Part shown: positions 1-64,000 of the stretch, one piece after another
Layout: the number at the start of each line of letters is the position of its first letter
Position numbering within the stretch: position 1 is the stretch's first letter
Assembly (NCBI GenBank): GCA_947476895.1
Contig: CANJRX010000002.1
Coordinates: forward strand, 1-64,000
Direction of reading: 5' to 3'
DNA length: 64,000 bases
Source of the DNA: Fidelibacterota bacterium
GTDB lineage: Bacteria; Pseudomonadota; Alphaproteobacteria; Rhodospirillales; Rhodospirillaceae
The notes under the pieces: generated by a model
What the model saw: the letters and a program-made list of their open reading frames with translations, nothing else
Told to the model about the DNA's origin: nothing
Database searches by the model: none
Program-made: the position numbers and the translations under genes

Positions 1-108
1 CACTACAACACCAAGCGGCCCCATTCATCGCTCGGCTATAGGCCGCCGGCGCCGGTGACCTATAGCCCGATACCAGTACCACTCGAACAGAGCCAAAACA
101 TGCAGTAG
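1..108 (+). CDS. Transposase C-terminus, IS3 family (partial)
   Basis: Reading from base 1 gives 35 residues ending at a TAG at 106-108. They contain YNTKRPHSSLGYRPPAP, the well-known C-terminal signature of the DDE integrase (rve) catalytic domain in OrfB-type IS3 transposases. The catalytic DDE residues lie upstream of the window. The protein would carry out cut-and-paste or copy-out transposition of its element. Whether the upstream part is intact cannot be seen. Confidence 0.8.
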   Translation, partial: HYNTKRPHSSLGYRPPAPVTYSPIPVPLEQSQNMQ

Positions 109-145
109 ACTAACATCACGACTGGTAAAGAAAATCGGTCAGGTC
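1..145 (+). mobile_element. 3' end of an IS3-type insertion sequence
   Basis: The window opens inside a transposase reading frame that stops at 106-108. The bases after it, including GGTAAAGAAAATCGGTCAGG, look like the right terminal inverted repeat of an IS3-family (IS51-like) element, and the element would end with TCA near 145. The left end and the target duplication lie outside the window, so the boundary at 145 is inferred from the usual TG...CA termini of the family. Confidence 0.6.
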
Positions 146-251
146 ACTTTTGCGGCGACAGTTACATAATATTCTAATTTTCCACGGGAAAAGGAGCATT
201 TGCGCTTACTATAAGGGTAGCCCTTGAGTGCGCTTCGTGTGCGCCCACCCC
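146..251. other. Intergenic, nothing recognised
   Basis: This A+T-richer stretch lies between the inferred IS end and the tRNA terminator. I see no coding potential and no convincing promoter in it. Confidence 0.5.
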
Positions 252-254
252 AAC

Positions 255-286
255 AAAAAACGGCCTAGCGATTTCTCGCTAAGCCG
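255..286 (-). terminator. Rho-independent terminator of tRNA-Ala
   Basis: The arms 261-271 and 276-286 form an 11-pair stem with a 4-base loop, followed on the minus strand by six T residues (255-260). One position (265/282) pairs as G-U only in the minus-strand RNA and is a mismatch in the plus-strand RNA. This supports termination of the minus-strand tRNA transcript. Confidence 0.85.
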
Positions 287-298
287 TTTTTGTTTCGA

Positions 299-374
299 TG
301 GTGGAGCTGGACGGAATCGAACCGACGACCTCTACAATGCCATCGTAGCGCTCTCCCAACTGAGCTACAGCCCC
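299..374 (-). tRNA. tRNA-Ala (anticodon GGC)
   Basis: The 76-base cloverleaf includes an encoded CCA (299-301). The acceptor strands are GGGGCTG and CAGCTCC, and the third pair is G3-U70, the universal alanine identity element. The anticodon loop ATGGCAT sits in a 5-pair stem and gives anticodon GGC, reading GCC and GCU. The D-arm (GCTC...GAGC) and T-loop (TTCGATT) are standard. The gene is followed by its own terminator. Confidence 0.97.
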
Positions 375-500
375 GTTCTCGACGTCACGTTCACCGGTTG
401 GGCCGGCGCCCGTGTCTCATTCTTAAGCGTCTCGTTCTTGGTCTCGAAGTTGGCGGGAACCTAAGATTTTCCCCTCAACCCTTCAAGCCCTTAAATCTGA

Positions 501-845
501 TCAGCCTTCGGACTCTTTTTCCACGGGCACGTCGACGTCGTCGTCTTCGCCCAGGTCCGAGGTGTCCTCGATCACGGCTTCATCTTCATCATCGTCGTCG
601 GCGACGACCGCATCCACATCATCATCGTCCGTGGCGGCCGGCTTCGCGGCGGCAGCAGCGGCAGCCTTCGCGGCGGCAGCGGCTTTCTCGCGGTCTTCGG
701 CCGGGCGGCGCGAGGCCTTGAAGATCACGGGCCGCGCATTGGCGGTTCCGCACTTCGGGCAAACGCCGGGTGTTTTGTTCAAATCGTAAAATCGCGCCCC
801 GCAGCTCTCGCAGGTCAACTTCATGCCTAGTTCGGCTTTAGCCAC
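501..845 (-). CDS. FYDLN-acid family zinc-ribbon protein (TIGR02300)
   Basis: This 114-residue protein has two CxxC knuckles near residues 13-16 and 29-32, flanking the FYDLN motif that names the family. A basic and alanine-rich middle and a long Asp/Glu-rich tail follow. Members are alphaproteobacterial and usually sit beside aroA, as here, but their function is unknown. The zinc ribbon suggests a nucleic-acid or protein-binding role, which is inference only. Translation starts at a GTG (843-845) preceded by a strong GGAGGTAA ribosome site. The gene is divergent from aroA. Confidence 0.85.
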   Translation of the reverse strand: MAKAELGMKLTCESCGARFYDLNKTPGVCPKCGTANARPVIFKASRRPAEDREKAAAAAKAAAAAAAKPAATDDDDVDAVVADDDDEDEAVIEDTSDLGEDDDVDVPVEKESEG

Positions 846-1126
846 GATCTTACCTCCGTTGCAGTCCTAAACAGCTTTCCACTCCATGCGCGCTCAAGAA
901 CACATATGAGAGGGAACCCTGCGGCGGCCCTAAATCTGGGCGAAAACACCGGCGGGGCTAGGCATTTGCCACTTTATCCAGGCCCCGTCAAACCTAAACT
1001 CACCCCCGAAAAAGGGCCCGGAAAAGGTCGGGGAAAAGTCCCAGCGAAAGCGGGGGTTAAAACAAGTGGTTCAGGTGGCGCGATCCGGGCCGAAATGCTA
1101 TCAGCCCGGCCCAGGAAAGCATTCAC
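846..1126. promoter_or_regulatory. Divergent intergenic region, FYDLN gene / aroA
   Basis: These 281 bases separate two divergently read genes, so promoters for both must lie here or be read through from outside. The only clear signals are the ribosome sites: GGAGGTAA for the minus-strand gene (about 850-857) and AGGAAAG (1113-1119) for aroA. I could not pick out a convincing -35/-10 pair. Confidence 0.4.
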
Positions 1127-2542
1127 ATGTCTCACGGTTCTTCACTCACCCCTACCGTCTCGGCCCGCGCGCGCAGCCTGAAGGGCCGCGCCATTGTGCC
1201 GGGTGATAAGTCCATTTCTCACCGCGCCCTGATCATGGGCGGCCTGGCTGTGGGCGAGACCACCATCACCGGGCTTTTGCTGGGCGAGGACGTGCTGCGC
1301 ACGGCCACCGTCATGGCGGCTCTCGGCGCTAAGGTCGAAGAAACACAAAGCCCCGGCGATAAACATGACGGTACCGGCCGCACGTTCCGGGTTTGGGGCC
1401 GCGGCATCGGCGGGCTGACCGAGCCGGCCGATATCCTCGACATGGGCAACTCCGGCACTGGCGCGCGGCTGATCGCAGGGTTGGTGTCCGCTTATCCCTT
1501 CACATCCTTCATGACCGGCGACGCCAGCTTGCGCGGCCGTCCCATGGACCGGGTGACCAAGCCCTTGAGCCAAACCGGCGCGAAGTTCGTCACGCGGGCT
1601 GGCGAACGTTTACCCATGGCCGTCACCGGCACGCCGCTGCTCATGCCGCTCACCTACGACAGCCCCATCGCCTCGGCCCAGGTGAAGTCCGCCGTGCTGC
1701 TGGCCGGGCTGCACGCCAAGGGCCTCACCACCGTCACCGAACCCACGCCCAGCCGTGACCATACCGAGCGTATGTTCCGTCATTTTGGGGTCGATGTGTG
1801 GACCGAAACCGTCCAAACCGGGTCCTCCGGGGGTCGCCAAGGCTCCTCCCGGTACAAAGTACAGGTCCAGGGGCAGCCTGAACTGTCGGGAAGGCCCATA
1901 AACGTGCCGGCAGACCCTTCTTCGGCCGCTTTTCTGGTCGTAGCGGCTCTTTTAGTGCCCGGATCGCATCTCATCCTGCCCAATATCAGCATCAATCCGC
2001 TGCGGATCGGGTTGTTTGACACATTAATCGAGATGGGCGCCCAAATTGCCTACACCAACAGCCGCATTGAGGCCGGCGAGCCGGTGGCCGACCTGGAAGT
2101 GAAGTACTCGCAGCTGAAGGGCATCAATGTCCCGGCCGCTCGGGCACCCTCCATGATCGACGAATACCCGATTCTGGCGGTAGCCGCGGCTTGTGCCGAA
2201 GGCGTGACCCGCATGGACGGCCTGGAAGAACTGAAGGTCAAAGAAAGCGACCGCCTCTCGGCCATGGCCAATGGCCTCAAGGCCTGCGGCGTCGATGCCA
2301 AAGCCGAAGGGGACTCGCTCATCGTGCGCGGCGGCGGACCCAAGGGCAACGCGCCGGTCATGATCCCGGTGAACCTCGATCACCGTATCGCCATGTCGTT
2401 CCTGGTGCTCGGCATGGCTGGTGATCGCCCGATTGCTGTCGATGACGCTTCCGCCATCAACACAAGTTTCCCTGATTTTATCGGCCTTATGAACGGCCTC
2501 GGCGCGGACATTCAGGCTGTGCCCGCGAAAGACCTGCTGTGA
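1127..2542 (+). CDS. aroA: 3-phosphoshikimate 1-carboxyvinyltransferase (EPSP synthase)
   Basis: EPSP synthase joins PEP to shikimate-3-phosphate in the shikimate pathway, in the cytoplasm. The 471-residue protein has VPGDKSISHRA (24-34), SAQVKSAVLLAG, RDHTERM and the C-terminal EYPILAVAAA, LKVKESDRLS and LDHRIAMSF blocks. The sequence resembles class II enzymes such as Agrobacterium CP4 rather than the E. coli enzyme. Gly110, in GNSGTG, stands where CP4 has the glyphosate-tolerance Ala100. A 15-20 residue insertion near residue 230 makes it longer than CP4 (455). The start at 1127 has AGGAAAG 7 bases upstream. The stop overlaps the cmk start, suggesting co-translation. Confidence 0.97.
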   Translation: MSHGSSLTPTVSARARSLKGRAIVPGDKSISHRALIMGGLAVGETTITGLLLGEDVLRTATVMAALGAKVEETQSPGDKHDGTGRTFRVWGRGIGGLTEPADILDMGNSGTGARLIAGLVSAYPFTSFMTGDASLRGRPMDRVTKPLSQTGAKFVTRAGERLPMAVTGTPLLMPLTYDSPIASAQVKSAVLLAGLHAKGLTTVTEPTPSRDHTERMFRHFGVDVWTETVQTGSSGGRQGSSRYKVQVQGQPELSGRPINVPADPSSAAFLVVAALLVPGSHLILPNISINPLRIGLFDTLIEMGAQIAYTNSRIEAGEPVADLEVKYSQLKGINVPAARAPSMIDEYPILAVAAACAEGVTRMDGLEELKVKESDRLSAMANGLKACGVDAKAEGDSLIVRGGGPKGNAPVMIPVNLDHRIAMSFLVLGMAGDRPIAVDDASAINTSFPDFIGLMNGLGADIQAVPAKDLL

Positions 2543-3180
2543 TCATTGCCCTCGACGGTCCCGCCGCTTCGGGCAAAGGCACCCTCGCGCGGCGTTTGGC
2601 GGAAGCTTTCAACCTGGCCTATCTCGATACTGGGTCGCTCTACCGGGCTACGGGCGTCGCGACCCTCCGGGCCGGCGGCGACCCCGCGAACGAGGCCGAT
2701 GCGGTTAGATCCGCAAAAGCCCTTGATATCACGACATTTTCGCCATCAGATTTGCGCACGGAAGCGGCCGGGGTGGCGGCCTCACAGGTGGCTTTTATCC
2801 CCGCTGTACGCGCAGCCCTCCTTGATTTTCAACGAAATTTTTCCAAAAACCCACCCGGCGGCAAAGCCGGCGCGGTTCTGGATGGCCGCGACATCGGCAC
2901 GGTTGTTTGCCCGGACGCCGATATCAAGATTTTCGTCGAAGCCGACCTTGAAACCCGGGTCAAACGCCGGGTTAAAGAGTTGCAGGAAAAGCCCGGAAAC
3001 ACTATAGAAGCCCGCGTTGTCCGCGCCGATATGGAGGCCCGCGATGCCCGCGACAAAGATCGCAGCGTCGCACCTTTAAAACCGGCAAACGATGCGTTCA
3101 CGCTCGATACGTCGAACATGACCGCGGACGAAGCCTTCGCTCAGGCGAAAGCTCACATCGAAAAGAAATTAAAGCGCTAA
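2539..3180 (+). CDS. cmk: Cytidylate kinase
   Basis: CMP kinase phosphorylates CMP and dCMP with ATP in pyrimidine nucleotide metabolism. The 213-residue protein begins with the P-loop GPAASGKGT (7-15). It also carries the LDTGSLYR substrate segment, DGRDIGTVV and the lid region with DARDKDRSVAPL, all standard for bacterial Cmk. It starts at a GTG (2539-2541) that overlaps the aroA stop in a GTGA. The aroA-cmk-rpsA order is common in proteobacteria and implies one transcript. Confidence 0.97.
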   Translation: MIIALDGPAASGKGTLARRLAEAFNLAYLDTGSLYRATGVATLRAGGDPANEADAVRSAKALDITTFSPSDLRTEAAGVAASQVAFIPAVRAALLDFQRNFSKNPPGGKAGAVLDGRDIGTVVCPDADIKIFVEADLETRVKRRVKELQEKPGNTIEARVVRADMEARDARDKDRSVAPLKPANDAFTLDTSNMTADEAFAQAKAHIEKKLKR

Positions 3181-3293
3181 TCAAAAGCGTGTTGCCTTGC
3201 GCGGCAAACCGGAATGGTCCGGTCCCAGCGCTGTTACCAAGACCATCGGAACCAACCGGCGGCCTGGATCAAAAAAAACGAAAAGGAAGTTAC

Positions 3294-5006
3294 ATGGCTC
3301 AATCTAATTTGGCGGTGAAGGAAGACTTCGCCGCTCTGCTGGAAGAATCCTACGTCACCAGCCCGACCACCGAAGGCAGCGTCATTAAAGGCACGATCGT
3401 GCGCATGGATGACGACTATGTCCTGATCGACGTCGGCCTCAAATCTGAAGGCCGCATCGCTCTTAAAGAATTTGCCCGCACCGGCCGCGAAGCTGAAATG
3501 AAAGCCGGCGACCGCGTCGACGTGTTCGTCGAACGCTACGAAGACAAAGACGGCCTTATCATTCTGTCGCGCGACAAAGCGCGCCGCGAAGAAGCCTGGA
3601 ACGTGCTCGAAGAATTGCACACCAAACAAAGCCGCGTTGAAGGCATCATCTTCGGCCGCGTCAAAGGCGGCTTCACGGTCGACCTCAATGGCGCCGTGGC
3701 CTTCTTGCCTGGCTCTCAAGTCGATATCCGCCCTGTGCGCGACATCACGCCTCTGATGGGCAGCCCGCAGCAGTTCCAGATCCTGAAAATGGATCGCGCG
3801 CGCGGCAACATCGTTGTCTCGCGTCGTGCCGTCATGGAAGAGACCCGTGCGCACGAACGTTCGAAGTTGATGGAAGACCTGAAAGAAGGTCAAGTGCTGG
3901 ACGGCGTTGTGAAGAACATCACCGACTACGGCGCGTTCGTCGATTTGGGCGGCGTCGATGGTTTGCTGCACGTCACAGATATCTCGTGGAAACGCGTGAA
4001 TCATCCGTCCGAAGCTTTGTCGGTCGGCCAGCAGCTCAAAGTGCAGGTCATCCGCTTCAACGCCGAAACGCAGCGCATCTCGCTCGGCATGAAGCAGCTT
4101 GAAGCCGATCCGTGGGAAGGCGTCGCCGCCAAGTACCCGGTTGGCACCAAGTTCACCGGCCGCGTCACCAACATCACCGACTACGGCGCCTTCGTGGAGC
4201 TGGAAGCCGGCGTCGAAGGTCTGGTGCACGTCTCAGAAATGAGCTGGACCAAAAAGAACATCCACCCCGGCAAGATCGTCTCCACCTCGCAGGAAGTGGA
4301 AGTGATGGTTCTGGATGTGGATCAAGAAAAGCGCCGCATCTCGCTGGGCCTGAAGCAGTGCCTCGCCAATCCGTGGACAGCATTCCAAGACAAGTTCCCG
4401 GTCGGCACGGTTGTTGAAGGCGAAGTCAAGAACATCACCGAGTTCGGTCTGTTCGTTGGCCTCGACGGCGAAATCGACGGCATGGTGCACTTGTCCGACC
4501 TGTCTTACGACGGCGACGGCGAAGCAGCCCTCAAGACCTTTACGCGCGGCCAGATGGTCAAAGCGAAAGTGCTCGACGTCGATGTTGAGAAAGAGCGCGT
4601 GTCGCTCGGCATCAAGCAGCTGGGTGAAGATCCCCATGCCGCCGCCGCCGGCGACCTCAAGAAGGGTCAGGTTGTCACGTGCATCGTGAAGGCAGTGCAG
4701 GAAAACGGCATCGAAGTTTCGGTGAACGATTCTCTGCAAGGCTTCATCAAGCGCAACGAACTGGCCAAAGATCGCTCCGAGCAGCGCCCCGACCGCTTCG
4801 CCGTAGGCGAGAAGGTCGATGCCCGCATCATCGCGATCGACGCCAAGAGCCACAAACTCACGCTCTCGATCAAAGCGCGTGAAGTTGAAGAAGAGAAGGC
4901 CGCTATGGCCGAGTTCGGCTCCGCCGACTCCGGCGCCTCCCTGGGCGATATCCTGGGTGCTGCGCTCAAAGCCAAGGCCAAAAAGGGTGACGACGACGAG
5001 GCTTAG
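3294..5006 (+). CDS. rpsA: 30S ribosomal protein S1
   Basis: S1 binds mRNA on the small ribosomal subunit and helps initiation on structured or weak leaders. The 570-residue protein consists of six S1 (OB-fold) repeats. The repeats VVKNITDYGAFVDLGGVDGL, VTNITDYGAFVELEAGVEGL and VKNITEFGLFVGLDGEIDGM are plainly visible. The start is set at 3294 because an AAAGGAAG ribosome site lies just upstream. A longer in-frame extension to 3189 has no ribosome site and unlike sequence. A strong terminator follows the gene, ending the aroA-cmk-rpsA run. Confidence 0.97.
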   Translation: MAQSNLAVKEDFAALLEESYVTSPTTEGSVIKGTIVRMDDDYVLIDVGLKSEGRIALKEFARTGREAEMKAGDRVDVFVERYEDKDGLIILSRDKARREEAWNVLEELHTKQSRVEGIIFGRVKGGFTVDLNGAVAFLPGSQVDIRPVRDITPLMGSPQQFQILKMDRARGNIVVSRRAVMEETRAHERSKLMEDLKEGQVLDGVVKNITDYGAFVDLGGVDGLLHVTDISWKRVNHPSEALSVGQQLKVQVIRFNAETQRISLGMKQLEADPWEGVAAKYPVGTKFTGRVTNITDYGAFVELEAGVEGLVHVSEMSWTKKNIHPGKIVSTSQEVEVMVLDVDQEKRRISLGLKQCLANPWTAFQDKFPVGTVVEGEVKNITEFGLFVGLDGEIDGMVHLSDLSYDGDGEAALKTFTRGQMVKAKVLDVDVEKERVSLGIKQLGEDPHAAAAGDLKKGQVVTCIVKAVQENGIEVSVNDSLQGFIKRNELAKDRSEQRPDRFAVGEKVDARIIAIDAKSHKLTLSIKAREVEEEKAAMAEFGSADSGASLGDILGAALKAKAKKGDDDEA

Positions 5007-5038
5007 CCCTCTAAACGTTAATCTTTCTAAGCAGATCA

Positions 5039-5069
5039 ATGCCCGCCGGACCCTCCGGCGGGCATTTTT
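5039..5069 (+). terminator. Rho-independent terminator of rpsA
   Basis: GCCCGCCGGA (5041-5050) and TCCGGCGGGC (5054-5063) form a perfect 10-pair stem with a 3-base loop, extended by two A-T pairs and followed by a T run at 5065-5069. It lies 33 bases past the rpsA stop. Confidence 0.92.
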
Positions 5070-5250
5070 CTTGCGGATTTCCGCCCTTTTTAGATTTCCC
5101 GGGCGGGTCTAGCCCGAAAAGGTCTGTCTTTTGAGTGACTTACCCCTGAGAACGGCTTGACTTCGGCCCTCGCTATGCCATCCTTTTGATAGGGGACGAT
5201 TTCAGCTGCGCAAGCCCCGCGCTTCGAACCTGAGGGCGAGGATACTTCAC

Positions 5251-5529
5251 ATGACTAAGTCGGAGCTGATCGCCCATATCGCTGCGCGCAACCCGCACCT
5301 CTATCAGCGCGACGTTGAACGCATCGTGACCTCGATTTTCGAAGAGATCTCAAAGGCCTTGGGCCGTGGCGACCGCGTGGAATTGCGCGGCTTTGGCGCG
5401 TTCTCGGTCAAGCATCGCGACAGCCGCGTAGGCCGTAACCCCCGCACCGGCGCTTCGGTTTCGGTGTCGGAAAAGGCTTTGCCCTATTTCAAGACGGGCA
5501 AGCAGCTGCGCGACATGCTGAACGTCTAG
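5251..5529 (+). CDS. ihfB: Integration host factor subunit beta
   Basis: IHF-beta pairs with IHF-alpha to bind and sharply bend DNA in recombination, replication and transcription. The 92-residue protein has the HU/IHF fold. [20 protein letters not shown] covers the beta-arm entry, and Pro64, in GRNPRTG, is the intercalating proline. The beginning MTKSELI and the position after rpsA identify the beta rather than the alpha subunit. The leader after the rpsA terminator is about 180 bases, so the gene probably has its own promoter. An AGGA motif precedes the ATG. Confidence 0.95.
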
Positions 5530-5564
5530 CGTGTGACCGCGCTTACTTATAAGCGTCATTTTTC

Positions 5565-5855
5565 GTGAAATTGATCAACACCATCATCGCCGCCGTCGTG
5601 GCGCTGTTGATCGTGCTGTTTGCCGTCTCCAACCGCGCGCCCGCGGTGGTGGAAGTCTGGCCGTTCCCCTATCAACTGGCGTTGCCGCTCTATGCCGTGA
5701 TCCTGCTGACGGTTCTGGTGGGCTTTATCGCCGGGATCGTCGCCAGTTGGCTGTCCAATGCCGGCAAGCGCCGCGAAATGCGCCGCCTGCGCCGTCAGGT
5801 GCGCGACCTTGAAGAAAGCCTCGCGCGACATCAGATGACCTCCACCGAGAAGTGA
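5565..5855 (+). CDS. lapA: LapA (DUF1049) family inner-membrane protein
   Basis: This 96-residue protein has two membrane helices (about residues 4-21 and 39-63) and a charged C-terminal coiled coil (70-95). In E. coli LapA works with LapB, which controls LpxC turnover and lipopolysaccharide amount. No lapB gene is visible here, so an equivalent role is inference. It starts with a GTG at 5565, 35 bases after ihfB. Its position between ihfB and pyrF/trpF is conserved in alphaproteobacteria. Confidence 0.8.
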   Translation: MKLINTIIAAVVALLIVLFAVSNRAPAVVEVWPFPYQLALPLYAVILLTVLVGFIAGIVASWLSNAGKRREMRRLRRQVRDLEESLARHQMTSTEK

Positions 5856-5922
5856 GCTTTTTCGGATATTAGTGCTGGCCGCGTAATAATGGTAAAAGCG
5901 CCGCGCAAACGGAGTACGCGAC

Positions 5923-6672
5923 ATGAACTCACCCGCTCACGCCCTCAGAAACCCGGTCTTCTGCGCCATCGATACCTCAGATGTGGGCGCAGCTACGGCC
6001 TTAGCCGCCAAGGTCGCCGACTGCGTCGGTGGGTTGAAGTTGGGCCTCGAATTCTACAGCGCCAACGGGCCCAAAGGTGTGCAGCAGGTGCAAAAAGCAT
6101 CTGAGCTGCCGCTGTTCCTCGATCTGAAATTCCACGACATCCCGAACACTGTCGCAGGCGCCGTACGCTCGGCCGCCGCGCAAGTGAAGCCTTATATGAT
6201 GACGCTGATGGCGGCGGGCGGCAAAGCCATGATGCAGGCGGCCTGCAAAGCTGCAACAGATGTCGCGCATGAATTGATTGTACCGCGCCCGTTGTTGTTG
6301 GCCGTGACAGTGCTCACCAGTTTCGATCAAAACGATCTGCTGGAAACGGGCGTGTCCGGCACCGTGAATGATCAAGTGCGGCGCTTGGCCGAACTCGCAA
6401 AGCTCGCAGGCATCGACGGCATTGTGTGCAGCCCGTTGGAAGTTGAGACCCTGCGCCGCGATCTTGGTCCCGGCATCAAGTTGGTCACGCCTGGCGTACG
6501 CCCTACATGGTCCGAGGCTAACGATCAGAAGCGCGTTATGACGCCGGTCGATGCTGTCACCGCTGGTGCGGATTATCTTGTTATCGGTCGGCCTATTTCG
6601 TCCGCGCCCGATCCTGCGGCAGCGGCGTCACGCATCGCCCTGGAACTCGCACCCGTAACAAAAAGCAGCTGA
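5923..6672 (+). CDS. pyrF: Orotidine 5'-phosphate decarboxylase
   Basis: PyrF decarboxylates OMP to UMP, the last step of de novo pyrimidine synthesis. The 249-residue protein has the TIM-barrel catalytic motif DLKFHDIPNTV with the Asp67-Lys69-Asp72 array. The C-terminal phosphate-binding segments TPGVRP and VIGRPI are also present. The length is normal for the group I enzyme. Its TGA overlaps the trpF start (TGATG), so translation of the two is probably coupled. Confidence 0.97.
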   Translation: MNSPAHALRNPVFCAIDTSDVGAATALAAKVADCVGGLKLGLEFYSANGPKGVQQVQKASELPLFLDLKFHDIPNTVAGAVRSAAAQVKPYMMTLMAAGGKAMMQAACKAATDVAHELIVPRPLLLAVTVLTSFDQNDLLETGVSGTVNDQVRRLAELAKLAGIDGIVCSPLEVETLRRDLGPGIKLVTPGVRPTWSEANDQKRVMTPVDAVTAGADYLVIGRPISSAPDPAAAASRIALELAPVTKSS

Positions 6673-7334
6673 TGCCCATTTCCGTCAAAATCTGCGGACT
6701 GAAAGACCTGCGCGGCCTGCACGCTGCTGTGGAAGCAGGTGCGTCTTTTCTCGGTCTGAACTTTTTCCGCCGTAGCCCGCGTTATGTGACGCTGGAACAG
6801 GCCGCAGAACTCAGCGCCGAAGTGCCGCGCGGTGTGAAGATTGTCGGCCTTTTCGTGAACCCCAGCGATGCCGAACTGCAAGCGGTGCTCAACGTTGCGC
6901 GCCTCAATATGATTCAATTGCACGGCAAAGAAACGCCGGCGCGGGTCGATGAAGTGCGCAAGCTTACGGGTCTGAAGGTTATGAAGGCCCTCGGCATCGC
7001 CACGGCCCGCGATGTGGTCGAAGCCCAACAGTTTGAAGGCCATGCCGATTGGCTGTTGTTTGATGCCAAAGCCCCCGCCGAGGCCACGCGTCCCGGCGGC
7101 AATGCGGTGGCTTTCGATTGGACGCTGCTCAAGACCTACGGCGGCAAAACACCCTGGATGCTGGCGGGCGGCCTCACGCGCGCCAACGTGACCGCGGCCA
7201 TCAAAGCCTCGGGCGCCAGAGCTGTGGACGTGTCCTCGGGCGTCGAAACCCGCCCCGGCATCAAGAGCCCGGCCCGCATCCGGGCCTTCATCAAGGCTGT
7301 CGGCTCGGTCACGGCGGCCCGCGCCAAAGATTAA
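6672..7334 (+). CDS. trpF: Phosphoribosylanthranilate isomerase
   Basis: TrpF carries out the Amadori rearrangement of phosphoribosylanthranilate in tryptophan synthesis. The 220-residue TIM barrel begins with KICGL, where Cys8 is the general base. It ends with the phosphate-binding and catalytic-Asp segment AVDVSSGVETRPGIK. The start overlaps the pyrF stop by one base. A 90-base gap separates it from trpB. trpC and trpD are not in the window, which fits the usual alphaproteobacterial split of the trp genes. Confidence 0.96.
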   Translation: MPISVKICGLKDLRGLHAAVEAGASFLGLNFFRRSPRYVTLEQAAELSAEVPRGVKIVGLFVNPSDAELQAVLNVARLNMIQLHGKETPARVDEVRKLTGLKVMKALGIATARDVVEAQQFEGHADWLLFDAKAPAEATRPGGNAVAFDWTLLKTYGGKTPWMLAGGLTRANVTAAIKASGARAVDVSSGVETRPGIKSPARIRAFIKAVGSVTAARAKD

Positions 7335-7424
7335 CATACTGGAAAATTTACATATTTCGCCATTTAGCGGCAGCGTTCCTTAGAGTATAAGACGCACTCC
7401 TTTTAGGTACCGGGACATACAACT

Positions 7425-8635
<1,211 letters not shown>

Positions 8636-8639
<4 letters not shown>

Positions 8640-9493
8640 ACCGTACAGCATCTCAAATCGACAACAGCGGCAACCGCATCGCCGAGCGTTTTGCGCTGCT
8701 GGCCAAACACAAACGTCCCGGCTTGGTGACATTCATCACCGCCAATGATCCGACGCCGGCTGCGTTCATGGAAATTTTCGAAGGCTTGCCGTCGGTGGGC
8801 GCCGACCTGATCGAGATCGGCATTCCGTTTTCCGACCCCATGGCCGACGGCCCGTCGATCCAAGCCTCAAGCCAGCGTTCGCTCAAACACGGCACCGACA
8901 TCAACGACGTACTGACGGCTGTTTCCGAATTCCGCCGCTCTGAAATCGACACGCCCATCATTCTCATGGGTTACTACAATCCGATTTATCACTACGGCAA
9001 TCAGGAATTCGCCGAGGGCGCCGCCAAAGCCGGTGTCGACGGCGTCATTGTCGTGGACCTGCCGCCGGAAGAGGCCGAGGAACTGAACGTTCACTTGCGC
9101 GCGAACGGCATCCACATGATTTTCCTGACCGCGCCGACGTCGAGCGATGAACGCTTGCCGACGATCTTGGCTCAGGCTTCGGGCTTTGTGTATTACGTCG
9201 CGATCGCGGGCATCACCGGCACGGCGTCAGCCGACGAGGGCGCGGTGAAAACAGCCGTCGCGCGCTTGCGCCGCCACACCAAGCTGCCCGTGGCCGTCGG
9301 TTTCGGCATCAAGACCCCCGCCCAGGCCAGAGCCATCAGCGCCCATGCCGACGCTGCTGTGGTGGGTTCGGCCATTGTCGACATCATCGGCAAAGCCGTC
9401 TCCGCCGACGGAAAGGTTGAGAAGGGCCTCTCGGTCAAGGTGCTGGAGTTCGTTAAATCCCTCGCCACGGGCGTACACGGCGCGTGGCCGTGA
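8636..9493 (+). CDS. trpA: Tryptophan synthase alpha chain
   Basis: TrpA cleaves indole-3-glycerol phosphate and channels indole to TrpB. The 285-residue TIM barrel has catalytic Glu60 and Asp71 in [16 protein letters not shown]. The [10 protein letters not shown] phosphate loop lies near residue 222. The start is a GTG overlapping the trpB stop (GTGA). The N-terminus is some 15-20 residues longer than in E. coli, as is common in alphaproteobacteria. Confidence 0.97.
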
Positions 9494-9557
9494 CGAAATG
9501 CGGCGTTTCTGTTAAACTCACGGCTGTTAAAAGAGCCCCACTTTTGGAAATGGTGCC

Positions 9558-10547
9558 ATGAACTGGTTGACCAATTTCGTCCGCCCCAAGATTCAGAAGT
9601 TGCGGGGCCCCGCCAAGGAAGTGCCGGAGAACCTTTGGGATAAATGTCCCAAGTGTTCCGAGATGGTCTTCCACCGCGAGCTGGAAAAAAACCTGCGCGT
9701 CTGCACCCACTGCGGCCATCACATGCGCATGCCGGTGCGCGACCGCTTCCGTATGCTGTTCGACGAAGCGCAATGGACCGAAGTCGAACTCCCAGAAGTC
9801 GCCATCGATCCGCTCAAGTTCAAAGACCGCAAAAAATATAGCGAACGCCTGAAGGAAGCTCAGGCCAAAACCGGTCTGCCCGACGCTGTTGTCGTTGGGC
9901 ACGGTACGGTAGGCGGCATCGGTGTTGTGATCGCGGCTTTCGAATTCGATTTCATGGGCGGCTCCATGGGTGCTGCCGTTGGCGAGGCGATTGTCGCCGC
10001 CGCTGATCTGGCGCTGCTCCACGAAACGCCGTTGATCATCATTCCGTCTTCGGGCGGCGCGCGCATGCAAGAAGGCATCCTCTCGTTGATGCAGATGGCG
10101 CGCACCACCGTGGCCGTCGATAAAGTGCGCGAGAAGGGCTTGCCCTATATCACCGTGCTCACCGATCCCACCACCGGCGGCGTGACGGCCTCTTTCGCCA
10201 TGCTTGGCGACGTGGCAATTGCGGAGCCGGGGGCCATCATTGGTTTTGCCGGTGCGCGCGTGATTGAACAAACCATCCGCGAAAAACTGCCCGAAGGTTT
10301 CCAACGCGCCGAATACCTCATGCAGCATGGCATGGTCGATATGGTCGTGCCGCGCCCCGAACTACGCGCCAAGTTGGTGCAGCTGTTGAGCCTGCTGCTG
10401 CAGACCAATGCCGCGGGCGTCGCCAACATCACGCCGGTCACGCGCCGTCGTAAGATGAAAGGCCGTGAAAGCACCTCGCGCCTGGTACCGCCGGACCCGA
10501 CCGTGCCCGACATGGATTACGATCCGGACGGCGCGCCCGCCGAATAA
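9558..10547 (+). CDS. accD: Acetyl-CoA carboxylase, carboxyltransferase subunit beta
   Basis: AccD forms the carboxyltransferase with AccA and makes malonyl-CoA, the first committed step in fatty-acid synthesis. The 329-residue protein has the N-terminal four-cysteine zinc ribbon (Cys30, Cys33, Cys49, Cys52). The crotonase-like carboxyltransferase domain contains [14 protein letters not shown] and [10 protein letters not shown]. The acidic, proline-rich tail is usual. The trpFBA-accD-folC order is conserved in alphaproteobacteria. An inverted pair of palindromes, not a T-run terminator, follows. Confidence 0.97.
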
Positions 10548-10552
10548 TACGC

Positions 10553-10668
10553 CACTCGTCACCCTCGGACTTGATCCGAGGGTCCAGGGTTACGAAACTT
10601 AGTCCGAGCCAATTTCTATTCCCGAGATGACTATCCTGGGTCCTCGGAACAAGTCCGAGGACGACAGC
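10553..10668. repeat. Inverted pair of REP-like palindromes
   Basis: Two related palindromes face each other between accD and folC. The first has 9-base arms ACCCTCGGA (10561-10569) and TCCGAGGGT (10575-10583). The second has GTCCTCGGA (10640-10648) and TCCGAGGAC (10654-10662). Both have 5-base loops, CTTGA and ACAAG, which are inverse copies but for one base. The flanks (GGTCCAGG and CCTGGGTCC) also correspond. This looks like a BIME-type doublet of the palindromes common between alphaproteobacterial genes. It reaches within 8 bases of the folC start. Confidence 0.75.
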
Positions 10669-10669
10669 G

Positions 10670-11977
10670 GTGGGTGTGGTAAATTCCGAGATCAACGCCC
10701 AGGTCGACGCCGCGCTTGCGCGGCTGACGGGCCTTTATCCCAAACTCATCGACCTCTCACTCGGCCGCATGCATCGGCTGTTGGCCGATCTGGGCAATCC
10801 GCACGAACGTCTGCCGCCGGTTATCCATGTGGCCGGCACCAACGGCAAAGGCTCGACCGTCGCCATCATGCGCGCGGTGCTGGAAGCCGCCGGATACCGC
10901 GTGCATGTCTATACGTCGCCGCATCTGGTGCGCTTCGCCGAACGCATTCGCCTCGTGGGCAGTGTGATCGATGAAGCGCTGCTGTTGGCGTTGCTGGAGC
11001 ACGTAGAAGAGGCCAATGCCGGCAAGCCCATCACCTTCTTTGAAGTGACCACGGCTGTCGCCTTCATGGCCTTCGCACGCATTCCGGCCGATGTGGTGCT
11101 GTTGGAAACCGGGCTCGGCGGACGCTTCGATGCGACCAACGTGATCGCCAAACCGGCCGTGACGGCGCTGAGTTCCATCTCCATGGATCACATGCAGTAT
11201 TTGGGCAATACCCTCGCGCTGATCGCGGGCGAGAAGGCCGCCATCATGAAGCCGGGCGTGCCGTGCGTGTCAGTCGAACAATCGCCGGAAGCCATGGCGG
11301 TCATTGAAAAAGCGGCCCGCGATATCGGTGCGCCGCTCAAGGTTCAAAGCCGTGATTGGAAGATAGAGGCCGATAATGGCCTTACGTTCACCGGCGAAAC
11401 ACAACACTGGAAAACATCCACGCCGTCTTTGCCGGGGCGCCATCAGTACGACAACGCCGGCTTGGCGCTCGCAGCACTTGAGCAATCGCCTTTCGCGATC
11501 CCACCGTTCGCCTTACGCAGCGGCATGCGCAATATCGAATGGCCGGCCCGCGCGCAGAAGCTGAAGACGGGCCCGCTCGTGAGCGCGCTACCGGGCGGTT
11601 GGGAACTGTGGCTCGACGGCGGTCACAATGCCGGCGGCGGCGCGGCGGTGGCGGCTTTGGCAGCCGACATCTGGGCCGATGCGCCTTTGCATCTTATTTG
11701 CGGCATGCTCGCGACGAAGGTGGCGGATGACTATCTGCACCCCTTAACCGCGCGCGCGGCGAGTCTGACCGCGGTCCCGATCCCGTCCAGCGATGCTGCG
11801 CTACCGCCCGCCGATCTCGCCGAAGCTGCGAAACGGGCAGGGTTCAAGGACGTACATGTCGCGGAGGATGCAGCCGCGGCGTTGAAGCGCATTACGGCCA
11901 GTGTTCAAGGTCGCGCGCGGGTGCTGATTTGCGGCTCGCTCTATCTCGCAGGCGAAGTCTTGAAAGATAACGGTTAG
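10670..11977 (+). CDS. folC: Bifunctional dihydrofolate / folylpolyglutamate synthase
   Basis: FolC adds glutamate to dihydropteroate and then to reduced folates. The 435-residue Mur-ligase-type enzyme has the P-loop GTNGKGST (56-63). It also has ETGLGGRFDATNV, the SSISMDHMQYLG segment and the C-terminal LDGGHNAGGG. The start is a GTG at 10670, with another GTG six bases on, so the first codon is uncertain by two residues. The ribosome-binding region overlaps the edge of a REP-like repeat. Its end overlaps the convergent permease gene by 4 bases. Confidence 0.95.
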   Translation: MGVVNSEINAQVDAALARLTGLYPKLIDLSLGRMHRLLADLGNPHERLPPVIHVAGTNGKGSTVAIMRAVLEAAGYRVHVYTSPHLVRFAERIRLVGSVIDEALLLALLEHVEEANAGKPITFFEVTTAVAFMAFARIPADVVLLETGLGGRFDATNVIAKPAVTALSSISMDHMQYLGNTLALIAGEKAAIMKPGVPCVSVEQSPEAMAVIEKAARDIGAPLKVQSRDWKIEADNGLTFTGETQHWKTSTPSLPGRHQYDNAGLALAALEQSPFAIPPFALRSGMRNIEWPARAQKLKTGPLVSALPGGWELWLDGGHNAGGGAAVAALAADIWADAPLHLICGMLATKVADDYLHPLTARAASLTAVPIPSSDAALPPADLAEAAKRAGFKDVHVAEDAAAALKRITASVQGRARVLICGSLYLAGEVLKDNG

Positions 11978-12732
11978 CCCTTTAGGAAAAAGGCAATCGT
12001 CACGCCAAAGCTGATGACGATGACGCCAGCGCGTACATGTTTCTTGTCCATGCGCCGCACCACGCTCGCGCCGAGATAGCCTCCGGCCAAAGCGCCAACC
12101 AGCATAATCGCGGTCGGTATCCAGAATATCTTTCCGGCGATCACAAAAATCACCACGGCTGCGGTGTTCATGGTGCCGACGAGCAATGTTTTAGCTGCAT
12201 TCATTTGATGGATGTCGGTATGGCCGAGCAGGCTCCACAGCGCCATGCTGACAATACCCACCGCGCCGCCGAAGTAGCCGCCATAGATCGACACGATGAA
12301 ATGCAGCACAACGAAGATCGGTGGCGTGATGGTCACCATCTCGCGCAAGCGTGGCGCGATGTGCGGGCCCAAGGCGAAGGCCAGCGAAGCGAACAGCAAC
12401 AGCCACGGAATAATGACGTCGAAGGCGCGTTGCGAGGTCGTTAGCAACAGAATCGCCCCTGTCACGCCACCGGCCATACTCACGACCAGCAGCAACTTGG
12501 TCGAAACACCATCGAACTTGCGAAAATTCTCGCGGTAGGCCCAGGCGCTGGCAAAGGCGCTCGGGAACAACGCCACGGTGCTAGAGGCGTTGGCGACGAT
12601 GGACGGCACTCCGGTGAACACGAGGGCGGGGAAGCTAACGAACGATCCGCCGCCCGCCACGGCATTCATCGCACCCGCGATAAAGGCGGCCACGAACAAA
12701 AGGGCCACGTTGAACAGGCTAGCTTCGAACAA
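11974..12732 (-). CDS. Sulfite exporter TauE/SafE family permease (copy 2)
   Basis: This is a polytopic membrane protein of about 250 residues with the TauE/SafE repeat. The N-terminal half has FIAGAMNAVAGGGSFVSFPAL and a C-terminal half begins near YGGYFGGAVGIV. Family members move sulfite, sulfoacetate or other small organic anions, and the substrate here is unknown. It is a clear tandem paralogue of the next gene upstream. The start is uncertain: TTG at 12732 is used here, TTG at 12750 is possible, and both overlap the preceding paralogue's end. It overlaps folC tail-to-tail by 4 bases. Confidence 0.85.
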   Translation of the reverse strand: MFEASLFNVALLFVAAFIAGAMNAVAGGGSFVSFPALVFTGVPSIVANASSTVALFPSAFASAWAYRENFRKFDGVSTKLLLVVSMAGGVTGAILLLTTSQRAFDVIIPWLLLFASLAFALGPHIAPRLREMVTITPPIFVVLHFIVSIYGGYFGGAVGIVSMALWSLLGHTDIHQMNAAKTLLVGTMNTAAVVIFVIAGKIFWIPTAIMLVGALAGGYLGASVVRRMDKKHVRAGVIVISFGVTIAFFLKG

Positions 12733-13474
12733 AGAACACCGTCGTGACAATCACGCTGATGGCGATGATGCCCATGCGCACGTGTTTAGGGTCCATGCGC
12801 CGCGCGTAGTGCGCACCGAAATATCCGCCAAGAACAGCGCCGATCAATACGGTGAGCGTCTGCGGCCAAGCGATTTTGCCCGCGCCCACAAAAACAATCA
12901 GGCAAACCGCGTTGATGATGCCGGCCATCAGAGTTTTGGTGGCGTTCATCATGTTGAGGTTGGTCAGGCCGAAAAGGCTGTAGACCGCGAGCATTACAAT
13001 GCCCATGGCCCCGCCGAAGTAGCCGCCGTAAATGCCAACGACGAATTGGATCGTCAGCAGTGTCCCGGGGCCAATGCTGAACCACGTCCGTAAACGCGGC
13101 ACGATCATTGGCCCGAAGCTGAAGATCAGTGTTGCGGCCAAAAGCAGCCAAGGCACCAGGCTGTCGAAGGTCTGCTCGGGTGTGTAGACCAGCAGAAGCG
13201 CGCCGACGACGCCCCCCACCAGGCTCACCGCCACCATGGCTTTGAAGGACACGCCCTCGAAATTCTTGAAGTCTTTGCGGTAGGCCCAGGCGCTCGCGAA
13301 GCTTGCCGGGAAAAGGGCCACGGCATTGGACGCGTTGGCGACCACGGACGGGACGCCAGTGAATACCAAGGCCGGGAAGGTCACAAAGGTGCCGCCGCCC
13401 GCCACGGAATTCATGATCCCGGCGATGAAACCTGCCGCTGCTAAAAGCGCATACGATATGAAAGGAATATCCAT
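12719..13474 (-). CDS. Sulfite exporter TauE/SafE family permease (copy 1)
   Basis: A second TauE/SafE permease of 251 residues shares FIAGIMNSVAGGGTFVTFPA, LVFTGVPSVVANASNAVALF and YGGYFGGAMGIVMLAVY with its neighbour. The start is placed at the ATG at 13472-13474 because GGGGAGGC lies 7 bases upstream. A longer reading frame to 13519 has no such site. The overlapping tandem arrangement suggests local duplication and possibly a heteromeric or functionally split pair, which is inference. The cargo is unknown. Confidence 0.88.
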   Translation of the reverse strand: MDIPFISYALLAAAGFIAGIMNSVAGGGTFVTFPALVFTGVPSVVANASNAVALFPASFASAWAYRKDFKNFEGVSFKAMVAVSLVGGVVGALLLVYTPEQTFDSLVPWLLLAATLIFSFGPMIVPRLRTWFSIGPGTLLTIQFVVGIYGGYFGGAMGIVMLAVYSLFGLTNLNMMNATKTLMAGIINAVCLIVFVGAGKIAWPQTLTVLIGAVLGGYFGAHYARRMDPKHVRMGIIAISVIVTTVFFVRS

Positions 13475-13570
13475 CAGTCCGCCTCCCCGCGGGCCTTGGA
13501 AGTATTGCGAAACACTCACCCCGACAAGCGCATTAAAGGCTTAGCTGATGCGCGCGGCAAGCAACGCCGC

Positions 13571-14701
13571 TTAAGTGTTCGGGAAGTCCAAAGGCCGCGA
13601 CAGTTTCGCGCCCGGCCACAGCGCGGCGGCGGCACGCTGGAACTGGGGCGGATAAACAATGGTTGCGCCCAAGCGGTCGGCGGCATGCCAAACCCAGCGC
13701 GGATTATCCAAGAACGCGCGCGCGAGCTCGACCATATCGGCCTTGCCGCTGGCGACGATCTCTTCCGCTTGCTCAGGTGCTGCGATGTAGCCCGCTGCCG
13801 CCGTGACCATGCCGGTCTTGGCCTTGATGTGCGCGGCCGGCGGCACCTGATAACCGGGACCCGTCGGGATCGGCTGCTTCGGCAAAATGCCGCCGGTGGA
13901 AATCGATACATAAGCCACGCCCAGGCCTTTGAGGGCTTGGGCATAGATTGCGCCGTCATCCTGCGAGAACCCACCCGGCGTCCAATCGGTGCCGGTGGTG
14001 CGGGCGCCGAGAACGATATGCGCGGGTAAGGCGGCGCGCACGGCTTTGGCGACGGACAGCGGAAAGCGCATGCGGTTTTCAAGGCCGCCGCCGTATTGAT
14101 CCGTGCGCACATTTGCGTGCGGCGACAAAAATTCGTCGATGAGGTAGCCGTGGGTAGAGTGCAGTTCAACCACATCGAAACCTAAACGCACGCAGCGTTG
14201 CGCGGCGCGCACAAACGCGAGCCGAATGCGCGTCAGGCCGTCTTCATCCAGCGCCGTCGGCACGTTGTGCGCGGGCGTGAAGGGCACGGCGGAGGGTGCT
14301 ACCGTCTGCCAAGGATCTTCGTTGATGCCCAGCGGTCCGCCACCGCCCTCCCAAGGGCGTTGCGTTGAAGCTTTACGTCCCGCGTGGGCCAACTGAATAC
14401 CGAAGCGCGTTCCTGGAATGGCGACCTTGCGCGCCGCGGCCAGCACGCGCGCCAGCGCCGCCTCATTGGCGTCGCTGTAAATCCCAAGGCACCCGTGTGA
14501 GATCCGCCCGCGGCGCTCGATGCCCGTGGCTTCCAGTGTCACAAGACCAGCGCCCGACATGGCGTACTGCATGACCTGCTGCAGATGCCAGTCGGTGGCG
14601 CTGCCGTCATCGGCGCTATACTGGCACATAGGAGCAACGGCGATGCGATTGGGTAGCGCGAAGGGTCCGAGGTTGAGCGGGCTGAAAAGAACGGATGTCA
14701 T
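13571..14701 (-). CDS. NADH:flavin oxidoreductase, old yellow enzyme (YqjM/XenA type)
   Basis: This 376-residue FMN TIM-barrel protein probably reduces activated C=C bonds with NAD(P)H. APMCQYSA places Cys26 at the redox-tuning cysteine of the YqjM-type subclass. His181 and His184 in ELHSTHGYL are the substrate-binding pair. SPHANVRTDQYGGGLENRMR is the classical OYE block. The physiological substrate cannot be told. It lies 3 bases from the methyltransferase gene, so the two are probably co-transcribed. Confidence 0.92.
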   Translation of the reverse strand: MTSVLFSPLNLGPFALPNRIAVAPMCQYSADDGSATDWHLQQVMQYAMSGAGLVTLEATGIERRGRISHGCLGIYSDANEAALARVLAAARKVAIPGTRFGIQLAHAGRKASTQRPWEGGGGPLGINEDPWQTVAPSAVPFTPAHNVPTALDEDGLTRIRLAFVRAAQRCVRLGFDVVELHSTHGYLIDEFLSPHANVRTDQYGGGLENRMRFPLSVAKAVRAALPAHIVLGARTTGTDWTPGGFSQDDGAIYAQALKGLGVAYVSISTGGILPKQPIPTGPGYQVPPAAHIKAKTGMVTAAAGYIAAPEQAEEIVASGKADMVELARAFLDNPRWVWHAADRLGATIVYPPQFQRAAAALWPGAKLSRPLDFPNT

Positions 14702-14704
14702 GAT

Positions 14705-16249
14705 TTAAGACTCGATTGTGACGATGCCGAGCTCGGCAAACTTGTCGAGCAATGCGGACTCGATCACCGCCAAGCGATCGCTCAGCAGCTTTTCCACTTC
14801 GAAAGGCTTCAACGTCTTACCGCCAATAACGACGTCGCCCTCTTCGCTGCCGAAAAGTTTGGCCGCCAGCTTCACAGCTTTGGCGCCGTGCTCACAGCGC
14901 GCGAGCAACAAGATCGCGTCGATATTGGTCATCTCGACACCGGTACCTGCGGCCGGGGCCGCCAGCGCGATGCGGGGCAGGATCAGTCCCAGTTCCTTGA
15001 TGATGCCGCGGTTGGCCGGGCTCATGGAAAGCTTCGCGCCCTTGGGCACTTTCACAGGGCTCGTGGTATGGGCGAAAGACATCACTTGACCGCCGGCCGC
15101 CAGCAAGCGCGCGGCTTCCACGCGGGTCCAGGGTGAAAGGCCCGCCATGCTCGGCAAGTCTTCCATGCCGCGCACGCTGGTGGCACCCACAGCTACCGTC
15201 TTCAGCAACCCGGCAAAGGGTTCATTTTCGTAGCTCAGTTCCAGATCGCCGAACGCCACGGCGCGATCGATCTGCGTAAGAGGTTCCAGCGTGCCGAATA
15301 CCTGTTCCTGATGAATCGCCAGCCATTCATCTTCGCTTTTGAGCGGCTCGCCTTTGATCCAGACATCGCGCCGGAAGGTTTCATTGCGGATGAAGTCGCG
15401 TTTGGCTTCCAACTCGGCGCGGCTGCTGACGGTGCGGAACTCGTCCTGCAAATCGCGGGGCACGGCGAGGTCGACCATGTTGAGGAACAACCGCGCGCAA
15501 CCCGCAAAGCGAAGTCCGCGCGCTTCCATCATGGCTTTTAGTTCGGCGAAGTAGAAAGCCCGTAGGTGTTCGTTGAAATACTCATGCGCCATGTAGCGCG
15601 GGTCCACGCGGCTCAGTTCATCCACCGCCTCGGCCAAAGCCGGATTGTCGCGGAAATACTTTACTTGCGCGTTCTTCAAACGCTTCAGCCAATCGAGGCC
15701 TATACGTGCGCGCTCCAGAGAATTCACGCTGTCCTTAGTCAGCGAATACACCATGTTGCGCATGGGCAACTTCGCCGCCCAACCGGGCATAGCGTTGGTG
15801 CCGGTGAGCAACAACCCGCCCGGTTTCAGGCGAGCGGCGGCGTCATCCAGCAACGTCTCGCGGGTTTTGTCGTCGATCCAGCTGAGCACACCGTGCATGA
15901 CGGCGAAATCCAGCTGGGGGATGTCGGCGCTCTTCAGTGCCGTGAAGTTCCGCTGCAGGAAGGTCGCGTTGTCGAGACCCATGCGCATGGCCAGCGTCTC
16001 GGCGGTGCGGATATGGGACGGCAAAAAGTCGACGCCGTAGAATTTAGCGTTCGGATAAGCGCCCGCCAACACCGCGGCGGTGACGCCGTTGCCGCAGCCG
16101 TAGTCGCACCAGGTAAAATCCCCATCCAGCGCCCGCGGCCGGAAGCCGTTGGTCGCCGCCACCAGATTCATATGGGTGGGCGCATGGTCGCCATAGAACT
16201 CGGCCACATAGGCCGTATCGGTGACGTAACCGCCAGTATTCCCGGTCAT
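14705..16249 (-). CDS. Class I SAM methyltransferase with regulatory domain
   Basis: The 514-residue protein has SAM-binding motif I DYGCGNG at 49-55 and an acidic motif II (VDFLPSHI). MHGVLSWID is a motif IV-like strand. About 330 further residues match the pattern of methyltransferases that carry a regulatory domain (PF10119-type). The target is unknown. Such enzymes occur near surface or polyketide genes, but here it lies between trxA and an old yellow enzyme. A terminator separates it from trxA, yet no clear own promoter was seen. Confidence 0.85.
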   Translation of the reverse strand: MTGNTGGYVTDTAYVAEFYGDHAPTHMNLVAATNGFRPRALDGDFTWCDYGCGNGVTAAVLAGAYPNAKFYGVDFLPSHIRTAETLAMRMGLDNATFLQRNFTALKSADIPQLDFAVMHGVLSWIDDKTRETLLDDAAARLKPGGLLLTGTNAMPGWAAKLPMRNMVYSLTKDSVNSLERARIGLDWLKRLKNAQVKYFRDNPALAEAVDELSRVDPRYMAHEYFNEHLRAFYFAELKAMMEARGLRFAGCARLFLNMVDLAVPRDLQDEFRTVSSRAELEAKRDFIRNETFRRDVWIKGEPLKSEDEWLAIHQEQVFGTLEPLTQIDRAVAFGDLELSYENEPFAGLLKTVAVGATSVRGMEDLPSMAGLSPWTRVEAARLLAAGGQVMSFAHTTSPVKVPKGAKLSMSPANRGIIKELGLILPRIALAAPAAGTGVEMTNIDAILLLARCEHGAKAVKLAAKLFGSEEGDVVIGGKTLKPFEVEKLLSDRLAVIESALLDKFAELGIVTIES

Positions 16250-16313
16250 CGTTATGCTTCCGCTTTGTAGATTGGCTTAGCCATTGTTTTACGCGGTGTG
16301 CCCCCCGAAAGCA

Positions 16314-16343
16314 AAAGCCCCATCCTTAACGGGATGGGGCTTT
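16314..16343 (-). terminator. Rho-independent terminator of trxA
   Basis: AGCCCCATCC (16316-16325) pairs perfectly with GGATGGGGCT (16332-16341) around a 6-base loop, extended by A-T pairs, with Ts following on the minus strand. It lies 27 bases past the trxA stop. It is partly symmetrical but only the minus-strand gene abuts it. Confidence 0.85.
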
Positions 16344-16369
16344 ATGTTCTTAATAAGGGCGTGAGCCGC

Positions 16370-16684
16370 TTAGATCGACTGCTGCACCCATTCCTTCAAC
16401 TTGCTTTCGGGCAGAGCGCCGACTTTGGTGGCGGCCACTTGGCCGTCCTTAAAGATCATCAGCGTCGGAATGCCGCGCACGCCGTACTGGGTCGGGGTCT
16501 GCGGATTGTCGTCGATGTTGATCTTGGTGAAGGTCACTTTTTCGCCCAGCTCGGCGGAAAGTTTTTCCAAGGAGGGCGCGATCTGCTTACACGGACCGCA
16601 CCACTCCGCCCAGAAGTCTACGAGAACGGGGCCGGACGCCTTGAGCACGTCCTCTTCGAAGGATTGGTCGGAAACCTGTTTCAT
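16370..16684 (-). CDS. trxA: Thioredoxin
   Basis: This 104-residue cytoplasmic disulfide reductase has the active site WCGPCK with Cys29 and Cys32. It also has DFWAEWCGPC, the cis-proline segment GIPTLMIF and the conserved KINIDDNP. In many alphaproteobacteria trxA lies directly after addA and before folC. Here a Rieske gene intervenes upstream and four accessory genes downstream. It has its own promoter-like sequence and terminator, so it is probably a single-gene transcript. Confidence 0.97.
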   Translation of the reverse strand: MKQVSDQSFEEDVLKASGPVLVDFWAEWCGPCKQIAPSLEKLSAELGEKVTFTKINIDDNPQTPTQYGVRGIPTLMIFKDGQVAATKVGALPESKLKEWVQQSI

Positions 16685-16739
16685 GATGGCTGTCCTTTTT
16701 TGAAGGGTTGGACGGCTTCAACGCCGCCGGTATGGGTAA

Positions 16740-16768
16740 AATTTAGGGAGGGGGTGGGGGTGCGTCAA
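16740..16768 (-). promoter_or_regulatory. Candidate sigma-70 promoter of trxA
   Basis: On the minus strand TTGACG (16768-16763) is followed after exactly 17 bases by TAAATT (16745-16740). Transcription would start near 16733, giving a leader of about 50 bases before the trxA ATG. The hexamer quality and spacing make it one of the better promoter matches in the window. Confidence 0.6.
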
Positions 16769-16850
16769 GTGCAGGGGAACCCGCTTCTAAAAAGGGCTTT
16801 TGGGCCGGAAGAATCTCCCTCCAAACCGCCCTTTTTCAGCTTCTCCTAGC

Positions 16851-17948
16851 TTAACTTCTCCAGGTCAATATGACAGGCGTAATGGGGTTGCGCGGCGGAC
16901 GCCTCTCGGCCTGGGCGGCCAGGGCTTCGCGTTTCAGGCGGTAATACCAGCGGGTCTGGGTATCGGCATCCTGCACCAGCATCGTGGGCGGGTTAAAGGC
17001 GAGGCCTTCAACCATCATCATCACGGCGCGACGATCCTGATCCAGGAAGCGCTTTGTGATGGCGCGCACGATAGGTTTTAGCAGCGTGGCGCTCGGCACA
17101 TCCCAATACATCACGTGATGTACTTCCGTGCGGTCGGTGGTGATGGGCGTGCAGGCCGTGAGCCCGCAATAGTTATATTTCGGCGTGCGCGCATGTTCGA
17201 TGCGCACAGAGGGTAGGTGGTAGGAAATTTCCGTCTCCGGCGTACCGCCTAAAAACAATTTATAGGCACGTGAATTGCGCGAGGCTTTGTGACGATCCAT
17301 GCGCCAGCCAAGACCCTCGCTGTCGGCTAAGGGCGAAAAGGCTTTGTGCTTTTCGTGAATGCTATCGGCGGTGCGCCACAGCGACGAGCGGTGCACGAAT
17401 GCGCCGTGAGCCGGGTCCATCAAACCAATGACCGCAAGATCAATGTTGCAATCAAAGATCATGGAAACATGCATTTGGAATTTGTCGCCCACGGCGGGCA
17501 CGCTGGGCACCGGCGGCAAGGTTGCGCCTTTCGTGCCCATGAACACCCAGACATTGCCTTGGTGTTCGGCGATAGGAAAAGTTTCCGTGCGCACGTCGCG
17601 GGCCTGCGGGCGTTGGTCTGCGGCCTGCGACGGAATGGCCGTGCACTGGCCATCGGTGGTGAAGCGCCAGCCGTGATAGGGGCACGCCACTTCGCAGCCA
17701 TCGAAGGTGCCCTTCGACAAAAGCGTGCCGCGATGGGGGCAGGTGTCGCGCATGGCGAAAACGTTGTTGTTCGCGTCACGTCCAATCAGCATGGGCTCGC
17801 CTAGCAGGGTGCGATGAACAGTTTTACCGCGCGCAAGGTCATGGCTTGGCAGCGCGTAGTACCACGCCTCGCGCACCATCACGCCGCCGACCCCCAATCG
17901 ATAGTCGGGTGCGGTATGAGCGGTGGGATCGGGGCGGGTATCGTCCAT
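16851..17948 (-). CDS. Rieske 2Fe-2S aromatic-ring oxygenase, alpha-type subunit
   Basis: This 365-residue protein has an N-terminal Rieske domain with Cys70-x-His72 and Cys89-x2-His92 (CPYHGWRF). The C-terminal catalytic domain has a mononuclear-iron motif, Asp178, His181 and His186 in MDPAHGAFVH. The family includes vanillate O-demethylase and phenylpropionate-type dioxygenases, which attack aromatic rings or demethylate them. The substrate is unknown and no ferredoxin or reductase subunit lies nearby. It begins 27 bases after addA, which implies read-through from the addBA operon, an odd pairing with DNA repair. Confidence 0.9.
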   Translation of the reverse strand: MDDTRPDPTAHTAPDYRLGVGGVMVREAWYYALPSHDLARGKTVHRTLLGEPMLIGRDANNNVFAMRDTCPHRGTLLSKGTFDGCEVACPYHGWRFTTDGQCTAIPSQAADQRPQARDVRTETFPIAEHQGNVWVFMGTKGATLPPVPSVPAVGDKFQMHVSMIFDCNIDLAVIGLMDPAHGAFVHRSSLWRTADSIHEKHKAFSPLADSEGLGWRMDRHKASRNSRAYKLFLGGTPETEISYHLPSVRIEHARTPKYNYCGLTACTPITTDRTEVHHVMYWDVPSATLLKPIVRAITKRFLDQDRRAVMMMVEGLAFNPPTMLVQDADTQTRWYYRLKREALAAQAERRPPRNPITPVILTWRS

Positions 17949-17975
17949 ATCTGTGATTCTGCTGCGCGGACCCGG

Positions 17976-20900
17976 TTATAGCAAGCCGGAAGCACCCAAA
18001 GCCTTATCCATAGCCGCGCCGTCCAGTTCCATCGTGAAAGGACCGTCGGTCCACAACAGCACACAATGGATCGTGTGCCCGGGGTAGATGGCCTGCAAGG
18101 CCGCGCGGTAGGTGGCCATCTGGAAGACGTAAGAAATATCCACCAAGGCCTGGTCCCGGGGCGGGGGACGGTTGGTTTTATAATCGATGATCCAGACGTC
18201 GCTGTCGGTCACGGCCAGGCGATCCACCTGGGCGGAAATGATGTGCTTGCCAACGCGCCCGGTCAACGACACCTCGGCGCGGCTTCCGGCGGCGAATAAC
18301 GGTGCGAAGGCCGGCGTGTCCAGAACGGCCAGAGTTTCGGTGACAATGGCGGTTTGCGCTTCTTCCGTCAGACCCCAGCCGGGCCGACGCACAAAAGCTT
18401 CAGCCGCGGCGCGACGATGTTCCAGCGGACTCTCAGGCAAGCTCTGCAGCAGACGATGGATAATCAACCCACGCTGATAGCGCAGTTTGCCATTGTCTTT
18501 GAGAGGGGAAGCCGCAGCCGGCTCGGCAATCGCGCGTGACGGTGCAAGCGGGCGCGGTGGCGTGGTTTCGGCGGGTGCGGGTTTTCCCGCCCAGGACGGA
18601 AGCGATGTGGACATATCTTCCTGATCGGCTTCCGTCTCCGGCTTTATCTTTGCTTCTTGCGGCGAGCTCAACCGCAAGCAATCGCCCAAGGCGGGATCAC
18701 TGATGGATTGCGTTTGCGGCAATGTCTGAACCGCGCCGGCGATCAAGCCGTACCAAGTGGCGTCCAGATTGCCGGGCTGACTTGTCTGCCAACCGCAAAC
18801 GTAAAGGCGGTCTTCCGCGCGGGTCATGGCGACGTACAGCAAGCGGTGATATTCGCGCGTCTGCGTTTCGCGTGCAGCCTCACGTAGTGTTTCCGTGACA
18901 GTGTCTAGTTCCGCCGCTCTGGAGGCCCAGAGCATGAGCGGTGTTGTGCCCTCGGTCCACAATACCGTGTCGCGCATGCGCGGGGCTTGGGCGGTATCCG
19001 GCAGGATGACGATGGGCGCTTGCAAACCTTTGGCGCCATGCACGGTAATGATGCGCACGGCGTTGCTGCCGCCTTGATCCAGGTCACGTTTGATTTCAAT
19101 GTCGCCGGCCGCGAGCCAATGCAGGAAGCCCTGCAAGCTCGGCGGATGTGCCCGCTGGTAGGCCAGCGCCAGGTTAATGAATTCGTCGATGGGATCGTCC
19201 GCATCGAGCCCGAGGCGCGCGAGCAATTTGCGGCGTCCGTCTTGCGCCACGAGGATATGGCCATAGAGTTCGGCAGGCGTGAGATAATCTGTCTTGGCGA
19301 GAAGATCCGCGAGGAAGCGATGCGCCGCGCCGAAAGCCGTCGTTGCACCCGCGTGTGTCGACAGCACATCCCACAGACGTTTGTCGCGATTGTAGGCCAG
19401 CGTGAATAACTCTGTTTCCGAAAGGCCCACGAGCGGGCCCTTCAGCACGGTTGCCAAAGTCAGGTCGTCTTCCGGCAGAAGTAGAAATTGACCCAGCGCC
19501 ACCAAATCCATGATCGGCAACTGATCGGTCAGCACCATGCGGTCGACGCCTGCGACCGCGATACGCAGTTTCTTCAGCTGGCGCACGAGTTCTTCGACAA
19601 AGCCGGTACGTCGACGCACCAGCACCATGATGTCGCCGGGGCGGATCGGCCGCGCCTTGGATTCTAATATTTCGCCGCTTGTCACCATCTTGTGGATGCG
19701 GGCCGCCAGTAATCCGGCCAAGCGATTTTGCGGTGAGTCACCCTTCAGCCGTTCCACAGGCGGCTTCCAACTGCTGACAATGTCACCGGCTTCAGGAGCC
19801 AGCAGCGGCCAAACTTCGACAAGCCCCGCATGACCTTCGCGGGCCGCCAGATGCGTGATGTTGTCGGCATCCGTCGCCACACCCAGGCGCGCCGCGCGGC
19901 CTTCACCGAACACGACGTTCACGGCTTCAAGGACTGACGGCACGGACCGGAAGGACACATTCATGGGGACGTTGATGAAGCGGTGTCCGGCGGCCTCTAC
20001 CTCGGCCTGCACCTCGCCGCGCACGCGCTCAAATTCTTCAGGCACAGCGCCCTGAAAGCTGTAGATCGATTGTTTACGATCACCGACGGCAAAAACCGTG
20101 CGTGGGTTTTCGGGCAGATTTTCGCGCGCACCTTCGCCCGTGAAAAACTCACTCCAAATCGGCTTGGCAATATCCCACTGGTCGGGATTTGTGTCCTGAG
20201 CTTCGTCGATGAGGACGTGATCCAGGCCGCCATCCAATTTGTAGTGCACCCAGTCTGCGACGCCATTCTGAGACAACAGCCGGCGTGTCGTTTGAATAAG
20301 GTCGTCATAATCCATAACGCCGCGCCGAACTTTCTCGGCTTCGTAAAGGGCCAGAACATGTTCGCCGATGCGCATCAAAGCCGCTGACGCTTCGGCGGTA
20401 CGCGCGGCGCGAACGCGTGCGACAAGCGCTAACAGGCGTTCGGCTTCCTGCTGCAGGGAGTCCGATACGCCCGCAATCGCTGCGACGGACTTTGTTGCGA
20501 GAACTTTCCGGATCGTACCGTCGGCAGTTAGAAATTGCGTGGTATAGGTTTCAAAAATTGTTACGCGTGTTTCGACGGCTTCTATCCAGGCCGCGATACC
20601 TGCGCTCCGCTTCTGATCGGTCACCGTGCCGCCTGCCAAAGCTTTAACGGCGTGCCGCAATGTTGCGCAATCCACGGCGCTGTCATGGCATGCGGCGGTG
20701 ATGATGTTGGCCTCGGTCTCTCCCGCGGCGAGGCCCAGGTGTTTACGCATGGCGGTAACGGCACCTTCCAGGCCGCCGTAGCCTGCACTCATGCGTTTGA
20801 TTTTCGCGCGCCCTGCGACGAGCGTACCCATAAGGTCGCCGAACAACGTTTCATGAACGCGCGCCGTAATGTGCTTCAAGGCCTCCGCGAGCGCTTTGTC

Positions 20901-21440
20901 ATGACCGTCTTGGGCATCGGCAATCGTTTGTTCCAGCGCTTCGGCCAAAGCTTCGGCGGCGTCGCGTTCGTCCATCAATGCGAAGTGTGGCGGGACGTGC
21001 GCCTCTACCGGAAAGCGGCGCAAAAGCGATTGGCAGAAAGCGTGCAACGTCGAAATCTGCAATCCGCCCGGCGCATCCAAAACTTTCGCGAACAGTTGAC
21101 GCGCGCGGTTCTTGGCGGCTTCGGTCTGCGCGCGGTCGGCACCCGTCATGCGGTCCCGCATCAAGCGCAGAAGATCGTCTTCCAGATCGCTGTCACTCTT
21201 ATTGACCCAGTCGGCCAGGGTCTTGGTGATGCGGTTGCTCATTTCCGCCGCAGCGGCTTTGGTGAAGGTCAGGCACAAGATGCGTTGCGGCGCGGTGCCG
21301 GCCAGCAGCAAGGCCAGCACACGGTCGGTGAGCACTTTGGTTTTGCCGGACCCGGCCGAGGCCGTCACCCAGACGTTCATCTCCGGTCTAATGGCCGTAG
21401 CTTGGTCGCGGTTGGCGATGGCGATTGGGCTACTGCTCAT
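17976..21440 (-). CDS. addA: Double-strand break repair helicase AddA
   Basis: AddA is the helicase-nuclease subunit of AddAB, which resects broken DNA ends for RecA. The 1154-residue protein has the P-loop ASAGSGKT (27-34), Walker B HVLIDEAQDT and helicase motif TVHGAKGLQAPIV. YVAMTRAEDRLYVCG and a C-terminal RecB-like nuclease with DVWIIDYKTN complete it. The start is at 21440, overlapping the addB stop in ATGA. A longer frame to 21473 would overlap addB further. It is co-translated with addB. Confidence 0.96.
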   Translation of the reverse strand: MSSSPIAIANRDQATAIRPEMNVWVTASAGSGKTKVLTDRVLALLLAGTAPQRILCLTFTKAAAAEMSNRITKTLADWVNKSDSDLEDDLLRLMRDRMTGADRAQTEAAKNRARQLFAKVLDAPGGLQISTLHAFCQSLLRRFPVEAHVPPHFALMDERDAAEALAEALEQTIADAQDGHDKALAEALKHITARVHETLFGDLMGTLVAGRAKIKRMSAGYGGLEGAVTAMRKHLGLAAGETEANIITAACHDSAVDCATLRHAVKALAGGTVTDQKRSAGIAAWIEAVETRVTIFETYTTQFLTADGTIRKVLATKSVAAIAGVSDSLQQEAERLLALVARVRAARTAEASAALMRIGEHVLALYEAEKVRRGVMDYDDLIQTTRRLLSQNGVADWVHYKLDGGLDHVLIDEAQDTNPDQWDIAKPIWSEFFTGEGARENLPENPRTVFAVGDRKQSIYSFQGAVPEEFERVRGEVQAEVEAAGHRFINVPMNVSFRSVPSVLEAVNVVFGEGRAARLGVATDADNITHLAAREGHAGLVEVWPLLAPEAGDIVSSWKPPVERLKGDSPQNRLAGLLAARIHKMVTSGEILESKARPIRPGDIMVLVRRRTGFVEELVRQLKKLRIAVAGVDRMVLTDQLPIMDLVALGQFLLLPEDDLTLATVLKGPLVGLSETELFTLAYNRDKRLWDVLSTHAGATTAFGAAHRFLADLLAKTDYLTPAELYGHILVAQDGRRKLLARLGLDADDPIDEFINLALAYQRAHPPSLQGFLHWLAAGDIEIKRDLDQGGSNAVRIITVHGAKGLQAPIVILPDTAQAPRMRDTVLWTEGTTPLMLWASRAAELDTVTETLREAARETQTREYHRLLYVAMTRAEDRLYVCGWQTSQPGNLDATWYGLIAGAVQTLPQTQSISDPALGDCLRLSSPQEAKIKPETEADQEDMSTSLPSWAGKPAPAETTPPRPLAPSRAIAEPAAASPLKDNGKLRYQRGLIIHRLLQSLPESPLEHRRAAAEAFVRRPGWGLTEEAQTAIVTETLAVLDTPAFAPLFAAGSRAEVSLTGRVGKHIISAQVDRLAVTDSDVWIIDYKTNRPPPRDQALVDISYVFQMATYRAALQAIYPGHTIHCVLLWTDGPFTMELDGAAMDKALGASGLL

Positions 21441-24433
21441 GACGCAGCCCCGTCGTCGCCGCCGGAAGACCATTCCTTAACCCGCGCGAGATGTTCATAG
21501 TCGCTGTACTTCGGCGCGTATTCAGGATTGGGCCGGGCTTCGTAAGGCGTTTTCGCGTCATCGAATTTCGTGATGAGATTAATAAGGCCCTCACGCGCCT
21601 CGCCGGCGAGTTTTGTCGCGTCGTCTTTCACTGTCTTTTCGTTTCCACCTTCACCGCGGCCATGCAGATGCCAGAAGCTCAAAGATGCGATGGGTCCTGC
21701 GGGCAGTTTCGCAAAACCGCCCGCGGTCAGGATCGCGGCTTCCAAGGGCAGCTGCGGTGAAAACCCGTTGATAACCTCGCTATCTTTCGGCGGCGAGCCG
21801 GTCTTGTAGTCGAGGACGATCCACTTTCCGTCATGGGTGCGGTCAATTCGATCGGCAGTGGCCGAGAGGGTAAACGCGCCGCCCGGAACCTGCAGTGTCA
21901 TCTCGCCGCGCATTTCCACATATGAATGGGCAATCTCGCCGCGCCGTGCAGCTTCAAAATCTACGAACCACGCGGCGATACGCTCAAAACGCGGCCACCA
22001 GAAGGCCATGACGCTGGGCCGCACAGCCTGGGCGGCAAAGACATCGCGCCCCATCTCGTGCAGCTGGGCCCGTGCGTCGCTGGGCAGGCGTCCGGACGGA
22101 TACTTTTCAATGAATTGACGCAAGGCTTCATGAATTAGCGTGCCGTAGTCGGCCGCACCGGCGTCTTGCTCTAACGGGTCCAGGGGCACGAGCTTCAAAA
22201 TGTACTGCGCATAAATGCTGTAGGGGTCGCGCATCCAGCGTTCGATGGCCGTGACCGAAAGCTTGCGCGGACGCGCGCTCACCGGCGGCTGTGGCGCGGG
22301 CGGCAAAGTGGATGCGAAGGCTTTGGGCTGGGTCAGCTCGCGTGCCCAGGCACCCCAGTCGGACTTATTCTGCAGCGCGCCGCTAAGACCTACAGCTTCA
22401 GCGACGCGTTCCAGGCGCATCAGCCAGCGCGACGGAATCGTCGGTGTGCCCTCAACCTTTTTTGCCCGCGTCAGGATCACGCGCGGCCCACACAGGGCTT
22501 GCGCGATGTCGTGCGCCGCTTGTCCAATGCGCCGCTCGGGCAGAGGTAAGCCAAATGCTGCGCGCATGGGCCGGCTCATCCAGGGATCTGCGGGCGCGGC
22601 CGCAGGCCATGTGCCTTCGTTGAGGCCGCTCAAAATCAAAACATCGAAACGCTGCAACCGCGCTTCAAGCGGACCCAGAATATGCAGGCGCGGATGTTTG
22701 CCATAACGCGGGCGAACAACTTGGGCGTCCATCAAGGCTTCCAGGATCGCGGGATAGAGAACGGGCGCGATGGGCGGCAAGGTATCGGCGCATTGCGTCA
22801 GTTCGGCAATGAACTTCGCCGCGGCTTCCCCGGCATCTTCAGCCCACAGACGCAAAGGACCCGGCGTATCAGGCGTCGCCGCCAAAGTTTCGGCCGCCTC
22901 CATATGCGCGCTCAGCAAAGCCGACAGCGTGGCTTGCGGCTGCTTCATCAAGCCCGAGAATGCGCCGCAGCTTGCGGTGAGAAGGGCGAGCCAAGACTTC
23001 ACGTCTTTGACGTGGTCAGGCTGTGCGTTCAGTTGAGCAAGGCCGTCAAGGCCAGCGGGCGGCAATGGACCGCGCAGGATTTCCAACTCAGCTAACCGTG
23101 TTAGCGCGCGGAACGCCCCTGGATCACGCCCGCCAGCGGCGAGGGGATATTTGCACGCGGCCAATGTGGGCACGGGGGAGAAGTCCGCCGCCACCATGGC
23201 GGCAATCAAACGTAAGAACGCGCCCGGCGGTGTTTGATGCAAAGGCCGCCCGGCGGAATCATCAACCTCGATGGCCCAGCGCTTGAGTTCTGCTGTCACG
23301 CGCTCGGCCAGGTTACGGTCGGGTGTCACCAACGCACAGGTCTGCCCTGGTTGCTCCAAAGCTTCGCGCATGATGAGTGCCACGACTTCGGCTTCTTCAC
23401 GGGGGCTCACGCAATCGATCCGGCTGAGGCCGTCGACAACGCTCGCGTCAAAAGGCGGAAGTCGTTGCCATGCATGTGTGGTGGCGGCGGGGCGCATGAC
23501 CTCACTCAAAAAACTTGCGCGACGTCCGGTGGTTTCGGATTTCGGCCAAACGGCAACCGCATCGCGGTCTATGGCGATATGCGCGAGAAGTTGTTTAAGG
23601 CCGTGCTGGGGATGGGTGTCGTCCACAGCGGCCCAATCTTCGTCGTTCAGATGCGCGTCCAACCCTGGCAGAACCACACAGGCGTCGGGCATGTGTGCAA
23701 TGGTTGAAAGCACGTCGGCGGTCGCGGGAATACTGCCTGTTGATCCGGCTGCAATAATGGGTCCGCGCGCCGCACCGGCTTTCCAGGCCGCGATCTGCGC
23801 TGCAAAAACCTGATTGCGATGTTGGGCGGGGTCAACTGCACCTTCGCCCGCTAAGATGCCGGGCCAGACTGCGGTCAAAATTTCCATAAAGCGCAGTGTG
23901 TCCTGCCAATGCTGGGCGAAGCGTTCCGGTGCCAGGTTTTTCAAATTCTCGAAGGACAGGCGTTCGGTTTGCACTTCGTCGAGGAACTTCGCCAGTTCCT
24001 GCGCCAAGCGAATGGCTTGGTCGGGAGCCCGCGCGCCGTGGCCTTCGGGCAAAGCCTGGATCGCGCGGGTTAGCATCAACTGACGTTTCAAGGCTGATAT
24101 GGGCGGCGGAATGTCTGCCGTTTCACTGACGCTGTAGGTGGAAAACAGCGCTTCTTCATCATCCACGTCGTTAAGCGGCATAAGACGTGGGAGCAGCAAG
24201 GGCTTGCCGTCGCTTAAACGTAAGAAGGCCTCGCGCAAAGATCGGCACGCGCGGCGCGTGGGCAGAAGAACTGTGATCGCGGCAAGCGCTAACGGATCAG
24301 CAGCAGTGTCGTCCAGAATTCCCCGCGCCAAAGCATCAACAAAAGCTGTCTCGGCGGGAATTGTGAAAACTGCAGGCCTGCCGCCCGCGCGCATGCGCGC
24401 AGCCTGAGCGCGCCATGTGGGGGCTGCCGTCAC
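21437..24433 (-). CDS. addB: Double-strand break repair protein AddB
   Basis: AddB is the partner nuclease subunit of AddAB. The 998-residue alphaproteobacterial-type protein is a degenerate helicase, without a classical P-loop near the N-terminus. It ends in a RecB-like nuclease domain with KWIVLDYKTGSPP. TVLLPTRRACRSLREAFL is a characteristic N-terminal block. The start at 24433 just overlaps the end of the nucleotidyltransferase gene. addB, addA, murU, amgK and tsaE form a contiguous run, an order conserved in the class. Confidence 0.95.
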   Translation of the reverse strand: MTAAPTWRAQAARMRAGGRPAVFTIPAETAFVDALARGILDDTAADPLALAAITVLLPTRRACRSLREAFLRLSDGKPLLLPRLMPLNDVDDEEALFSTYSVSETADIPPPISALKRQLMLTRAIQALPEGHGARAPDQAIRLAQELAKFLDEVQTERLSFENLKNLAPERFAQHWQDTLRFMEILTAVWPGILAGEGAVDPAQHRNQVFAAQIAAWKAGAARGPIIAAGSTGSIPATADVLSTIAHMPDACVVLPGLDAHLNDEDWAAVDDTHPQHGLKQLLAHIAIDRDAVAVWPKSETTGRRASFLSEVMRPAATTHAWQRLPPFDASVVDGLSRIDCVSPREEAEVVALIMREALEQPGQTCALVTPDRNLAERVTAELKRWAIEVDDSAGRPLHQTPPGAFLRLIAAMVAADFSPVPTLAACKYPLAAGGRDPGAFRALTRLAELEILRGPLPPAGLDGLAQLNAQPDHVKDVKSWLALLTASCGAFSGLMKQPQATLSALLSAHMEAAETLAATPDTPGPLRLWAEDAGEAAAKFIAELTQCADTLPPIAPVLYPAILEALMDAQVVRPRYGKHPRLHILGPLEARLQRFDVLILSGLNEGTWPAAAPADPWMSRPMRAAFGLPLPERRIGQAAHDIAQALCGPRVILTRAKKVEGTPTIPSRWLMRLERVAEAVGLSGALQNKSDWGAWARELTQPKAFASTLPPAPQPPVSARPRKLSVTAIERWMRDPYSIYAQYILKLVPLDPLEQDAGAADYGTLIHEALRQFIEKYPSGRLPSDARAQLHEMGRDVFAAQAVRPSVMAFWWPRFERIAAWFVDFEAARRGEIAHSYVEMRGEMTLQVPGGAFTLSATADRIDRTHDGKWIVLDYKTGSPPKDSEVINGFSPQLPLEAAILTAGGFAKLPAGPIASLSFWHLHGRGEGGNEKTVKDDATKLAGEAREGLINLITKFDDAKTPYEARPNPEYAPKYSDYEHLARVKEWSSGGDDGAAS

Positions 24434-25140
24434 GCGCTCGCCAGCAAAGCTTCGGTTGCGGTCACGGCCTGCGGCGTGCCCACATGATACCAGGGGCCGT
24501 CGTGAACAATCGCCCGCATGCGCTGCGCTTGAATGGCGCGATCCCAGATCTTGTTCATGGAAAAGGGTTCGGTGCCTTCTTGAGCCAGAGCGCGGGGATG
24601 CAAAATATAGGCGCCGGCATAGACAAAGGGCGCGGAGGGTTGGCTGCCACGCCGCGTCATAACGCCGTCGGCATCAACAAAGAAGTCGCCGGGACCATCG
24701 AACCCATGCGACGTCGCGATAGGTGTCACCAGCATCAGCACATCAAGCTTCGCCGGATCCCACCAGGCTGCCAGGCGCTCCAGCATCGGTGTTGCACCGT
24801 CTTTGATGATGGCGTCACAGTTGAACACAAAGAAAGCCTCGTCGCCGAGAAGCGGCAGCGCTTTCACCACGCCGCCGCCGGTATCCAGCAGGCGTTCGGT
24901 TTCGTCCGAGATGATGATGGCGGGCGATTGTCGTGCCAGCACGTGTTTGCTCATCAACGGCGCATGGTGATGCACGTTGACCACGGCGCGCGGTACGCCG
25001 GCCGCGGCCAATTGATCCAGCGTCCAGTCGATCAAGCTTTTGCCACCCACTTTCACAAGGGGCTTCGGCAAATGGTCGGTGAGAGGGCGCATACGCTTGC
25101 CAAGGCCCGCTGCCAGCATCATCGCAGTCTTGGGCATCAT
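24430..25140 (-). CDS. murU: N-acetylmuramate-1-phosphate uridylyltransferase (MurU-like)
   Basis: The 236-residue nucleotidyltransferase has AMMLAAGLGKRMRPLTDHLP, the NTP-transfer signature, followed by KPLVKVGGKSLIDW. MurU makes UDP-MurNAc from MurNAc-1-phosphate during peptidoglycan recycling. Assignment to that substrate rests on pairing with an AmgK-like kinase directly upstream. The start is the first of two adjacent ATGs (25140 and 25137), which overlap the kinase stop. A 34-residue upstream extension is inside the kinase gene and was rejected. Confidence 0.85.
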   Translation of the reverse strand: MMPKTAMMLAAGLGKRMRPLTDHLPKPLVKVGGKSLIDWTLDQLAAAGVPRAVVNVHHHAPLMSKHVLARQSPAIIISDETERLLDTGGGVVKALPLLGDEAFFVFNCDAIIKDGATPMLERLAAWWDPAKLDVLMLVTPIATSHGFDGPGDFFVDADGVMTRRGSQPSAPFVYAGAYILHPRALAQEGTEPFSMNKIWDRAIQAQRMRAIVHDGPWYHVGTPQAVTATEALLASA

Positions 25141-26132
25141 TGTTGCAAGGTCCGTAAGGAGTGCGGCACGTGCTCTTCTAACCAAAGCTTCAGGTCTGCC
25201 AAGGCGGGATGGGCTAGGCACATGTCCATATAGCGCCACAGGCGCGGCATGTGGGCGAGATAGTGCGGCTTGTTATCGCGCACCTTCAGGCGCGCGAAAG
25301 TGCCGATCACGCGCACATGACGTTGCGCAGCCATAACGGCCCAGGATGTCGCGAAGTCAGCCGGCGTAATGGCCCGGAAAGCCGCGAGATAGCGCAGCTT
25401 CATCTCGGCAATGAGATGTGGCGGCACATCGCGCCGCGCGTCTTCCAGCAGCGACATCAGATCGTATGTGACGGGACCTTCCACAGCATCTTGGAAGTCG
25501 AGAATACCGACAGACTTGATGCCGGAGCGCCCCGCGACCAGCAGCTGATTGTCGATGTGATAGTCGAACAGCACCAGCGACGTGGGTACTTTCCAGGCCA
25601 GCGGCAAAACCTTGCGCCAAATGTCTTCGAAGGCGGCAAGACTTGCAGCAGACAACGGCTTCGCGCCGACCATCGGTAAATACCAAGTGTGAATGCGCCC
25701 CACTTCTTCCAGAAGGCGCGGGATGCCGTAAGGCTTCACGCCTTCGGGCACGGCATCGGGCAGTTTATGCAAAGCAATCAATACGTCGATGGCGGGCGCA
25801 TAGAGCGCATGATCATCATGACCGCGGGCGAGCAGGCGGGTATAGGTGTCGTCGCCCAAATCTTCCAGCAAGAGAAGGCCAGCTTCGCTGTCTTCGGCCA
25901 AAACTTCCGGCACCGAAAATCCACGCGCGTGCAAATGGCGGGCGATGCGCACAAAGGGCCGCACGTCTTCTTGCGGCGGCGGCGCATCCATCAGCACCAC
26001 GCGGCCGCGATGATCTTCCAGGCGATCATATTTGCGAAAAGAAGCATCGCCGGCCAAACGGCCGCGCTTAGCTTGGTCCCAGCCATGCCGCTTTAAAAAT
26101 CCAACGATAAGAGTTTCACGTTCCGCTGACAT
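25137..26132 (-). CDS. amgK: Anomeric cell-wall sugar kinase (AmgK-like)
   Basis: The 331-residue protein belongs to the aminoglycoside-phosphotransferase kinase fold. It has a catalytic-loop segment FDYHIDNQLLV and the metal-binding ILDFQDAVEGPVTYDLMSL. AmgK phosphorylates MurNAc and GlcNAc at C1, feeding MurU and bypassing de novo UDP-MurNAc synthesis. The phenylalanine before DYH is unusual. The pair amgK-murU between tsaE and addB is typical of alphaproteobacteria. It overlaps tsaE by 17 bases. Confidence 0.85.
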   Translation of the reverse strand: MSAERETLIVGFLKRHGWDQAKRGRLAGDASFRKYDRLEDHRGRVVLMDAPPPQEDVRPFVRIARHLHARGFSVPEVLAEDSEAGLLLLEDLGDDTYTRLLARGHDDHALYAPAIDVLIALHKLPDAVPEGVKPYGIPRLLEEVGRIHTWYLPMVGAKPLSAASLAAFEDIWRKVLPLAWKVPTSLVLFDYHIDNQLLVAGRSGIKSVGILDFQDAVEGPVTYDLMSLLEDARRDVPPHLIAEMKLRYLAAFRAITPADFATSWAVMAAQRHVRVIGTFARLKVRDNKPHYLAHMPRLWRYMDMCLAHPALADLKLWLEEHVPHSLRTLQQ

Positions 26133-26577
26133 CTCGTCTCACTGCTGCAAGTCGTTCCACCCACGCTTCCCCACCCGAAAGTACTGCATGCCTGCCGGAA
26201 CCGGCGGAGGACAGCGTCACATCGAGGCGCGCGTTGAGCTGAAAGTTACCCAATCGCTCCGGCCATTCAATCAGACTAATACCCGTGGCCAGCGCTTCTT
26301 CAAACCCCACTTCCAACACGTCGTCGGCGGTCTTCAGCCGATAGAGGTCAAAGTGCCATATGGGCGCGGGCTCGGCGTCATAAACTTGCACCAGCGTAAA
26401 AGTCGGACTGACGACTTCTTCATAAGGGTCGGCCAGCTTTTGGATAAAGCCGCGCGCAAGCGTGGTTTTGCCGGCACCCAAAGGCCCCGTGAGGGCGATC
26501 ACGTCACCACGTTGGGCATGGGCCGCGAGTGCGGCGCCCAGGGCGAGCGTATCTTTTTCGGAATCGAGATTGATCAT
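26116..26577 (-). CDS. tsaE: tRNA threonylcarbamoyladenosine biosynthesis ATPase TsaE
   Basis: TsaE works with TsaB and TsaD to form t6A37 in ANN-decoding tRNAs. The 153-residue protein has Walker A GPLGAGKTTLARG (31-43), SPTFTLVQVYDAE and the HFDLYRL motif. It ends with a segment typical for the family. The start ATG overlaps the last base of the preceding DivL-like gene stop (TAATG), indicating coupling. Confidence 0.95.
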   Translation of the reverse strand: MINLDSEKDTLALGAALAAHAQRGDVIALTGPLGAGKTTLARGFIQKLADPYEEVVSPTFTLVQVYDAEPAPIWHFDLYRLKTADDVLEVGFEEALATGISLIEWPERLGNFQLNARLDVTLSSAGSGRHAVLSGGEAWVERLAAVRRDVSGT

Positions 26578-29042
26578 TAAGGTCTGGCCGTAACCGGTTC
26601 GGGCCGTCCGACTTGACGCCCAGACGCGCCGCCTGTCGGCAGCTTGCAGGCGACGATGGTATCGCCGCCTTCGGTGGTGATGTCGAGCCGTCCGCCGTGC
26701 AGTTCAACCATGCGCTGGGCGAGGTAAACGCCGAGGCCAGGGCCGAAGCCTTCAGCCGTTGCATGCCGTACCGCGAAGGTGACTTCGGTGGCCGACGTCT
26801 TCTTGACTGCGAGGTCAATGCGGCCTGTGACGGCGTTTTTAAGCGCACCGCTGACCATGTGATACAGCGTCTGCTTGATGCGCGCGGCATCGCCAATCAT
26901 CCAGCCGGTATCGGCGGGGCAGGTGATGATCAGTGTTGCGCCGCCGCGTTTCACGGCCTCGCGGGTCATAGCGGCGACGCGCTCGACCACTTCGCGGATG
27001 TCGAAGGAATCAAGATGCAAAGTTTGCTGCCCGGCTTCAACGCCCGACAGATCGCGCACGTCCTCGATTAGGACTTTCAAAATCTGCGCGGCGCCGATGA
27101 TGTCTTGCACGGCGCCGGGCGCTAAACCCTGCACGCCGTTCTTGGTCACCATGCGTGTGGCCAGCAACGTGATCGAAGACACAGGGCCTTCTAATTCAGA
27201 CGCAACGTTGGTGATGAACTCTGAGTGCAGCTTGTTGGTGGCGGTGAGCGCCTCGGCACGGCCGCGCAACGCTTGCGCCACACGCTCGGGAGCAGACACG
27301 TCGTTGTAGCAGAACAGCACGCCGCCATCGGGCAGAGGCACCGAGATGAATTCCAGCACCGAGCCGTCGCTGCGGATGACGCGGCCCTGTTGCGTAGCGC
27401 GGTCGCGGTCAGCTGCAAGCGCCGCCAACATCACGCTGCGATGGCGGGTCCACACCGTTGCGTCTTCGAAGAAATCGCGGAAGGCTTCGATGACCGCGCC
27501 CATGGCGGGGCCTTCGCGCAAAGCTTCCAGGCTCAAGTCCCACAGCTCGGCAAAGGCAGGATTGGCGAGGCGCAGTTGGCCGTCGGCACCAAACACGGCC
27601 ACGGCTTCCTGCAAGTTGTCGATGGTCTCGCGCTGCACGGCGATCAAGGTGTTGTAAGAGCGTTCCAGCGCCAGCTTGTCGGTGACGTCTTCATAGGTTG
27701 TGAGCAAGCCGCCCATGGGATGGGGTGCGATCACACGGCGCAAGGTGCCGCCATCCGGCACGTGCAGCACGTCTTCCAGCGGCTCAATCAGCGAATTGAA
27801 ACGCGCGAGTTCTTTTTCTTTGTAGGCCGGGAAGTCGGCGACTTCCGGCAGTTTGCGTTCACCGCGTAGGGCATCCAACAACGTGCCGTAATTGGGGCCG
27901 TCGAGAAGCCAGGCGGGGTCAATCCGCCACAAGCGCGCGAAGGCGGTATTGAAAAAGATCAGGCGTGTGTCGGGTCCGAAAATGGCGATAGCGGTCGTCA
28001 GGCGTTCCAACACGTCGGCATGGGCGGCGGCTTCGCGTTTGACGCGGGTCTCTAATTCTTCCTGACGCGTGATGTCGTAAGCAAAGCCCGCCGTCAGGCG
28101 TCCGCTGCCGTCCGAGAACAACGGTGCTGCGGCTTGCCCATCGGTCGGCGCAGTTGTGCCGGCTTCGACGGGTGATTCGGTGACTTCCATTAAACGCCGG
28201 CTGCCGTCGATCACCATGTGGAACGGTGCGCGTCGTGTTTCAGCAGCCGCGCGTGCCGCCGCGGCCAGGGCGCGGGCTTCACGTACCGCGACGCGGGGTG
28301 CGAGTTCGCGTCCGCGCGCGACCACGTCACCGGCGTTCTTGGCATCGACAGCTTTGACGTAAGCTTTGTTGCAGTAGATCAGCGACAGATCGTCGTCGCG
28401 CAGCCAGATCGGTTCGGCGACACCGTCAAGGGCTGCCCGCAGCAGATTGCATTCGCGCGTAAGGTCGATGGTTTCCTGGGTGAGTGTATCGACCGCGGCG
28501 ACACCTTCGGTCACATCGCTCATCCACACCACGTCGGCCATGGTGCGGCCCTGATCGTCTACGGCGCGCACACCGCGCGCTTGAATGCGCCGGCCCGTGC
28601 CGACATGGGTGAGATCGATTTGAAAACCGTCGCCGCCGCCGCGCAATATATCAACGGCGGTTTGCAGGCGGTCCAGGGACGCTTGGTCGAAGCCTTCTTT
28701 GACTTCTTCGAAGCTCGCGTCAAACCCCCGGAACAGATCGAGCAGCACGGCGAGGCGGCGCGAACAGTGCCCACCTTCGCGGTAGGTCGGCAGGGCGACC
28801 CGGCCAGCGTCATCATCGGCTGCCGGCTGGTGAAACCAGACGAAATGGCCTTCGGGCGCGGTTTCCAAAGCTGCTTGGAGGGCGGTGTGCGTATAGCGGG
28901 CCTGTCCGGCCGCGCGCTCGGCTTTGCGCCAGTGGCCATGCTGACGCCACAGAGCGATGCCCGCCGGGGGAACCAGCAGCAAAACCGCGACCAGTCCGGT
29001 GATCACCGGCGGCGTCAGCAGTTCCGAAAGATCGCCGGGCAC
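26577..29042 (-). CDS. divL: DivL-like multi-PAS sensor pseudokinase
   Basis: The 821-residue protein has an N-terminal membrane segment (about 13-33), several PAS modules between about 55 and 580, and a histidine-kinase-like core. In the H-box FITNVASELEGPVSSI, Ser615 (bases 27198-27200) occupies the phosphoacceptor place, where kinases have His and Caulobacter DivL has Tyr. The catalytic domain is also degraded: the N-box reads HMVSGALKNAV, the G1 D-x-G is lost (VRHATAEG), and only GPGLGVYLAQ remains. It is next to tsaE and ahcY, as DivL relatives often are. A role as a signalling scaffold is inference. Confidence 0.72.
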   Translation of the reverse strand: MPGDLSELLTPPVITGLVAVLLLVPPAGIALWRQHGHWRKAERAAGQARYTHTALQAALETAPEGHFVWFHQPAADDDAGRVALPTYREGGHCSRRLAVLLDLFRGFDASFEEVKEGFDQASLDRLQTAVDILRGGGDGFQIDLTHVGTGRRIQARGVRAVDDQGRTMADVVWMSDVTEGVAAVDTLTQETIDLTRECNLLRAALDGVAEPIWLRDDDLSLIYCNKAYVKAVDAKNAGDVVARGRELAPRVAVREARALAAAARAAAETRRAPFHMVIDGSRRLMEVTESPVEAGTTAPTDGQAAAPLFSDGSGRLTAGFAYDITRQEELETRVKREAAAHADVLERLTTAIAIFGPDTRLIFFNTAFARLWRIDPAWLLDGPNYGTLLDALRGERKLPEVADFPAYKEKELARFNSLIEPLEDVLHVPDGGTLRRVIAPHPMGGLLTTYEDVTDKLALERSYNTLIAVQRETIDNLQEAVAVFGADGQLRLANPAFAELWDLSLEALREGPAMGAVIEAFRDFFEDATVWTRHRSVMLAALAADRDRATQQGRVIRSDGSVLEFISVPLPDGGVLFCYNDVSAPERVAQALRGRAEALTATNKLHSEFITNVASELEGPVSSITLLATRMVTKNGVQGLAPGAVQDIIGAAQILKVLIEDVRDLSGVEAGQQTLHLDSFDIREVVERVAAMTREAVKRGGATLIITCPADTGWMIGDAARIKQTLYHMVSGALKNAVTGRIDLAVKKTSATEVTFAVRHATAEGFGPGLGVYLAQRMVELHGGRLDITTEGGDTIVACKLPTGGASGRQVGRPEPVTARP

Positions 29043-29127
29043 CCTTGCCTCACAAATAGTTACGGCCTGAGTTGGATTCTAACGTTTCCAGACTCAGGCC
29101 GCAAAGCTATAGCGCGAAGGCGAGACC

Positions 29128-30525
29128 TTAATAGCGATAGGTCTCAGGCTTGTAGGGGCCTTCCGCGGGCACGCCGATGTAAGACGCCTGTTTGGCGCTC
29201 AGTTTGGTCAGTTTGGCCCCAACTTTGGCAAGGTGAAGCTCGGCCACCTTCTCGTCCAGGTGCTTCGGCAGGACGTAGACCTGCTTTTGGTACTTAGAGT
29301 TGTTGGTCCAAAGTTCGATTTGCGCCAGAACCTGGTTCGAGAACGAGGCGCTCATGACGAAGCTGGGGTGGCCGGTGGCACAGCCCAGGTTCACGAGACG
29401 GCCTTCGGCCAAGAGGATGATGCGCTTGCCGCCCGGGAATTCGACTTCGTCCACCTGCGGCTTCACGTTGTGCCACTTGAAGTTCTTCAGGGCTTCCGTC
29501 TGAATTTCGGTGTCGAAGTGACCGATGTTACAAACGATGGCGCGGTCTTTCATGTTGCGCATGTGATCGACGGTGATGACGTCGAGGTTGCCTGTGGCGG
29601 TGCAGAAAATATCTGCGCGCGGCGCGGCATCTTCCATGGTCGTGACTTCATAGCCTTCCATGGCCGCTTGCAGCGCGTTGATGGGATCGATTTCCGAGAC
29701 CATCACGCGGCAGCCGGCGTTGCGCAGTGACGCAGCCGAACCTTTGCCCACGTCGCCGAAGCCGGCGACCATGGCGACCTTGCCGGCCATCATGACGTCG
29801 GTAGCGCGGCGGATACCGTCGACCAAGCTTTCGCGGCAGCCGTAGATGTTGTCGAACTTCGACTTGGTGACGCTGTCGTTGACGTTGATCGCCGGGAAAT
29901 GCAGGCGGCCGTCTTTGGCCATCTGATACAGGCGATGCACGCCCGTGGTGGTTTCCTCAGACACGCCCTTAATGTTGGCGAGGACCTTCGCGTACCAGCC
30001 CGGCTGCTCTTTATTGCGCTTGGCGATAGAGGCGAACAGGATGGTTTCTTCTTCGTTGGTGGGCTTGGAGATCAGCGACGGATTTTTTTCCGCTTCGGTG
30101 CCGAGCACGATCAGCAACGTGGCGTCGCCGCCGTCATCGAGGATCATGTTGGGGGTGCCGCCGTCGGCCCATTCGAAAATCTTGTGGGTGTAATCCCAAT
30201 ATTCTTCCAGGCTTTCACCTTTGATCGCGAACACCGGCGTACCGGCCACAGCGATGGCGGCAGCGGCTTGGTCTTGCGTCGAGAAGATGTTGCACGAGGC
30301 CCAGCGCACGTCGGCGCCGAGGTGCTTCAGGGTTTCGATCAACACGCCGGTCTGAATGGTCATGTGCAAAGAGCCGGCGATGCGCGCGCCTTTCAAAGGC
30401 TGCTTCTTGCCGAATTCGCTGCGCAGCGCCATCAGGCCCGGCATTTCGGTTTCGGCGATCGCAAGTTCCTTTCGGCCCCAGTCGGCCAAGCCGATGTCTT
30501 TAACGATGTAGTCGCCGGAACTCAT
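29128..30525 (-). CDS. ahcY: Adenosylhomocysteinase (S-adenosylhomocysteine hydrolase)
   Basis: AhcY splits SAH to homocysteine and adenosine and keeps methylation reactions running. The 465-residue protein has the NAD-binding [10 protein letters not shown], the [15 protein letters not shown] segment and the conserved C-terminal KPETYRY. The length and the internal 40-residue bacterial insertion are usual. It is separated from the DivL-like gene by 85 bases. No SAH riboswitch was recognised in the leader. A candidate promoter lies about 80 bases upstream. Confidence 0.98.
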
Positions 30526-30603
30526 GCTGATGTCTCTCCATCTTCGGCGGGGGCCTTCAAAGGTCCGGGCCGGGGGTTAAAAGGGTTCAATAAAGTCGCG
30601 CGC

Positions 30604-30633
30604 CGTATAGCAGTTGGGATGGGGTTTGGGCAA
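30604..30633 (-). promoter_or_regulatory. Candidate promoter of ahcY
   Basis: On the minus strand TTGCCC (30633-30628) is followed after 18 bases by TATACG (30609-30604). A start near 30597 would give a leader of about 70 bases. The match is moderate. Confidence 0.4.
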
Positions 30634-30659
30634 CGCCCGGACGCTAGACCGAGGGGGTT

Positions 30660-32432
30660 TTAGCTGCCTTTGCCGAGGTCTTCGATAATGGCCTTGACCT
30701 TGGCCGGGTCGGATTCGCCCGTCATCCGCCGGACCTGGCCGCTAATGGCCGACAAATTCAGCGCTAGGATGCGTTTTTTAACCCGGGGCAAGCTGTTGGA
30801 CGACATGGAGAGTTCGGTGATCCCAAAGCCCAGCAGGATCGGGGTCATGCGCTCGTCCCCAGCCATTTCCCCGCAGACCGAGACCGGAATGCGGGCGGCC
30901 AGGGCCGCTTCGGCCGAAAACTGGATAAGCCGCAAAACCGCCGGGTGAAGCGGGTTGTAAAGATAGGCCACTTGATCGTCAGAGCGGTCGACAGCCAGGG
31001 TGTATTGGGTCAGGTCATTGGTGCCAATGGCGAAGAAATCGGCTTCGGCGGCTAGTGCATCGGCGGCAAGCGCCGCGCCCGGGATCTCGATCATGATGCC
31101 AAGCGGCGGGGGCGGATCAGCAATTTTCACGCCGCGGCGTTTCAACTGCGCGGTCAGGCGGGTGAGCATACGCCGCACCTGACGCACTTCGTCCACCATG
31201 CAGACCATCGGCAAAAGGATGCGCACGGGACCAAAGGCACTGGCGCGCAGGATCGCCGAAAGCTGGATGAGCAGCAATTTGCGCCGGCTCAAGGAAAAGC
31301 GAATGGCGCGTAAGCCCAACGCCGGATTGGGGCCGGGCTTCATGCCGAAAGCGTCACCCAATTTGTCCGCGCCGACGTCCAGCGTGCGGATCGTCACGGG
31401 ACGTCCGCCCATTTTTTTCACGGCACTGGAGAGTTCGCTGAATTGTTCTTCTTCGCTTGGCAAATCGGCGCGGTTCATGAACATGAACTCGCTGCGGAAC
31501 AGACCAACACCTTCCGCACCTGCCGCAAGGGCAGCATCGACGTCCGCAGGATGTTCGATATTCGCCTGCAAGCCGACGCGGAAGCCGTCGCGCGTGACCG
31601 CCGCAACCGTCTTCAGCTTTTTCAGAGACTGCTGAGATTTGACGAAACTCGCGCGTTTGCGCCGGTATTTCGCCAGCGTGACGGCGGTCGGATCGACAAT
31701 CACGATGCCGGTCCCGCCATCGACAATGATGGTCATGCCGTTTTCAGCGGCGTCGTGAATGTTGTGGGCGGCCACGACCGCCGGCAATCCCAAGGAGCGC
31801 GCAACAATGGCGGTGTGGCTTTCAACGCCGCCCAGCATGGTCACAAGGCCCGCAACGCGCTCGGGATCAAGCAGCGCCGTATCGGCGGGCGAAAATTCGT
31901 CGGCGACGATGACGGCGTTAGCAGGCAGGGCTTCGAAGCCGTCGCTCTCGGCCTTGCCTAAGCTTTCCACCAAGCGGCGGCCGACTTCGCGGATATCGGC
32001 CATGCGCGCCGCGAGGTATGGATCATCCATGGCGGCGAAGGCTTCGGCCATAAGGCCGATTTCCTTCATCACGGCGGCTTCGGCATTGATGCGTTCTTGC
32101 GCGATTCTTTTCTGCACGCCGCGCACCAGGCGCGAGCCGCTTAGCATCTGCGTATAGGCTTCGAGGATGTAGCCAAGTTCTTCGCCGGCAGGGCCTGCCA
32201 TGCGTTTGGCTTCGCCCTGCAACGTTTCAATGCGCCCCGTTGCCTCGGCGGCGGCTTCTAAAACGCGGTGCTGTTCGCTGCGTATTTTTGTCGCCGGGAT
32301 GCGGCGCTCACGTACTTGGACAAGCGCGTGGCTGTCGTGGCGGAAGACGGTGCCGATGGCAATACCCGCGCCGACCGGAAGGCCTTCGAAGACCTTTTCG
32401 CGGGCGCTTGTGCCGGTCCCTTTACTCTTCAT
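30660..32432 (-). CDS. ptsP: Phosphoenolpyruvate-protein phosphotransferase (PTS enzyme I)
   Basis: EI takes phosphate from PEP and passes it to HPr. The 590-residue protein has active-site His206 in GGVESHTAIVARS, the EGVGLFRSEF and PEP-barrel segments, and C-terminal SVCGEMAGD. It lacks the N-terminal GAF domain of nitrogen-type PtsP, so it is enzyme I in size. It starts within the ptsH stop (11-base overlap), making ptsH-ptsP one translation unit. No sugar-specific IIBC gene occurs nearby, so the relay is probably regulatory. Confidence 0.95.
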   Translation of the reverse strand: MKSKGTGTSAREKVFEGLPVGAGIAIGTVFRHDSHALVQVRERRIPATKIRSEQHRVLEAAAEATGRIETLQGEAKRMAGPAGEELGYILEAYTQMLSGSRLVRGVQKRIAQERINAEAAVMKEIGLMAEAFAAMDDPYLAARMADIREVGRRLVESLGKAESDGFEALPANAVIVADEFSPADTALLDPERVAGLVTMLGGVESHTAIVARSLGLPAVVAAHNIHDAAENGMTIIVDGGTGIVIVDPTAVTLAKYRRKRASFVKSQQSLKKLKTVAAVTRDGFRVGLQANIEHPADVDAALAAGAEGVGLFRSEFMFMNRADLPSEEEQFSELSSAVKKMGGRPVTIRTLDVGADKLGDAFGMKPGPNPALGLRAIRFSLSRRKLLLIQLSAILRASAFGPVRILLPMVCMVDEVRQVRRMLTRLTAQLKRRGVKIADPPPPLGIMIEIPGAALAADALAAEADFFAIGTNDLTQYTLAVDRSDDQVAYLYNPLHPAVLRLIQFSAEAALAARIPVSVCGEMAGDERMTPILLGFGITELSMSSNSLPRVKKRILALNLSAISGQVRRMTGESDPAKVKAIIEDLGKGS

Positions 32433-32697
32433 CGAACTTGTTGGCGACCAGAGTGCAGAGCGCGTCCATCGCGGCCACGCCGTCAGGTCCCGAGGTGCGG
32501 ATCTCGATCGACGTGCCGATGCTTGCCGCCAACATCATCAGGCCCATGATCGAGCCGCCCGAAACTTCAACGTCACCGCGTTTAACTTTGATTTCAGCGT
32601 CGAACTGCCCTGCGGTTTTGCAGAACTTGGCAGCCGCGCGCGCGTGTAGACCCTTGGTGTTGCGGATCTCGGCGATGCGATGCAGTTCTTGGCTCAT
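32422..32697 (-). CDS. ptsH: Phosphocarrier protein HPr
   Basis: HPr carries phosphate from enzyme I to EIIA. The 91-residue protein has His18 in KGLHARAAAKF. The regulatory serine is Ser49 in SGGSIMGLMML, the site HprK would phosphorylate, and hprK lies in the same cluster. It overlaps ptsP at the 3' end. Together with EIIA(Man), RapZ and HprK it forms the incomplete alphaproteobacterial regulatory PTS. Confidence 0.96.
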   Translation of the reverse strand: MSQELHRIAEIRNTKGLHARAAAKFCKTAGQFDAEIKVKRGDVEVSGGSIMGLMMLAASIGTSIEIRTSGPDGVAAMDALCTLVANKFDEE

Positions 32698-32766
32698 ATT
32701 AATCCCATTTGACGCGCACGCATCGCCGTCATAACCCGACGCATCTCGTCGATGCGCCGCGGTAAA

Positions 32767-33210
32767 CTAACTCAGTTTTTTGGTCTTTTGCTTTTCTTGG
32801 GCCAGCAAGGCCGAGGCAACGTTGATATATTTGCGGCCCGCGTCTTGCGCCTGATGGACCGCACTTTGCAACGTTTCGGTGCTGCGCACGGAGGCGAGCT
32901 TGATCAGCATCGGCAAGTTCACACCGGCGATGACTTCGACCGGCGCGGTCTCCATGATCGAAATGGCGAGATTGGAAGGTGTGCCGCCGAACATATCGGT
33001 CAGGACGACGACGCCTGAACCTGCGTTGACGTTCTCTACAGCCTTCACGATATCGGCGCGCCGCTGCTCCATATCGTCTTCGGGACCGATGCAGACGGTG
33101 CCGACTTGAGTCTGCGGACCGACGACGTGTTCCATCGCGGCGACCAGTTCCAGGGCGAGACGCCCGTGCGTGACGAGCACGAGTCCGATCAACGGTTTAG
33201 ATTGCGGCAT
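32767..33210 (-). CDS. manX: PTS EIIA component, mannose family
   Basis: This 147-residue EIIA(Man)-type protein begins IGLVLVTHGRLA, where His15 is the phosphorylated residue. VVLTDMFGGTPSNLA is the family-defining loop. There is no fused IIB domain and no IIC/IID permease nearby, so phosphorylation probably serves signalling. The start at 33210 was chosen because the family begins there. A longer frame to 33309 adds 33 unlike residues, but an ATG at 33243 remains possible. Confidence 0.9.
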   Translation of the reverse strand: MPQSKPLIGLVLVTHGRLALELVAAMEHVVGPQTQVGTVCIGPEDDMEQRRADIVKAVENVNAGSGVVVLTDMFGGTPSNLAISIMETAPVEVIAGVNLPMLIKLASVRSTETLQSAVHQAQDAGRKYINVASALLAQEKQKTKKLS

Positions 33211-33345
33211 GAGAAAGAGCAGGTCCTGATTTGCAACATACATAGCCGCCGGAGAACAGCTTGGAACGCGGGCGTTCCCCTTTGAATCGGCGCGGCGCAG
33301 CTTAGCCAATCGGCGCGCCAGATGCGACCCCCGGCGCGGTCGATC

Positions 33346-33351
33346 ATTATA
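33346..33351 (-). promoter_or_regulatory. Possible -10 box upstream of manX
   Basis: A perfect TATAAT reads on the minus strand at 33351-33346 in an A+T-rich patch between rapZ and manX. No good -35 is found 16-18 bases upstream, so the call is tentative. It would start transcripts near 33339, about 130 bases before manX. Confidence 0.35.
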
Positions 33352-33381
33352 TATGTGCTTTCAATAACTTAAGACCCAAAA

Positions 33382-34272
33382 TCACGGCCCATGACCCTGG
33401 GTTGACGCGCGGCTGGCGTAGATATCGCGGTGGCGCACGTTGAGCGGCCGGTTCTTGCCGGCCAGCCAGGCCTTCAGGCGCTCGATGACATAGACCGAGC
33501 GATGCTGCCCGCCGGTGCAGCCGACAGCGATCGTGAGATAGCTTTTGCCTTCGGCGTGGTAGAGCGCCAGCAGCGGTTCCAGGAATTGCTCCAGCCGATC
33601 CAGAAACGGGGCCAGCGCCGGATCGCGGGCAATGAAAGCCGCGACGTCGCTATCGACCCCAGACAGCGCGCGCAGTTCAGGAACGTAGTGCGGGTTTTTG
33701 AGAAAGCGTACGTCGAACACCAAATCGGCATCGCGCGGCAGGCCGTAGCGATAGCCGAACGACATCAGGAACACTTGCAAGGGCCGCTGCGCCGCGCCGC
33801 CGTATTGGCCCAGCAGGATGCGTTTGAGATCGCCAGGTGCGAGGCGCGAGGTATCGATCAAAAGTTCGGCTTGTTCGCGTAAAGGGGCGAGAAGGCGGCG
33901 CTCGGTCTCGACGCCCACCGCAACCGGCAGATCGTCGGCCATAGGATGCGGCCGCCGGGTTTCGGTATAGCGCTGGCACAGGATTTCAGTATCGCAGTCC
34001 AGGAACACGATGCTGACGGGCAGGCTTGTGCTTTGGCGCAAGTGATTGAGCGTGGCCACAAGTTGTGTGGCATCAAAGTCGCGGGTGCGCACATCAATGC
34101 CGACGGCGAGGGGGCCATCGCCCGCGCCGGCTACGGCGCTCAGAAGGGCGACCGGCAAATTGTCGACGGTCTCGAACCCTGAGTCTTCAAGCGCGCGTAA
34201 GGCAGAGCTTTTGCCGGCGCCCGACATGCCGGTGACGATGGTGACGCGGCGCGGTGTTAAAGGTGTCTTCAT
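33382..34272 (-). CDS. rapZ: RNase adapter protein RapZ
   Basis: RapZ is an RNA-binding ATPase-fold protein that in E. coli directs RNase E to the GlmZ small RNA and so sets glucosamine-6-phosphate synthesis. The 296-residue protein has Walker A GMSGAGKSS (15-23), ETVDNLPVALL and the C-terminal VGCTGGQHRSVYVIERL. Placement between hprK and the PTS genes is conserved. Whether a GlmZ equivalent exists here is unknown. It overlaps hprK by ATGA. Confidence 0.95.
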   Translation of the reverse strand: MKTPLTPRRVTIVTGMSGAGKSSALRALEDSGFETVDNLPVALLSAVAGAGDGPLAVGIDVRTRDFDATQLVATLNHLRQSTSLPVSIVFLDCDTEILCQRYTETRRPHPMADDLPVAVGVETERRLLAPLREQAELLIDTSRLAPGDLKRILLGQYGGAAQRPLQVFLMSFGYRYGLPRDADLVFDVRFLKNPHYVPELRALSGVDSDVAAFIARDPALAPFLDRLEQFLEPLLALYHAEGKSYLTIAVGCTGGQHRSVYVIERLKAWLAGKNRPLNVRHRDIYASRASTQGHGP

Positions 34273-34688
34273 GCGAGGGTGCCGATCACAAGCCGCACCT
34301 TCGCCGCCGCAGACGCGGAAAAAGCGTCAACCATCAGTCTGGGCAGGCTCACGCCGTCGATGATGCAGGTTGTCGTTTCGGGCATGCGCTCGATGTCCTT
34401 TTCGGGCATCAGATCAACCACCAGTCTCACGGCCGCGGACTTGCGGTAGGGCAAGGCGACGATGCCGTAGCCGCGTAATTCTATCTTGCCGGCGATGTTT
34501 GCGGGAGACTGAACTGTGAGCTGGCTGCCGCTTGCGTGCGTTTCGCAATAGTCGTCCGCTACCAGTTCCGCGCCGCCGTCGATCAGGCGCAGGGCCAGGT
34601 CGGACTTGCCCGCACCGGAAGGGCCGCGGATCAAAACGCCGGTGCCGGCAATGGCGATGCAGGTCGCGTGAATAAGGGCCATGCCCAA
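34269..34688 (-). CDS. hprK: HPr kinase/phosphorylase, short alphaproteobacterial form
   Basis: HprK phosphorylates and dephosphorylates HPr at serine. The 139-residue protein corresponds only to the C-terminal catalytic domain, with Walker A GPSGAGKSD (22-30) and the GAELVADDYCET segment. The N-terminal domain of Gram-positive HprK is absent, as is normal in alphaproteobacteria. It ends in an ATGA overlap with rapZ. It lies downstream of chvG. Confidence 0.92.
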   Translation of the reverse strand: MGMALIHATCIAIAGTGVLIRGPSGAGKSDLALRLIDGGAELVADDYCETHASGSQLTVQSPANIAGKIELRGYGIVALPYRKSAAVRLVVDLMPEKDIERMPETTTCIIDGVSLPRLMVDAFSASAAAKVRLVIGTLA

Positions 34689-34720
34689 TACTATGCGGGC
34701 TAAAGCAGGCTGGTAAGGCC

Positions 34721-36463
34721 TTATCCGGCCGGCAGGCGCACGATGAAGCGTGCACCTTTGATCTGATCGTTCTCGACAATGTTCTCGGCCGTGATGGTGC
34801 CGCGGTGGGCTTCGACGATCTGTTTCGAAATCGCCAACCCCAAGCCAGAGTGCGTGCCGAACTTCTCGCCTTCCGGGCGCTCGGTATAGAAGCGGTTGAA
34901 GATATCTTCTTCCTTGCCCGCGTGGATGCCGGGGCCCTGATCCTCAACCGTGATCCGCACGTGTCGTTTATCGCGGCTGGCGTGAATGGTGATGGTGCCG
35001 GCGGGCGGGCTGAAGGACACCGCGTTGCTGATCAGGTTGCGGAACACTTGCCCCAAGCGGGTTTCTAAGCCGGGCACCATAAGGGCGTCGCCGACCTTAG
35101 CATTGTCGTCGGGCGCCACCTGCACTTTGGGCGCGGCGGGATTGTCGTTGGCGTTTTGAACCTCGGCGAGGGCTTCGACCAAGCGGCCCACATCCACCGG
35201 CTCCATCTCGGCGCGCGACAGTTCCGCATCAAGCCGCGAGGCGTCGGAGATTTCCGTAATCAGGCGATCAAGCCGCGCCACATCTTCCATGATGATGGAC
35301 ATGAGCTTTTTCTGCTGCTCGGGGTCCTTCACCCGCGCCACGGTTTCCACAGCGCTGCGCAAAGATGTTAGTGGGTTTTTGATTTCATGAGCCACATCGG
35401 CGGCGAAGTGCTCAATAGCGTCTAGGCGCTGCCACAGAGATTCCGTCATATCGCGCAAAGCCGCCGAAAGTTCGCCGATCTCGTCGTCGCGACCGCTCAG
35501 GTCGGGAATAGGATACCGCCGGTTCTTAGCGCGGCGCACCTGCATGGCGGCCAGCGCCAGACGCCGGATTGGCCGGGCAATGGCGTTGGCGAGATAGATC
35601 GACGTGAGCACGGTCAACGCGAGAACCCAGGCGAACATGCCCAAGATAGAGCCGCGTACGGCGAACAGGCGCTTATCGACGTTGGCGCCGTCGCGCGACA
35701 CCACCAGTACGCCGACAATCTGCTTGTAGAACTGTACCGGCACGGCCACCGACAAAATCTTCTGCCGGTCGCTGCGCAAACGCACGACGCTCTTGGCCTC
35801 GCCGGTATTTAAGGCTTGTGTGGCTTCGGCGTAATCGCTGGCCGTGGCTTTGGATTTTTCGACATAGGGCTCAAGGCTATGGTCGTAAGCATAGCGTCCG
35901 ATGCTGGTCTCATAGATGTTGCGCGCGAAGCGCACCACGGGGCCTTCATTCACCGGCGGCAAATCAAGAACCAGCACTTCGCCTGCACCGCCCGGCCCTT
36001 GCATCAGGCGCGTGTCGGCAACGAGCGCTCCGCTGCGGTCGAACAGCTGGCCGCGCAAATGCGCGAGGTTTGAAAGATTGCGAACGAGTTGACCGGCAGA
36101 GTCTCCATCAATGACGCGCGGCGCGCCGGTGGGACCAAAATCATCATTGGCCGTGTTGCGCCGTCCCCGCGGCGTCTTCGCGACGACGACCGCACCTTCG
36201 CCAATGGCGCTGGCGATCAGCTCGCCTTGCGTGCTCATGGCTTCGAGTTCGGTGGCGATCAGCGTGTCCTGATATTCGTCCAGGAACAGGAGGCCCAAGA
36301 CCAGGAGAACCGGAGCGGCCAGATTGACGGCGAGAAACCGTGAGGTCAGCGGCGACAGAAGCCGCATGCGACGCGGAGGAAAGTCATAGTCTGCGCCGCC
36401 CGTCCCAGAGGACGCGCCGACGCGCAGATCATTGAGCTTCAGATCAGGCTTTTTGGTAGGCAC
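34721..36463 (-). CDS. chvG: Sensor histidine kinase ChvG
   Basis: ChvG is an inner-membrane kinase that senses acidity and envelope stress. The 580-residue protein has membrane segments near 43-62 and 273-293 bounding a periplasmic sensor region, then a HAMP linker (about 295-350). The H-box DVAHEIKNPLTSL has His359. The ATPase core shows the N-box FRNLISNAVSFSP, DQGPGIH and SGLGLAISKQIV. It lies downstream of chvI. A short hairpin sits between the two. It leads into hprK. Confidence 0.95.
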   Translation of the reverse strand: MPTKKPDLKLNDLRVGASSGTGGADYDFPPRRMRLLSPLTSRFLAVNLAAPVLLVLGLLFLDEYQDTLIATELEAMSTQGELIASAIGEGAVVVAKTPRGRRNTANDDFGPTGAPRVIDGDSAGQLVRNLSNLAHLRGQLFDRSGALVADTRLMQGPGGAGEVLVLDLPPVNEGPVVRFARNIYETSIGRYAYDHSLEPYVEKSKATASDYAEATQALNTGEAKSVVRLRSDRQKILSVAVPVQFYKQIVGVLVVSRDGANVDKRLFAVRGSILGMFAWVLALTVLTSIYLANAIARPIRRLALAAMQVRRAKNRRYPIPDLSGRDDEIGELSAALRDMTESLWQRLDAIEHFAADVAHEIKNPLTSLRSAVETVARVKDPEQQKKLMSIIMEDVARLDRLITEISDASRLDAELSRAEMEPVDVGRLVEALAEVQNANDNPAAPKVQVAPDDNAKVGDALMVPGLETRLGQVFRNLISNAVSFSPPAGTITIHASRDKRHVRITVEDQGPGIHAGKEEDIFNRFYTERPEGEKFGTHSGLGLAISKQIVEAHRGTITAENIVENDQIKGARFIVRLPAG

Positions 36464-36482
36464 CGCGTAGACCTTTCACCGC

Positions 36483-36502
36483 GCTCCTCGACCGCGAGGA
36501 GC
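36483..36502 (-). other. Hairpin between chvI and chvG
   Basis: GCTCCTCG (36483-36490) and CGAGGAGC (36495-36502) form a perfect 8-pair stem with a 4-base loop in the 64-base gap. No T run follows, so it is not a normal terminator. It may trim or slow RNA processing between regulator and kinase, which is inference. Confidence 0.5.
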
Positions 36503-36527
36503 CGGGAACCAACGCCGGCGCTACTGC

Positions 36528-37244
36528 TTAAGGAGCCGCGTTGGTTTCGTTATATTTGTAGCCTACGCCGTACAGAGTTTCGATATGCGAGAATTCCTTA
36601 TCGACCTCACGGAACTTCTTGCGCAGCCTTTTGATGTGGCTGTCGATGGTGCGGTCGTCCACGTAGATATGCTCGCCGTAGGCCGCGTCGATCAACTGGT
36701 CGCGGCTTTTGACGTGACCCGGGCGCTGCGCCAGGGCCTGGATGATCAGGAATTCGGTGACGGTCAGGTTCACCGCCAGGCCCTTCCACAGGCAAAGGTG
36801 CTGGGCCGGGTCCAGAACCAGTTCGCCGCGGGCCAGCGAGGTGGCCGAGGCGCCGCCGGTGGCGGCTTGGGTCTTCTGGGCTTCGACGCGGCGGAAGATC
36901 GAGCGCACGCGTTCGATCAACAGACGCTGGGAAAACGGCTTCTTGATGTAGTCGTCGGCACCCATGCGCAGGCCCAGGAGCTCATCGACTTCATCGTCTT
37001 TGGAGGTGAGAAAGATCACCGGCATGGCGCTTTTCTCGCGCAAGCGCTGCAACAGCTCGATGCCGTCCATACGGGGCATTTTGATGTCGAGCACGGCCAG
37101 ATCGGGCGGCTCGGCGGTCAGGCCGCGAAGCGCTTCAGCGCCGTCGCGATACGTTGTGACGGCGAACCCTTCAGCCTCCAGGACCATGGAAACCGAGGTC
37201 AGGATGTTGCGGTCATCATCAACAAGAGCGATGCGGTAAGCCAC
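36528..37244 (-). CDS. chvI: Response regulator ChvI, OmpR family
   Basis: ChvI is the DNA-binding partner of ChvG. The 238-residue protein has a receiver domain with the acidic pocket LVDDD and phosphorylated Asp53 in [11 protein letters not shown]. The winged helix contains [20 protein letters not shown] and [12 protein letters not shown]. Together the pair controls exopolysaccharide, motility and acid responses in relatives. The upstream 150 bases hold an imperfect promoter-like GATAAT but nothing decisive. Confidence 0.96.
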
Positions 37245-37395
37245 GGTTTAGCCCCTTTTCTGTCCGAAGCGGTCTCTGTCCGACACGTTCGAGTACACTT
37301 GTATTATCATTGCCGCATTGTGGCGGAAATATCGCAAAGGTATGTCGCGCCCAAGGCGGGACCAAAAATTATTTTCGGAAAATATTCCGCTTTTA

Positions 37396-38844
37396 CTATG
37401 GTTTAGGGCTCCCGGCAGTGGCTTCCAGCCGGGCCAATTCGGCCTGGGCGCCGGCGTATTCCGTATAACGGACCATGCCCGTGGCCAAGGCTGCCTTGAA
37501 CAGCTTGGTGGCTTCGGTCGCGTCTTTCAGAATGAGGGCGGCTTCTCCCAGGTAGAAGTAGGCCTCGCATAAACGCGCCGGAGCGGCTCCGGGTTCCCGG
37601 CTGGCGTCCGCTAAGACGTCATCGCCTGTGAGAGAGCCTAGAAAGTAGCGCATCACCGTGGTCGGCCATTGATCGGCGGGCTGCCGCGCGGCGGCTGCCG
37701 CTAAGGCGATGTCGCCTTTGTGACCAGAGCGCATGTCGGCGATATAGCGCCAGAGGAAGACTTCAGGCGGGGCATCGGGCAGGTCCGCGACGCGGGCTAG
37801 GTCCGTGGCGGCGTCCGCATACTTGCCTGCCATGACCCGCACATAGCCGCGCGCGACCAGGGCTTGGGCGGCATCGGGGTGTTGCGTCAACAAAGTGCTC
37901 AAATCCGTTTCGGCGCCGAGATAATTGCCGGTGAATTGATAGGCCAACGCACGGCCCATGAGGGCTTCAGTATCTCCGGCATGTTGCCCCAGGAAGCTGG
38001 TGAAGTCGGCCGCCGCGCCCAAGGGATCGTTGCCTTGCAGCTTGGCGTTGGCGCGAAAGAACAAGGGGCTGCGGTCTTCAGGCCGCAAGACGGCGAGGGC
38101 CGAGAAGTCGGCAATAGCCGCGACAAAGTCTCCGCTTTGAAGTGCGGCCATGCCGCGGCCTTCGAGCGCGGCCATGTCCTTTGCGTTCAATTTGAGGGCC
38201 GCGCCGAAATCGGCAATGGCGGCGGGATAATTCTGCTCCCGCGCATAAGCCGTCGCACGGCCTCGCAAAGCGGCCGCATCTTTCGGATCGATATCAAGGG
38301 TGGCCGTGAAACTGGCAATAGCGTCGCCGGTCTCGCCGCTTTTAAGCCGCGCGGCCGCGAACAGCGTTTGTGTGGCGGCGTCGGAAGGGTTGAGGCGGCG
38401 TGCTTCACCCAGATCGGCGAGGGCCGCGTTGGTTTCGCCGCGTTTCAAGCGCGACGCGCCGCGCAACGCAAAAACTTCGGCAAGGGCGGGGTCGATCACC
38501 AGGGCGGCGGTGTAGTCGGCTTCGGCTTTGGTCGTGTTGCCCGCTTGCTCATGCAACTTGCCCCGCCCCACGAGGGCGGTGGTCTCGCGTGGTGTGAGCG
38601 CGAGCGCGGCGTCATAGTCCGCAATGGCCAGCGCACGCTCGCCGCTTGTGGCGTAAGCGCCCGCACGCGCGGTGAGGAGGAGGGCGCGCGTTTCCGCGGG
38701 CAGGTTGGTGTTGGTCAGCGCAGCTGAACAGGCCGCGACACGGTTCTCGTTCTCCGCCGCGAAACACTGCAACGGCTCGGTCTGCGCCACGAGGGGCTGC
38801 GCAAACAGAAGAAACGGCAGTATTAAAGCTGGGCGCTTAATCAT
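37396..38844 (-). CDS. Secreted or periplasmic TPR-repeat protein
   Basis: The 482-residue protein starts MIKRPALILPFLLFAQPLVA, a clear signal peptide cleaved after AQPLVAQT. The rest is a long array of tetratricopeptide repeats (about 75 to 450) with motifs such as ADYDAALALTP and ADFGAALKLN. It is likely a protein-protein scaffold in the periplasm. The start was set at 38844 because it yields the signal peptide. A longer frame to 39075 overlaps a divergent gene. Confidence 0.85.
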   Translation of the reverse strand: MIKRPALILPFLLFAQPLVAQTEPLQCFAAENENRVAACSAALTNTNLPAETRALLLTARAGAYATSGERALAIADYDAALALTPRETTALVGRGKLHEQAGNTTKAEADYTAALVIDPALAEVFALRGASRLKRGETNAALADLGEARRLNPSDAATQTLFAAARLKSGETGDAIASFTATLDIDPKDAAALRGRATAYAREQNYPAAIADFGAALKLNAKDMAALEGRGMAALQSGDFVAAIADFSALAVLRPEDRSPLFFRANAKLQGNDPLGAAADFTSFLGQHAGDTEALMGRALAYQFTGNYLGAETDLSTLLTQHPDAAQALVARGYVRVMAGKYADAATDLARVADLPDAPPEVFLWRYIADMRSGHKGDIALAAAAARQPADQWPTTVMRYFLGSLTGDDVLADASREPGAAPARLCEAYFYLGEAALILKDATEATKLFKAALATGMVRYTEYAGAQAELARLEATAGSPKP

Positions 38845-38889
38845 CGAAGGTCTTCGAAACTCCGCTAGAAGTCGTCTATCTTCCTCCAC

Positions 38890-39276
38890 ATGACGTCCTT
38901 TGTCTCTCAAAGTCGCTTGGCGCGCGGCGCTTATATCGCAGCAGGCTGTGTGCTGGTGTGCCTTGGAGTCATTGGCGCGTTCCTGCCGGTGATGCCGACA
39001 ACGGTGTTCCTGATCGGCGCGTTGGCCTGCTTCGCCCGTGGCTCGCCACGGCTGGAAAGCTGGCTTTTGAACCATCCGCGCTTCGGTCCGGCCTTACAGG
39101 CGTGGCGTGCGGAAGGCGCGATACCGGCGCGCGCGAAGAAAGTCGCCGTCGCGATGATGGCGGTGTCGCTGATGATTGTAGTCGCCGTCAGCCATTCCTG
39201 GATCGTGCCGGTGATTGTGGGCGCAGTGCTGGTTGCCGTTGCGGCTTACGTGATCACTCGTCCGTTGCCGCGCTAA
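38890..39276 (+). CDS. DUF454 (YbaN) family inner-membrane protein
   Basis: This 128-residue protein has the family pattern GAFLPVMPTTVFLIGALACFA. The characteristic segment FARGSPRLESWLLNHPRFGP follows, then two C-terminal membrane helices (about 83-120). The function of the YbaN family is unknown. It begins 45 bases from the divergent TPR gene and overlaps polA tail-to-tail by 4 bases. Confidence 0.9.
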   Translation: MTSFVSQSRLARGAYIAAGCVLVCLGVIGAFLPVMPTTVFLIGALACFARGSPRLESWLLNHPRFGPALQAWRAEGAIPARAKKVAVAMMAVSLMIVVAVSHSWIVPVIVGAVLVAVAAYVITRPLPR

Positions 39277-42107
39277 TGCGCTTCGGCCCAGTTGAGGCCC
39301 ACGCCCACATCGACGGTCAGCGGCACATCAAGGTGTGCTGACGCTTCCATCACCTGACGCACGACCGCTGTGGTCGGTGCGATTTCGGCTTCCACAACTT
39401 CAAAAATCAACTCGTCATGCACTTGCAGCAGCATGAGGGCACTCAGGCCTTCATCGGCGAGCGCTTTGGGCAGTTTGATCATCGCGCGTTTGATGATGTC
39501 GGCGGCGCCGCCTTGAATGGGTGCGTTGATCGCGGCGCGCTCGGCGAAGCCGCGCACGTTGGGGTTTTTGTCGCCGATGCCGGGGATGTAAACGCGCCGT
39601 CCGAACAGGGTGGAGACGTAGCCCTGTTTGCGGGCTTCGGTTTTGGTGGCTTCCATGTAGTCGCGGATTTCCGGGAACTTCGCGAAGTAGGCGTTGATGT
39701 ATTCCTGCGCCTCGCCGCGCGGGATGCCCAGCTGACGCGCGAGGCCGAAACCTGAAATGCCGTAGATGATGCCGAAGTTGATGGCCTTGGCCTTGCGGCG
39801 GATCATGGGGTCCATGCCTTTGATCGGCACGTTGAACATTTCCGAAGCCGTGGCGGCGTGAATGTCTTCACCGTTTTTGAACGCGCGCTTCAGGGCCTTC
39901 ACGTCGGCCACGTGTGCGACAAGGCGCAGTTCAATCTGGCTATAGTCGGCAGACAAAAGCTTCTTGCCCTTCGGCGCGGTGAAGGCGGTGCGGATCTTGC
40001 GGCCTTCTTCGGTGCGGATCGGGATGTTCTGCAAATTAGGATCAATGGAGGACAAACGGCCCGTGGAGGCAATGGTCTGCGCGAAGCTGGTGTGCACGCG
40101 GCCTGTATCGGGATTGATCTCTTCCATCAGTGCGTCGGTGTAAGTGCTTTTCAGTTTCGCAAGTTGGCGATAGTCCAGCACCCGCGCGGGCAGGTCGTGG
40201 CCTTGGGCGGCGAGTTCTTCCAGAATTTCTGCGCCTGTCGCGTAAGCACCGGTCTTGCCCTTCTTGCCGCCGGGAAGGCTCATGCGCTCGAACAGAATTT
40301 CGCCCAGCTGCTTAGGTGAGTTGACGTTGAAAGGCTCGCCGGCAAGTTTGTGAATCTCGATTTCCAGCGTCGCCATGCGCCCGGCGAAGTCGTGGCTCAA
40401 GTCGCCGAGGACTTTTTTGTCGACCAGAATGCCGCGCGCTTCCATGTCCTTCAGCACATAGATCAGCGGGCGATCCATCGTCTCATAAACCGTCAGCAGG
40501 CGTTCCTCACGCAGGCGCGGTTTCAGAAGCGCATGCAAGCGCCGCGTAATGTCGGCGTCTTCAGCGGCGTATGCGGTGGCTTTGTCCAAAGCCACTTGAT
40601 CGAAGGTGATCTGGTTTTTGCCTGAGCCGCAGACATCGACAAATTTAATGGTGTTGTGGGCGAGGTGCAGTTCAGCCAGCTCATCCATGCCGTGACCGTG
40701 CCCCGCACCTTCGAGCACGTAGGAAATCACAATGGTATCTTCGACCGGGAATACATTGATGCCTTCGCGCGCGAAGACATGCATATCGAATTTGATGTTG
40801 TGTCCGATCTTCAGAACGCTGGGGTCTTCCAACAGCGGCTTCAGAAGTTTGATGCCGTCCTTCAGTGCGATTTGCGGCGGTGCATCTTTAGGGCCGGTAT
40901 CGCCGCTCAGATCAAGCATGCCCTGGGGCGCACTGCCGCCGTGCCGAAAAGGAATATAGCAACCGGTGCCGGGCGTAATGGACATGGACACGCCGCACAT
41001 CTTCGCGCGCAACGGATCAAGGCCGGTGGTTTCCGTATCCACCGCAACCCAGCCGTTGGCCGCCGCGGCGCGCACCCAGCGTTCGAGATCGGCGAGGGTC
41101 TGCACGGTTTCATATTTGCCGGGACCGGCTTGCGGAACGATGGGCGCACTCGGTGCTGGTGTGGGTTTTGCCGGGTTTGAGTCTTGAAGCGGAATGCTCG
41201 CAAGCGAATGCGGCGTGCCGCCCAGGCGCGTGGTGACTTTCGTCATCATGCTTTTGAAACCTTGCGCCGCCACGAAGGCGAGCAGCGTTTCGGGATCGGG
41301 CTCTTGCCACTTCAGGTCGTCAACGGACCTTTCCACCGGCACGTCATTCTTCAGCGTCACCAGCAGTTTCGAAATGCGTGCAAGTTCGGCGTGGGCCAGC
41401 AAATTCTCGCGGCGCTTGGGCTGTTTGATCTCGCCGGCTTTAGCCAGCAGAGTTTCCAGATCGCCGTATTGCAGAATGAGTTCCGCGGCGGTCTTGATAC
41501 CGATGCCCGGCACGCCCGGCACGTTGTCGGTGGAATCTCCAGCCAGGGCCTGTACCTCGATGACCTTGTCCGGCCCGACGCCGAATTTTTCCTTCACCTG
41601 CTCCGGCCCGATGATGCGGTTCTTCATGGGATCGAGCATGGTGACGCCCGGGCCCACCAACTGCATCAGGTCCTTGTCAGCTGAGATCACAACCACATCG
41701 ATCTTCTCGGCCACAGCTTTGCGGGCATAGGTCGCGATGATGTCGTCGGCCTCGAAGCCTTCCATCTGGATGCAGGCGACGTTGAAGGCGCGGGTCGCGT
41801 CGTGGATCAGCGCGAACTGCGGGATCAGTTCATCGGGCGGCGGCGGGCGATGGGCTTTGTATTCCGCGTAAATCGCGTTGCGGAAGGTCTCGCGCTTGGC
41901 GTCGAACACCACCGCAATCGATTCCTCGACGCTGTTATCGCGCAAGTCGTCCATCAGCTTCATCAGCATATTGCAGAAGCCGTAGACGGCGTTCACAGGC
42001 GTGCCGTCGGGCCGCGTCATGGGCGGCAGCGCGTGGAAGGCGCGGAAGATGTAACCCGATCCGTCGATCAGGTAGAGGCGCTTTGGCGTGGTTGGTGTGG
42101 CGGTCAT
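39273..42107 (-). CDS. polA: DNA polymerase I
   Basis: Pol I fills gaps and removes RNA primers during replication and repair. The 944-residue protein has three domains. The 5'-3' exonuclease (1-290) starts LIDGSGYIFRAFHALPP. The 3'-5' exonuclease (about 330-520) has WVAVDTETTGLDPL, so proofreading residues are present. The polymerase (about 560-944) has ADYSQIELRLVAHV, RRKAKAINFGIIYG and LQVHDELIFEV. The length and motifs are normal. The start is ATG at 42107. Confidence 0.98.
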   Translation of the reverse strand: MTATPTTPKRLYLIDGSGYIFRAFHALPPMTRPDGTPVNAVYGFCNMLMKLMDDLRDNSVEESIAVVFDAKRETFRNAIYAEYKAHRPPPPDELIPQFALIHDATRAFNVACIQMEGFEADDIIATYARKAVAEKIDVVVISADKDLMQLVGPGVTMLDPMKNRIIGPEQVKEKFGVGPDKVIEVQALAGDSTDNVPGVPGIGIKTAAELILQYGDLETLLAKAGEIKQPKRRENLLAHAELARISKLLVTLKNDVPVERSVDDLKWQEPDPETLLAFVAAQGFKSMMTKVTTRLGGTPHSLASIPLQDSNPAKPTPAPSAPIVPQAGPGKYETVQTLADLERWVRAAAANGWVAVDTETTGLDPLRAKMCGVSMSITPGTGCYIPFRHGGSAPQGMLDLSGDTGPKDAPPQIALKDGIKLLKPLLEDPSVLKIGHNIKFDMHVFAREGINVFPVEDTIVISYVLEGAGHGHGMDELAELHLAHNTIKFVDVCGSGKNQITFDQVALDKATAYAAEDADITRRLHALLKPRLREERLLTVYETMDRPLIYVLKDMEARGILVDKKVLGDLSHDFAGRMATLEIEIHKLAGEPFNVNSPKQLGEILFERMSLPGGKKGKTGAYATGAEILEELAAQGHDLPARVLDYRQLAKLKSTYTDALMEEINPDTGRVHTSFAQTIASTGRLSSIDPNLQNIPIRTEEGRKIRTAFTAPKGKKLLSADYSQIELRLVAHVADVKALKRAFKNGEDIHAATASEMFNVPIKGMDPMIRRKAKAINFGIIYGISGFGLARQLGIPRGEAQEYINAYFAKFPEIRDYMEATKTEARKQGYVSTLFGRRVYIPGIGDKNPNVRGFAERAAINAPIQGGAADIIKRAMIKLPKALADEGLSALMLLQVHDELIFEVVEAEIAPTTAVVRQVMEASAHLDVPLTVDVGVGLNWAEAH

Positions 42108-42129
42108 GCCGGGGTGAACCCCGTGCGGC

Positions 42130-42315
42130 TTAATGACCGGCGTGGGCTTTGGCGTCCTTGTTCAGGACATAGCGCCGGCTGCAATAGGGGCACTCGATTT
42201 CGCCCACTTCCGGCTTGATCTGCAGGTAAACGCGCGGATGGCCCAGCGAACCGCCGCCGCCGTCGCAGTTGACGGCCGTGGAGTCGACTTTAAAAATCTC
42301 AAAAGGCTCAGCCAT
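42130..42315 (-). CDS. Zinc-finger (CHCC-type) small protein
   Basis: The 61-residue protein ends with a zf-CHCC domain containing VNCDGGGGSLGHPRVYLQI and ECPYCSRRYVL, the Cys and His pattern of the NDUFS6-like family. The mitochondrial NDUFS6 relative is a complex I subunit, but the bacterial role is unknown. The start is the ATG at 42313-42315, MAEPFEIF, as in relatives. A longer frame to 42396 has no ribosome site. It lies 22 bases upstream of polA and may be co-transcribed with it. Confidence 0.85.
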   Translation of the reverse strand: MAEPFEIFKVDSTAVNCDGGGGSLGHPRVYLQIKPEVGEIECPYCSRRYVLNKDAKAHAGH

Positions 42316-42449
42316 GGTGTTCGTCCCGCCAAATGCCAGCCGCAGGGAGGCGGTGGTCTTAAGACTGTTTATGCGGCTCCCAGCCCAGGATTTCAAGGTG
42401 TCAGCTTAGGTCATTGACCGGCGATTTCACCGGGTGATACGCCAGTGCC

Positions 42450-43436
42450 ATGACCCAAACCGCCTCTGCCGCCACGCCGGCGCTGCTCCCCGACATCGCC
42501 GTGCAAATCCGCGGCCTGAATAAGCTTTACAGTGGCGGTGGCAAACGCCCGCCCAAACAGGCGCTGACGGATTTTTCTCTGGATGTGCCGCGCGGTTCGT
42601 TTTTCGGGCTGCTGGGCCCCAACGGCGCGGGCAAGTCCACCCTGATCAACGTGCTCGCGGGGCTTGTGCGCAAGACTTCGGGCGAAGTGCGAATCTGGGA
42701 TCACGACATCGATACCGCCGAGCGCAGTGCCCGCTGTGCGATTGGGATTGTGCCGCAGGAACTCAATCTCGATCCGTTTTTTACGCCGCGCGAATTGCTG
42801 GATGTGCAGGCCGGGCTTTACGGCGTGCCCAAAGCCGAGCGGCGCACGGACGAGATTTTGAAAATCGTCGGCCTTTCGGATAAAGCCAACGCTTATGCCC
42901 GCGCGCTGTCGGGTGGTATGCGCCGGCGTCTGCTGATCGCCAAAGCCCTGGTGCATACGCCGCCCATCGTGGTGTTGGATGAACCCACAGCCGGCGTCGA
43001 CGTGGAGCTGCGCCAGCACTTGTGGCGCTATATGAAAGAGCTCAACGCGCGCGGCACGACGATTTTGCTCACCACGCACTATCTGGAAGAAGCCCAAGAG
43101 CTGTGCGACCGTATCGCCATCATCAATCACGGGAAGTTGGTGGCGCACGACACGACAGTTGCGTTGCTGCGCCGGATCGACAACAAGGCCGTGATTCTCA
43201 CGCTGGTTCAGCCTTTGAGTGAAGTGCCTACGGTTCTCGCGGGTTTCCACGCGACGCTGCCGACGCCCCATGAGCTGCACATCAACTATCGCCCCAGCGA
43301 CAACGCTATGCAGAAAATTCTGGACGCCGTGCGCGCTGCGGGGCTCGCCGTCGCCGACATCCGCACCGACGAAGTGGAGTTGGAGGACATTTTCCTGCAA
43401 CTCACCTCGGGCGGATCGTCGCACGCCACGCAGTAA
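42450..43436 (+). CDS. ABC transporter ATP-binding protein
   Basis: The 328-residue ATPase has Walker A GPNGAGKST, signature ALSGGMRRRLLIAKAL, Walker B VVLDEPTAGVD and H-loop LTTHYLEE. It resembles the NodI/DrrA/CcmA type, the ATPase of ABC-2 export systems, with a C-terminal regulatory domain (about 240-328). No partner permease is in the window; the next gene is a hydrolase. It may therefore pair with a distant permease. A 3-base gap separates the two genes. Confidence 0.92.
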   Translation: MTQTASAATPALLPDIAVQIRGLNKLYSGGGKRPPKQALTDFSLDVPRGSFFGLLGPNGAGKSTLINVLAGLVRKTSGEVRIWDHDIDTAERSARCAIGIVPQELNLDPFFTPRELLDVQAGLYGVPKAERRTDEILKIVGLSDKANAYARALSGGMRRRLLIAKALVHTPPIVVLDEPTAGVDVELRQHLWRYMKELNARGTTILLTTHYLEEAQELCDRIAIINHGKLVAHDTTVALLRRIDNKAVILTLVQPLSEVPTVLAGFHATLPTPHELHINYRPSDNAMQKILDAVRAAGLAVADIRTDEVELEDIFLQLTSGGSSHATQ

Positions 43437-43439
43437 GTT

Positions 43440-44462
43440 ATGTATTTCCAAAGCCAGTTTCTTTCATTCGTCGCGTTGATTGCGCTCACGGCTTGCGCGC
43501 CGATCACCGCGCCGCCGGGACCGGGACCGACCACGCCGCGCGTGACGGAAACATCCTTCGTGACATCCGATGGTTCAGAGTTAGCTGTCCGCCGCTGGCT
43601 GCCGCGCGAAGGTGCGCCGAAGTTTGTCGTTCTGGCCGCGCACGGCTTCAACGACTACAGCAAAGCCTTCGACAAAGTGCCCGATGCGCCAGGCGTGGGC
43701 CCGTTTTTGGCCGACCGTGGCGCTGCGTTTTATACTTATGACCAGCGCGGTTTCGGGAAGTCGCCGGTTGCGGGTCTGTGGCCTGGCCGCGACATCCTGA
43801 TCGGTGACTACACAGACTTCGCCCGCGTGCTGAAGGCCATGTATCCGAACACGCCGCTTTATGGTCTCGGCGAGAGCATGGGCGGTGCGGTGGTCATGAC
43901 GGCCCTCGCAAGTGACACGCCGCCACCCGTCGACGGTGTTGTACTGGCGGCACCCGCGGTCTGGGGACGCTCGACCATGCCTTTGCTCTATCGCGCGGCC
44001 TTGTGGACAGCGACGTGCATCGTGCCGGGCTGGAAACCCACCGGCCAAAGTTTAGGCCGCATGGCCAGCGATAATATTGAAATGCTGCGCGACAACGGCC
44101 GCGATCCCTTGTTCATCAAAAAGACGCGCATCGATGCGGTCTATGGCCTCACGGGCTTGATGGACGAGGCGCTGGAGGCTGCGCCAAAGATCAGAGCGCC
44201 GGTCCTCTATCTCTATGGCCACAACGATCAGATCATCCCCAAGAAGCCGACCAAACAGGCGCTGGGCGCACTCACGAAATCCGATACCGGCTTGCGCGCA
44301 GCCTATTACGGCAATGGCTGGCACATGATCATGCGCGACAAAGAAGCCCCCATGGTGCTGGAAGACGTGGCCGCCTTCCTCAACAACCCAACAGCCCCAC
44401 TGCCGTCCGGCGCGGACGTCAATGCGCTCCCCCGCCTCAACGCCGCTAAGGAAGACTTCTGA
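43440..44462 (+). CDS. Lipoprotein alpha/beta hydrolase (lysophospholipase-like)
   Basis: The 340-residue protein begins MYFQSQFLSFVALIALTACA, a type II signal peptide with lipobox LTAC (Cys19). It is then a serine hydrolase with the nucleophile elbow GESMGG, and Asp and His segments LYGHNDQI and GNGWHMIMRD. It matches the Hydrolase_4/monoglyceride-lipase class. It is probably anchored to the inner or outer membrane, acting on lysophospholipid or monoglyceride. Its substrate is inferred only. Confidence 0.88.
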   Translation: MYFQSQFLSFVALIALTACAPITAPPGPGPTTPRVTETSFVTSDGSELAVRRWLPREGAPKFVVLAAHGFNDYSKAFDKVPDAPGVGPFLADRGAAFYTYDQRGFGKSPVAGLWPGRDILIGDYTDFARVLKAMYPNTPLYGLGESMGGAVVMTALASDTPPPVDGVVLAAPAVWGRSTMPLLYRAALWTATCIVPGWKPTGQSLGRMASDNIEMLRDNGRDPLFIKKTRIDAVYGLTGLMDEALEAAPKIRAPVLYLYGHNDQIIPKKPTKQALGALTKSDTGLRAAYYGNGWHMIMRDKEAPMVLEDVAAFLNNPTAPLPSGADVNALPRLNAAKEDF

Positions 44463-44512
44463 CCGGCTAATTGCGAAGCGCAGGATGATGTTCTAAGTTG
44501 CCGCCCGCGGAT

Positions 44513-44589
44513 GTACCCGTAGCTCAGCTGGATAGAGCGTCGCCCTCCGAAGGCGAAGGTCGGGGGTTCGACTCCCTCCGGGTACGCCA
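44513..44589 (+). tRNA. tRNA-Arg (anticodon CCG)
   Basis: This is a 77-base cloverleaf with an encoded CCA at 44587-44589. The acceptor GTACCCG pairs with CGGGTAC. The anticodon stem TCGCC/GGCGA surrounds loop CTCCGAA, so anticodon CCG reads CGG. The D-arm and TTCGACT T-loop are regular. No integrase gene lies beside it. Confidence 0.97.
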
Positions 44590-44674
44590 CCTTTCCTGGC
44601 AAAAAGCCCTTGTTTTCCGCGGGTCGAAACTGTTTTGCACTGCGCGTGCGCCTTGCCACCCCAAAGGTTTCTGT

Positions 44675-44722
44675 ATAGGTTGTGAGAGTCCAACACATAG
44701 GGTGGGCGCTCGCTCAACCTAT
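44675..44722 (+). other. Long imperfect hairpin upstream of the TPR/pilus genes
   Basis: The 14-base arms 44675-44688 and 44709-44722 are complementary at 12 positions, including a perfect 8-base ATAGGTTG/CAACCTAT pair, around a 20-base loop. It lies about 90 bases ahead of the MshN-like gene. It could be an operator or a leader hairpin. Confidence 0.4.
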
Positions 44723-44810
44723 TGTGTTTAAAGGACTATTGGGGTTTTTCGTGTGGGGACACGCCTGCTACAGCGGCGGAGGCTCCGGCGTGGCGGGGCG
44801 GTACACATAA

Positions 44811-46028
44811 ATGAGCGTGCTCTTTAAGGCTCTGCAAAAAGCCGAAAAAGAAAACGAGCAGCGTCAGACCACAGCGGGCGGTTCAGGTTTCGATGCCGGC
44901 CGGCTTGCTGGATCTGGTGCGATCAAACGCGCCGGTGGCGGTGGCATTAACTGGCGCACGGCCGGCATTGCGGCTGCTGGTGTGCTCGCGGTCGCCATCG
45001 CGGGCGCGTTTTTCCTGGCGCAGCCGCCGTCGATGACAACCACAACGACGACAACGACCACGACTCAGGTCGCTGTCGTCAAAACCGTCCCCGGCACAAC
45101 GGAAGTCACACCTGTTCTGCAGCCGCCGGCTCCTGCGCCGGCCGCAGCGGCGCCTGTGCAGCAGATGGCCGAAGCGACACCCGCTGCTGTTGCTCCAGCC
45201 GCCGTTGAAGCGGCGCCGACTGCCGTAGAAATGCAGCCCGAAGAAGCCCCTGTAGCTTCGCCCGCGCCCGCCGTAGCTAAACCGGCGCCGGCAAGGGTTA
45301 CGGTTGCCGCTGCGCCCACGCGTCCGCAGCCCATGCCTGAACTCGCAGCCGATTCACCCACGCGTATGCTCAATCCGCCGATCGCTGTGCAGCGCGCGGA
45401 ATTTGAACTCGCCGGCGTTGGCCGCGCTGTGCAAGTGCGCGAAGTCTCGCAGAATGCTCAGAACAACGTCGGTGCCGGCTATAGCGCCCTTGTCAGCGGC
45501 GCTTACGACATGTCGCTGGGTTTTTATGACCGCGCCTTGCGTGAAGAACCCAACAGCGTGCTCGCCCTTCTGGGCCGTGGTGCGGCTTTGCAGAAGATGG
45601 GCAAAAACGAATACGCGCGTGCGTCGTACGAAAAAGTTTTGAAGATCGATCCGGCAAATCGTGAAGCTTTAAGCAACCTCACCGTCATTACCGGCGAACG
45701 TTCGCCGGCCGAGGCGCTGACGAAGCTTTTGGATTTGGAAAAGCAGTATCCGACCTTCAGCCCGATCAAAGCGCAGGTCGGCCTGACCTACGCGAAGATG
45801 GGCCAAATGCCTGAAGCTTTGGATTACCTGCGCCGCGCGACATCGATGTCGCCGGAATCCGTTATGTATCAATACAATCTGGCATTGGTGCTCGACCACC
45901 TCGGCCGCAGCGAGCAAGCTGTGGCTGCTTACGAAAACGTCCTGGCGGCGCTTTCGGGCGGACGCGGCATGCCTGAACTGTCAGGAACCGACATCGAAAG
46001 GCGCGTCCGCTTCTTGAGAACGCGCTAA
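44811..46028 (+). CDS. MshN-like TPR membrane protein
   Basis: The 405-residue protein begins MSVLFKALQKAEKENEQR, as MshN-type pilus-biogenesis proteins do. A membrane helix follows at about 48-68, then a run of ten threonines. An Ala/Pro-rich linker (about 90-200) precedes TPR repeats (225-400). In MSHA loci such a protein sits beside the MshM ATPase and supports pilus or secretion-complex assembly. Here the next gene is an MshM-like ATPase. It is probably inner-membrane anchored with a periplasmic TPR domain. The assignment is by arrangement and features. Confidence 0.7.
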   Translation: MSVLFKALQKAEKENEQRQTTAGGSGFDAGRLAGSGAIKRAGGGGINWRTAGIAAAGVLAVAIAGAFFLAQPPSMTTTTTTTTTTQVAVVKTVPGTTEVTPVLQPPAPAPAAAAPVQQMAEATPAAVAPAAVEAAPTAVEMQPEEAPVASPAPAVAKPAPARVTVAAAPTRPQPMPELAADSPTRMLNPPIAVQRAEFELAGVGRAVQVREVSQNAQNNVGAGYSALVSGAYDMSLGFYDRALREEPNSVLALLGRGAALQKMGKNEYARASYEKVLKIDPANREALSNLTVITGERSPAEALTKLLDLEKQYPTFSPIKAQVGLTYAKMGQMPEALDYLRRATSMSPESVMYQYNLALVLDHLGRSEQAVAAYENVLAALSGGRGMPELSGTDIERRVRFLRTR

Positions 46029-46043
46029 GCAGGTCGACCGGTC

Positions 46044-46898
46044 ATGCCGTACCTCGCGCATTTTGGGCTGAAGGAACATCCCTTCACCCTGACGCCCAAT
46101 ACCAACCAATATTTCCCCATCGATAAGCATGTGGAAATCATCCAGTCGATTCAGTTCGGCATCGCGCGCAACACCGGCATTCTCAAAGTCGTCGGCGACG
46201 TCGGCACCGGCAAGACCATGCTGTGCCGCTTGTTGCTGCGTAAGTTGGTGGGGTCCAATGACGCGGTCGCCTATCTCAACGCGCCGCAGGTCGATCCTGA
46301 AAGCTTGGTGACGCTGGTCTGCGCCGAGTTCGGCATCGAGACCGGCTCGAAACCGCAGATGCTGCAAGCCTTGAACACCTTCTTGCTCGAGCAACATGCA
46401 CTGGTACGCAACGCGGTTCTGATTGTGGATGAGGCGCAGGCGTTGGGTCCTGCCGGCCTTGAAGCGGTGCGGTTGCTTTCGAACCTTGAGACCGAGCGCA
46501 ACAAGCTGTTGCAGATCGTGATGTTCGGGCAGTCAGAACTTGATGAGCTGTTGCAACGCCCGGACCTGCGCCAGATCAATCAGCGCATCGGCTTTTCGTT
46601 CAACACCGGCCCGCTGACGATTGCTGAAGCTGTGCATTACATCAACCACCGCATCAAAATGAGCCGCGTCGACAGTGTCGATTTTCCAATCTTCACGCCG
46701 GGCGCGATGGAATTGCTGTCGCAAAGTGCGAGCTTCGTGCCGCGTGTGATCAACATTCTCGCCGACAAAGCTTTACTCGCGGGCTACGGCGAAGGCGCGA
46801 TCCAGGTCACCGAAAAACACGCTGAAGCCGCCATCGATGTTCACCACAGCTCGCCAAACCGCTGCACGGAAAGCGCCACTGGGTACGCCAGGCGTTGA
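46044..46898 (+). CDS. ExeA/MshM-like AAA ATPase
   Basis: The 284-residue ATPase has YLAHFGLKEHPFTLTP at its start, Walker A GDVGTGKTM (51-59) and Walker B NAVLIVDEAQAL. RQRIG-like sensor residues (RQINQRIGFSF) and a C-terminal AAA lid complete it. ExeA and MshM relatives use ATP to help assemble type II secretion or MSHA pilus complexes. The C-terminus becomes unlike the family after AEAAIDV. A membrane-spanning continuation lies in the +1 frame (see the next entry). It begins 15 bases after the MshN-like gene. Confidence 0.8.
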   Translation: MPYLAHFGLKEHPFTLTPNTNQYFPIDKHVEIIQSIQFGIARNTGILKVVGDVGTGKTMLCRLLLRKLVGSNDAVAYLNAPQVDPESLVTLVCAEFGIETGSKPQMLQALNTFLLEQHALVRNAVLIVDEAQALGPAGLEAVRLLSNLETERNKLLQIVMFGQSELDELLQRPDLRQINQRIGFSFNTGPLTIAEAVHYINHRIKMSRVDSVDFPIFTPGAMELLSQSASFVPRVINILADKALLAGYGEGAIQVTEKHAEAAIDVHHSSPNRCTESATGYARR

Positions 46899-47062
46899 TC
46901 GGCGTCATCGCACTGGAAATCGCGGCCGTCGTCGCTTTGTTTGCCGTTAGTCCGAGTTTGCAGACATGGGCAAAAGACACGTTCGCGCGCGCGCGCAGCC
47001 ACGTGATCGCCGCACAGCCAAAGCCCGCTGCCCCTAGCGCTGCTGCCGTCGCAGCGCCGTAG
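46895..47062 (+). CDS. Short TM reading frame, possible frame-shifted ATPase tail
   Basis: A TTG at 46895 overlaps the ATPase stop and opens a 55-residue frame. It has one membrane helix (IGVIALEIAAVVALFAVSP), an amphipathic stretch and an Ala/Pro tail. The frame also continues upstream into the ATPase gene without stops, over codons reading LAKPLHGKRHWVRQ. ExeA-like proteins often carry a membrane segment after the ATPase, so it may be the original C-terminus lost by a frameshift, or a coupled small protein. It lies directly before the peptidase start. Confidence 0.45.
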   Translation: MIGVIALEIAAVVALFAVSPSLQTWAKDTFARARSHVIAAQPKPAAPSAAAVAAP

Positions 47063-47066
47063 ATTG

Positions 47067-47849
47067 ATGCTTCCAGCACCGTCAGACGCCACCACCCTGA
47101 TACCGCTCGCCGCTTTCGGACTCGTCTTCGGCAGCTTTGTCACCGCCTTGTCTTACCGGTTGCCGCGCGGTGAAAGCATCGCGCATGGACGCTCTCGCTG
47201 CCCGGCATGTGGGCAAACGTTGACGGCCGCCGATCTGGTGCCGGTGCTCTCGTGGGTTGCCCATCGCGGCGCGTGCCGTCACTGCGGCAGCAAAATTTCC
47301 TGGCGCTATCCGGCCATTGAACTCGCGTCCGCAGGTTTATTCGTCGCCGCGGGATTGTGCGCAGCGGATTTTCTGCACCTTGTTTTGCTCGTCGCCATGG
47401 TGCCGGTAATGATGACGCTCGCGGTGATCGACGTCGAACACCGGCGCGTGCCGAATATCCTGGTGCTGATTTTAGCGGTGCTTGCGCTCGCCTGGCGTTG
47501 GAATGGCGATCAGGCCGTGCTTACAGGTGTAGCAACGGCGGCCGCTGCGGGATTCGCCGGCATGATTCTCGAAGCTGGCTATAAACGCCTGACAGGCAAA
47601 ACAGGCCTGGGAATGGGCGACACGAAACTAACCGCCGTCGCCGGAGTGGCGCTCGCAGTCGGACCCTTCCTCCTTTTTTTAACAGTCGCGGGGGTATTGG
47701 GCCTGATCCTGGGAGGGATATGGCGTGTGATTATGCCACGGCCTCATGACACATTCCCTTTCGCACCCGCGATATTAATGGCTTACGGACTTAGCCTGGC
47801 AGTGGGCGACACCATTTTGCAGCGTTTGGTCATTTTTCTTTCAGGTTGA
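47067..47849 (+). CDS. Prepilin peptidase (type IV pilin/T2SS leader peptidase)
   Basis: This PilD/GspO-type aspartic peptidase of 260 residues cleaves and N-methylates prepilins. It has the N-terminal GSFVTALSYRLPRGES, the four-cysteine zinc loop CPACG...CRHCG and about seven helices. Both catalytic aspartates are seen, in LAVIDVEHRRVPN and GLGMGDTKL. The ATG at 47067 was preferred to the adjacent TTG at 47064. No pilin gene or pilus motor gene is in the window, so its substrates lie elsewhere. Confidence 0.93.
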   Translation: MLPAPSDATTLIPLAAFGLVFGSFVTALSYRLPRGESIAHGRSRCPACGQTLTAADLVPVLSWVAHRGACRHCGSKISWRYPAIELASAGLFVAAGLCAADFLHLVLLVAMVPVMMTLAVIDVEHRRVPNILVLILAVLALAWRWNGDQAVLTGVATAAAAGFAGMILEAGYKRLTGKTGLGMGDTKLTAVAGVALAVGPFLLFLTVAGVLGLILGGIWRVIMPRPHDTFPFAPAILMAYGLSLAVGDTILQRLVIFLSG

Positions 47850-48217
47850 ATTCACCAAAATGCTCGCCAAAAAACCTGGCTTTGACGGTAGAAAATCGCC
47901 CGCGGCCTCTGCTATGGTTAAGCGTCTAAAGGCGTGATACGTCTTGCGAAAGCGGGCCTTGGCCCGCCGTTACGTGGGGTCCTTGGGGGACTTCTAGAGC
48001 GAGAAAAAAATCCGGCCGGCCACGCGGCTCGCGGCAGGTTACCTGATCCCCGCAAAAGGCGCATCAGATAACGCGTCTGCCACCGTCGCGAGTTTCCGTG
48101 ATTCACGGCTTTTTCGCAAGGTTAAAAACCCGGTAGATCAAAGGGTTATGTGAATATTGGGTTGCAGGACAGCCCGCGAGGTTCGCTCCACGTGCACCCC
48201 TATGCTATGACCCAGTC
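47850..48217. other. 368-base gap with no convincing gene
   Basis: There is no believable protein-coding frame. A 62-residue minus-strand frame (47918-48106) has arginine/proline-rich composition without a ribosome site. The stretch holds several hairpins and a perfect 9-base closing stem, so an RNA gene is the likeliest content (see the ncRNA entry). After 48121 I see no further structure except a leader to the methyltransferase. Confidence 0.5.
47943..48120 (+). ncRNA. Candidate structured RNA, about 180 nt
   Basis: CTTGCGAAA (47943-47951) is perfectly complementary to TTTCGCAAG (48112-48120), closing a domain with at least three internal hairpins. These are GCGGGCC/GGCCCGC (47953-47968), a nested CTCGCG...CGCGAG stem (48028-48033 with 48087-48092) holding GCAG/CTGC and CTGAT/ATCAG pairs, and CCGT/ACGG (48095-48107). 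An extended -10, TGCTATGGT, lies at 47910-47918. It does not match 6S, tmRNA, RNase P, SRP or TPP RNA that I know. The strand is inferred from the extended -10 and the T run. Confidence 0.35.
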
Positions 48218-48970
48218 ATGTGGACCGATATCGTCGATCTCAGGGCGTTTTACGCAACCCCGTTAGGCCGGCTTGTACGCCGGCTGATCTCGCGCCATTT
48301 GCGCCGGATTTGGCCGTCGTTGGGCGGCATGCGCGTGCTCGGGATAGGCTTTGCGACGCCTTTTTTGGGTTCATTTCAGGGTGAGGCGGAGCGGGTGGTG
48401 GCAGCCATGCCGGCCGGGCAGGGCATCCTGCACTGGCCCAACGGCGAGCCGAATTTGGCGGTGCTGACGGAAGAACAAGCCCTGCCGTTTCCCGACCGCA
48501 TGATCGACCGCATGCTCTTGGTGCATTGCTTGGAGGGCAGTGCGCAATTGCGCCCCTTCATGCGTGAATGTTGGCGGGTTTTGGCGGACGGCGGGCGGCT
48601 TGTCGTCGTGGTTACGAACCGTCGCGGCCTATGGGCGCGCGCCGAAAGCTCGCCTTTCGCGCAAGGCCGGCCCTATTCCATGAGCCAAATCACACGCCTT
48701 CTGCGCGACAACATGTTTGTGCCGCTCTCAACCACAGCAGCCTTGTTCCTTCCGCCGGTGTGGTGGCGCTTGTTTGGATCTTGGGCGGCAACTTTGGAAG
48801 AACTTGGCGCGCGTTGGTTTCCGACCTTCGCCGGTGTTCTCATCGTCGAGGCTGAGAAGCAGATCTATGCCGCGCCTTTTGACGGTGTGCCTGCGCGCGC
48901 TACCCAGGCCAAAGCGATGGTTAAGGCCGCAGGCAACGGCCTAACGTCACGCGCGCGTCAGGACGAATAA
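48218..48970 (+). CDS. Class I SAM-dependent methyltransferase
   Basis: The 250-residue protein has a Methyltransf_11-like core. GMRVLGIGFATPFLG is the first SAM-binding strand, LPFPDRMIDRMLLVHCLE resembles motif IV, and VLADGGRLVVVV is motif VI. The SAM loop G-x-G-x-A is loose, with G-I-G-F-A in place of G-x-G-x-G. Relatives lie near gloB or metX in alphaproteobacteria, of unknown target. It runs convergently to metW and overlaps it by 24 bases. Confidence 0.85.
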   Translation: MWTDIVDLRAFYATPLGRLVRRLISRHLRRIWPSLGGMRVLGIGFATPFLGSFQGEAERVVAAMPAGQGILHWPNGEPNLAVLTEEQALPFPDRMIDRMLLVHCLEGSAQLRPFMRECWRVLADGGRLVVVVTNRRGLWARAESSPFAQGRPYSMSQITRLLRDNMFVPLSTTAALFLPPVWWRLFGSWAATLEELGARWFPTFAGVLIVEAEKQIYAAPFDGVPARATQAKAMVKAAGNGLTSRARQDE

Positions 48971-49585
48971 CGCCTGTTCGCTCATCAGGTTTGCGCGCCG
49001 GTCCGTGGCGGCAAAGCCTAAGCGCTGACCTTGCGTGTCGAGCGCGAAGCCGGCTTCGATGCGCACGTTCATCAGTTTGCAAAGCTCGATGAAGTCCGAC
49101 ACCGTGCAAAGATGAATGTTCGGTGTTTCGAACCACTTATCCGACAGCATCGCCGTGACCGGCATGCGGCCGCCGAACATTACCGACAAACGCACACGCC
49201 AGTGGCCGAAATTCGGGAACGAAACGATGGCGCGTTTACCGACGCGCAGCAATTCTTCCATGACCTTGCGCGGATGCGTGGTGGCTTGCAGGGTCTGGCT
49301 GAGGATGACGTAGTCGAACGCGCCGGCAGGATAATCGCTTAAATCGGTCTCGAGATTCCCTTGAATGACGGGCAATCCGTGGCTTACTGCCGCGCGCACT
49401 TTGGACATGGAAAGTTCAAGGCCGCGGCCATCAACTTGTTTGAAGCGCGTGAGATACGCGAGCAGCGTGCCGTCCCCGCAGCCCACATCGAGCACGCGGC
49501 TGCCCGCGGGAACAAGGTCGGCAACTTGCTGCAAATCGACGCGAATGCGCGGCGGCGCGGTGTTTGGCGTGTTCACTGCGCTCAT
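48947..49585 (-). CDS. metW: Methionine biosynthesis protein MetW
   Basis: MetW supports MetX in making O-acylhomoserine for methionine synthesis. The 212-residue methyltransferase-fold protein has [15 protein letters not shown] and the [11 protein letters not shown] segment, then [11 protein letters not shown]. Its ATG overlaps the metX stop by ATGA, as expected for metXW. It overlaps the opposite gene by 24 bases at its 3' end. Confidence 0.95.
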
Positions 49586-50751
49586 GATTTACGCGCGCCC
49601 AAGCCGCAAATTTCAGCCGAGCCGTCAATGAAGCCCTGCAAAGTCTGATGAAACTCAGGCTCATCCAGCAGGAAGGCATCGTGGCCTTTATCGGATTCAA
49701 CTTCGACAAAACTGACGTTCGCCGCCACTGCGTTCAACGCGCGCACGATGGCGCGGCTTTCCTCGGTCGGGAACAGCCAGTCGGACGAGAACGACATCAG
49801 GCAATAGCGGACGCGCGTACCCTTGAAAGCATTCGCAAGAACGCCGTCGTTTTCCTGCGCCAGATCGAAGTAATCCATGGCGCGCGTGATGTAGAGGTAG
49901 GAGTTCGCATCGAAGCGGTCGACGAAGGTGTAGCCCTGGTGGCGCAAATAACTTTCCACCTGGAAGTCTGCGTCGAAGCCATAGGTCAACGTCTCGCGGT
50001 CCTGCAAACGCCGCCCGAATTTACGGTGCAGCGCCGCTTCCGAAAGATAGGTGATGTGCGCGGCCATGCGCGCGACAGCCAAACCCCGTTTCGGAATTTT
50101 TTGTTCTTCAAGATAATTGCCATGGCTCCAATCGGGGTCGGCCATGATCGCTTGGCGTCCCACTTCGTGGAACGCGATGTTCTGCGCTGAATGGCGGTAG
50201 GATCCCGCGATAGGCACGGCCGCGAACACACGTTCGGGGTAACGTACTGCCCACTCCAGCACCTGCATTCCGCCCATGGAGCCGCCCATGACGCAGAACA
50301 GTTTTTGGATGCCGAGGTAGTCCAGCAATTTCGCCTGGGCCTGGACCATGTCGCGAATGGTGATGACCGGGAATTTCAAACCCCAGGGCCGTCCCGTCGC
50401 CGGGTTGATTTCCTTGGGTCCCGTGGACCCCATGCAGCCGCCCAAAACATTGGCGCACACCACGAAAAACCGGTCCGTATCGATGACTTTGCCGGGGCCA
50501 ACCAGGTCGTCCCACCAGCCCTGTTTACCGGTCAGAGGGTGTGTGCCGACCACATACTGGTCGCCCGTAAGGGCATGACAAACCAGCACGCAATTGGACC
50601 GGTCCGCATTGAGGGTGCCGTAAGTTTGGTAGGCCAGGGTGACCGGAGACAACGTGACGCCCGACTGCAGAACCAAGGGGTCCTTCAGTGTCAGTTTCAG
50701 GTCTTGAACCACCGGTGTGGGGTTCGGGGCGGTGGCGGTCTCGGGCGCCAT
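49582..50751 (-). CDS. metX: Homoserine O-acetyltransferase
   Basis: MetX acylates homoserine for methionine synthesis by direct sulfhydrylation or transsulfuration. The 389-residue alpha/beta hydrolase has the nucleophile elbow [12 protein letters not shown]. Asp and His residues of the triad are in SDWLFPTEE and KGHDAFLLD. The [12 protein letters not shown] oxyanion block is present. Acyl choice (acetyl or succinyl) cannot be told here. A promoter-like site lies about 40 bases upstream. No SAM-II riboswitch was recognised. Confidence 0.96.
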
Positions 50752-50784
50752 GGCAAAACTTAATCCTTCAACTCTGTTCCCGCC

Positions 50785-50813
50785 AAAACACCTTTCGGGG
50801 GAAGCTATGTCAA
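50785..50813 (-). promoter_or_regulatory. Candidate promoter of metX-metW
   Basis: On the minus strand a perfect TTGACA (50813-50808) is followed after 17 bases by a poor -10, TGTTTT. Transcripts would start near 50778, 27 bases before metX. The weak -10 fits alphaproteobacterial sigma-70 sites but lowers confidence. Confidence 0.45.
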
Positions 50814-50903
50814 TGTTTTCTTTGATTTTGGGGTCCTGGGCAACTATGACTCTGGCCCGTTTGGCGGCGTAAGTGGCCGCTGGGCGCGATCAGGCAAAAA
50901 TGG

Positions 50904-52016
50904 ATGGGCGCAACCATGGCGCTGCCGCAACCCCGACCCGGGGTATTGAGCATACCGCTATATGAGGCCGGCAAATCCCAAGTCAAAGGGGTCAGCCGGG
51001 TCATAAAGCTTTCTTCCAATGAAGCTGCGCTGGGACCTAGCCCTGCGGCGACCGCGGCCTATGGCCCGGTGGCTTCAACGTTAGAGCGTTACCCCGCGGG
51101 TGATTCCGGCGAACTGCGCGCGGCCATCGCCGAAGTGCACGGCCTCGATGCAAGCCGCATCATCTGCGGCTGCGGGTCCGATGAAATGTTCGGTCTCTTG
51201 TGCCGGGCCTACGCCGGGCCGGGCGATGAAGTCATTCACACGCGCCACGCCTTTGCGATTTTCGCCATCTATGCGCTCAGCGTAGGTGCGAAGCCTGTCG
51301 CTGTGGACGAAACGGATTTGACGGCGGATGTGGACCTCATTCTTGCCGCAGTGACGCCGGCAACGCGCCTCGTGTTTTTGGCCAATCCCAACAATCCGAC
51401 CGGCACCTATCTGCCGCGCACGGAACTTGAGCGTCTGCGCACGGGTTTGCGCGAAGACATCATTCTCGTGCTCGACGGTGCTTATGCCGAGTTCGCCGAT
51501 GCGCCCGATTACGACGGCGGCTTTGATCTTGCGCGCACTACGCCCAATACGGTGGCGACGCGCACGTTCTCGAAGATTTATGGCTTGGCCGCGCTGCGTT
51601 TAGGGTGGGCTATTGGCCCCAAGCCGATCATTGATGCCATGGAACGCATGCGCGCCCCTTTCAATGTGGCGAAGCCCGCGCAGATGGCAGGCGTTGCCGC
51701 CGTGCGCGATCAGGCCCACATCAAAAAAGCGCAAGCGCACAATGCTAAATGGAAAGGCATTGCCCTGCAGCGCCTGCGCGGCCTCGGCCTGAAGGTGCGC
51801 GACAGTGCGGGCAATTTCCTTTTGCCGGAATTTCCCATGACGCCGGGACGCACCGCCGCCGATGCCGATGCCTTTTTGCAGTCAAAGGGCCTTATTGTGC
51901 GCCGCGTAGATAGCTATGGTTTACCGAGCTATTTGCGTATTTCGATCGGCAACGACGAAGATATGAACGCAGTCCTCGACGCTCTCACGACCTTCATGGA
52001 AGGCCGAAATGGCTAA
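50904..52016 (+). CDS. hisC: Histidinol-phosphate aminotransferase
   Basis: HisC transaminates imidazole-acetol phosphate in histidine synthesis, and the paralogue class may also act on aromatic amino acids. The 370-residue fold-type I PLP enzyme has KLSSNEAALGPSP, NPNNPTGTYL, and the PLP lysine in TFSKIYGLAALRLGW. Its stop overlaps the tyrA start by 8 bases. A second ATG at 50916 is possible. Pairing with tyrA suggests a role in tyrosine or phenylalanine synthesis as well. Confidence 0.93.
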   Translation: MGATMALPQPRPGVLSIPLYEAGKSQVKGVSRVIKLSSNEAALGPSPAATAAYGPVASTLERYPAGDSGELRAAIAEVHGLDASRIICGCGSDEMFGLLCRAYAGPGDEVIHTRHAFAIFAIYALSVGAKPVAVDETDLTADVDLILAAVTPATRLVFLANPNNPTGTYLPRTELERLRTGLREDIILVLDGAYAEFADAPDYDGGFDLARTTPNTVATRTFSKIYGLAALRLGWAIGPKPIIDAMERMRAPFNVAKPAQMAGVAAVRDQAHIKKAQAHNAKWKGIALQRLRGLGLKVRDSAGNFLLPEFPMTPGRTAADADAFLQSKGLIVRRVDSYGLPSYLRISIGNDEDMNAVLDALTTFMEGRNG

Positions 52017-52938
52017 AGCCAAAACAAAAACGAAATCCAAGGCGAAAACCAAAGCCATTGCTCCGATGTTCGGACGGGTTGCTTTCATCGGTATCGGTTT
52101 GATCGGTGCCTCGATGGCGCTCGCCATGCGCCGTGCGGGACTTGTTGGCACAGTCGTCGCCTGCGCGCGCAAACCGAAAACGCGCCAGACCGCGCTCGAT
52201 CTTGGCATCGCCAACGAAGTCACGAAAGACTACGCCAAAGCGGTTGTCGGCGCTGATCTGGTGGTCATCGCGACGCCGGTCGGAACCAACGGCGCCATCG
52301 CCAAAGCTATCGCCGCCCACTTGAAACCTGGCGCGATCGTCACCGATGTAGGCTCTGTCAAACAAGCTGTGGTCGATGCGGTTGCGCCGCATCTTCCCAA
52401 GAACGTGCACTTCGTTCCGGGCCATCCTATTGCGGGCACCGAACACTCAGGCCCCGAAGCCGGCTTCGCCGAGTTGTTTGATAACCGCTGGACAATCCTC
52501 ACGCCCTTGCCGCGCACCTCCGCCAAAGCCACGGCGAAAGTCGCCGACATGTGGCGCAAGATGGGCGCCAACGTCGCCAACATGCAGCCCGAACATCACG
52601 ACATGGTGCTGGCGATTACCTCGCATCTGCCGCACTTGATCGCCTACACCATTGTTGGCACGGCCTCGGACTTGAGCGGCGATCTTAAGCAGGAAGTCAT
52701 CAAGTATTCGGCGTCCGGGTTCCGGGATTTCACGCGTATTGCTGCGTCGGACCCGACCATGTGGCGCGACATTTTCCTCAATAACCGTGAAGCTGTGCTG
52801 GAAATCCTCCAGCGCTTCACCGAAGACCTGACGGCGATGCAGCGCATCATCCGCAAAGGCGACGGCCCAGCGCTGGAAGATACCTTCACGCGCGGCCGCG
52901 CGATCCGCCGCGGCATTATCGAGGCAAAGCAGGCTTAA
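52009..52938 (+). CDS. tyrA: Prephenate/arogenate dehydrogenase
   Basis: TyrA oxidatively decarboxylates prephenate or arogenate to form tyrosine precursors. The 309-residue protein has a lysine-rich N-terminal tail (2-18). The Rossmann motif GIGLIGASMALAMRR follows, then DVGSVKQAVVDAV, the PGHPIAGTEHSGP substrate block and a C-terminal helical domain. Substrate preference is not readable. It overlaps hisC by 8 bases. Confidence 0.93.
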   Translation: MAKAKTKTKSKAKTKAIAPMFGRVAFIGIGLIGASMALAMRRAGLVGTVVACARKPKTRQTALDLGIANEVTKDYAKAVVGADLVVIATPVGTNGAIAKAIAAHLKPGAIVTDVGSVKQAVVDAVAPHLPKNVHFVPGHPIAGTEHSGPEAGFAELFDNRWTILTPLPRTSAKATAKVADMWRKMGANVANMQPEHHDMVLAITSHLPHLIAYTIVGTASDLSGDLKQEVIKYSASGFRDFTRIAASDPTMWRDIFLNNREAVLEILQRFTEDLTAMQRIIRKGDGPALEDTFTRGRAIRRGIIEAKQA

Positions 52939-52939
52939 T

Positions 52940-53596
52940 ATGAGCAAAGACCTTCATCTTGTGATCGGCAACAAGGCCTATTCCTCGTGGTCCATGCGGC
53001 CGTGGATCGCACTGAAGGCGCAAGGTGTAGACTTCCGCGAAACCGTCGTTTGTCTCGATCAGCCCGATACCTCAGCCAAGATCAAAGAATTTTCCGCCGC
53101 CGGCAAAGTTCCGGTTTTGCAGCATGGCGACCTCACGGTGTGGGACTCGCTCGCCATTGTTGAATACCTGGCAGAGACGTTTCCCGGCAAAAATTGGTGG
53201 CCTGCAGATGCCAAAGCGCGTGCTGTGGCGCGCGCAGTCTCGGCGGAAATGCATTCAGGTTTCGCTGCGGTGCGTACCGCGATGACCATGAACGTGCGCA
53301 AGACCTTGCCGACCCCTGAACTGACCGAAGCCGTGAGCGCCGATCTCGCGCGCATCACCACAATCTGGCGCGATTGCCGCAGCAAGTTCGGTGCGTCCGG
53401 ACCGTTCCTGTTCGGCGCATTCTCGAATGCCGACGCCATGTATGCGCCGGTTGTGACGCGCTTTAAGACTTATGGCGTCCAGCTTGATGCGACCTGCCGG
53501 GCTTATAGCGATGCCATGCTGAACCATCCCGCTATGCGTGAATGGTACATCTCGGCGGCCGGCGAGCCTTGGATCGTTGCCAAGTACGAGAAATAG
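52940..53596 (+). CDS. Glutathione S-transferase family protein
   Basis: The 218-residue protein has a thioredoxin-like N-terminal domain with NKAYSSWSMRPWIALK at the glutathione site and GKVPVLQHGDLTVWDSLAI. An all-helical C-terminal domain with FLFGAFSNADAMYAP follows. It belongs to a GST class with SSWSMRPW at the active site. It adjoins a glutathione-degrading ChaC gene 16 bases on, so the pair may share a role in thiol handling. Confidence 0.9.
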   Translation: MSKDLHLVIGNKAYSSWSMRPWIALKAQGVDFRETVVCLDQPDTSAKIKEFSAAGKVPVLQHGDLTVWDSLAIVEYLAETFPGKNWWPADAKARAVARAVSAEMHSGFAAVRTAMTMNVRKTLPTPELTEAVSADLARITTIWRDCRSKFGASGPFLFGAFSNADAMYAPVVTRFKTYGVQLDATCRAYSDAMLNHPAMREWYISAAGEPWIVAKYEK

Positions 53597-53612
53597 CGCT
53601 GCACGCCCCGCC

Positions 53613-54179
53613 ATGAAAATAATGCCGGGCGATCCAGCGATTGATCCAAATAACTTCTGGGTTTTTGGCTACGCCTCACTGATGTGGCGGCCGGGCTTTG
53701 CTTTCGCCGATGTCCAGCCGGCGACGCTCATTGGCTATGTCCGCGATATGTGTTTTACCTCTATCCATTACCGCGGCACCGCCGAGGTGCCTGGCCTGGT
53801 CTGCGGGTTGATGCCGTCCAAGACTGGCATTTGCAAAGGCCGCGCCTACCGTCTCGCGCCGGATCAAATCGACAGCGTCGTGAATTATTTGGACAGCCGT
53901 GAACTGATCACGGGAATTTACTTACCGCGCCATCTCGAACTTACGCTCGGTGATGGCCGCGGTGTCATGGCGCGGGTCTACGTCGCCGATACAGCGCATG
54001 CGCAATTTGCTGGGAAGTGGTCGGACGCGGAAAAGATCGGCGCCATCTTGCGCGGTGTGGGTAGCGAAGGCCGCAGCCTCGATTATCTCTCAAGCCTTGT
54101 GGATCACTTGCGTGAGCTCGAGATCGAGGATGCGCACATGGCCGCGCTGCTGCATAAAAGTCTGGAGAGAAACGCCTAA
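53613..54179 (+). CDS. Gamma-glutamylcyclotransferase, ChaC family
   Basis: ChaC proteins split glutathione into 5-oxoproline and cysteinylglycine. The 188-residue protein has FWVFGYASLMWRPGF, where the usual YGSL is YASL, and the catalytic-glutamate segment LDSRELITGIYL. The start is ATG at 53613, because an upstream frame to 53538 lies within the GST gene. It overlaps a small membrane gene tail-to-tail by 4 bases. Confidence 0.9.
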   Translation: MKIMPGDPAIDPNNFWVFGYASLMWRPGFAFADVQPATLIGYVRDMCFTSIHYRGTAEVPGLVCGLMPSKTGICKGRAYRLAPDQIDSVVNYLDSRELITGIYLPRHLELTLGDGRGVMARVYVADTAHAQFAGKWSDAEKIGAILRGVGSEGRSLDYLSSLVDHLRELEIEDAHMAALLHKSLERNA

Positions 54180-54373
54180 GGCGTTTTGCGCGGCTTTTGT
54201 TTTTTGGCGCGTAAAAATACAGACTCAATCACCACCCAGAACGCGACCAGACCGATCACAAAAAAGAACACGTCGCGTGATGATTTGATTTCAATGCCGC
54301 TGATGGCCAGAAGCACGAATGCGCCCAGCGCAAAAGCCAAAGCGCGAAATCCTGTGAGCAGAGAAGCCTTCAT
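54176..54373 (-). CDS. Small two-helix membrane protein, unknown
   Basis: The 65-residue frame has two hydrophobic helices (about 8-26 and 35-53) and a basic tail KKQKPRKTP. A GGGGGT lies just before the ATG at 54373. It is probably real, judging by its membrane architecture and the 4-base overlap with chaC. I do not recognise the family. Confidence 0.6.
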   Translation of the reverse strand: MKASLLTGFRALAFALGAFVLLAISGIEIKSSRDVFFFVIGLVAFWVVIESVFLRAKKQKPRKTP

Positions 54374-54648
54374 CTGCTACCCCCGGTGGAATTGGTTGGC
54401 CGCAGTTTGCCTTTACGGCTGTATGGGCGCAAGCGAAACCCACAAGAGGAAGCCCCGCGCGCTATTCTGCGGCGGGGCTTCCGAAGATCGGACCAGCGGG
54501 GGTTAGGGGCGGGCCGATCAGCTTTGGTGCGTGGATAACGAGCGACCACGCCTTCTGTTGCGAAGTAATTTCAAATACGAAAATAATGATGAGACCCGCA
54601 ACTCAGGCGGGCGAAGCGCGCAGCTTTAGAGTCGCGCGTTATGATTTC
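54374..54648. other. Intergenic with one strong hairpin
   Basis: Mostly featureless, except GGAAGCCCCGC (54448-54458) paired with GCGGGGCTTCC (54472-54482), an 11-pair perfect stem with a 13-base loop. It has no T run, so it is not a classic terminator. I see no genes. Confidence 0.5.
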
Positions 54649-54945
54649 CTAGGGAACTTGAAGCAGCAGTCTTTTGATGCGCGCCGTTGCCGCGCGTATC
54701 CACCATCTTGGAAACATCAATACCAACGCGAGCAGAAGGACCGGTCCGATAACGACCAACCCCATGCCAAGCACAGTGGTCACTATTTCCGATTTAAAGG
54801 TCCTGGCGGTGTCGAGTTGTTCGCCGAGCCATTGAACCCCGCCCAGTGTTAAAAGCGCGGCCAAGGCAATGCCCAGGATTAGAAGCGCAGCCCAAGCGAT
54901 GACCGCGTCACTCCGTTCGGCATTAAGAGTTTTGTTTTTTCTCAC
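54649..54945 (-). CDS. Hypothetical two-helix membrane protein
   Basis: The 98-residue frame begins with a GTG at 54945 preceded by GGAG 10 bases upstream, and encodes MRKNKTLNAERSDAVIAW. Two membrane helices follow (about 14-38 and 58-83), with a basic Arg-rich end. I do not recognise the family. Longer in-frame starts exist up to 55083 but would overlap the opposite gene and lack ribosome sites. Confidence 0.55.
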   Translation of the reverse strand: MRKNKTLNAERSDAVIAWAALLILGIALAALLTLGGVQWLGEQLDTARTFKSEIVTTVLGMGLVVIGPVLLLALVLMFPRWWIRAATARIKRLLLQVP

Positions 54946-55134
54946 GGCGGATTCGCTCCATTTAACCAAGTAGAGTCTAATCCTTGGATGTGGCCGTACT
55001 ACGGCGGCATTCCGGGCAAAAGGGCTGGATCGCGACAAATTAAAGGCGGTATGTAACCGCACCGTTGCAGGGGTTGCTTGCATTTCGCTCTACGGCTGCA
55101 ATCCGCTAAACTGGCTTTTTTCCCGAACGGCCTC

Positions 55135-55749
55135 ATGCTTTTTTCGCGCGCCTCACAAGCCCTAAAGTTTCACCTCACACCCTGGATCACGGGGCGCGGT
55201 TTTTTCGCCATTGCCGCGGTAGCTGCGGTTTTGGCTCTGCTCGCACGCTTTGTCCTGGCGCCGGTTTACCGCGATCTCACCGGCTTTTTGCCTTTCGATC
55301 TGCAGGTCCCGTTATCGCGGTTCATGATCGGGGTTGAACTGGGTGCTTTCGACGGCGCATCCGCGATCAGCGCTTACGTCATTTTTGCCGCCGTGCATTT
55401 TGCTTTTGGCATTGCCGTGGCGGCGCTGTTCACACTTCTGTGGGCTTGGCTGTTTTCGCTCACGTCCTCGCGCGTTTTTGCCTTTCTCAAGCGCGGCGGG
55501 ATTCTCATGGTGCCGTGGTATGTGGTGATCGTGGATCTTCTCGGGAAGGTCGGGTTTTACCGTCTCCTCGGTGGGCTGACATGGCCCGCTTATGCGCTGA
55601 CAATCGAGCTCTGCGCTCCGCTCCACCGGTTCAAATTCGCCCTGGCCGATATTCGAAACTACGTCACCATCGCGTTCGTCCTGATCGTGGTGGTCGATAT
55701 CGTGAGGCGCAGGAACGCCCGCGAAGACCGGCCGGATTTCACGTCTTAA
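55135..55749 (+). CDS. Hypothetical polytopic membrane protein
   Basis: The 204-residue frame starts at an ATG and has four or five hydrophobic helices. Motifs are ITGRGFFAIAAVAAVLALL, AYVIFAAVHFAFGIAVAAL and WYVVIVDLLGKVGFYRLL, and the C-terminus is basic. I do not recognise the family. The start at 55135 is chosen over a TTG at 55078 because the upstream part overlaps the opposite gene. Confidence 0.6.
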   Translation: MLFSRASQALKFHLTPWITGRGFFAIAAVAAVLALLARFVLAPVYRDLTGFLPFDLQVPLSRFMIGVELGAFDGASAISAYVIFAAVHFAFGIAVAALFTLLWAWLFSLTSSRVFAFLKRGGILMVPWYVVIVDLLGKVGFYRLLGGLTWPAYALTIELCAPLHRFKFALADIRNYVTIAFVLIVVVDIVRRRNAREDRPDFTS

Positions 55750-55808
55750 ACTTGCTGTCGGATATACTGTAAGCTGTCACGAACGGCGTGACGTTGGGGA
55801 TCATCGGT

Positions 55809-56474
55809 ATGGAGAGCGCGCACCTCTGGGGCTACGTCCATATGCTGCTCTTTGTTCTCTGGCTGGGAACAGAGCTGGGCGTTTTCACGGCCATTGCCCG
55901 CGTCAAAAACCCCGCGCGCAGCTTTGAGGCACGCACGAGGCTCGTGCGCATCGCGACGCAGGCCCACGCCTTGCCGCGTATCTGCTTTGCTCTGATCCTG
56001 CCGACCGGTGTCGAATTGACCGGTGCCATCAACGTCTATCCTCTGACGCCCGGTTTGAACGCGGCCAGCTGGGTCATCGGCATCGTATGGGTGCTTGTGA
56101 TTCTGATCGGGGTGCGCAGCCAAGGCCGGCCGCTGGCGGCAAATTTGCGCGTGGTCGAGCTGGTGTTCCAGGCCTTCATGGGGTTGAGTTTTGTGGCCTA
56201 TGGCCTCAACTCGCTGGCCACCGGCGCGCCCATCGATGATCCCTGGTTTGCAGCCAAGCTGTTTTTGTTCGGCCTGGTGTTCTGGGCCTCCATCGCCATC
56301 GACATCGGCTTTCGGCCGTTTTATGCGCCGTTTAATGAAATCGCGTTGGAAGGTTCGACGCCCGAACGCGAAGAAGCCATCAGCGCTGCCATCAATCACA
56401 CGCTCGCCGCTATGGTGGCGCTCTATGTGCTGATTGCGGTGATCGCTTTTATCAGCAGGGTTAAGCCATTCTAG
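55809..56474 (+). CDS. Hypothetical integral membrane protein
   Basis: The 221-residue frame, from an ATG preceded by TTGGGGA, begins MESAHLWGYVHMLLFVLWLG, resembling CopD/DUF2269-type helices with a histidine at the membrane start. It has five or six helices and ends with a hydrophobic LYVLIAVIAFIS helix. Earlier GTG at 55788 is possible. The function is unknown. It is convergent to the pseudogene at its end. Confidence 0.65.
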   Translation: MESAHLWGYVHMLLFVLWLGTELGVFTAIARVKNPARSFEARTRLVRIATQAHALPRICFALILPTGVELTGAINVYPLTPGLNAASWVIGIVWVLVILIGVRSQGRPLAANLRVVELVFQAFMGLSFVAYGLNSLATGAPIDDPWFAAKLFLFGLVFWASIAIDIGFRPFYAPFNEIALEGSTPEREEAISAAINHTLAAMVALYVLIAVIAFISRVKPF

Positions 56475-58598
56475 TTAGGGGAGCGGCACAATCACGCGCC
56501 GTGCATCCATATCGCGTGTGCCCTGATCGGCCGTCAGAAACTCAAGGCCGCCGTCCGCGGGCTTAAAGATGCCAAAGCCAATGCCCGTCGCCCCTTGCGG
56601 CCGGTTGGTATAGAGCGCGCGGTAATAGCGCAGCGTCTTATTCGGATCAGACGGCGCATCATCGATGAAGGCGGCTTCGGCGTTGGCGAGAATAGCGCCG
56701 CTAGCATCAACCACATGCGCGAACAGCCGCCAGCCCGCGGTAAGGCCGCCGGGCGTTTTATCCTAAACCCAGAAGCCCACTTCCAGCCCGCCGTCGGCCG
56801 CTGGCGTGACTTTCACGGCGCGGACGAGCAAGGCTTGGGCCGTATTGCTAAAAGTGATGTCGATGAAAGGGGCCGTAGCGGCCACTTGATCGGCCGACCA
56901 CCAACGCTGCACGTTGGCTGCCCGGTACGACGCGGGCCAGTCGTGCATGGCTTCAAGGGCGTCCAGCGCCGCGCCGAATTTGGCGCGGTCAACAATGCGC
57001 AAAATGCGCACACGGCTGTCCGAGACAATTTGAACGCCTTCGCTTTCCCCCAGGTATGACAGCCAGGCGTTGAAGGTGGCGACCTCGGTTGTGAAATCGG
57101 GTACGCCGCGCTTTGCTGCGGCCTCCACGCGCGCCTGTCTGTCGCTCACCAACCTGAAGCCGATGAAGTCGCTGCGTAGCAGATCGTCGATCTTAATGGC
57201 GTCTGCATACTGCCAATTTACTGGGAGCAGAATGCTGACATGGGGCTCGTCGGGTTTGGTTAGGGCGGTGTAGCTAAAGACCGCTTCGAGATTGCGCGGC
57301 GCGGGCGTTGTATCGGTGAGGTAGATGGTGGCTTGGCCAATGCCTTCGGCTTTCAGTTGTCTTAGAAGCGCCGAGGCCTGGTCGTTTTCAGCGCGGTAGT
57401 CGTCAACGTGCAGGTTAACGCCCAGCGCCGTCTGCAAAGCCGCGGACGGCTGCGGTGTAAGCAGCGCGATCGCGGTGACGATCGCTGGTGCGGCGAGCAG
57501 CGCAGGCAGCACCAAGCTGCTCGCACTTCTGACCAGCGGCGGAACCAGCAGAACCAAAGTCATAATGCCGAAGGGCAGAAAATAGCGGATATGCGAAATT
57601 TCGGTCTGATACAGTTAAAACCAGCAGCCCGCTAAAAAGCACAGCGTCGCGGCGGCGAGGTGCGCGCTTGCGCGCAGGCGGGCGGCGATAATGAAACCAA
57701 GCACAATGGCAGCCGTGGCGGCGTACCCGAAGCTGCCGCGCAGGATCGTGGCGAATTCTACCGGATCGAAAGGCCTACGGTACTCATTCTGGAAGAAGGC
57801 GAGATTTCGTACGCCAAAGGCAATGTTCTCCAACGAGAAGTAAGGTGAGAAGTAGCCTTTTACGAAAGCTGTGGCGAAGATCGCGAGCGCAGAGGCGAAG
57901 CTGATGAAAATGAAACGGCGGTCGGTGTTGAGTTGCCGCCAGGCGAAGCCAACGAGGATCAACCAAACCGCGCCTGTAAGGCCCATAGCCAGGAGTCCGG
58001 AGGGCTTTACCCAAAAGCAGAAGGCTCCGGCTAATGCCGCCACAACCGCCCAGCCGATGGATCGTGAGGCAACGCTGCGTACAGCCGCCGCTGTCGCGAG
58101 GGCGGCGAGGCCGGCAAGGAAGGCATCCACCAGGCCCCAGTAATAAAAGGCTTTCAGCTCGTCGTTCTGCTGAAACTGAAACAGAATTGGAATGCCGGCG
58201 AGGGCTATGGCCAGGGCCGCCAGCATCCAATGGCCGGCCCGGCTAAGGCTGCGCGACCATCCCGCGATGTAAACCGCAGCGATGAACAGGCCCATGGGAA
58301 TCGCCGAGGAGCGAAAATAGAACCAGTGATAATTCTCGGACCATCCAAACGGATAGGACATCAGCACGGTGCCGGGCGGGCGTACCGTCAAGGGTAGCGC
58401 AAAGGCGTTGAAAGGTTTGCCGGCGTCAACGGCCTGCCAGAAATTCAGCGCCTTCTGGGCATAGGTCATCGCATCCCAGACCGGTGGTTCGCCCGCCGCC
58501 TGCGTGGCGATCACTAATCCGATAGCAATAACAGTAACCCAAACCGCCACGGCGAGAGGTGGGGCTATGCGTACCCAATGAAGGGGCGCGGGATTCAT
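56475..58598 (-). pseudogene. Membrane glycosyltransferase (GT39-like) broken by two in-frame stops
   Basis: Three reading frames in the same phase (58598-57615, then on to 56763, then to 56475) join into one protein of about 707 codons. There is a TAA at 57617-57615 and a TAG at 56765-56763. The first part has about ten membrane helices and a WDAMTYAQKALNFWQ start region like dolichyl-phosphate mannosyltransferase relatives. After the TAA the sequence continues LYQTEISHIRYFLPFG, typical of this family. After the TAG it continues DKTPGGLTAGWRLFAHVVD. The frame is otherwise intact. ATG at 58598 overlaps the epimerase stop (ATGA). Confidence 0.8.
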
Positions 58599-59548
58599 TG
58601 GGGCTGGCTTTGCATCCAGGTCATCAGCTTGTGCAAGCCGTCGGTGAAAGATGTCTGCGGCTTCCAACCAAGTTCGCTCCGCGCCCGGTCAAGGGCGAGC
58701 ACACTCACTGGCACATCAAAGGCGCGGGCGGCGGTATATTGCCGCGTGGCCTTGCGGCCTGTCACCTGTTCGATGCCGTCCAGAATTTCATTCAGGCTGA
58801 CGCCCTTGCCCGAACCGATATTAAAGACCCGCTCTTCGCCGCGATAATCCGCAGCCTTCACCATGGCCGCCACGGCATCGCCGATATAGATGTAATCGCG
58901 CACGACGGAGCCATCGCCCCAGATTTCGATCTTCTCGCCGCGCAGGACTTTGCCCATGAACACGGCGACAGCACCTTGGGCCGCCTGAATGCGCTGCCGC
59001 TCGCCGAAAGGATTGGCGAGGCGCAGCACGGTGTAGTCGAGGCCGTGCAGCGTCAGGTACAAGTGCAGATATTTCTCGATGGCAAGCTTGGTGATGCCGT
59101 AGGAACAAATCGGATTAGTCGGGTGGTCTTCGCTGATCGGTACATTGCGCGGGATTCCGTAAACCGTTCCGCCCGAAGAAACGAACACGACTTTTTTGAC
59201 GCCCAGCCGCACAGCATGATTCAAAAGCCGCGCCGTTCCGGCGACATTGGTTTCGATATCGAAAACGGGATCGGCGTTTGACGACTGCGGCAGCGTGGTC
59301 GAGACCAAGTGAAAGCAGATGTCGCAACCTTCCAACGCGCGGGCCACATCGGCCTCGCTGGTAAAATCGCCGTCGATCCATTTCACGCGCGCCGCTGTGG
59401 CGGCATCATTCAGGGCCGGAATATTGGCACGGTCGAAAACCGTGACCGGAAAGCCTTCACGCAAAAGCGCGTCGACGAGATGAGAGCCGATAAAGCCCTT
59501 ACCTCCCAACACTAAGCAACGCGGTTGCGTTTTAGCCGGCGCGCTCAC
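58595..59548 (-). CDS. NAD-dependent epimerase/dehydratase
   Basis: The 317-residue short-chain-dehydrogenase-type protein has the NAD-binding GGKGFIGSHLVD, VSSGGTVYG and catalytic SYGITKLAIEKYL (Tyr and Lys). It is probably a UDP-sugar 4-epimerase or similar, making an activated sugar for surface polysaccharide. Substrate is inferred from neighbouring glycosyltransferases only. ATGA overlap with the downstream glycosyltransferase gene shows coupling. Confidence 0.92.
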   Translation of the reverse strand: MSAPAKTQPRCLVLGGKGFIGSHLVDALLREGFPVTVFDRANIPALNDAATAARVKWIDGDFTSEADVARALEGCDICFHLVSTTLPQSSNADPVFDIETNVAGTARLLNHAVRLGVKKVVFVSSGGTVYGIPRNVPISEDHPTNPICSYGITKLAIEKYLHLYLTLHGLDYTVLRLANPFGERQRIQAAQGAVAVFMGKVLRGEKIEIWGDGSVVRDYIYIGDAVAAMVKAADYRGEERVFNIGSGKGVSLNEILDGIEQVTGRKATRQYTAARAFDVPVSVLALDRARSELGWKPQTSFTDGLHKLMTWMQSQPQ

Positions 59549-59550
59549 TG

Positions 59551-61674
59551 TTACTTCTCCGCTGCGAAGGCTTCGTCACCTTGCCACATCATACGCTCGT
59601 GATCGATGGCAACGTAGTCACCGTCGCCGCGGGCGGTCATTTTTCCAGGAAGGATGGCGCTAAGCGGCATCACAAGGGTTCTGCCGTCCTGACGTTCAAC
59701 AACGATTTCTGCCGTCTGACGGTCGATCCCGTTGGGGGCACATAGAATGAAGCTGTAACCATCGGCGGTGCCTTGATGGCCCTCGGTGCGCATGAGGTCC
59801 AGTGCATCCGGGCGCGTTTGAAACCGCGTGGTTTCGCCCATGACTTCGCCGTCGATCTTTAAGGCCATACGGGTCGGCGGGCTAAATCCAACCGCCGCCC
59901 AGCCGTAAATAAAGCCCACGCCGGTTTCCCCCCAAATGAACTGTTCATTGTCGATGGCGATATAGTCGCCGTCGGAAGGGTTGGCGGTTTCGTCGGTGGC
60001 AATTTCGCTAAGCGGTATAGTCACGGTCCTGCCGCCGCGCGCTTCGCAGAAAATCTCGGCTTCGCGCCTGTCGATACCGCCCGGCAGCATGAGTGTAAAT
60101 CCAAAGCCTGTTGCCCGCACTTTTCTGCCAACGCTCAAAAGGTCTCGTACGTCGGGGCGTGCCCGGAAGGTGCGGGTTTCGCCGATGATCTTGCCGCCGA
60201 CCTTGACCCCGATGCGCGCGGGACCCTTAAAGCCCATGGCGGCCCAACCGCGCATGACGCCGGGCTTCTCCAACAAGTTGAGGTCGGGAAGGCTGCGGGC
60301 GGGGCGTTCCGCCGCCGGCAAAGCGGCGCGCGGGCTGGCAGCGTAAACCGCCAACAGCTCATCGACATAGGTCGGCGTGGATTTGGGCGGACGGCAAGCC
60401 TCGCTCAAACGGTCCAGTAGGCCGGGCTCCGTCACCAAGCGGTTGAGCTTTGCATGTAGCGCCGTGAAGTCGCCGGGGCGGAAGATCAAGCCATTGACGT
60501 CGTCTTTGACGTTTTCAGACAGCCCCGGGAAGTCCGAGGCGATCACGGGACGCTTGGCCGCCAAAGCCGAGTAAACCACGAGCGGTGCATTCTCGAACCA
60601 GAGGGACGGCACGACCAATACATGCAAACCGTCCAACACGCGGCCGATGTCGCCGTTAGGGAAGGTGCCGCAGAATTCGATGTCCTCGCGTCCGCCGGCG
60701 CGCTGGCGCAGGTTGGCGTTGTATTCCGCAAAGTCTTTAAGGTTGCCGTAAATCTTCAGACGCGCAGACCCCGGCGGCAGCAGTTTGAAAGCTTCGATCA
60801 GCACGTGGCAGCCCTTATGCGGCGCCAAGGTGCCAATAAAGCCGATGGTCAAAGGCTCGCCGGCTTCAAGAACAGGCGGCGCGACGGCATGACCGCTGAC
60901 GTCAATACCGTAAGCGGATTCCAGCATCAGGCGGCGGTCGACGCCGTTATCGAGCAACGTCTTAGTCATGAAGCGCGTCGGCGAAATAATGCCGTCGAGC
61001 CAGTTGATGCGTTGGATCAAGAATTTCTTACGTTTGGACATCGCGCGGATGTCGGGGCTGACGCGGTGTTCCGGCAGCAGGCGGTGGTTAACCAGACCTA
61101 CGACGGCGTCGGCCACAAGGTCCGGTACATAGGGCGCCATGCGTTGGGCACGCGAGCCCGCGCGCACCTGCGCAAAGTGTTTGACGCAATTCCCGGCGGC
61201 GATAGACGGACCTTCGCACACCTTGCCGTTCGGCAACAAAAGCTGCGCCGTTGGGCAAATCGACCAGAAATCTGTCGGCGTGTAGTAGGCCGGAATGCCG
61301 GCTTTCATGGTCACGTCGATGATGCGCGAACTTAAGCGCAGCATATGGAAGAAGTGCACCACGTCGGGTTTGAAGTCGCGCAGAACACGCTCGAAATACC
61401 GCGCGGCGAGATGATTGTCGTATTCAAGCTCGGCGACCGCGTCCTGGCCACCCATGGGGATGTAGGCATGGTGAAAGCGGTACACATGCATGCCTTCCAA
61501 CTCGTGTTCGTCATAGCGGTTGCCGTCGGTGACGTCGGCGGATGTAGGGAAGGCGGTGATGACCGCGACGGTATGCCCGCGCCGGATCAGTTCCTTGGCG
61601 ACACTGAAGGTCAAAACCTCCGTGCCCGAAGAATAATCGGGAAAGAATTGATGGACTGTGAGAAGGATCTTCAA
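59551..61674 (-). CDS. Family 4 glycosyltransferase with repeated C-terminal domain
   Basis: The 707-residue protein begins with a GT4 (GT-B) fold, with HQFFPDYSSGTEVLT, TIGFIGTLAPHKGCHVLIEA, VLVVPSLWFENAPLVVYSA and VIASDFPGLSE. A tail of two repeated modules of about 115 residues follows (473-587 and 588-707). Each contains GWAAxGF, IxGETxxFxxRPD, NGID or GGID, and GDYxAID. It would transfer a sugar from a nucleotide donor in polysaccharide assembly. The modules are unassigned. They might bind the acceptor or a partner. Confidence 0.9.
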   Translation of the reverse strand: MKILLTVHQFFPDYSSGTEVLTFSVAKELIRRGHTVAVITAFPTSADVTDGNRYDEHELEGMHVYRFHHAYIPMGGQDAVAELEYDNHLAARYFERVLRDFKPDVVHFFHMLRLSSRIIDVTMKAGIPAYYTPTDFWSICPTAQLLLPNGKVCEGPSIAAGNCVKHFAQVRAGSRAQRMAPYVPDLVADAVVGLVNHRLLPEHRVSPDIRAMSKRKKFLIQRINWLDGIISPTRFMTKTLLDNGVDRRLMLESAYGIDVSGHAVAPPVLEAGEPLTIGFIGTLAPHKGCHVLIEAFKLLPPGSARLKIYGNLKDFAEYNANLRQRAGGREDIEFCGTFPNGDIGRVLDGLHVLVVPSLWFENAPLVVYSALAAKRPVIASDFPGLSENVKDDVNGLIFRPGDFTALHAKLNRLVTEPGLLDRLSEACRPPKSTPTYVDELLAVYAASPRAALPAAERPARSLPDLNLLEKPGVMRGWAAMGFKGPARIGVKVGGKIIGETRTFRARPDVRDLLSVGRKVRATGFGFTLMLPGGIDRREAEIFCEARGGRTVTIPLSEIATDETANPSDGDYIAIDNEQFIWGETGVGFIYGWAAVGFSPPTRMALKIDGEVMGETTRFQTRPDALDLMRTEGHQGTADGYSFILCAPNGIDRQTAEIVVERQDGRTLVMPLSAILPGKMTARGDGDYVAIDHERMMWQGDEAFAAEK

Positions 61675-61677
61675 GGA

Positions 61678-62628
61678 TTAAACGCCTTCCACCTTCTTAA
61701 TCTTCCCGGCCTTTTCGTCGCGTACGGCCAGGTACGTGGCCGCAGCGCGCAGAAAATTGAGGACGGGCATCTTAAGCATCAGGTCGATCTTTTCGCGCCA
61801 GCGTTTTTCCACGCGGGCGATATACATCAGGTCACCCAGGGTCCAGAAAACGAAGCCCTCAATGGCTTTCAGAATGGTGGGCGACAGATCCAGCTCGTAC
61901 TGCATATAGAGCTTGCGGTGACAGACGTAAGTGCGTTTGTATTCGTAGCTGAGCGGCCGGTCGTGGGAATGGATCACGGCCGACGCCGGCTCGTAGACGA
62001 TCTTGTAGCCCCGTTTCAACACGCGCTCGGCCCAGTCAATATCTTCGCCGAAATTGATGCGGCCGAATTTGTCGTTTTCCCAGATGCTTTTGCGTAAGGC
62101 CGAACACACATTGTCAAAATTGCACAGGGTGTAGCGCTCGACCGGCGTCATGGCTTCGAAGGCTTCAGGGCTGCGCAGCGAACGCACTTCGCGCTTCAGG
62201 CGCGCTGTGAAATGGGCATTCAAGTTGCGCGCGGTGACCACGTCGGCATCGGGCTGCGGGATTTGGCGGCCGTAAACGCCGGCAACCATTTTGTCGTCCA
62301 GCGCCGCGACTAGTTTTTCGATCATATGTGGATCGTTAGGAATGGCGTCCTGAACCGTGAGAACGATGCAATCAGTACTAGCTTGAGAAATGGCAAAGTC
62401 GCGCGTCGCGCCGTGATTGAACTCAGACGGCGGAATCGTAAAGACCTTAGCGCCTGCGGCGCGTGCGGTCTCAATCGTGTCGTCGGTCGATCCGGAATCA
62501 ACGATTAGGAATTCGACCTCGTTCCAGCGGGCCTGCTTTTGAAAGCCGGCAACAACACGCTTCCACAGCTCCCCGCCGTTCTTGGTGGGGATCACAAGCG
62601 AACAAAAATAAGGCGTATCCGTCATCAC
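61678..62628 (-). CDS. Family 2 glycosyltransferase
   Basis: The 316-residue GT-A type transferase starts with SLVIPTKNGGELWKRVV and has FLIVDSGSTDDT, the DxD-like segment and the GEDIDWAERVLKRG acidic block. A membrane-associating helix lies near the C-terminus. It probably adds rhamnose or another sugar to a surface glycan. It lies 3 bases from the GT4 gene, in one operon. Confidence 0.92.
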   Translation of the reverse strand: MMTDTPYFCSLVIPTKNGGELWKRVVAGFQKQARWNEVEFLIVDSGSTDDTIETARAAGAKVFTIPPSEFNHGATRDFAISQASTDCIVLTVQDAIPNDPHMIEKLVAALDDKMVAGVYGRQIPQPDADVVTARNLNAHFTARLKREVRSLRSPEAFEAMTPVERYTLCNFDNVCSALRKSIWENDKFGRINFGEDIDWAERVLKRGYKIVYEPASAVIHSHDRPLSYEYKRTYVCHRKLYMQYELDLSPTILKAIEGFVFWTLGDLMYIARVEKRWREKIDLMLKMPVLNFLRAAATYLAVRDEKAGKIKKVEGV

Positions 62629-62636
62629 GAAATCCG

Positions 62637-64000
62637 TTACGAGAAGATCTTACGAAGGCGCGCGGCGGTGGCGCGCAGGAATTGGCGGGCAAGGAAACGG
62701 GGACTGCTCAGTTCAGCCTGGCGGTGCGCCTCGAGGGTGCGCAGTTCATTTGTTCTCGCATGCAATCTCTCAGCCGCCGCGATTTGCTCTTCCTTGAGGA
62801 GTTCTTCAGACGCATCGCGTTCGGCCGTCACCCAGGTGAGTTTCCGCGAAAGGCCATATGCGCGCTCGCTTTGCTCATAAGCCGCAAGGCGCGTCTGGTT
62901 GAGCGTGTTGGCTTTTTGCATAAATTCGGAGATGTAGTCGGTTTCCTGATCGAAGAGGATGCGTGCTGGAACGACGGGCAGGGCTTTGCGGGAACACAGG
63001 GCGATGAAAGCCAGCGGCTTCGCGGTCACGTCACCGCCGGCGACTGTTCCTGTCGCAAGGCGCTCGTCAGCTTTGTCGTGATCGATAGAGATGCCCACAT
63101 GCACGAATTGGCGCAGAATTTGGACATTGGGAAAATGCGGCGCGAGCAGTTCGCGGAATTCGGCTTCCGACATCTCGCGCAGGTGATAGGGGTTTGCGCC
63201 GTAAAGTGCAGTCACATCCGGGTTGGGCGTGGAGATCAACAGAAGGCCGTCGTCTTTCAATAGACGCGCGATATTTGCGACGGCGGCTTTTTGTGCGGCG
63301 TGATCGACGTGCTCGATCATCTCGAAACATGTGACCAGGTCGAAAGACGCGGCGGGCAACGATGCACCCAGGTCTTCATGACGGCGGAAGGTGAGGCGCG
63401 GGTTGTGATGGCTGGCCCCCGCCCAAGCCAGGGCGGGGGCGTCTATATCAAGGCCGGTAACTGAGGCTGCGGTCTCAGCCATGAGGGCTGAGCCGTAACC
63501 CGTGCCACAGCCGAAATCTAAAACAGCCTTATTGGCGACCAGTGTCTTGGCCAGGGCATAGCGCGGCAGATGTTCGTATTCCGCAAGCTTCGACCAGGTG
63601 CCCGGCACATAACGCTCGCGCATAAACTCGGCGAAGTCGCTGCCGCGCGCCGTGACCATGAGACCAGCGCTGACAGAGAGGTCAGCGCTGCTGGGGGCTT
63701 CGCCACGCACATCAATATTGGAGAAGTGCAAGTGCGTCAGAAGATGCGTGAGCGCGGGCGCGGTGTAATGCACAAGGTGCGACGCAGGGTGACGGAACGG
63801 CCAGCCCGCAGGATCGCGCTTCGCGTCGGCTGAGCCGGCGTTGGGGGTGGTGATCACCACCACCGTTTTCGCGGTAATCGCGCCGATGGAAAACAGCTGA
63901 TAGAAAGCCGTATAGGGCGACGGCAAGTGCTCGATGACATCAAGCATGAGCACAAGATCGAATTCATGCGGGATCAGATCGCCGATGGTTTCCACGACAT
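62637..64000 (-). CDS. Two-domain SAM methyltransferase with coiled-coil tail (partial)
   Basis: The visible 452 residues end at the window edge, so the protein begins outside. The first domain is seen only from its DLVLMLDVIEHLPSPYTAF strand onward. A second Methyltransf_11-type domain starts near residue 160 with VLDFGCGTGYGSALMAE, then FDLVTCFEMIEHVDHAAQK. A coiled-coil C-terminus (about 380-440) follows. Such double methyltransferases modify sugars or lipids in surface polymers. It is co-directional with the two glycosyltransferases. Confidence 0.85.
   Translation of the reverse strand, partial: VVETIGDLIPHEFDLVLMLDVIEHLPSPYTAFYQLFSIGAITAKTVVVITTPNAGSADAKRDPAGWPFRHPASHLVHYTAPALTHLLTHLHFSNIDVRGEAPSSADLSVSAGLMVTARGSDFAEFMRERYVPGTWSKLAEYEHLPRYALAKTLVANKAVLDFGCGTGYGSALMAETAASVTGLDIDAPALAWAGASHHNPRLTFRRHEDLGASLPAASFDLVTCFEMIEHVDHAAQKAAVANIARLLKDDGLLLISTPNPDVTALYGANPYHLREMSEAEFRELLAPHFPNVQILRQFVHVGISIDHDKADERLATGTVAGGDVTAKPLAFIALCSRKALPVVPARILFDQETDYISEFMQKANTLNQTRLAAYEQSERAYGLSRKLTWVTAERDASEELLKEEQIAAAERLHARTNELRTLEAHRQAELSSPRFLARQFLRATAARLRKIFS

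Follow-up and report, generated by a model that had tools for sequence, protein, structure and literature searches.

A DivL orthologue with an eroded kinase core in a genome that retains DivK

The stretch of DNA that we analysed (the window, 64,000 nucleotides) carries a gene for a multi-PAS protein, flanked by tsaE and ahcY (Table 1). Our observations support its assignment as a DivL orthologue. DivL is a bacterial cell-cycle protein that resembles a kinase without being one, and the signal protein that it usually reads is DivK. The best solved relative by sequence is Caulobacter DivL (4q20; E 1.7e-20, with 2.9e-10 for the runner-up) and Foldseek places DivL at rank 1-2 (E 1.5e-15, TM 0.49); by VIA-align Z, DivL 4q20 is only at rank 12, at 17.9, near many other kinases. 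The gene order ahcY-divL-tsaE is conserved. A same-strand tsaE is found at 55 of 82 loci and ahcY at 60 of 82, in a sample where many flanks are short and the gene is repeated among some loci; at class-level loci, with strand disregarded, the numbers are 14 of 30 for tsaE, 18 of 30 for ahcY and 9 of 30 for both. The best match to 4q20, the Pfam names of the neighbours and this conserved order agree with an earlier note on this DNA, which had placed a DivL relative next to tsaE and ahcY.

Table 1. Features of the divL locus in the window (positions are those of the window; residues are those of the window DivL).
Feature	Position	Strand	Basis or remark
tsaE, downstream neighbour, conserved	26116..26577	-	Pfam TsaE 124.8 bits
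divL orthologue with eroded kinase core	26577..29042	-	821 aa, GTG start, stop included
ahcY, upstream neighbour, conserved	29128..30525	-	Pfam AdoHcyase 498.2 bits
N-terminal long helix, residues 11-60	28863..29012	-	AlphaFold full length; hydrophobic stretch, likely membrane anchor (by eye)
Alpha/beta unit 1, residues 65-176	28515..28850	-	PAS-like by predicted secondary structure only; low confidence
PAS unit 2, residues about 212-323	28074..28409	-	Pfam PAS_4 at 209-294; pLDDT low in parts
PAS unit 3, residues about 350-452	27687..27995	-	Full-length AlphaFold; PAS_7 second stretch, position not given
PAS unit 4, residues about 480-581	27300..27605	-	PAS_7 at 474-587; full-length AlphaFold
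DHp hairpin, residues 594-671	27030..27263	-	HisKA below Pfam cut-off; AlphaFold, hhalign
Putative former DivK~P docking module, residues 615-650	27093..27200	-	Contact residues as given in PMC4211667
Ser615, opposite DivL Tyr	27198-27200	-	MAFFT, hhalign
Glu618 (DivL Arg553)	27189-27191	-	Contact-position alignment
CA (HATPase_c) domain, residues 678-802	26637..27011	-	HATPase_c above cut-off 26.4; AlphaFold
Gly732, opposite N-box Asn	26847..26849	-	MAFFT, hhalign
His760, opposite G1 Asp	26763..26765	-	MAFFT, hhalign
Deleted ATP lid site, short loop of residues 762-769	26736..26759	-	Continues into GPGLG remnant of G2 box

The open reading frame is real and contains all of the strings on which the earlier note was built, namely the acceptor-site letters FITNVASELEGPVSSI, in which Ser is residue 615, and HMVSGALKNAV, VRHATAEG and GPGLGVYLAQ. 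A pseudogene or frameshift artefact was ruled out by divL matches (E <= 1e-20) in 57 of 61 genomes, the window's own counted, and by dN/dS, which across ten within-genus pairs stays between 0 and 0.38 in each of four regions. An intact DivL paralogue elsewhere in the window's genome was likewise rejected, as none of the four other matches exceeds 43.1 bits or 28% identity. The window DivL reaches none of the NCBIfam equivalog cut-offs among the best 25 of 37 families listed, and PADLOC gave no result. The DivL of a related genome (G007) is divided between two ORFs, L024 and L051, with a break near residue 330 that is either real or an assembly error.

Pfam and AlphaFold together give a DivL-type layout, with an anchor and several PAS domains ahead of a DHp-CA core. 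PAS_7 scores 87.1 bits in two stretches, and PAS_8, PAS_4 and PAS also match; alpha/beta unit 1 has no separate Pfam stretch among the best stretches listed. The signature of the core is faint. HATPase_c lies barely above its cut-off (26.7-26.9 bits versus 26.4; rank 31 among 32 matches in the window's genome) and HisKA, at 15.6 bits, falls under its cut-off of 26.9. The AlphaFold model of the core (mean pLDDT 78, pTM 0.73) nevertheless has the DHp hairpin and the CA fold, with a seven-residue loop, residues 763-769, replacing the lid. The full-length model, with a pTM of 0.33, is uninformative for domain packing.

The profile-profile alignment from hhalign (100% probability, E 9.8e-54) agrees with MAFFT on the positions of Ser615, Gly732 and His760 and on the gap at the lid. 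The Tyr acceptor of Caulobacter-type DivL and its N, G1 and lid (F box) motifs are therefore missing from the window protein. The earlier note had placed Ser615 at the phosphoacceptor position, where neither alignment puts a His or Tyr, and its loss of the G1 Asp also holds in both, as does a loss of the N-box Asn. It had called the lid degraded; the loss is confirmed but the wording is not, since the lid is deleted, with six residues compared with 19-44 in 85 intact DivLs and a mere loop in the AlphaFold model. Catalysis is implausible in a core that has lost its acceptor, the N-box Asn, the G1 Asp and the whole ATP lid. The core is very unlikely to bind ATP or to autophosphorylate and, judged from the alignments, the window DivL would be a non-catalytic pseudokinase, as the earlier note proposed, a reading that we hold with high confidence.

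To place these losses we scored 153 aligned sequences for five core features: a Tyr or His acceptor, the N-box Asn, the G1 Asp, a lid of at least 18 residues and G2. The thresholds were our own choice, and the genomes are often draft or metagenome-assembled and not independent of each other. When L203 (a repeat of L030) and L233 (a second copy in G117) are omitted, 85 of 151 DivLs, 4q20 among them, score 4-5 and are termed intact; the acceptor is Tyr in 69, His in 8, Phe in 5 and Val, Ala and Gly in one each. The window DivL scores 1. In a quick tree built on the PAS region, with 141 rows, no bootstrap and partial rows (L024 and L034 among them) omitted, it lies inside a clade of 32 rows with an SH-aLRT of 100, in which every member scores 0-1. 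This clade is nested among Tyr-type DivLs, the adjacent outside row, L027, being intact with Tyr. Its lids have 6-14 residues and its acceptors are Ala in 12 rows, Glu in 6, Asp in 5, Val in 4, Ser in 2, Phe in 1 and Thr in 1, with one row lacking a core. Over the whole tree the core state changes a minimum of 14 times. The suggestion that the combined loss is unusual for the family is accordingly right only in part: DivLs with an acceptor other than Tyr, or with a core that is degenerate or absent, turn up repeatedly, as these 14 changes show, and published cases are the degenerate long DivLs of Rhodobacterales (PMC9430884) and the Ala acceptor of Magnetospirillum (PMC4211667).

Four observations from this survey stand apart from the window's clade or at its margin. 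Eight DivL orthologues (L073, L079, L080, L083, L086, L218, L236 and L240) combine a His acceptor with all of the scored ATP-site features and may be active kinases. The Tyr acceptor of DivL is less universal than is stated in PMC4211667. Outside the order, L264 (G095) is a separate case of a Ser acceptor, with a 27-residue lid, a score of 2 and DivK in its genome. Two DivLs of the same family as the window's, L029 (G022) and L071 (G023), stop ahead of the core, and no reading frame of the DNA fetched for them yielded one; G022 has a partial DivK match.

The most informative loss is that of the DivK~P docking surface, which the earlier note did not mention. Caulobacter DivL is reported to bind DivK~P via its DHp domain, with R553A, T557N, Y562A and H579E each weakening the binding 8-15-fold and Y550H not weakening it (Childers et al., PMC4211667); three more contact positions come from modelling. 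All seven contact residues besides the acceptor differ between Caulobacter and the window (R553E, T557S, G561L, Y562L, L565R, H579A and A582D), the window residues other than Glu618 being S622, L626, L627, R630, A644 and D647. At positions 553, 561, 562, 565 and 579 none of 87 intact DivLs shares any window residue; Arg553 is present in 83 of them, Gly561 in 86, Phe or Tyr562 in 86 and Tyr or His579 in 86. T557S and A582D say little, because Ser557 is a conservative change (1 of 87) and Asp582 occurs in 11 of the 87. Arg553 is retained in 6 of 29 clade rows compared and Glu553 is the commonest residue, in 15.

We took the length of the hairpin as the stretch from the acceptor up to the output-helix Asp. 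It comes to 47 residues for 84 of the 87 intact DivLs and to 45 for both Caulobacter and the window. Several clade members have 40-44 residues and two other branches 32-36. In four same-genus DivLs only 24 residues are left, some 23 fewer, and the docking hairpin is mostly removed. The changed docking residues, together with the excised hairpins, lead us to infer that sensing of DivK~P has been lost. An altered yet working contact with DivK is possible in the window DivL, because its hairpin has the Caulobacter length.

Selection is concentrated elsewhere in the protein. Amongst 17 rows (16 from the genus and one from a sister genus) the mean pairwise identity is 0.77-0.87 in the PAS regions, reaching 0.87 in each of residues 331-460 and 461-590, compared with 0.61 in DHp and 0.58 in CA. 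In intact DivLs it is DHp that is most conserved (0.56-0.59 versus 0.27-0.47 for PAS); their CA, at 0.50 in the same order and 0.42 in the remaining ones, does not clearly exceed PAS. Across 25 full-length clade members 209 of 531 columns are invariant in residues 60-590 and 10 of 231 in residues 591-821. The ten genus pairs gave dN/dS values of 0.04-0.09 for PAS, 0.01-0.19 for DHp and 0.10-0.35 for CA by a simple Nei-Gojobori calculation in which pS is frequently > 0.4, and CA is the fastest-changing region in most pairs. The DHp stem and CA are under selection and may have a further function.

DivK itself is retained, a point that the earlier note also lacks. The window's genome (G000) encodes DivK (best PDB match DivK 1m5t, 1.7e-53), CtrA (NF045991, 400 bits versus 350) and ChpT (PF10090, 29.7 versus 22.9). 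Amongst the 19 same-genus genomes, this one included, DivK is found in 18, as a partial match in G014 and G017, and is missing in G005, which is 71% complete; absence is uncertain where a genome is incomplete. ChpT is found in 17 of the 19 and CtrA in 15; G010, which is 97% complete and has DivK with an eroded DivL, gave no CtrA match at E <= 1e-70. DivK is under strong selection, with dN/dS of 0.007-0.055 in nine pairs, and of 16 aligned DivKs from the genus 15 keep all seven of the residues that the published model places opposite DivL, the exception being Leu21 to Val in G010.

The kinases of the circuit are less evenly represented. CckA scores > 650 bits against NF046020 in 14 of the 19 genomes, in some without a full N-terminus; G013 gives 495 bits, G000, G015 and G018 < 400 and G017 none, and the cut-off of 1000 is reached in none of the 61 genomes. 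In G000, which is 97.7% complete, only about 256 C-terminal residues of CckA were found (C11:12249-13013; L189, L195), which is either a real truncation or an assembly fault. Because so little of CckA was found, a CckA-directed role is unproven in the window's own organism. No DivJ/PleC-like kinase was detected in G000 at E <= 1e-42 with NF050805 among the 19 of 30 candidates scored (best scanned 1.2e-39), while 17 of the 18 other genus genomes have one to four each; this is a hint only, as the model is a loose indicator that also matches unrelated controls and whose cut-off is reached in none of the 61 genomes.

Loss of the DivL core has previously been linked to the absence of DivK. DivL without a kinase domain is said always to accompany DivK absence (Brilli et al., PMC2877005, data not shown there), species without DivK are said frequently to lack DHp-CA (Childers et al., PMC4211667) and, in Rhodobacterales, DivK is placed as lost first, followed by a degenerate long DivL and then a short DivL (PMC9430884); one Rhodobacterales species has a short DivL with a probably transferred DivK (PMC9430884). 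The rule that core loss equals DivK loss is contradicted in the window's family, where DivK, in some cases as a partial match, accompanies 24 of the 28 eroded DivLs. In the 32-row clade DivK is present in 21 of the 22 genomes with known status. Outside the family the published association is seen, with DivK accompanying 67 of 80 intact (score 4-5) but 5 of 13 eroded DivLs (score 0-2; Fisher p 0.0012, relatedness ignored), a count that omits nine score-3 genomes and L074, L081, L203, L233, L285 and L288 and scores weak DivK matches (45-53% identity) as absent. Tree-aware pairs run in the same direction (4.3 versus 0.2 of 10, median p 0.125). The window's family is not alone, since G056, G095, G104, G129 and G153 also combine an eroded DivL with DivK. 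Amongst the matches listed from the open-licence literature, judged by title or the start of the abstract, none reports loss of the DivL core or docking site with DivK kept. Erosion of DivL is itself already known and what differs here is the retention of DivK beside it.

We also compared the window DivL with known systems. Caulobacter crescentus DivL (4q20; PMC4211667) shares with the window protein the N-terminal anchor, the PAS units and DHp-CA, and kinase activity is expected in neither, but it retains four boxes (N, G1, F and G2) as well as the DHp docking of DivK~P, whereas the window DivL has lost its acceptor, the N and G1 motifs, the lid and the docking residues. The Caulobacter CA is described as dispensable (PMC4211667). 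In the degenerate long DivL of Oceanicella and Albimonas and the short DivL of other Rhodobacterales the core has decayed or gone and PAS is kept, as in the window (PMC9430884, PMC2877005); the likeness is one of description, not of sequences, and in those lineages the decay is said to have followed the loss of DivK, whereas the window clade retains a strongly selected DivK. The short PAS-only DivL lacks both core and DivK, while the window has DivK and a core that persists as sequence. Magnetospirillum magneticum DivL, known by its acceptor alone, has a non-phosphorylatable Ala like much of the window clade (PMC4211667). RetS-GacS (PDB 7n0e, 6dk7) is a mechanical analogy only, and no orthologue of the window DivL.

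We consider it probable that the window protein is a hollowed-out DivL, non-catalytic, blind to DivK~P and with a PAS-based role that is probably directed at CckA. The kinase core of the orthologue would have been emptied into a structural stem, and the stem and lidless CA may serve dimerization or kinase-kinase contact. The PAS half would most likely act on the CckA-ChpT-CtrA phosphorelay, with DivL as a DivK-independent activator or scaffold. We infer this action on CckA because the constraint sits in the PAS domains, because these are reported as necessary for CckA binding (PMC11500502) and because DivL is essential in Hyphomonas neptunium, where DivK is described as dispensable (PMC7200025). 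Retention of DivK alongside docking loss suggests that the circuit has been rewired, and DivK may persist by serving other partners, be it further kinases or CckA reached directly. A course of events opposite to the published one is conceivable but unlikely; in it DivL would have been the first to change, by ceasing to read DivK, while DivK, under continued selection and with an unaltered docking face, would have taken another target, possibly CckA in the way of Osp, a single-domain regulator in Rhodobacter sphaeroides.

Other explanations deserve consideration. DivK might still regulate the window DivL through a re-evolved docking surface of co-evolved, charge-reversed contacts. The very strong selection on DivK, a hairpin of Caulobacter length and the prevalence of Glu553 in the clade would fit such a surface; the DivK face, however, has no compensating change in the genus except that in G010, and of the four genus DivLs without most of the hairpin three are in genomes (G002, G006 and G013) with DivK, at 90-93% identity. 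We judge this improbable. It is also unlikely, if slightly less so, that the core is simply decaying to a short PAS-only DivL with no function of its own. The truncated DivLs of G022 and G023 and the rapid change of CA in most pairs could be read as stages of such decay, but dN/dS for DHp and CA stays at 0.01-0.35 across the ten pairs and an open frame runs through the core in the aligned genus members.

There is scarcely any case for Ser615 as a functional phosphoacceptor in a serine kinase-like adaptation. Serine is chemically phosphorylatable and is also found in two further genus DivLs, G016 and G007 (L024, outside the tree), but the closest relative of the window DivL, at 82% identity, has a different residue, as do most members of the clade, mainly Ala, and the N-box Asn, G1 Asp and lid needed for ATP are all missing. 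We reject it on these grounds. Ser615 looks like drift inside a clade that had lost its acceptor, and the special weight that the earlier note gave to Ser is not justified when Ala outnumbers it 12 to 2 in the 32-row clade.

The hollowed-out, DivK-blind DivL that we favour bears on how the family is understood. Loss of the DivL core has been tied to absence of DivK, and from this it has been argued that sensing DivK is what the core exists for (PMC2877005, PMC4211667 and PMC9430884). A clade with a strongly selected DivK but a dismantled docking site separates the loss of the core from the loss of DivK, and raises the question of what else DivK does. The natural series of Tyr-type, lidless, hairpin-less and core-less DivLs provides a way to identify the indispensable parts of a pseudokinase.
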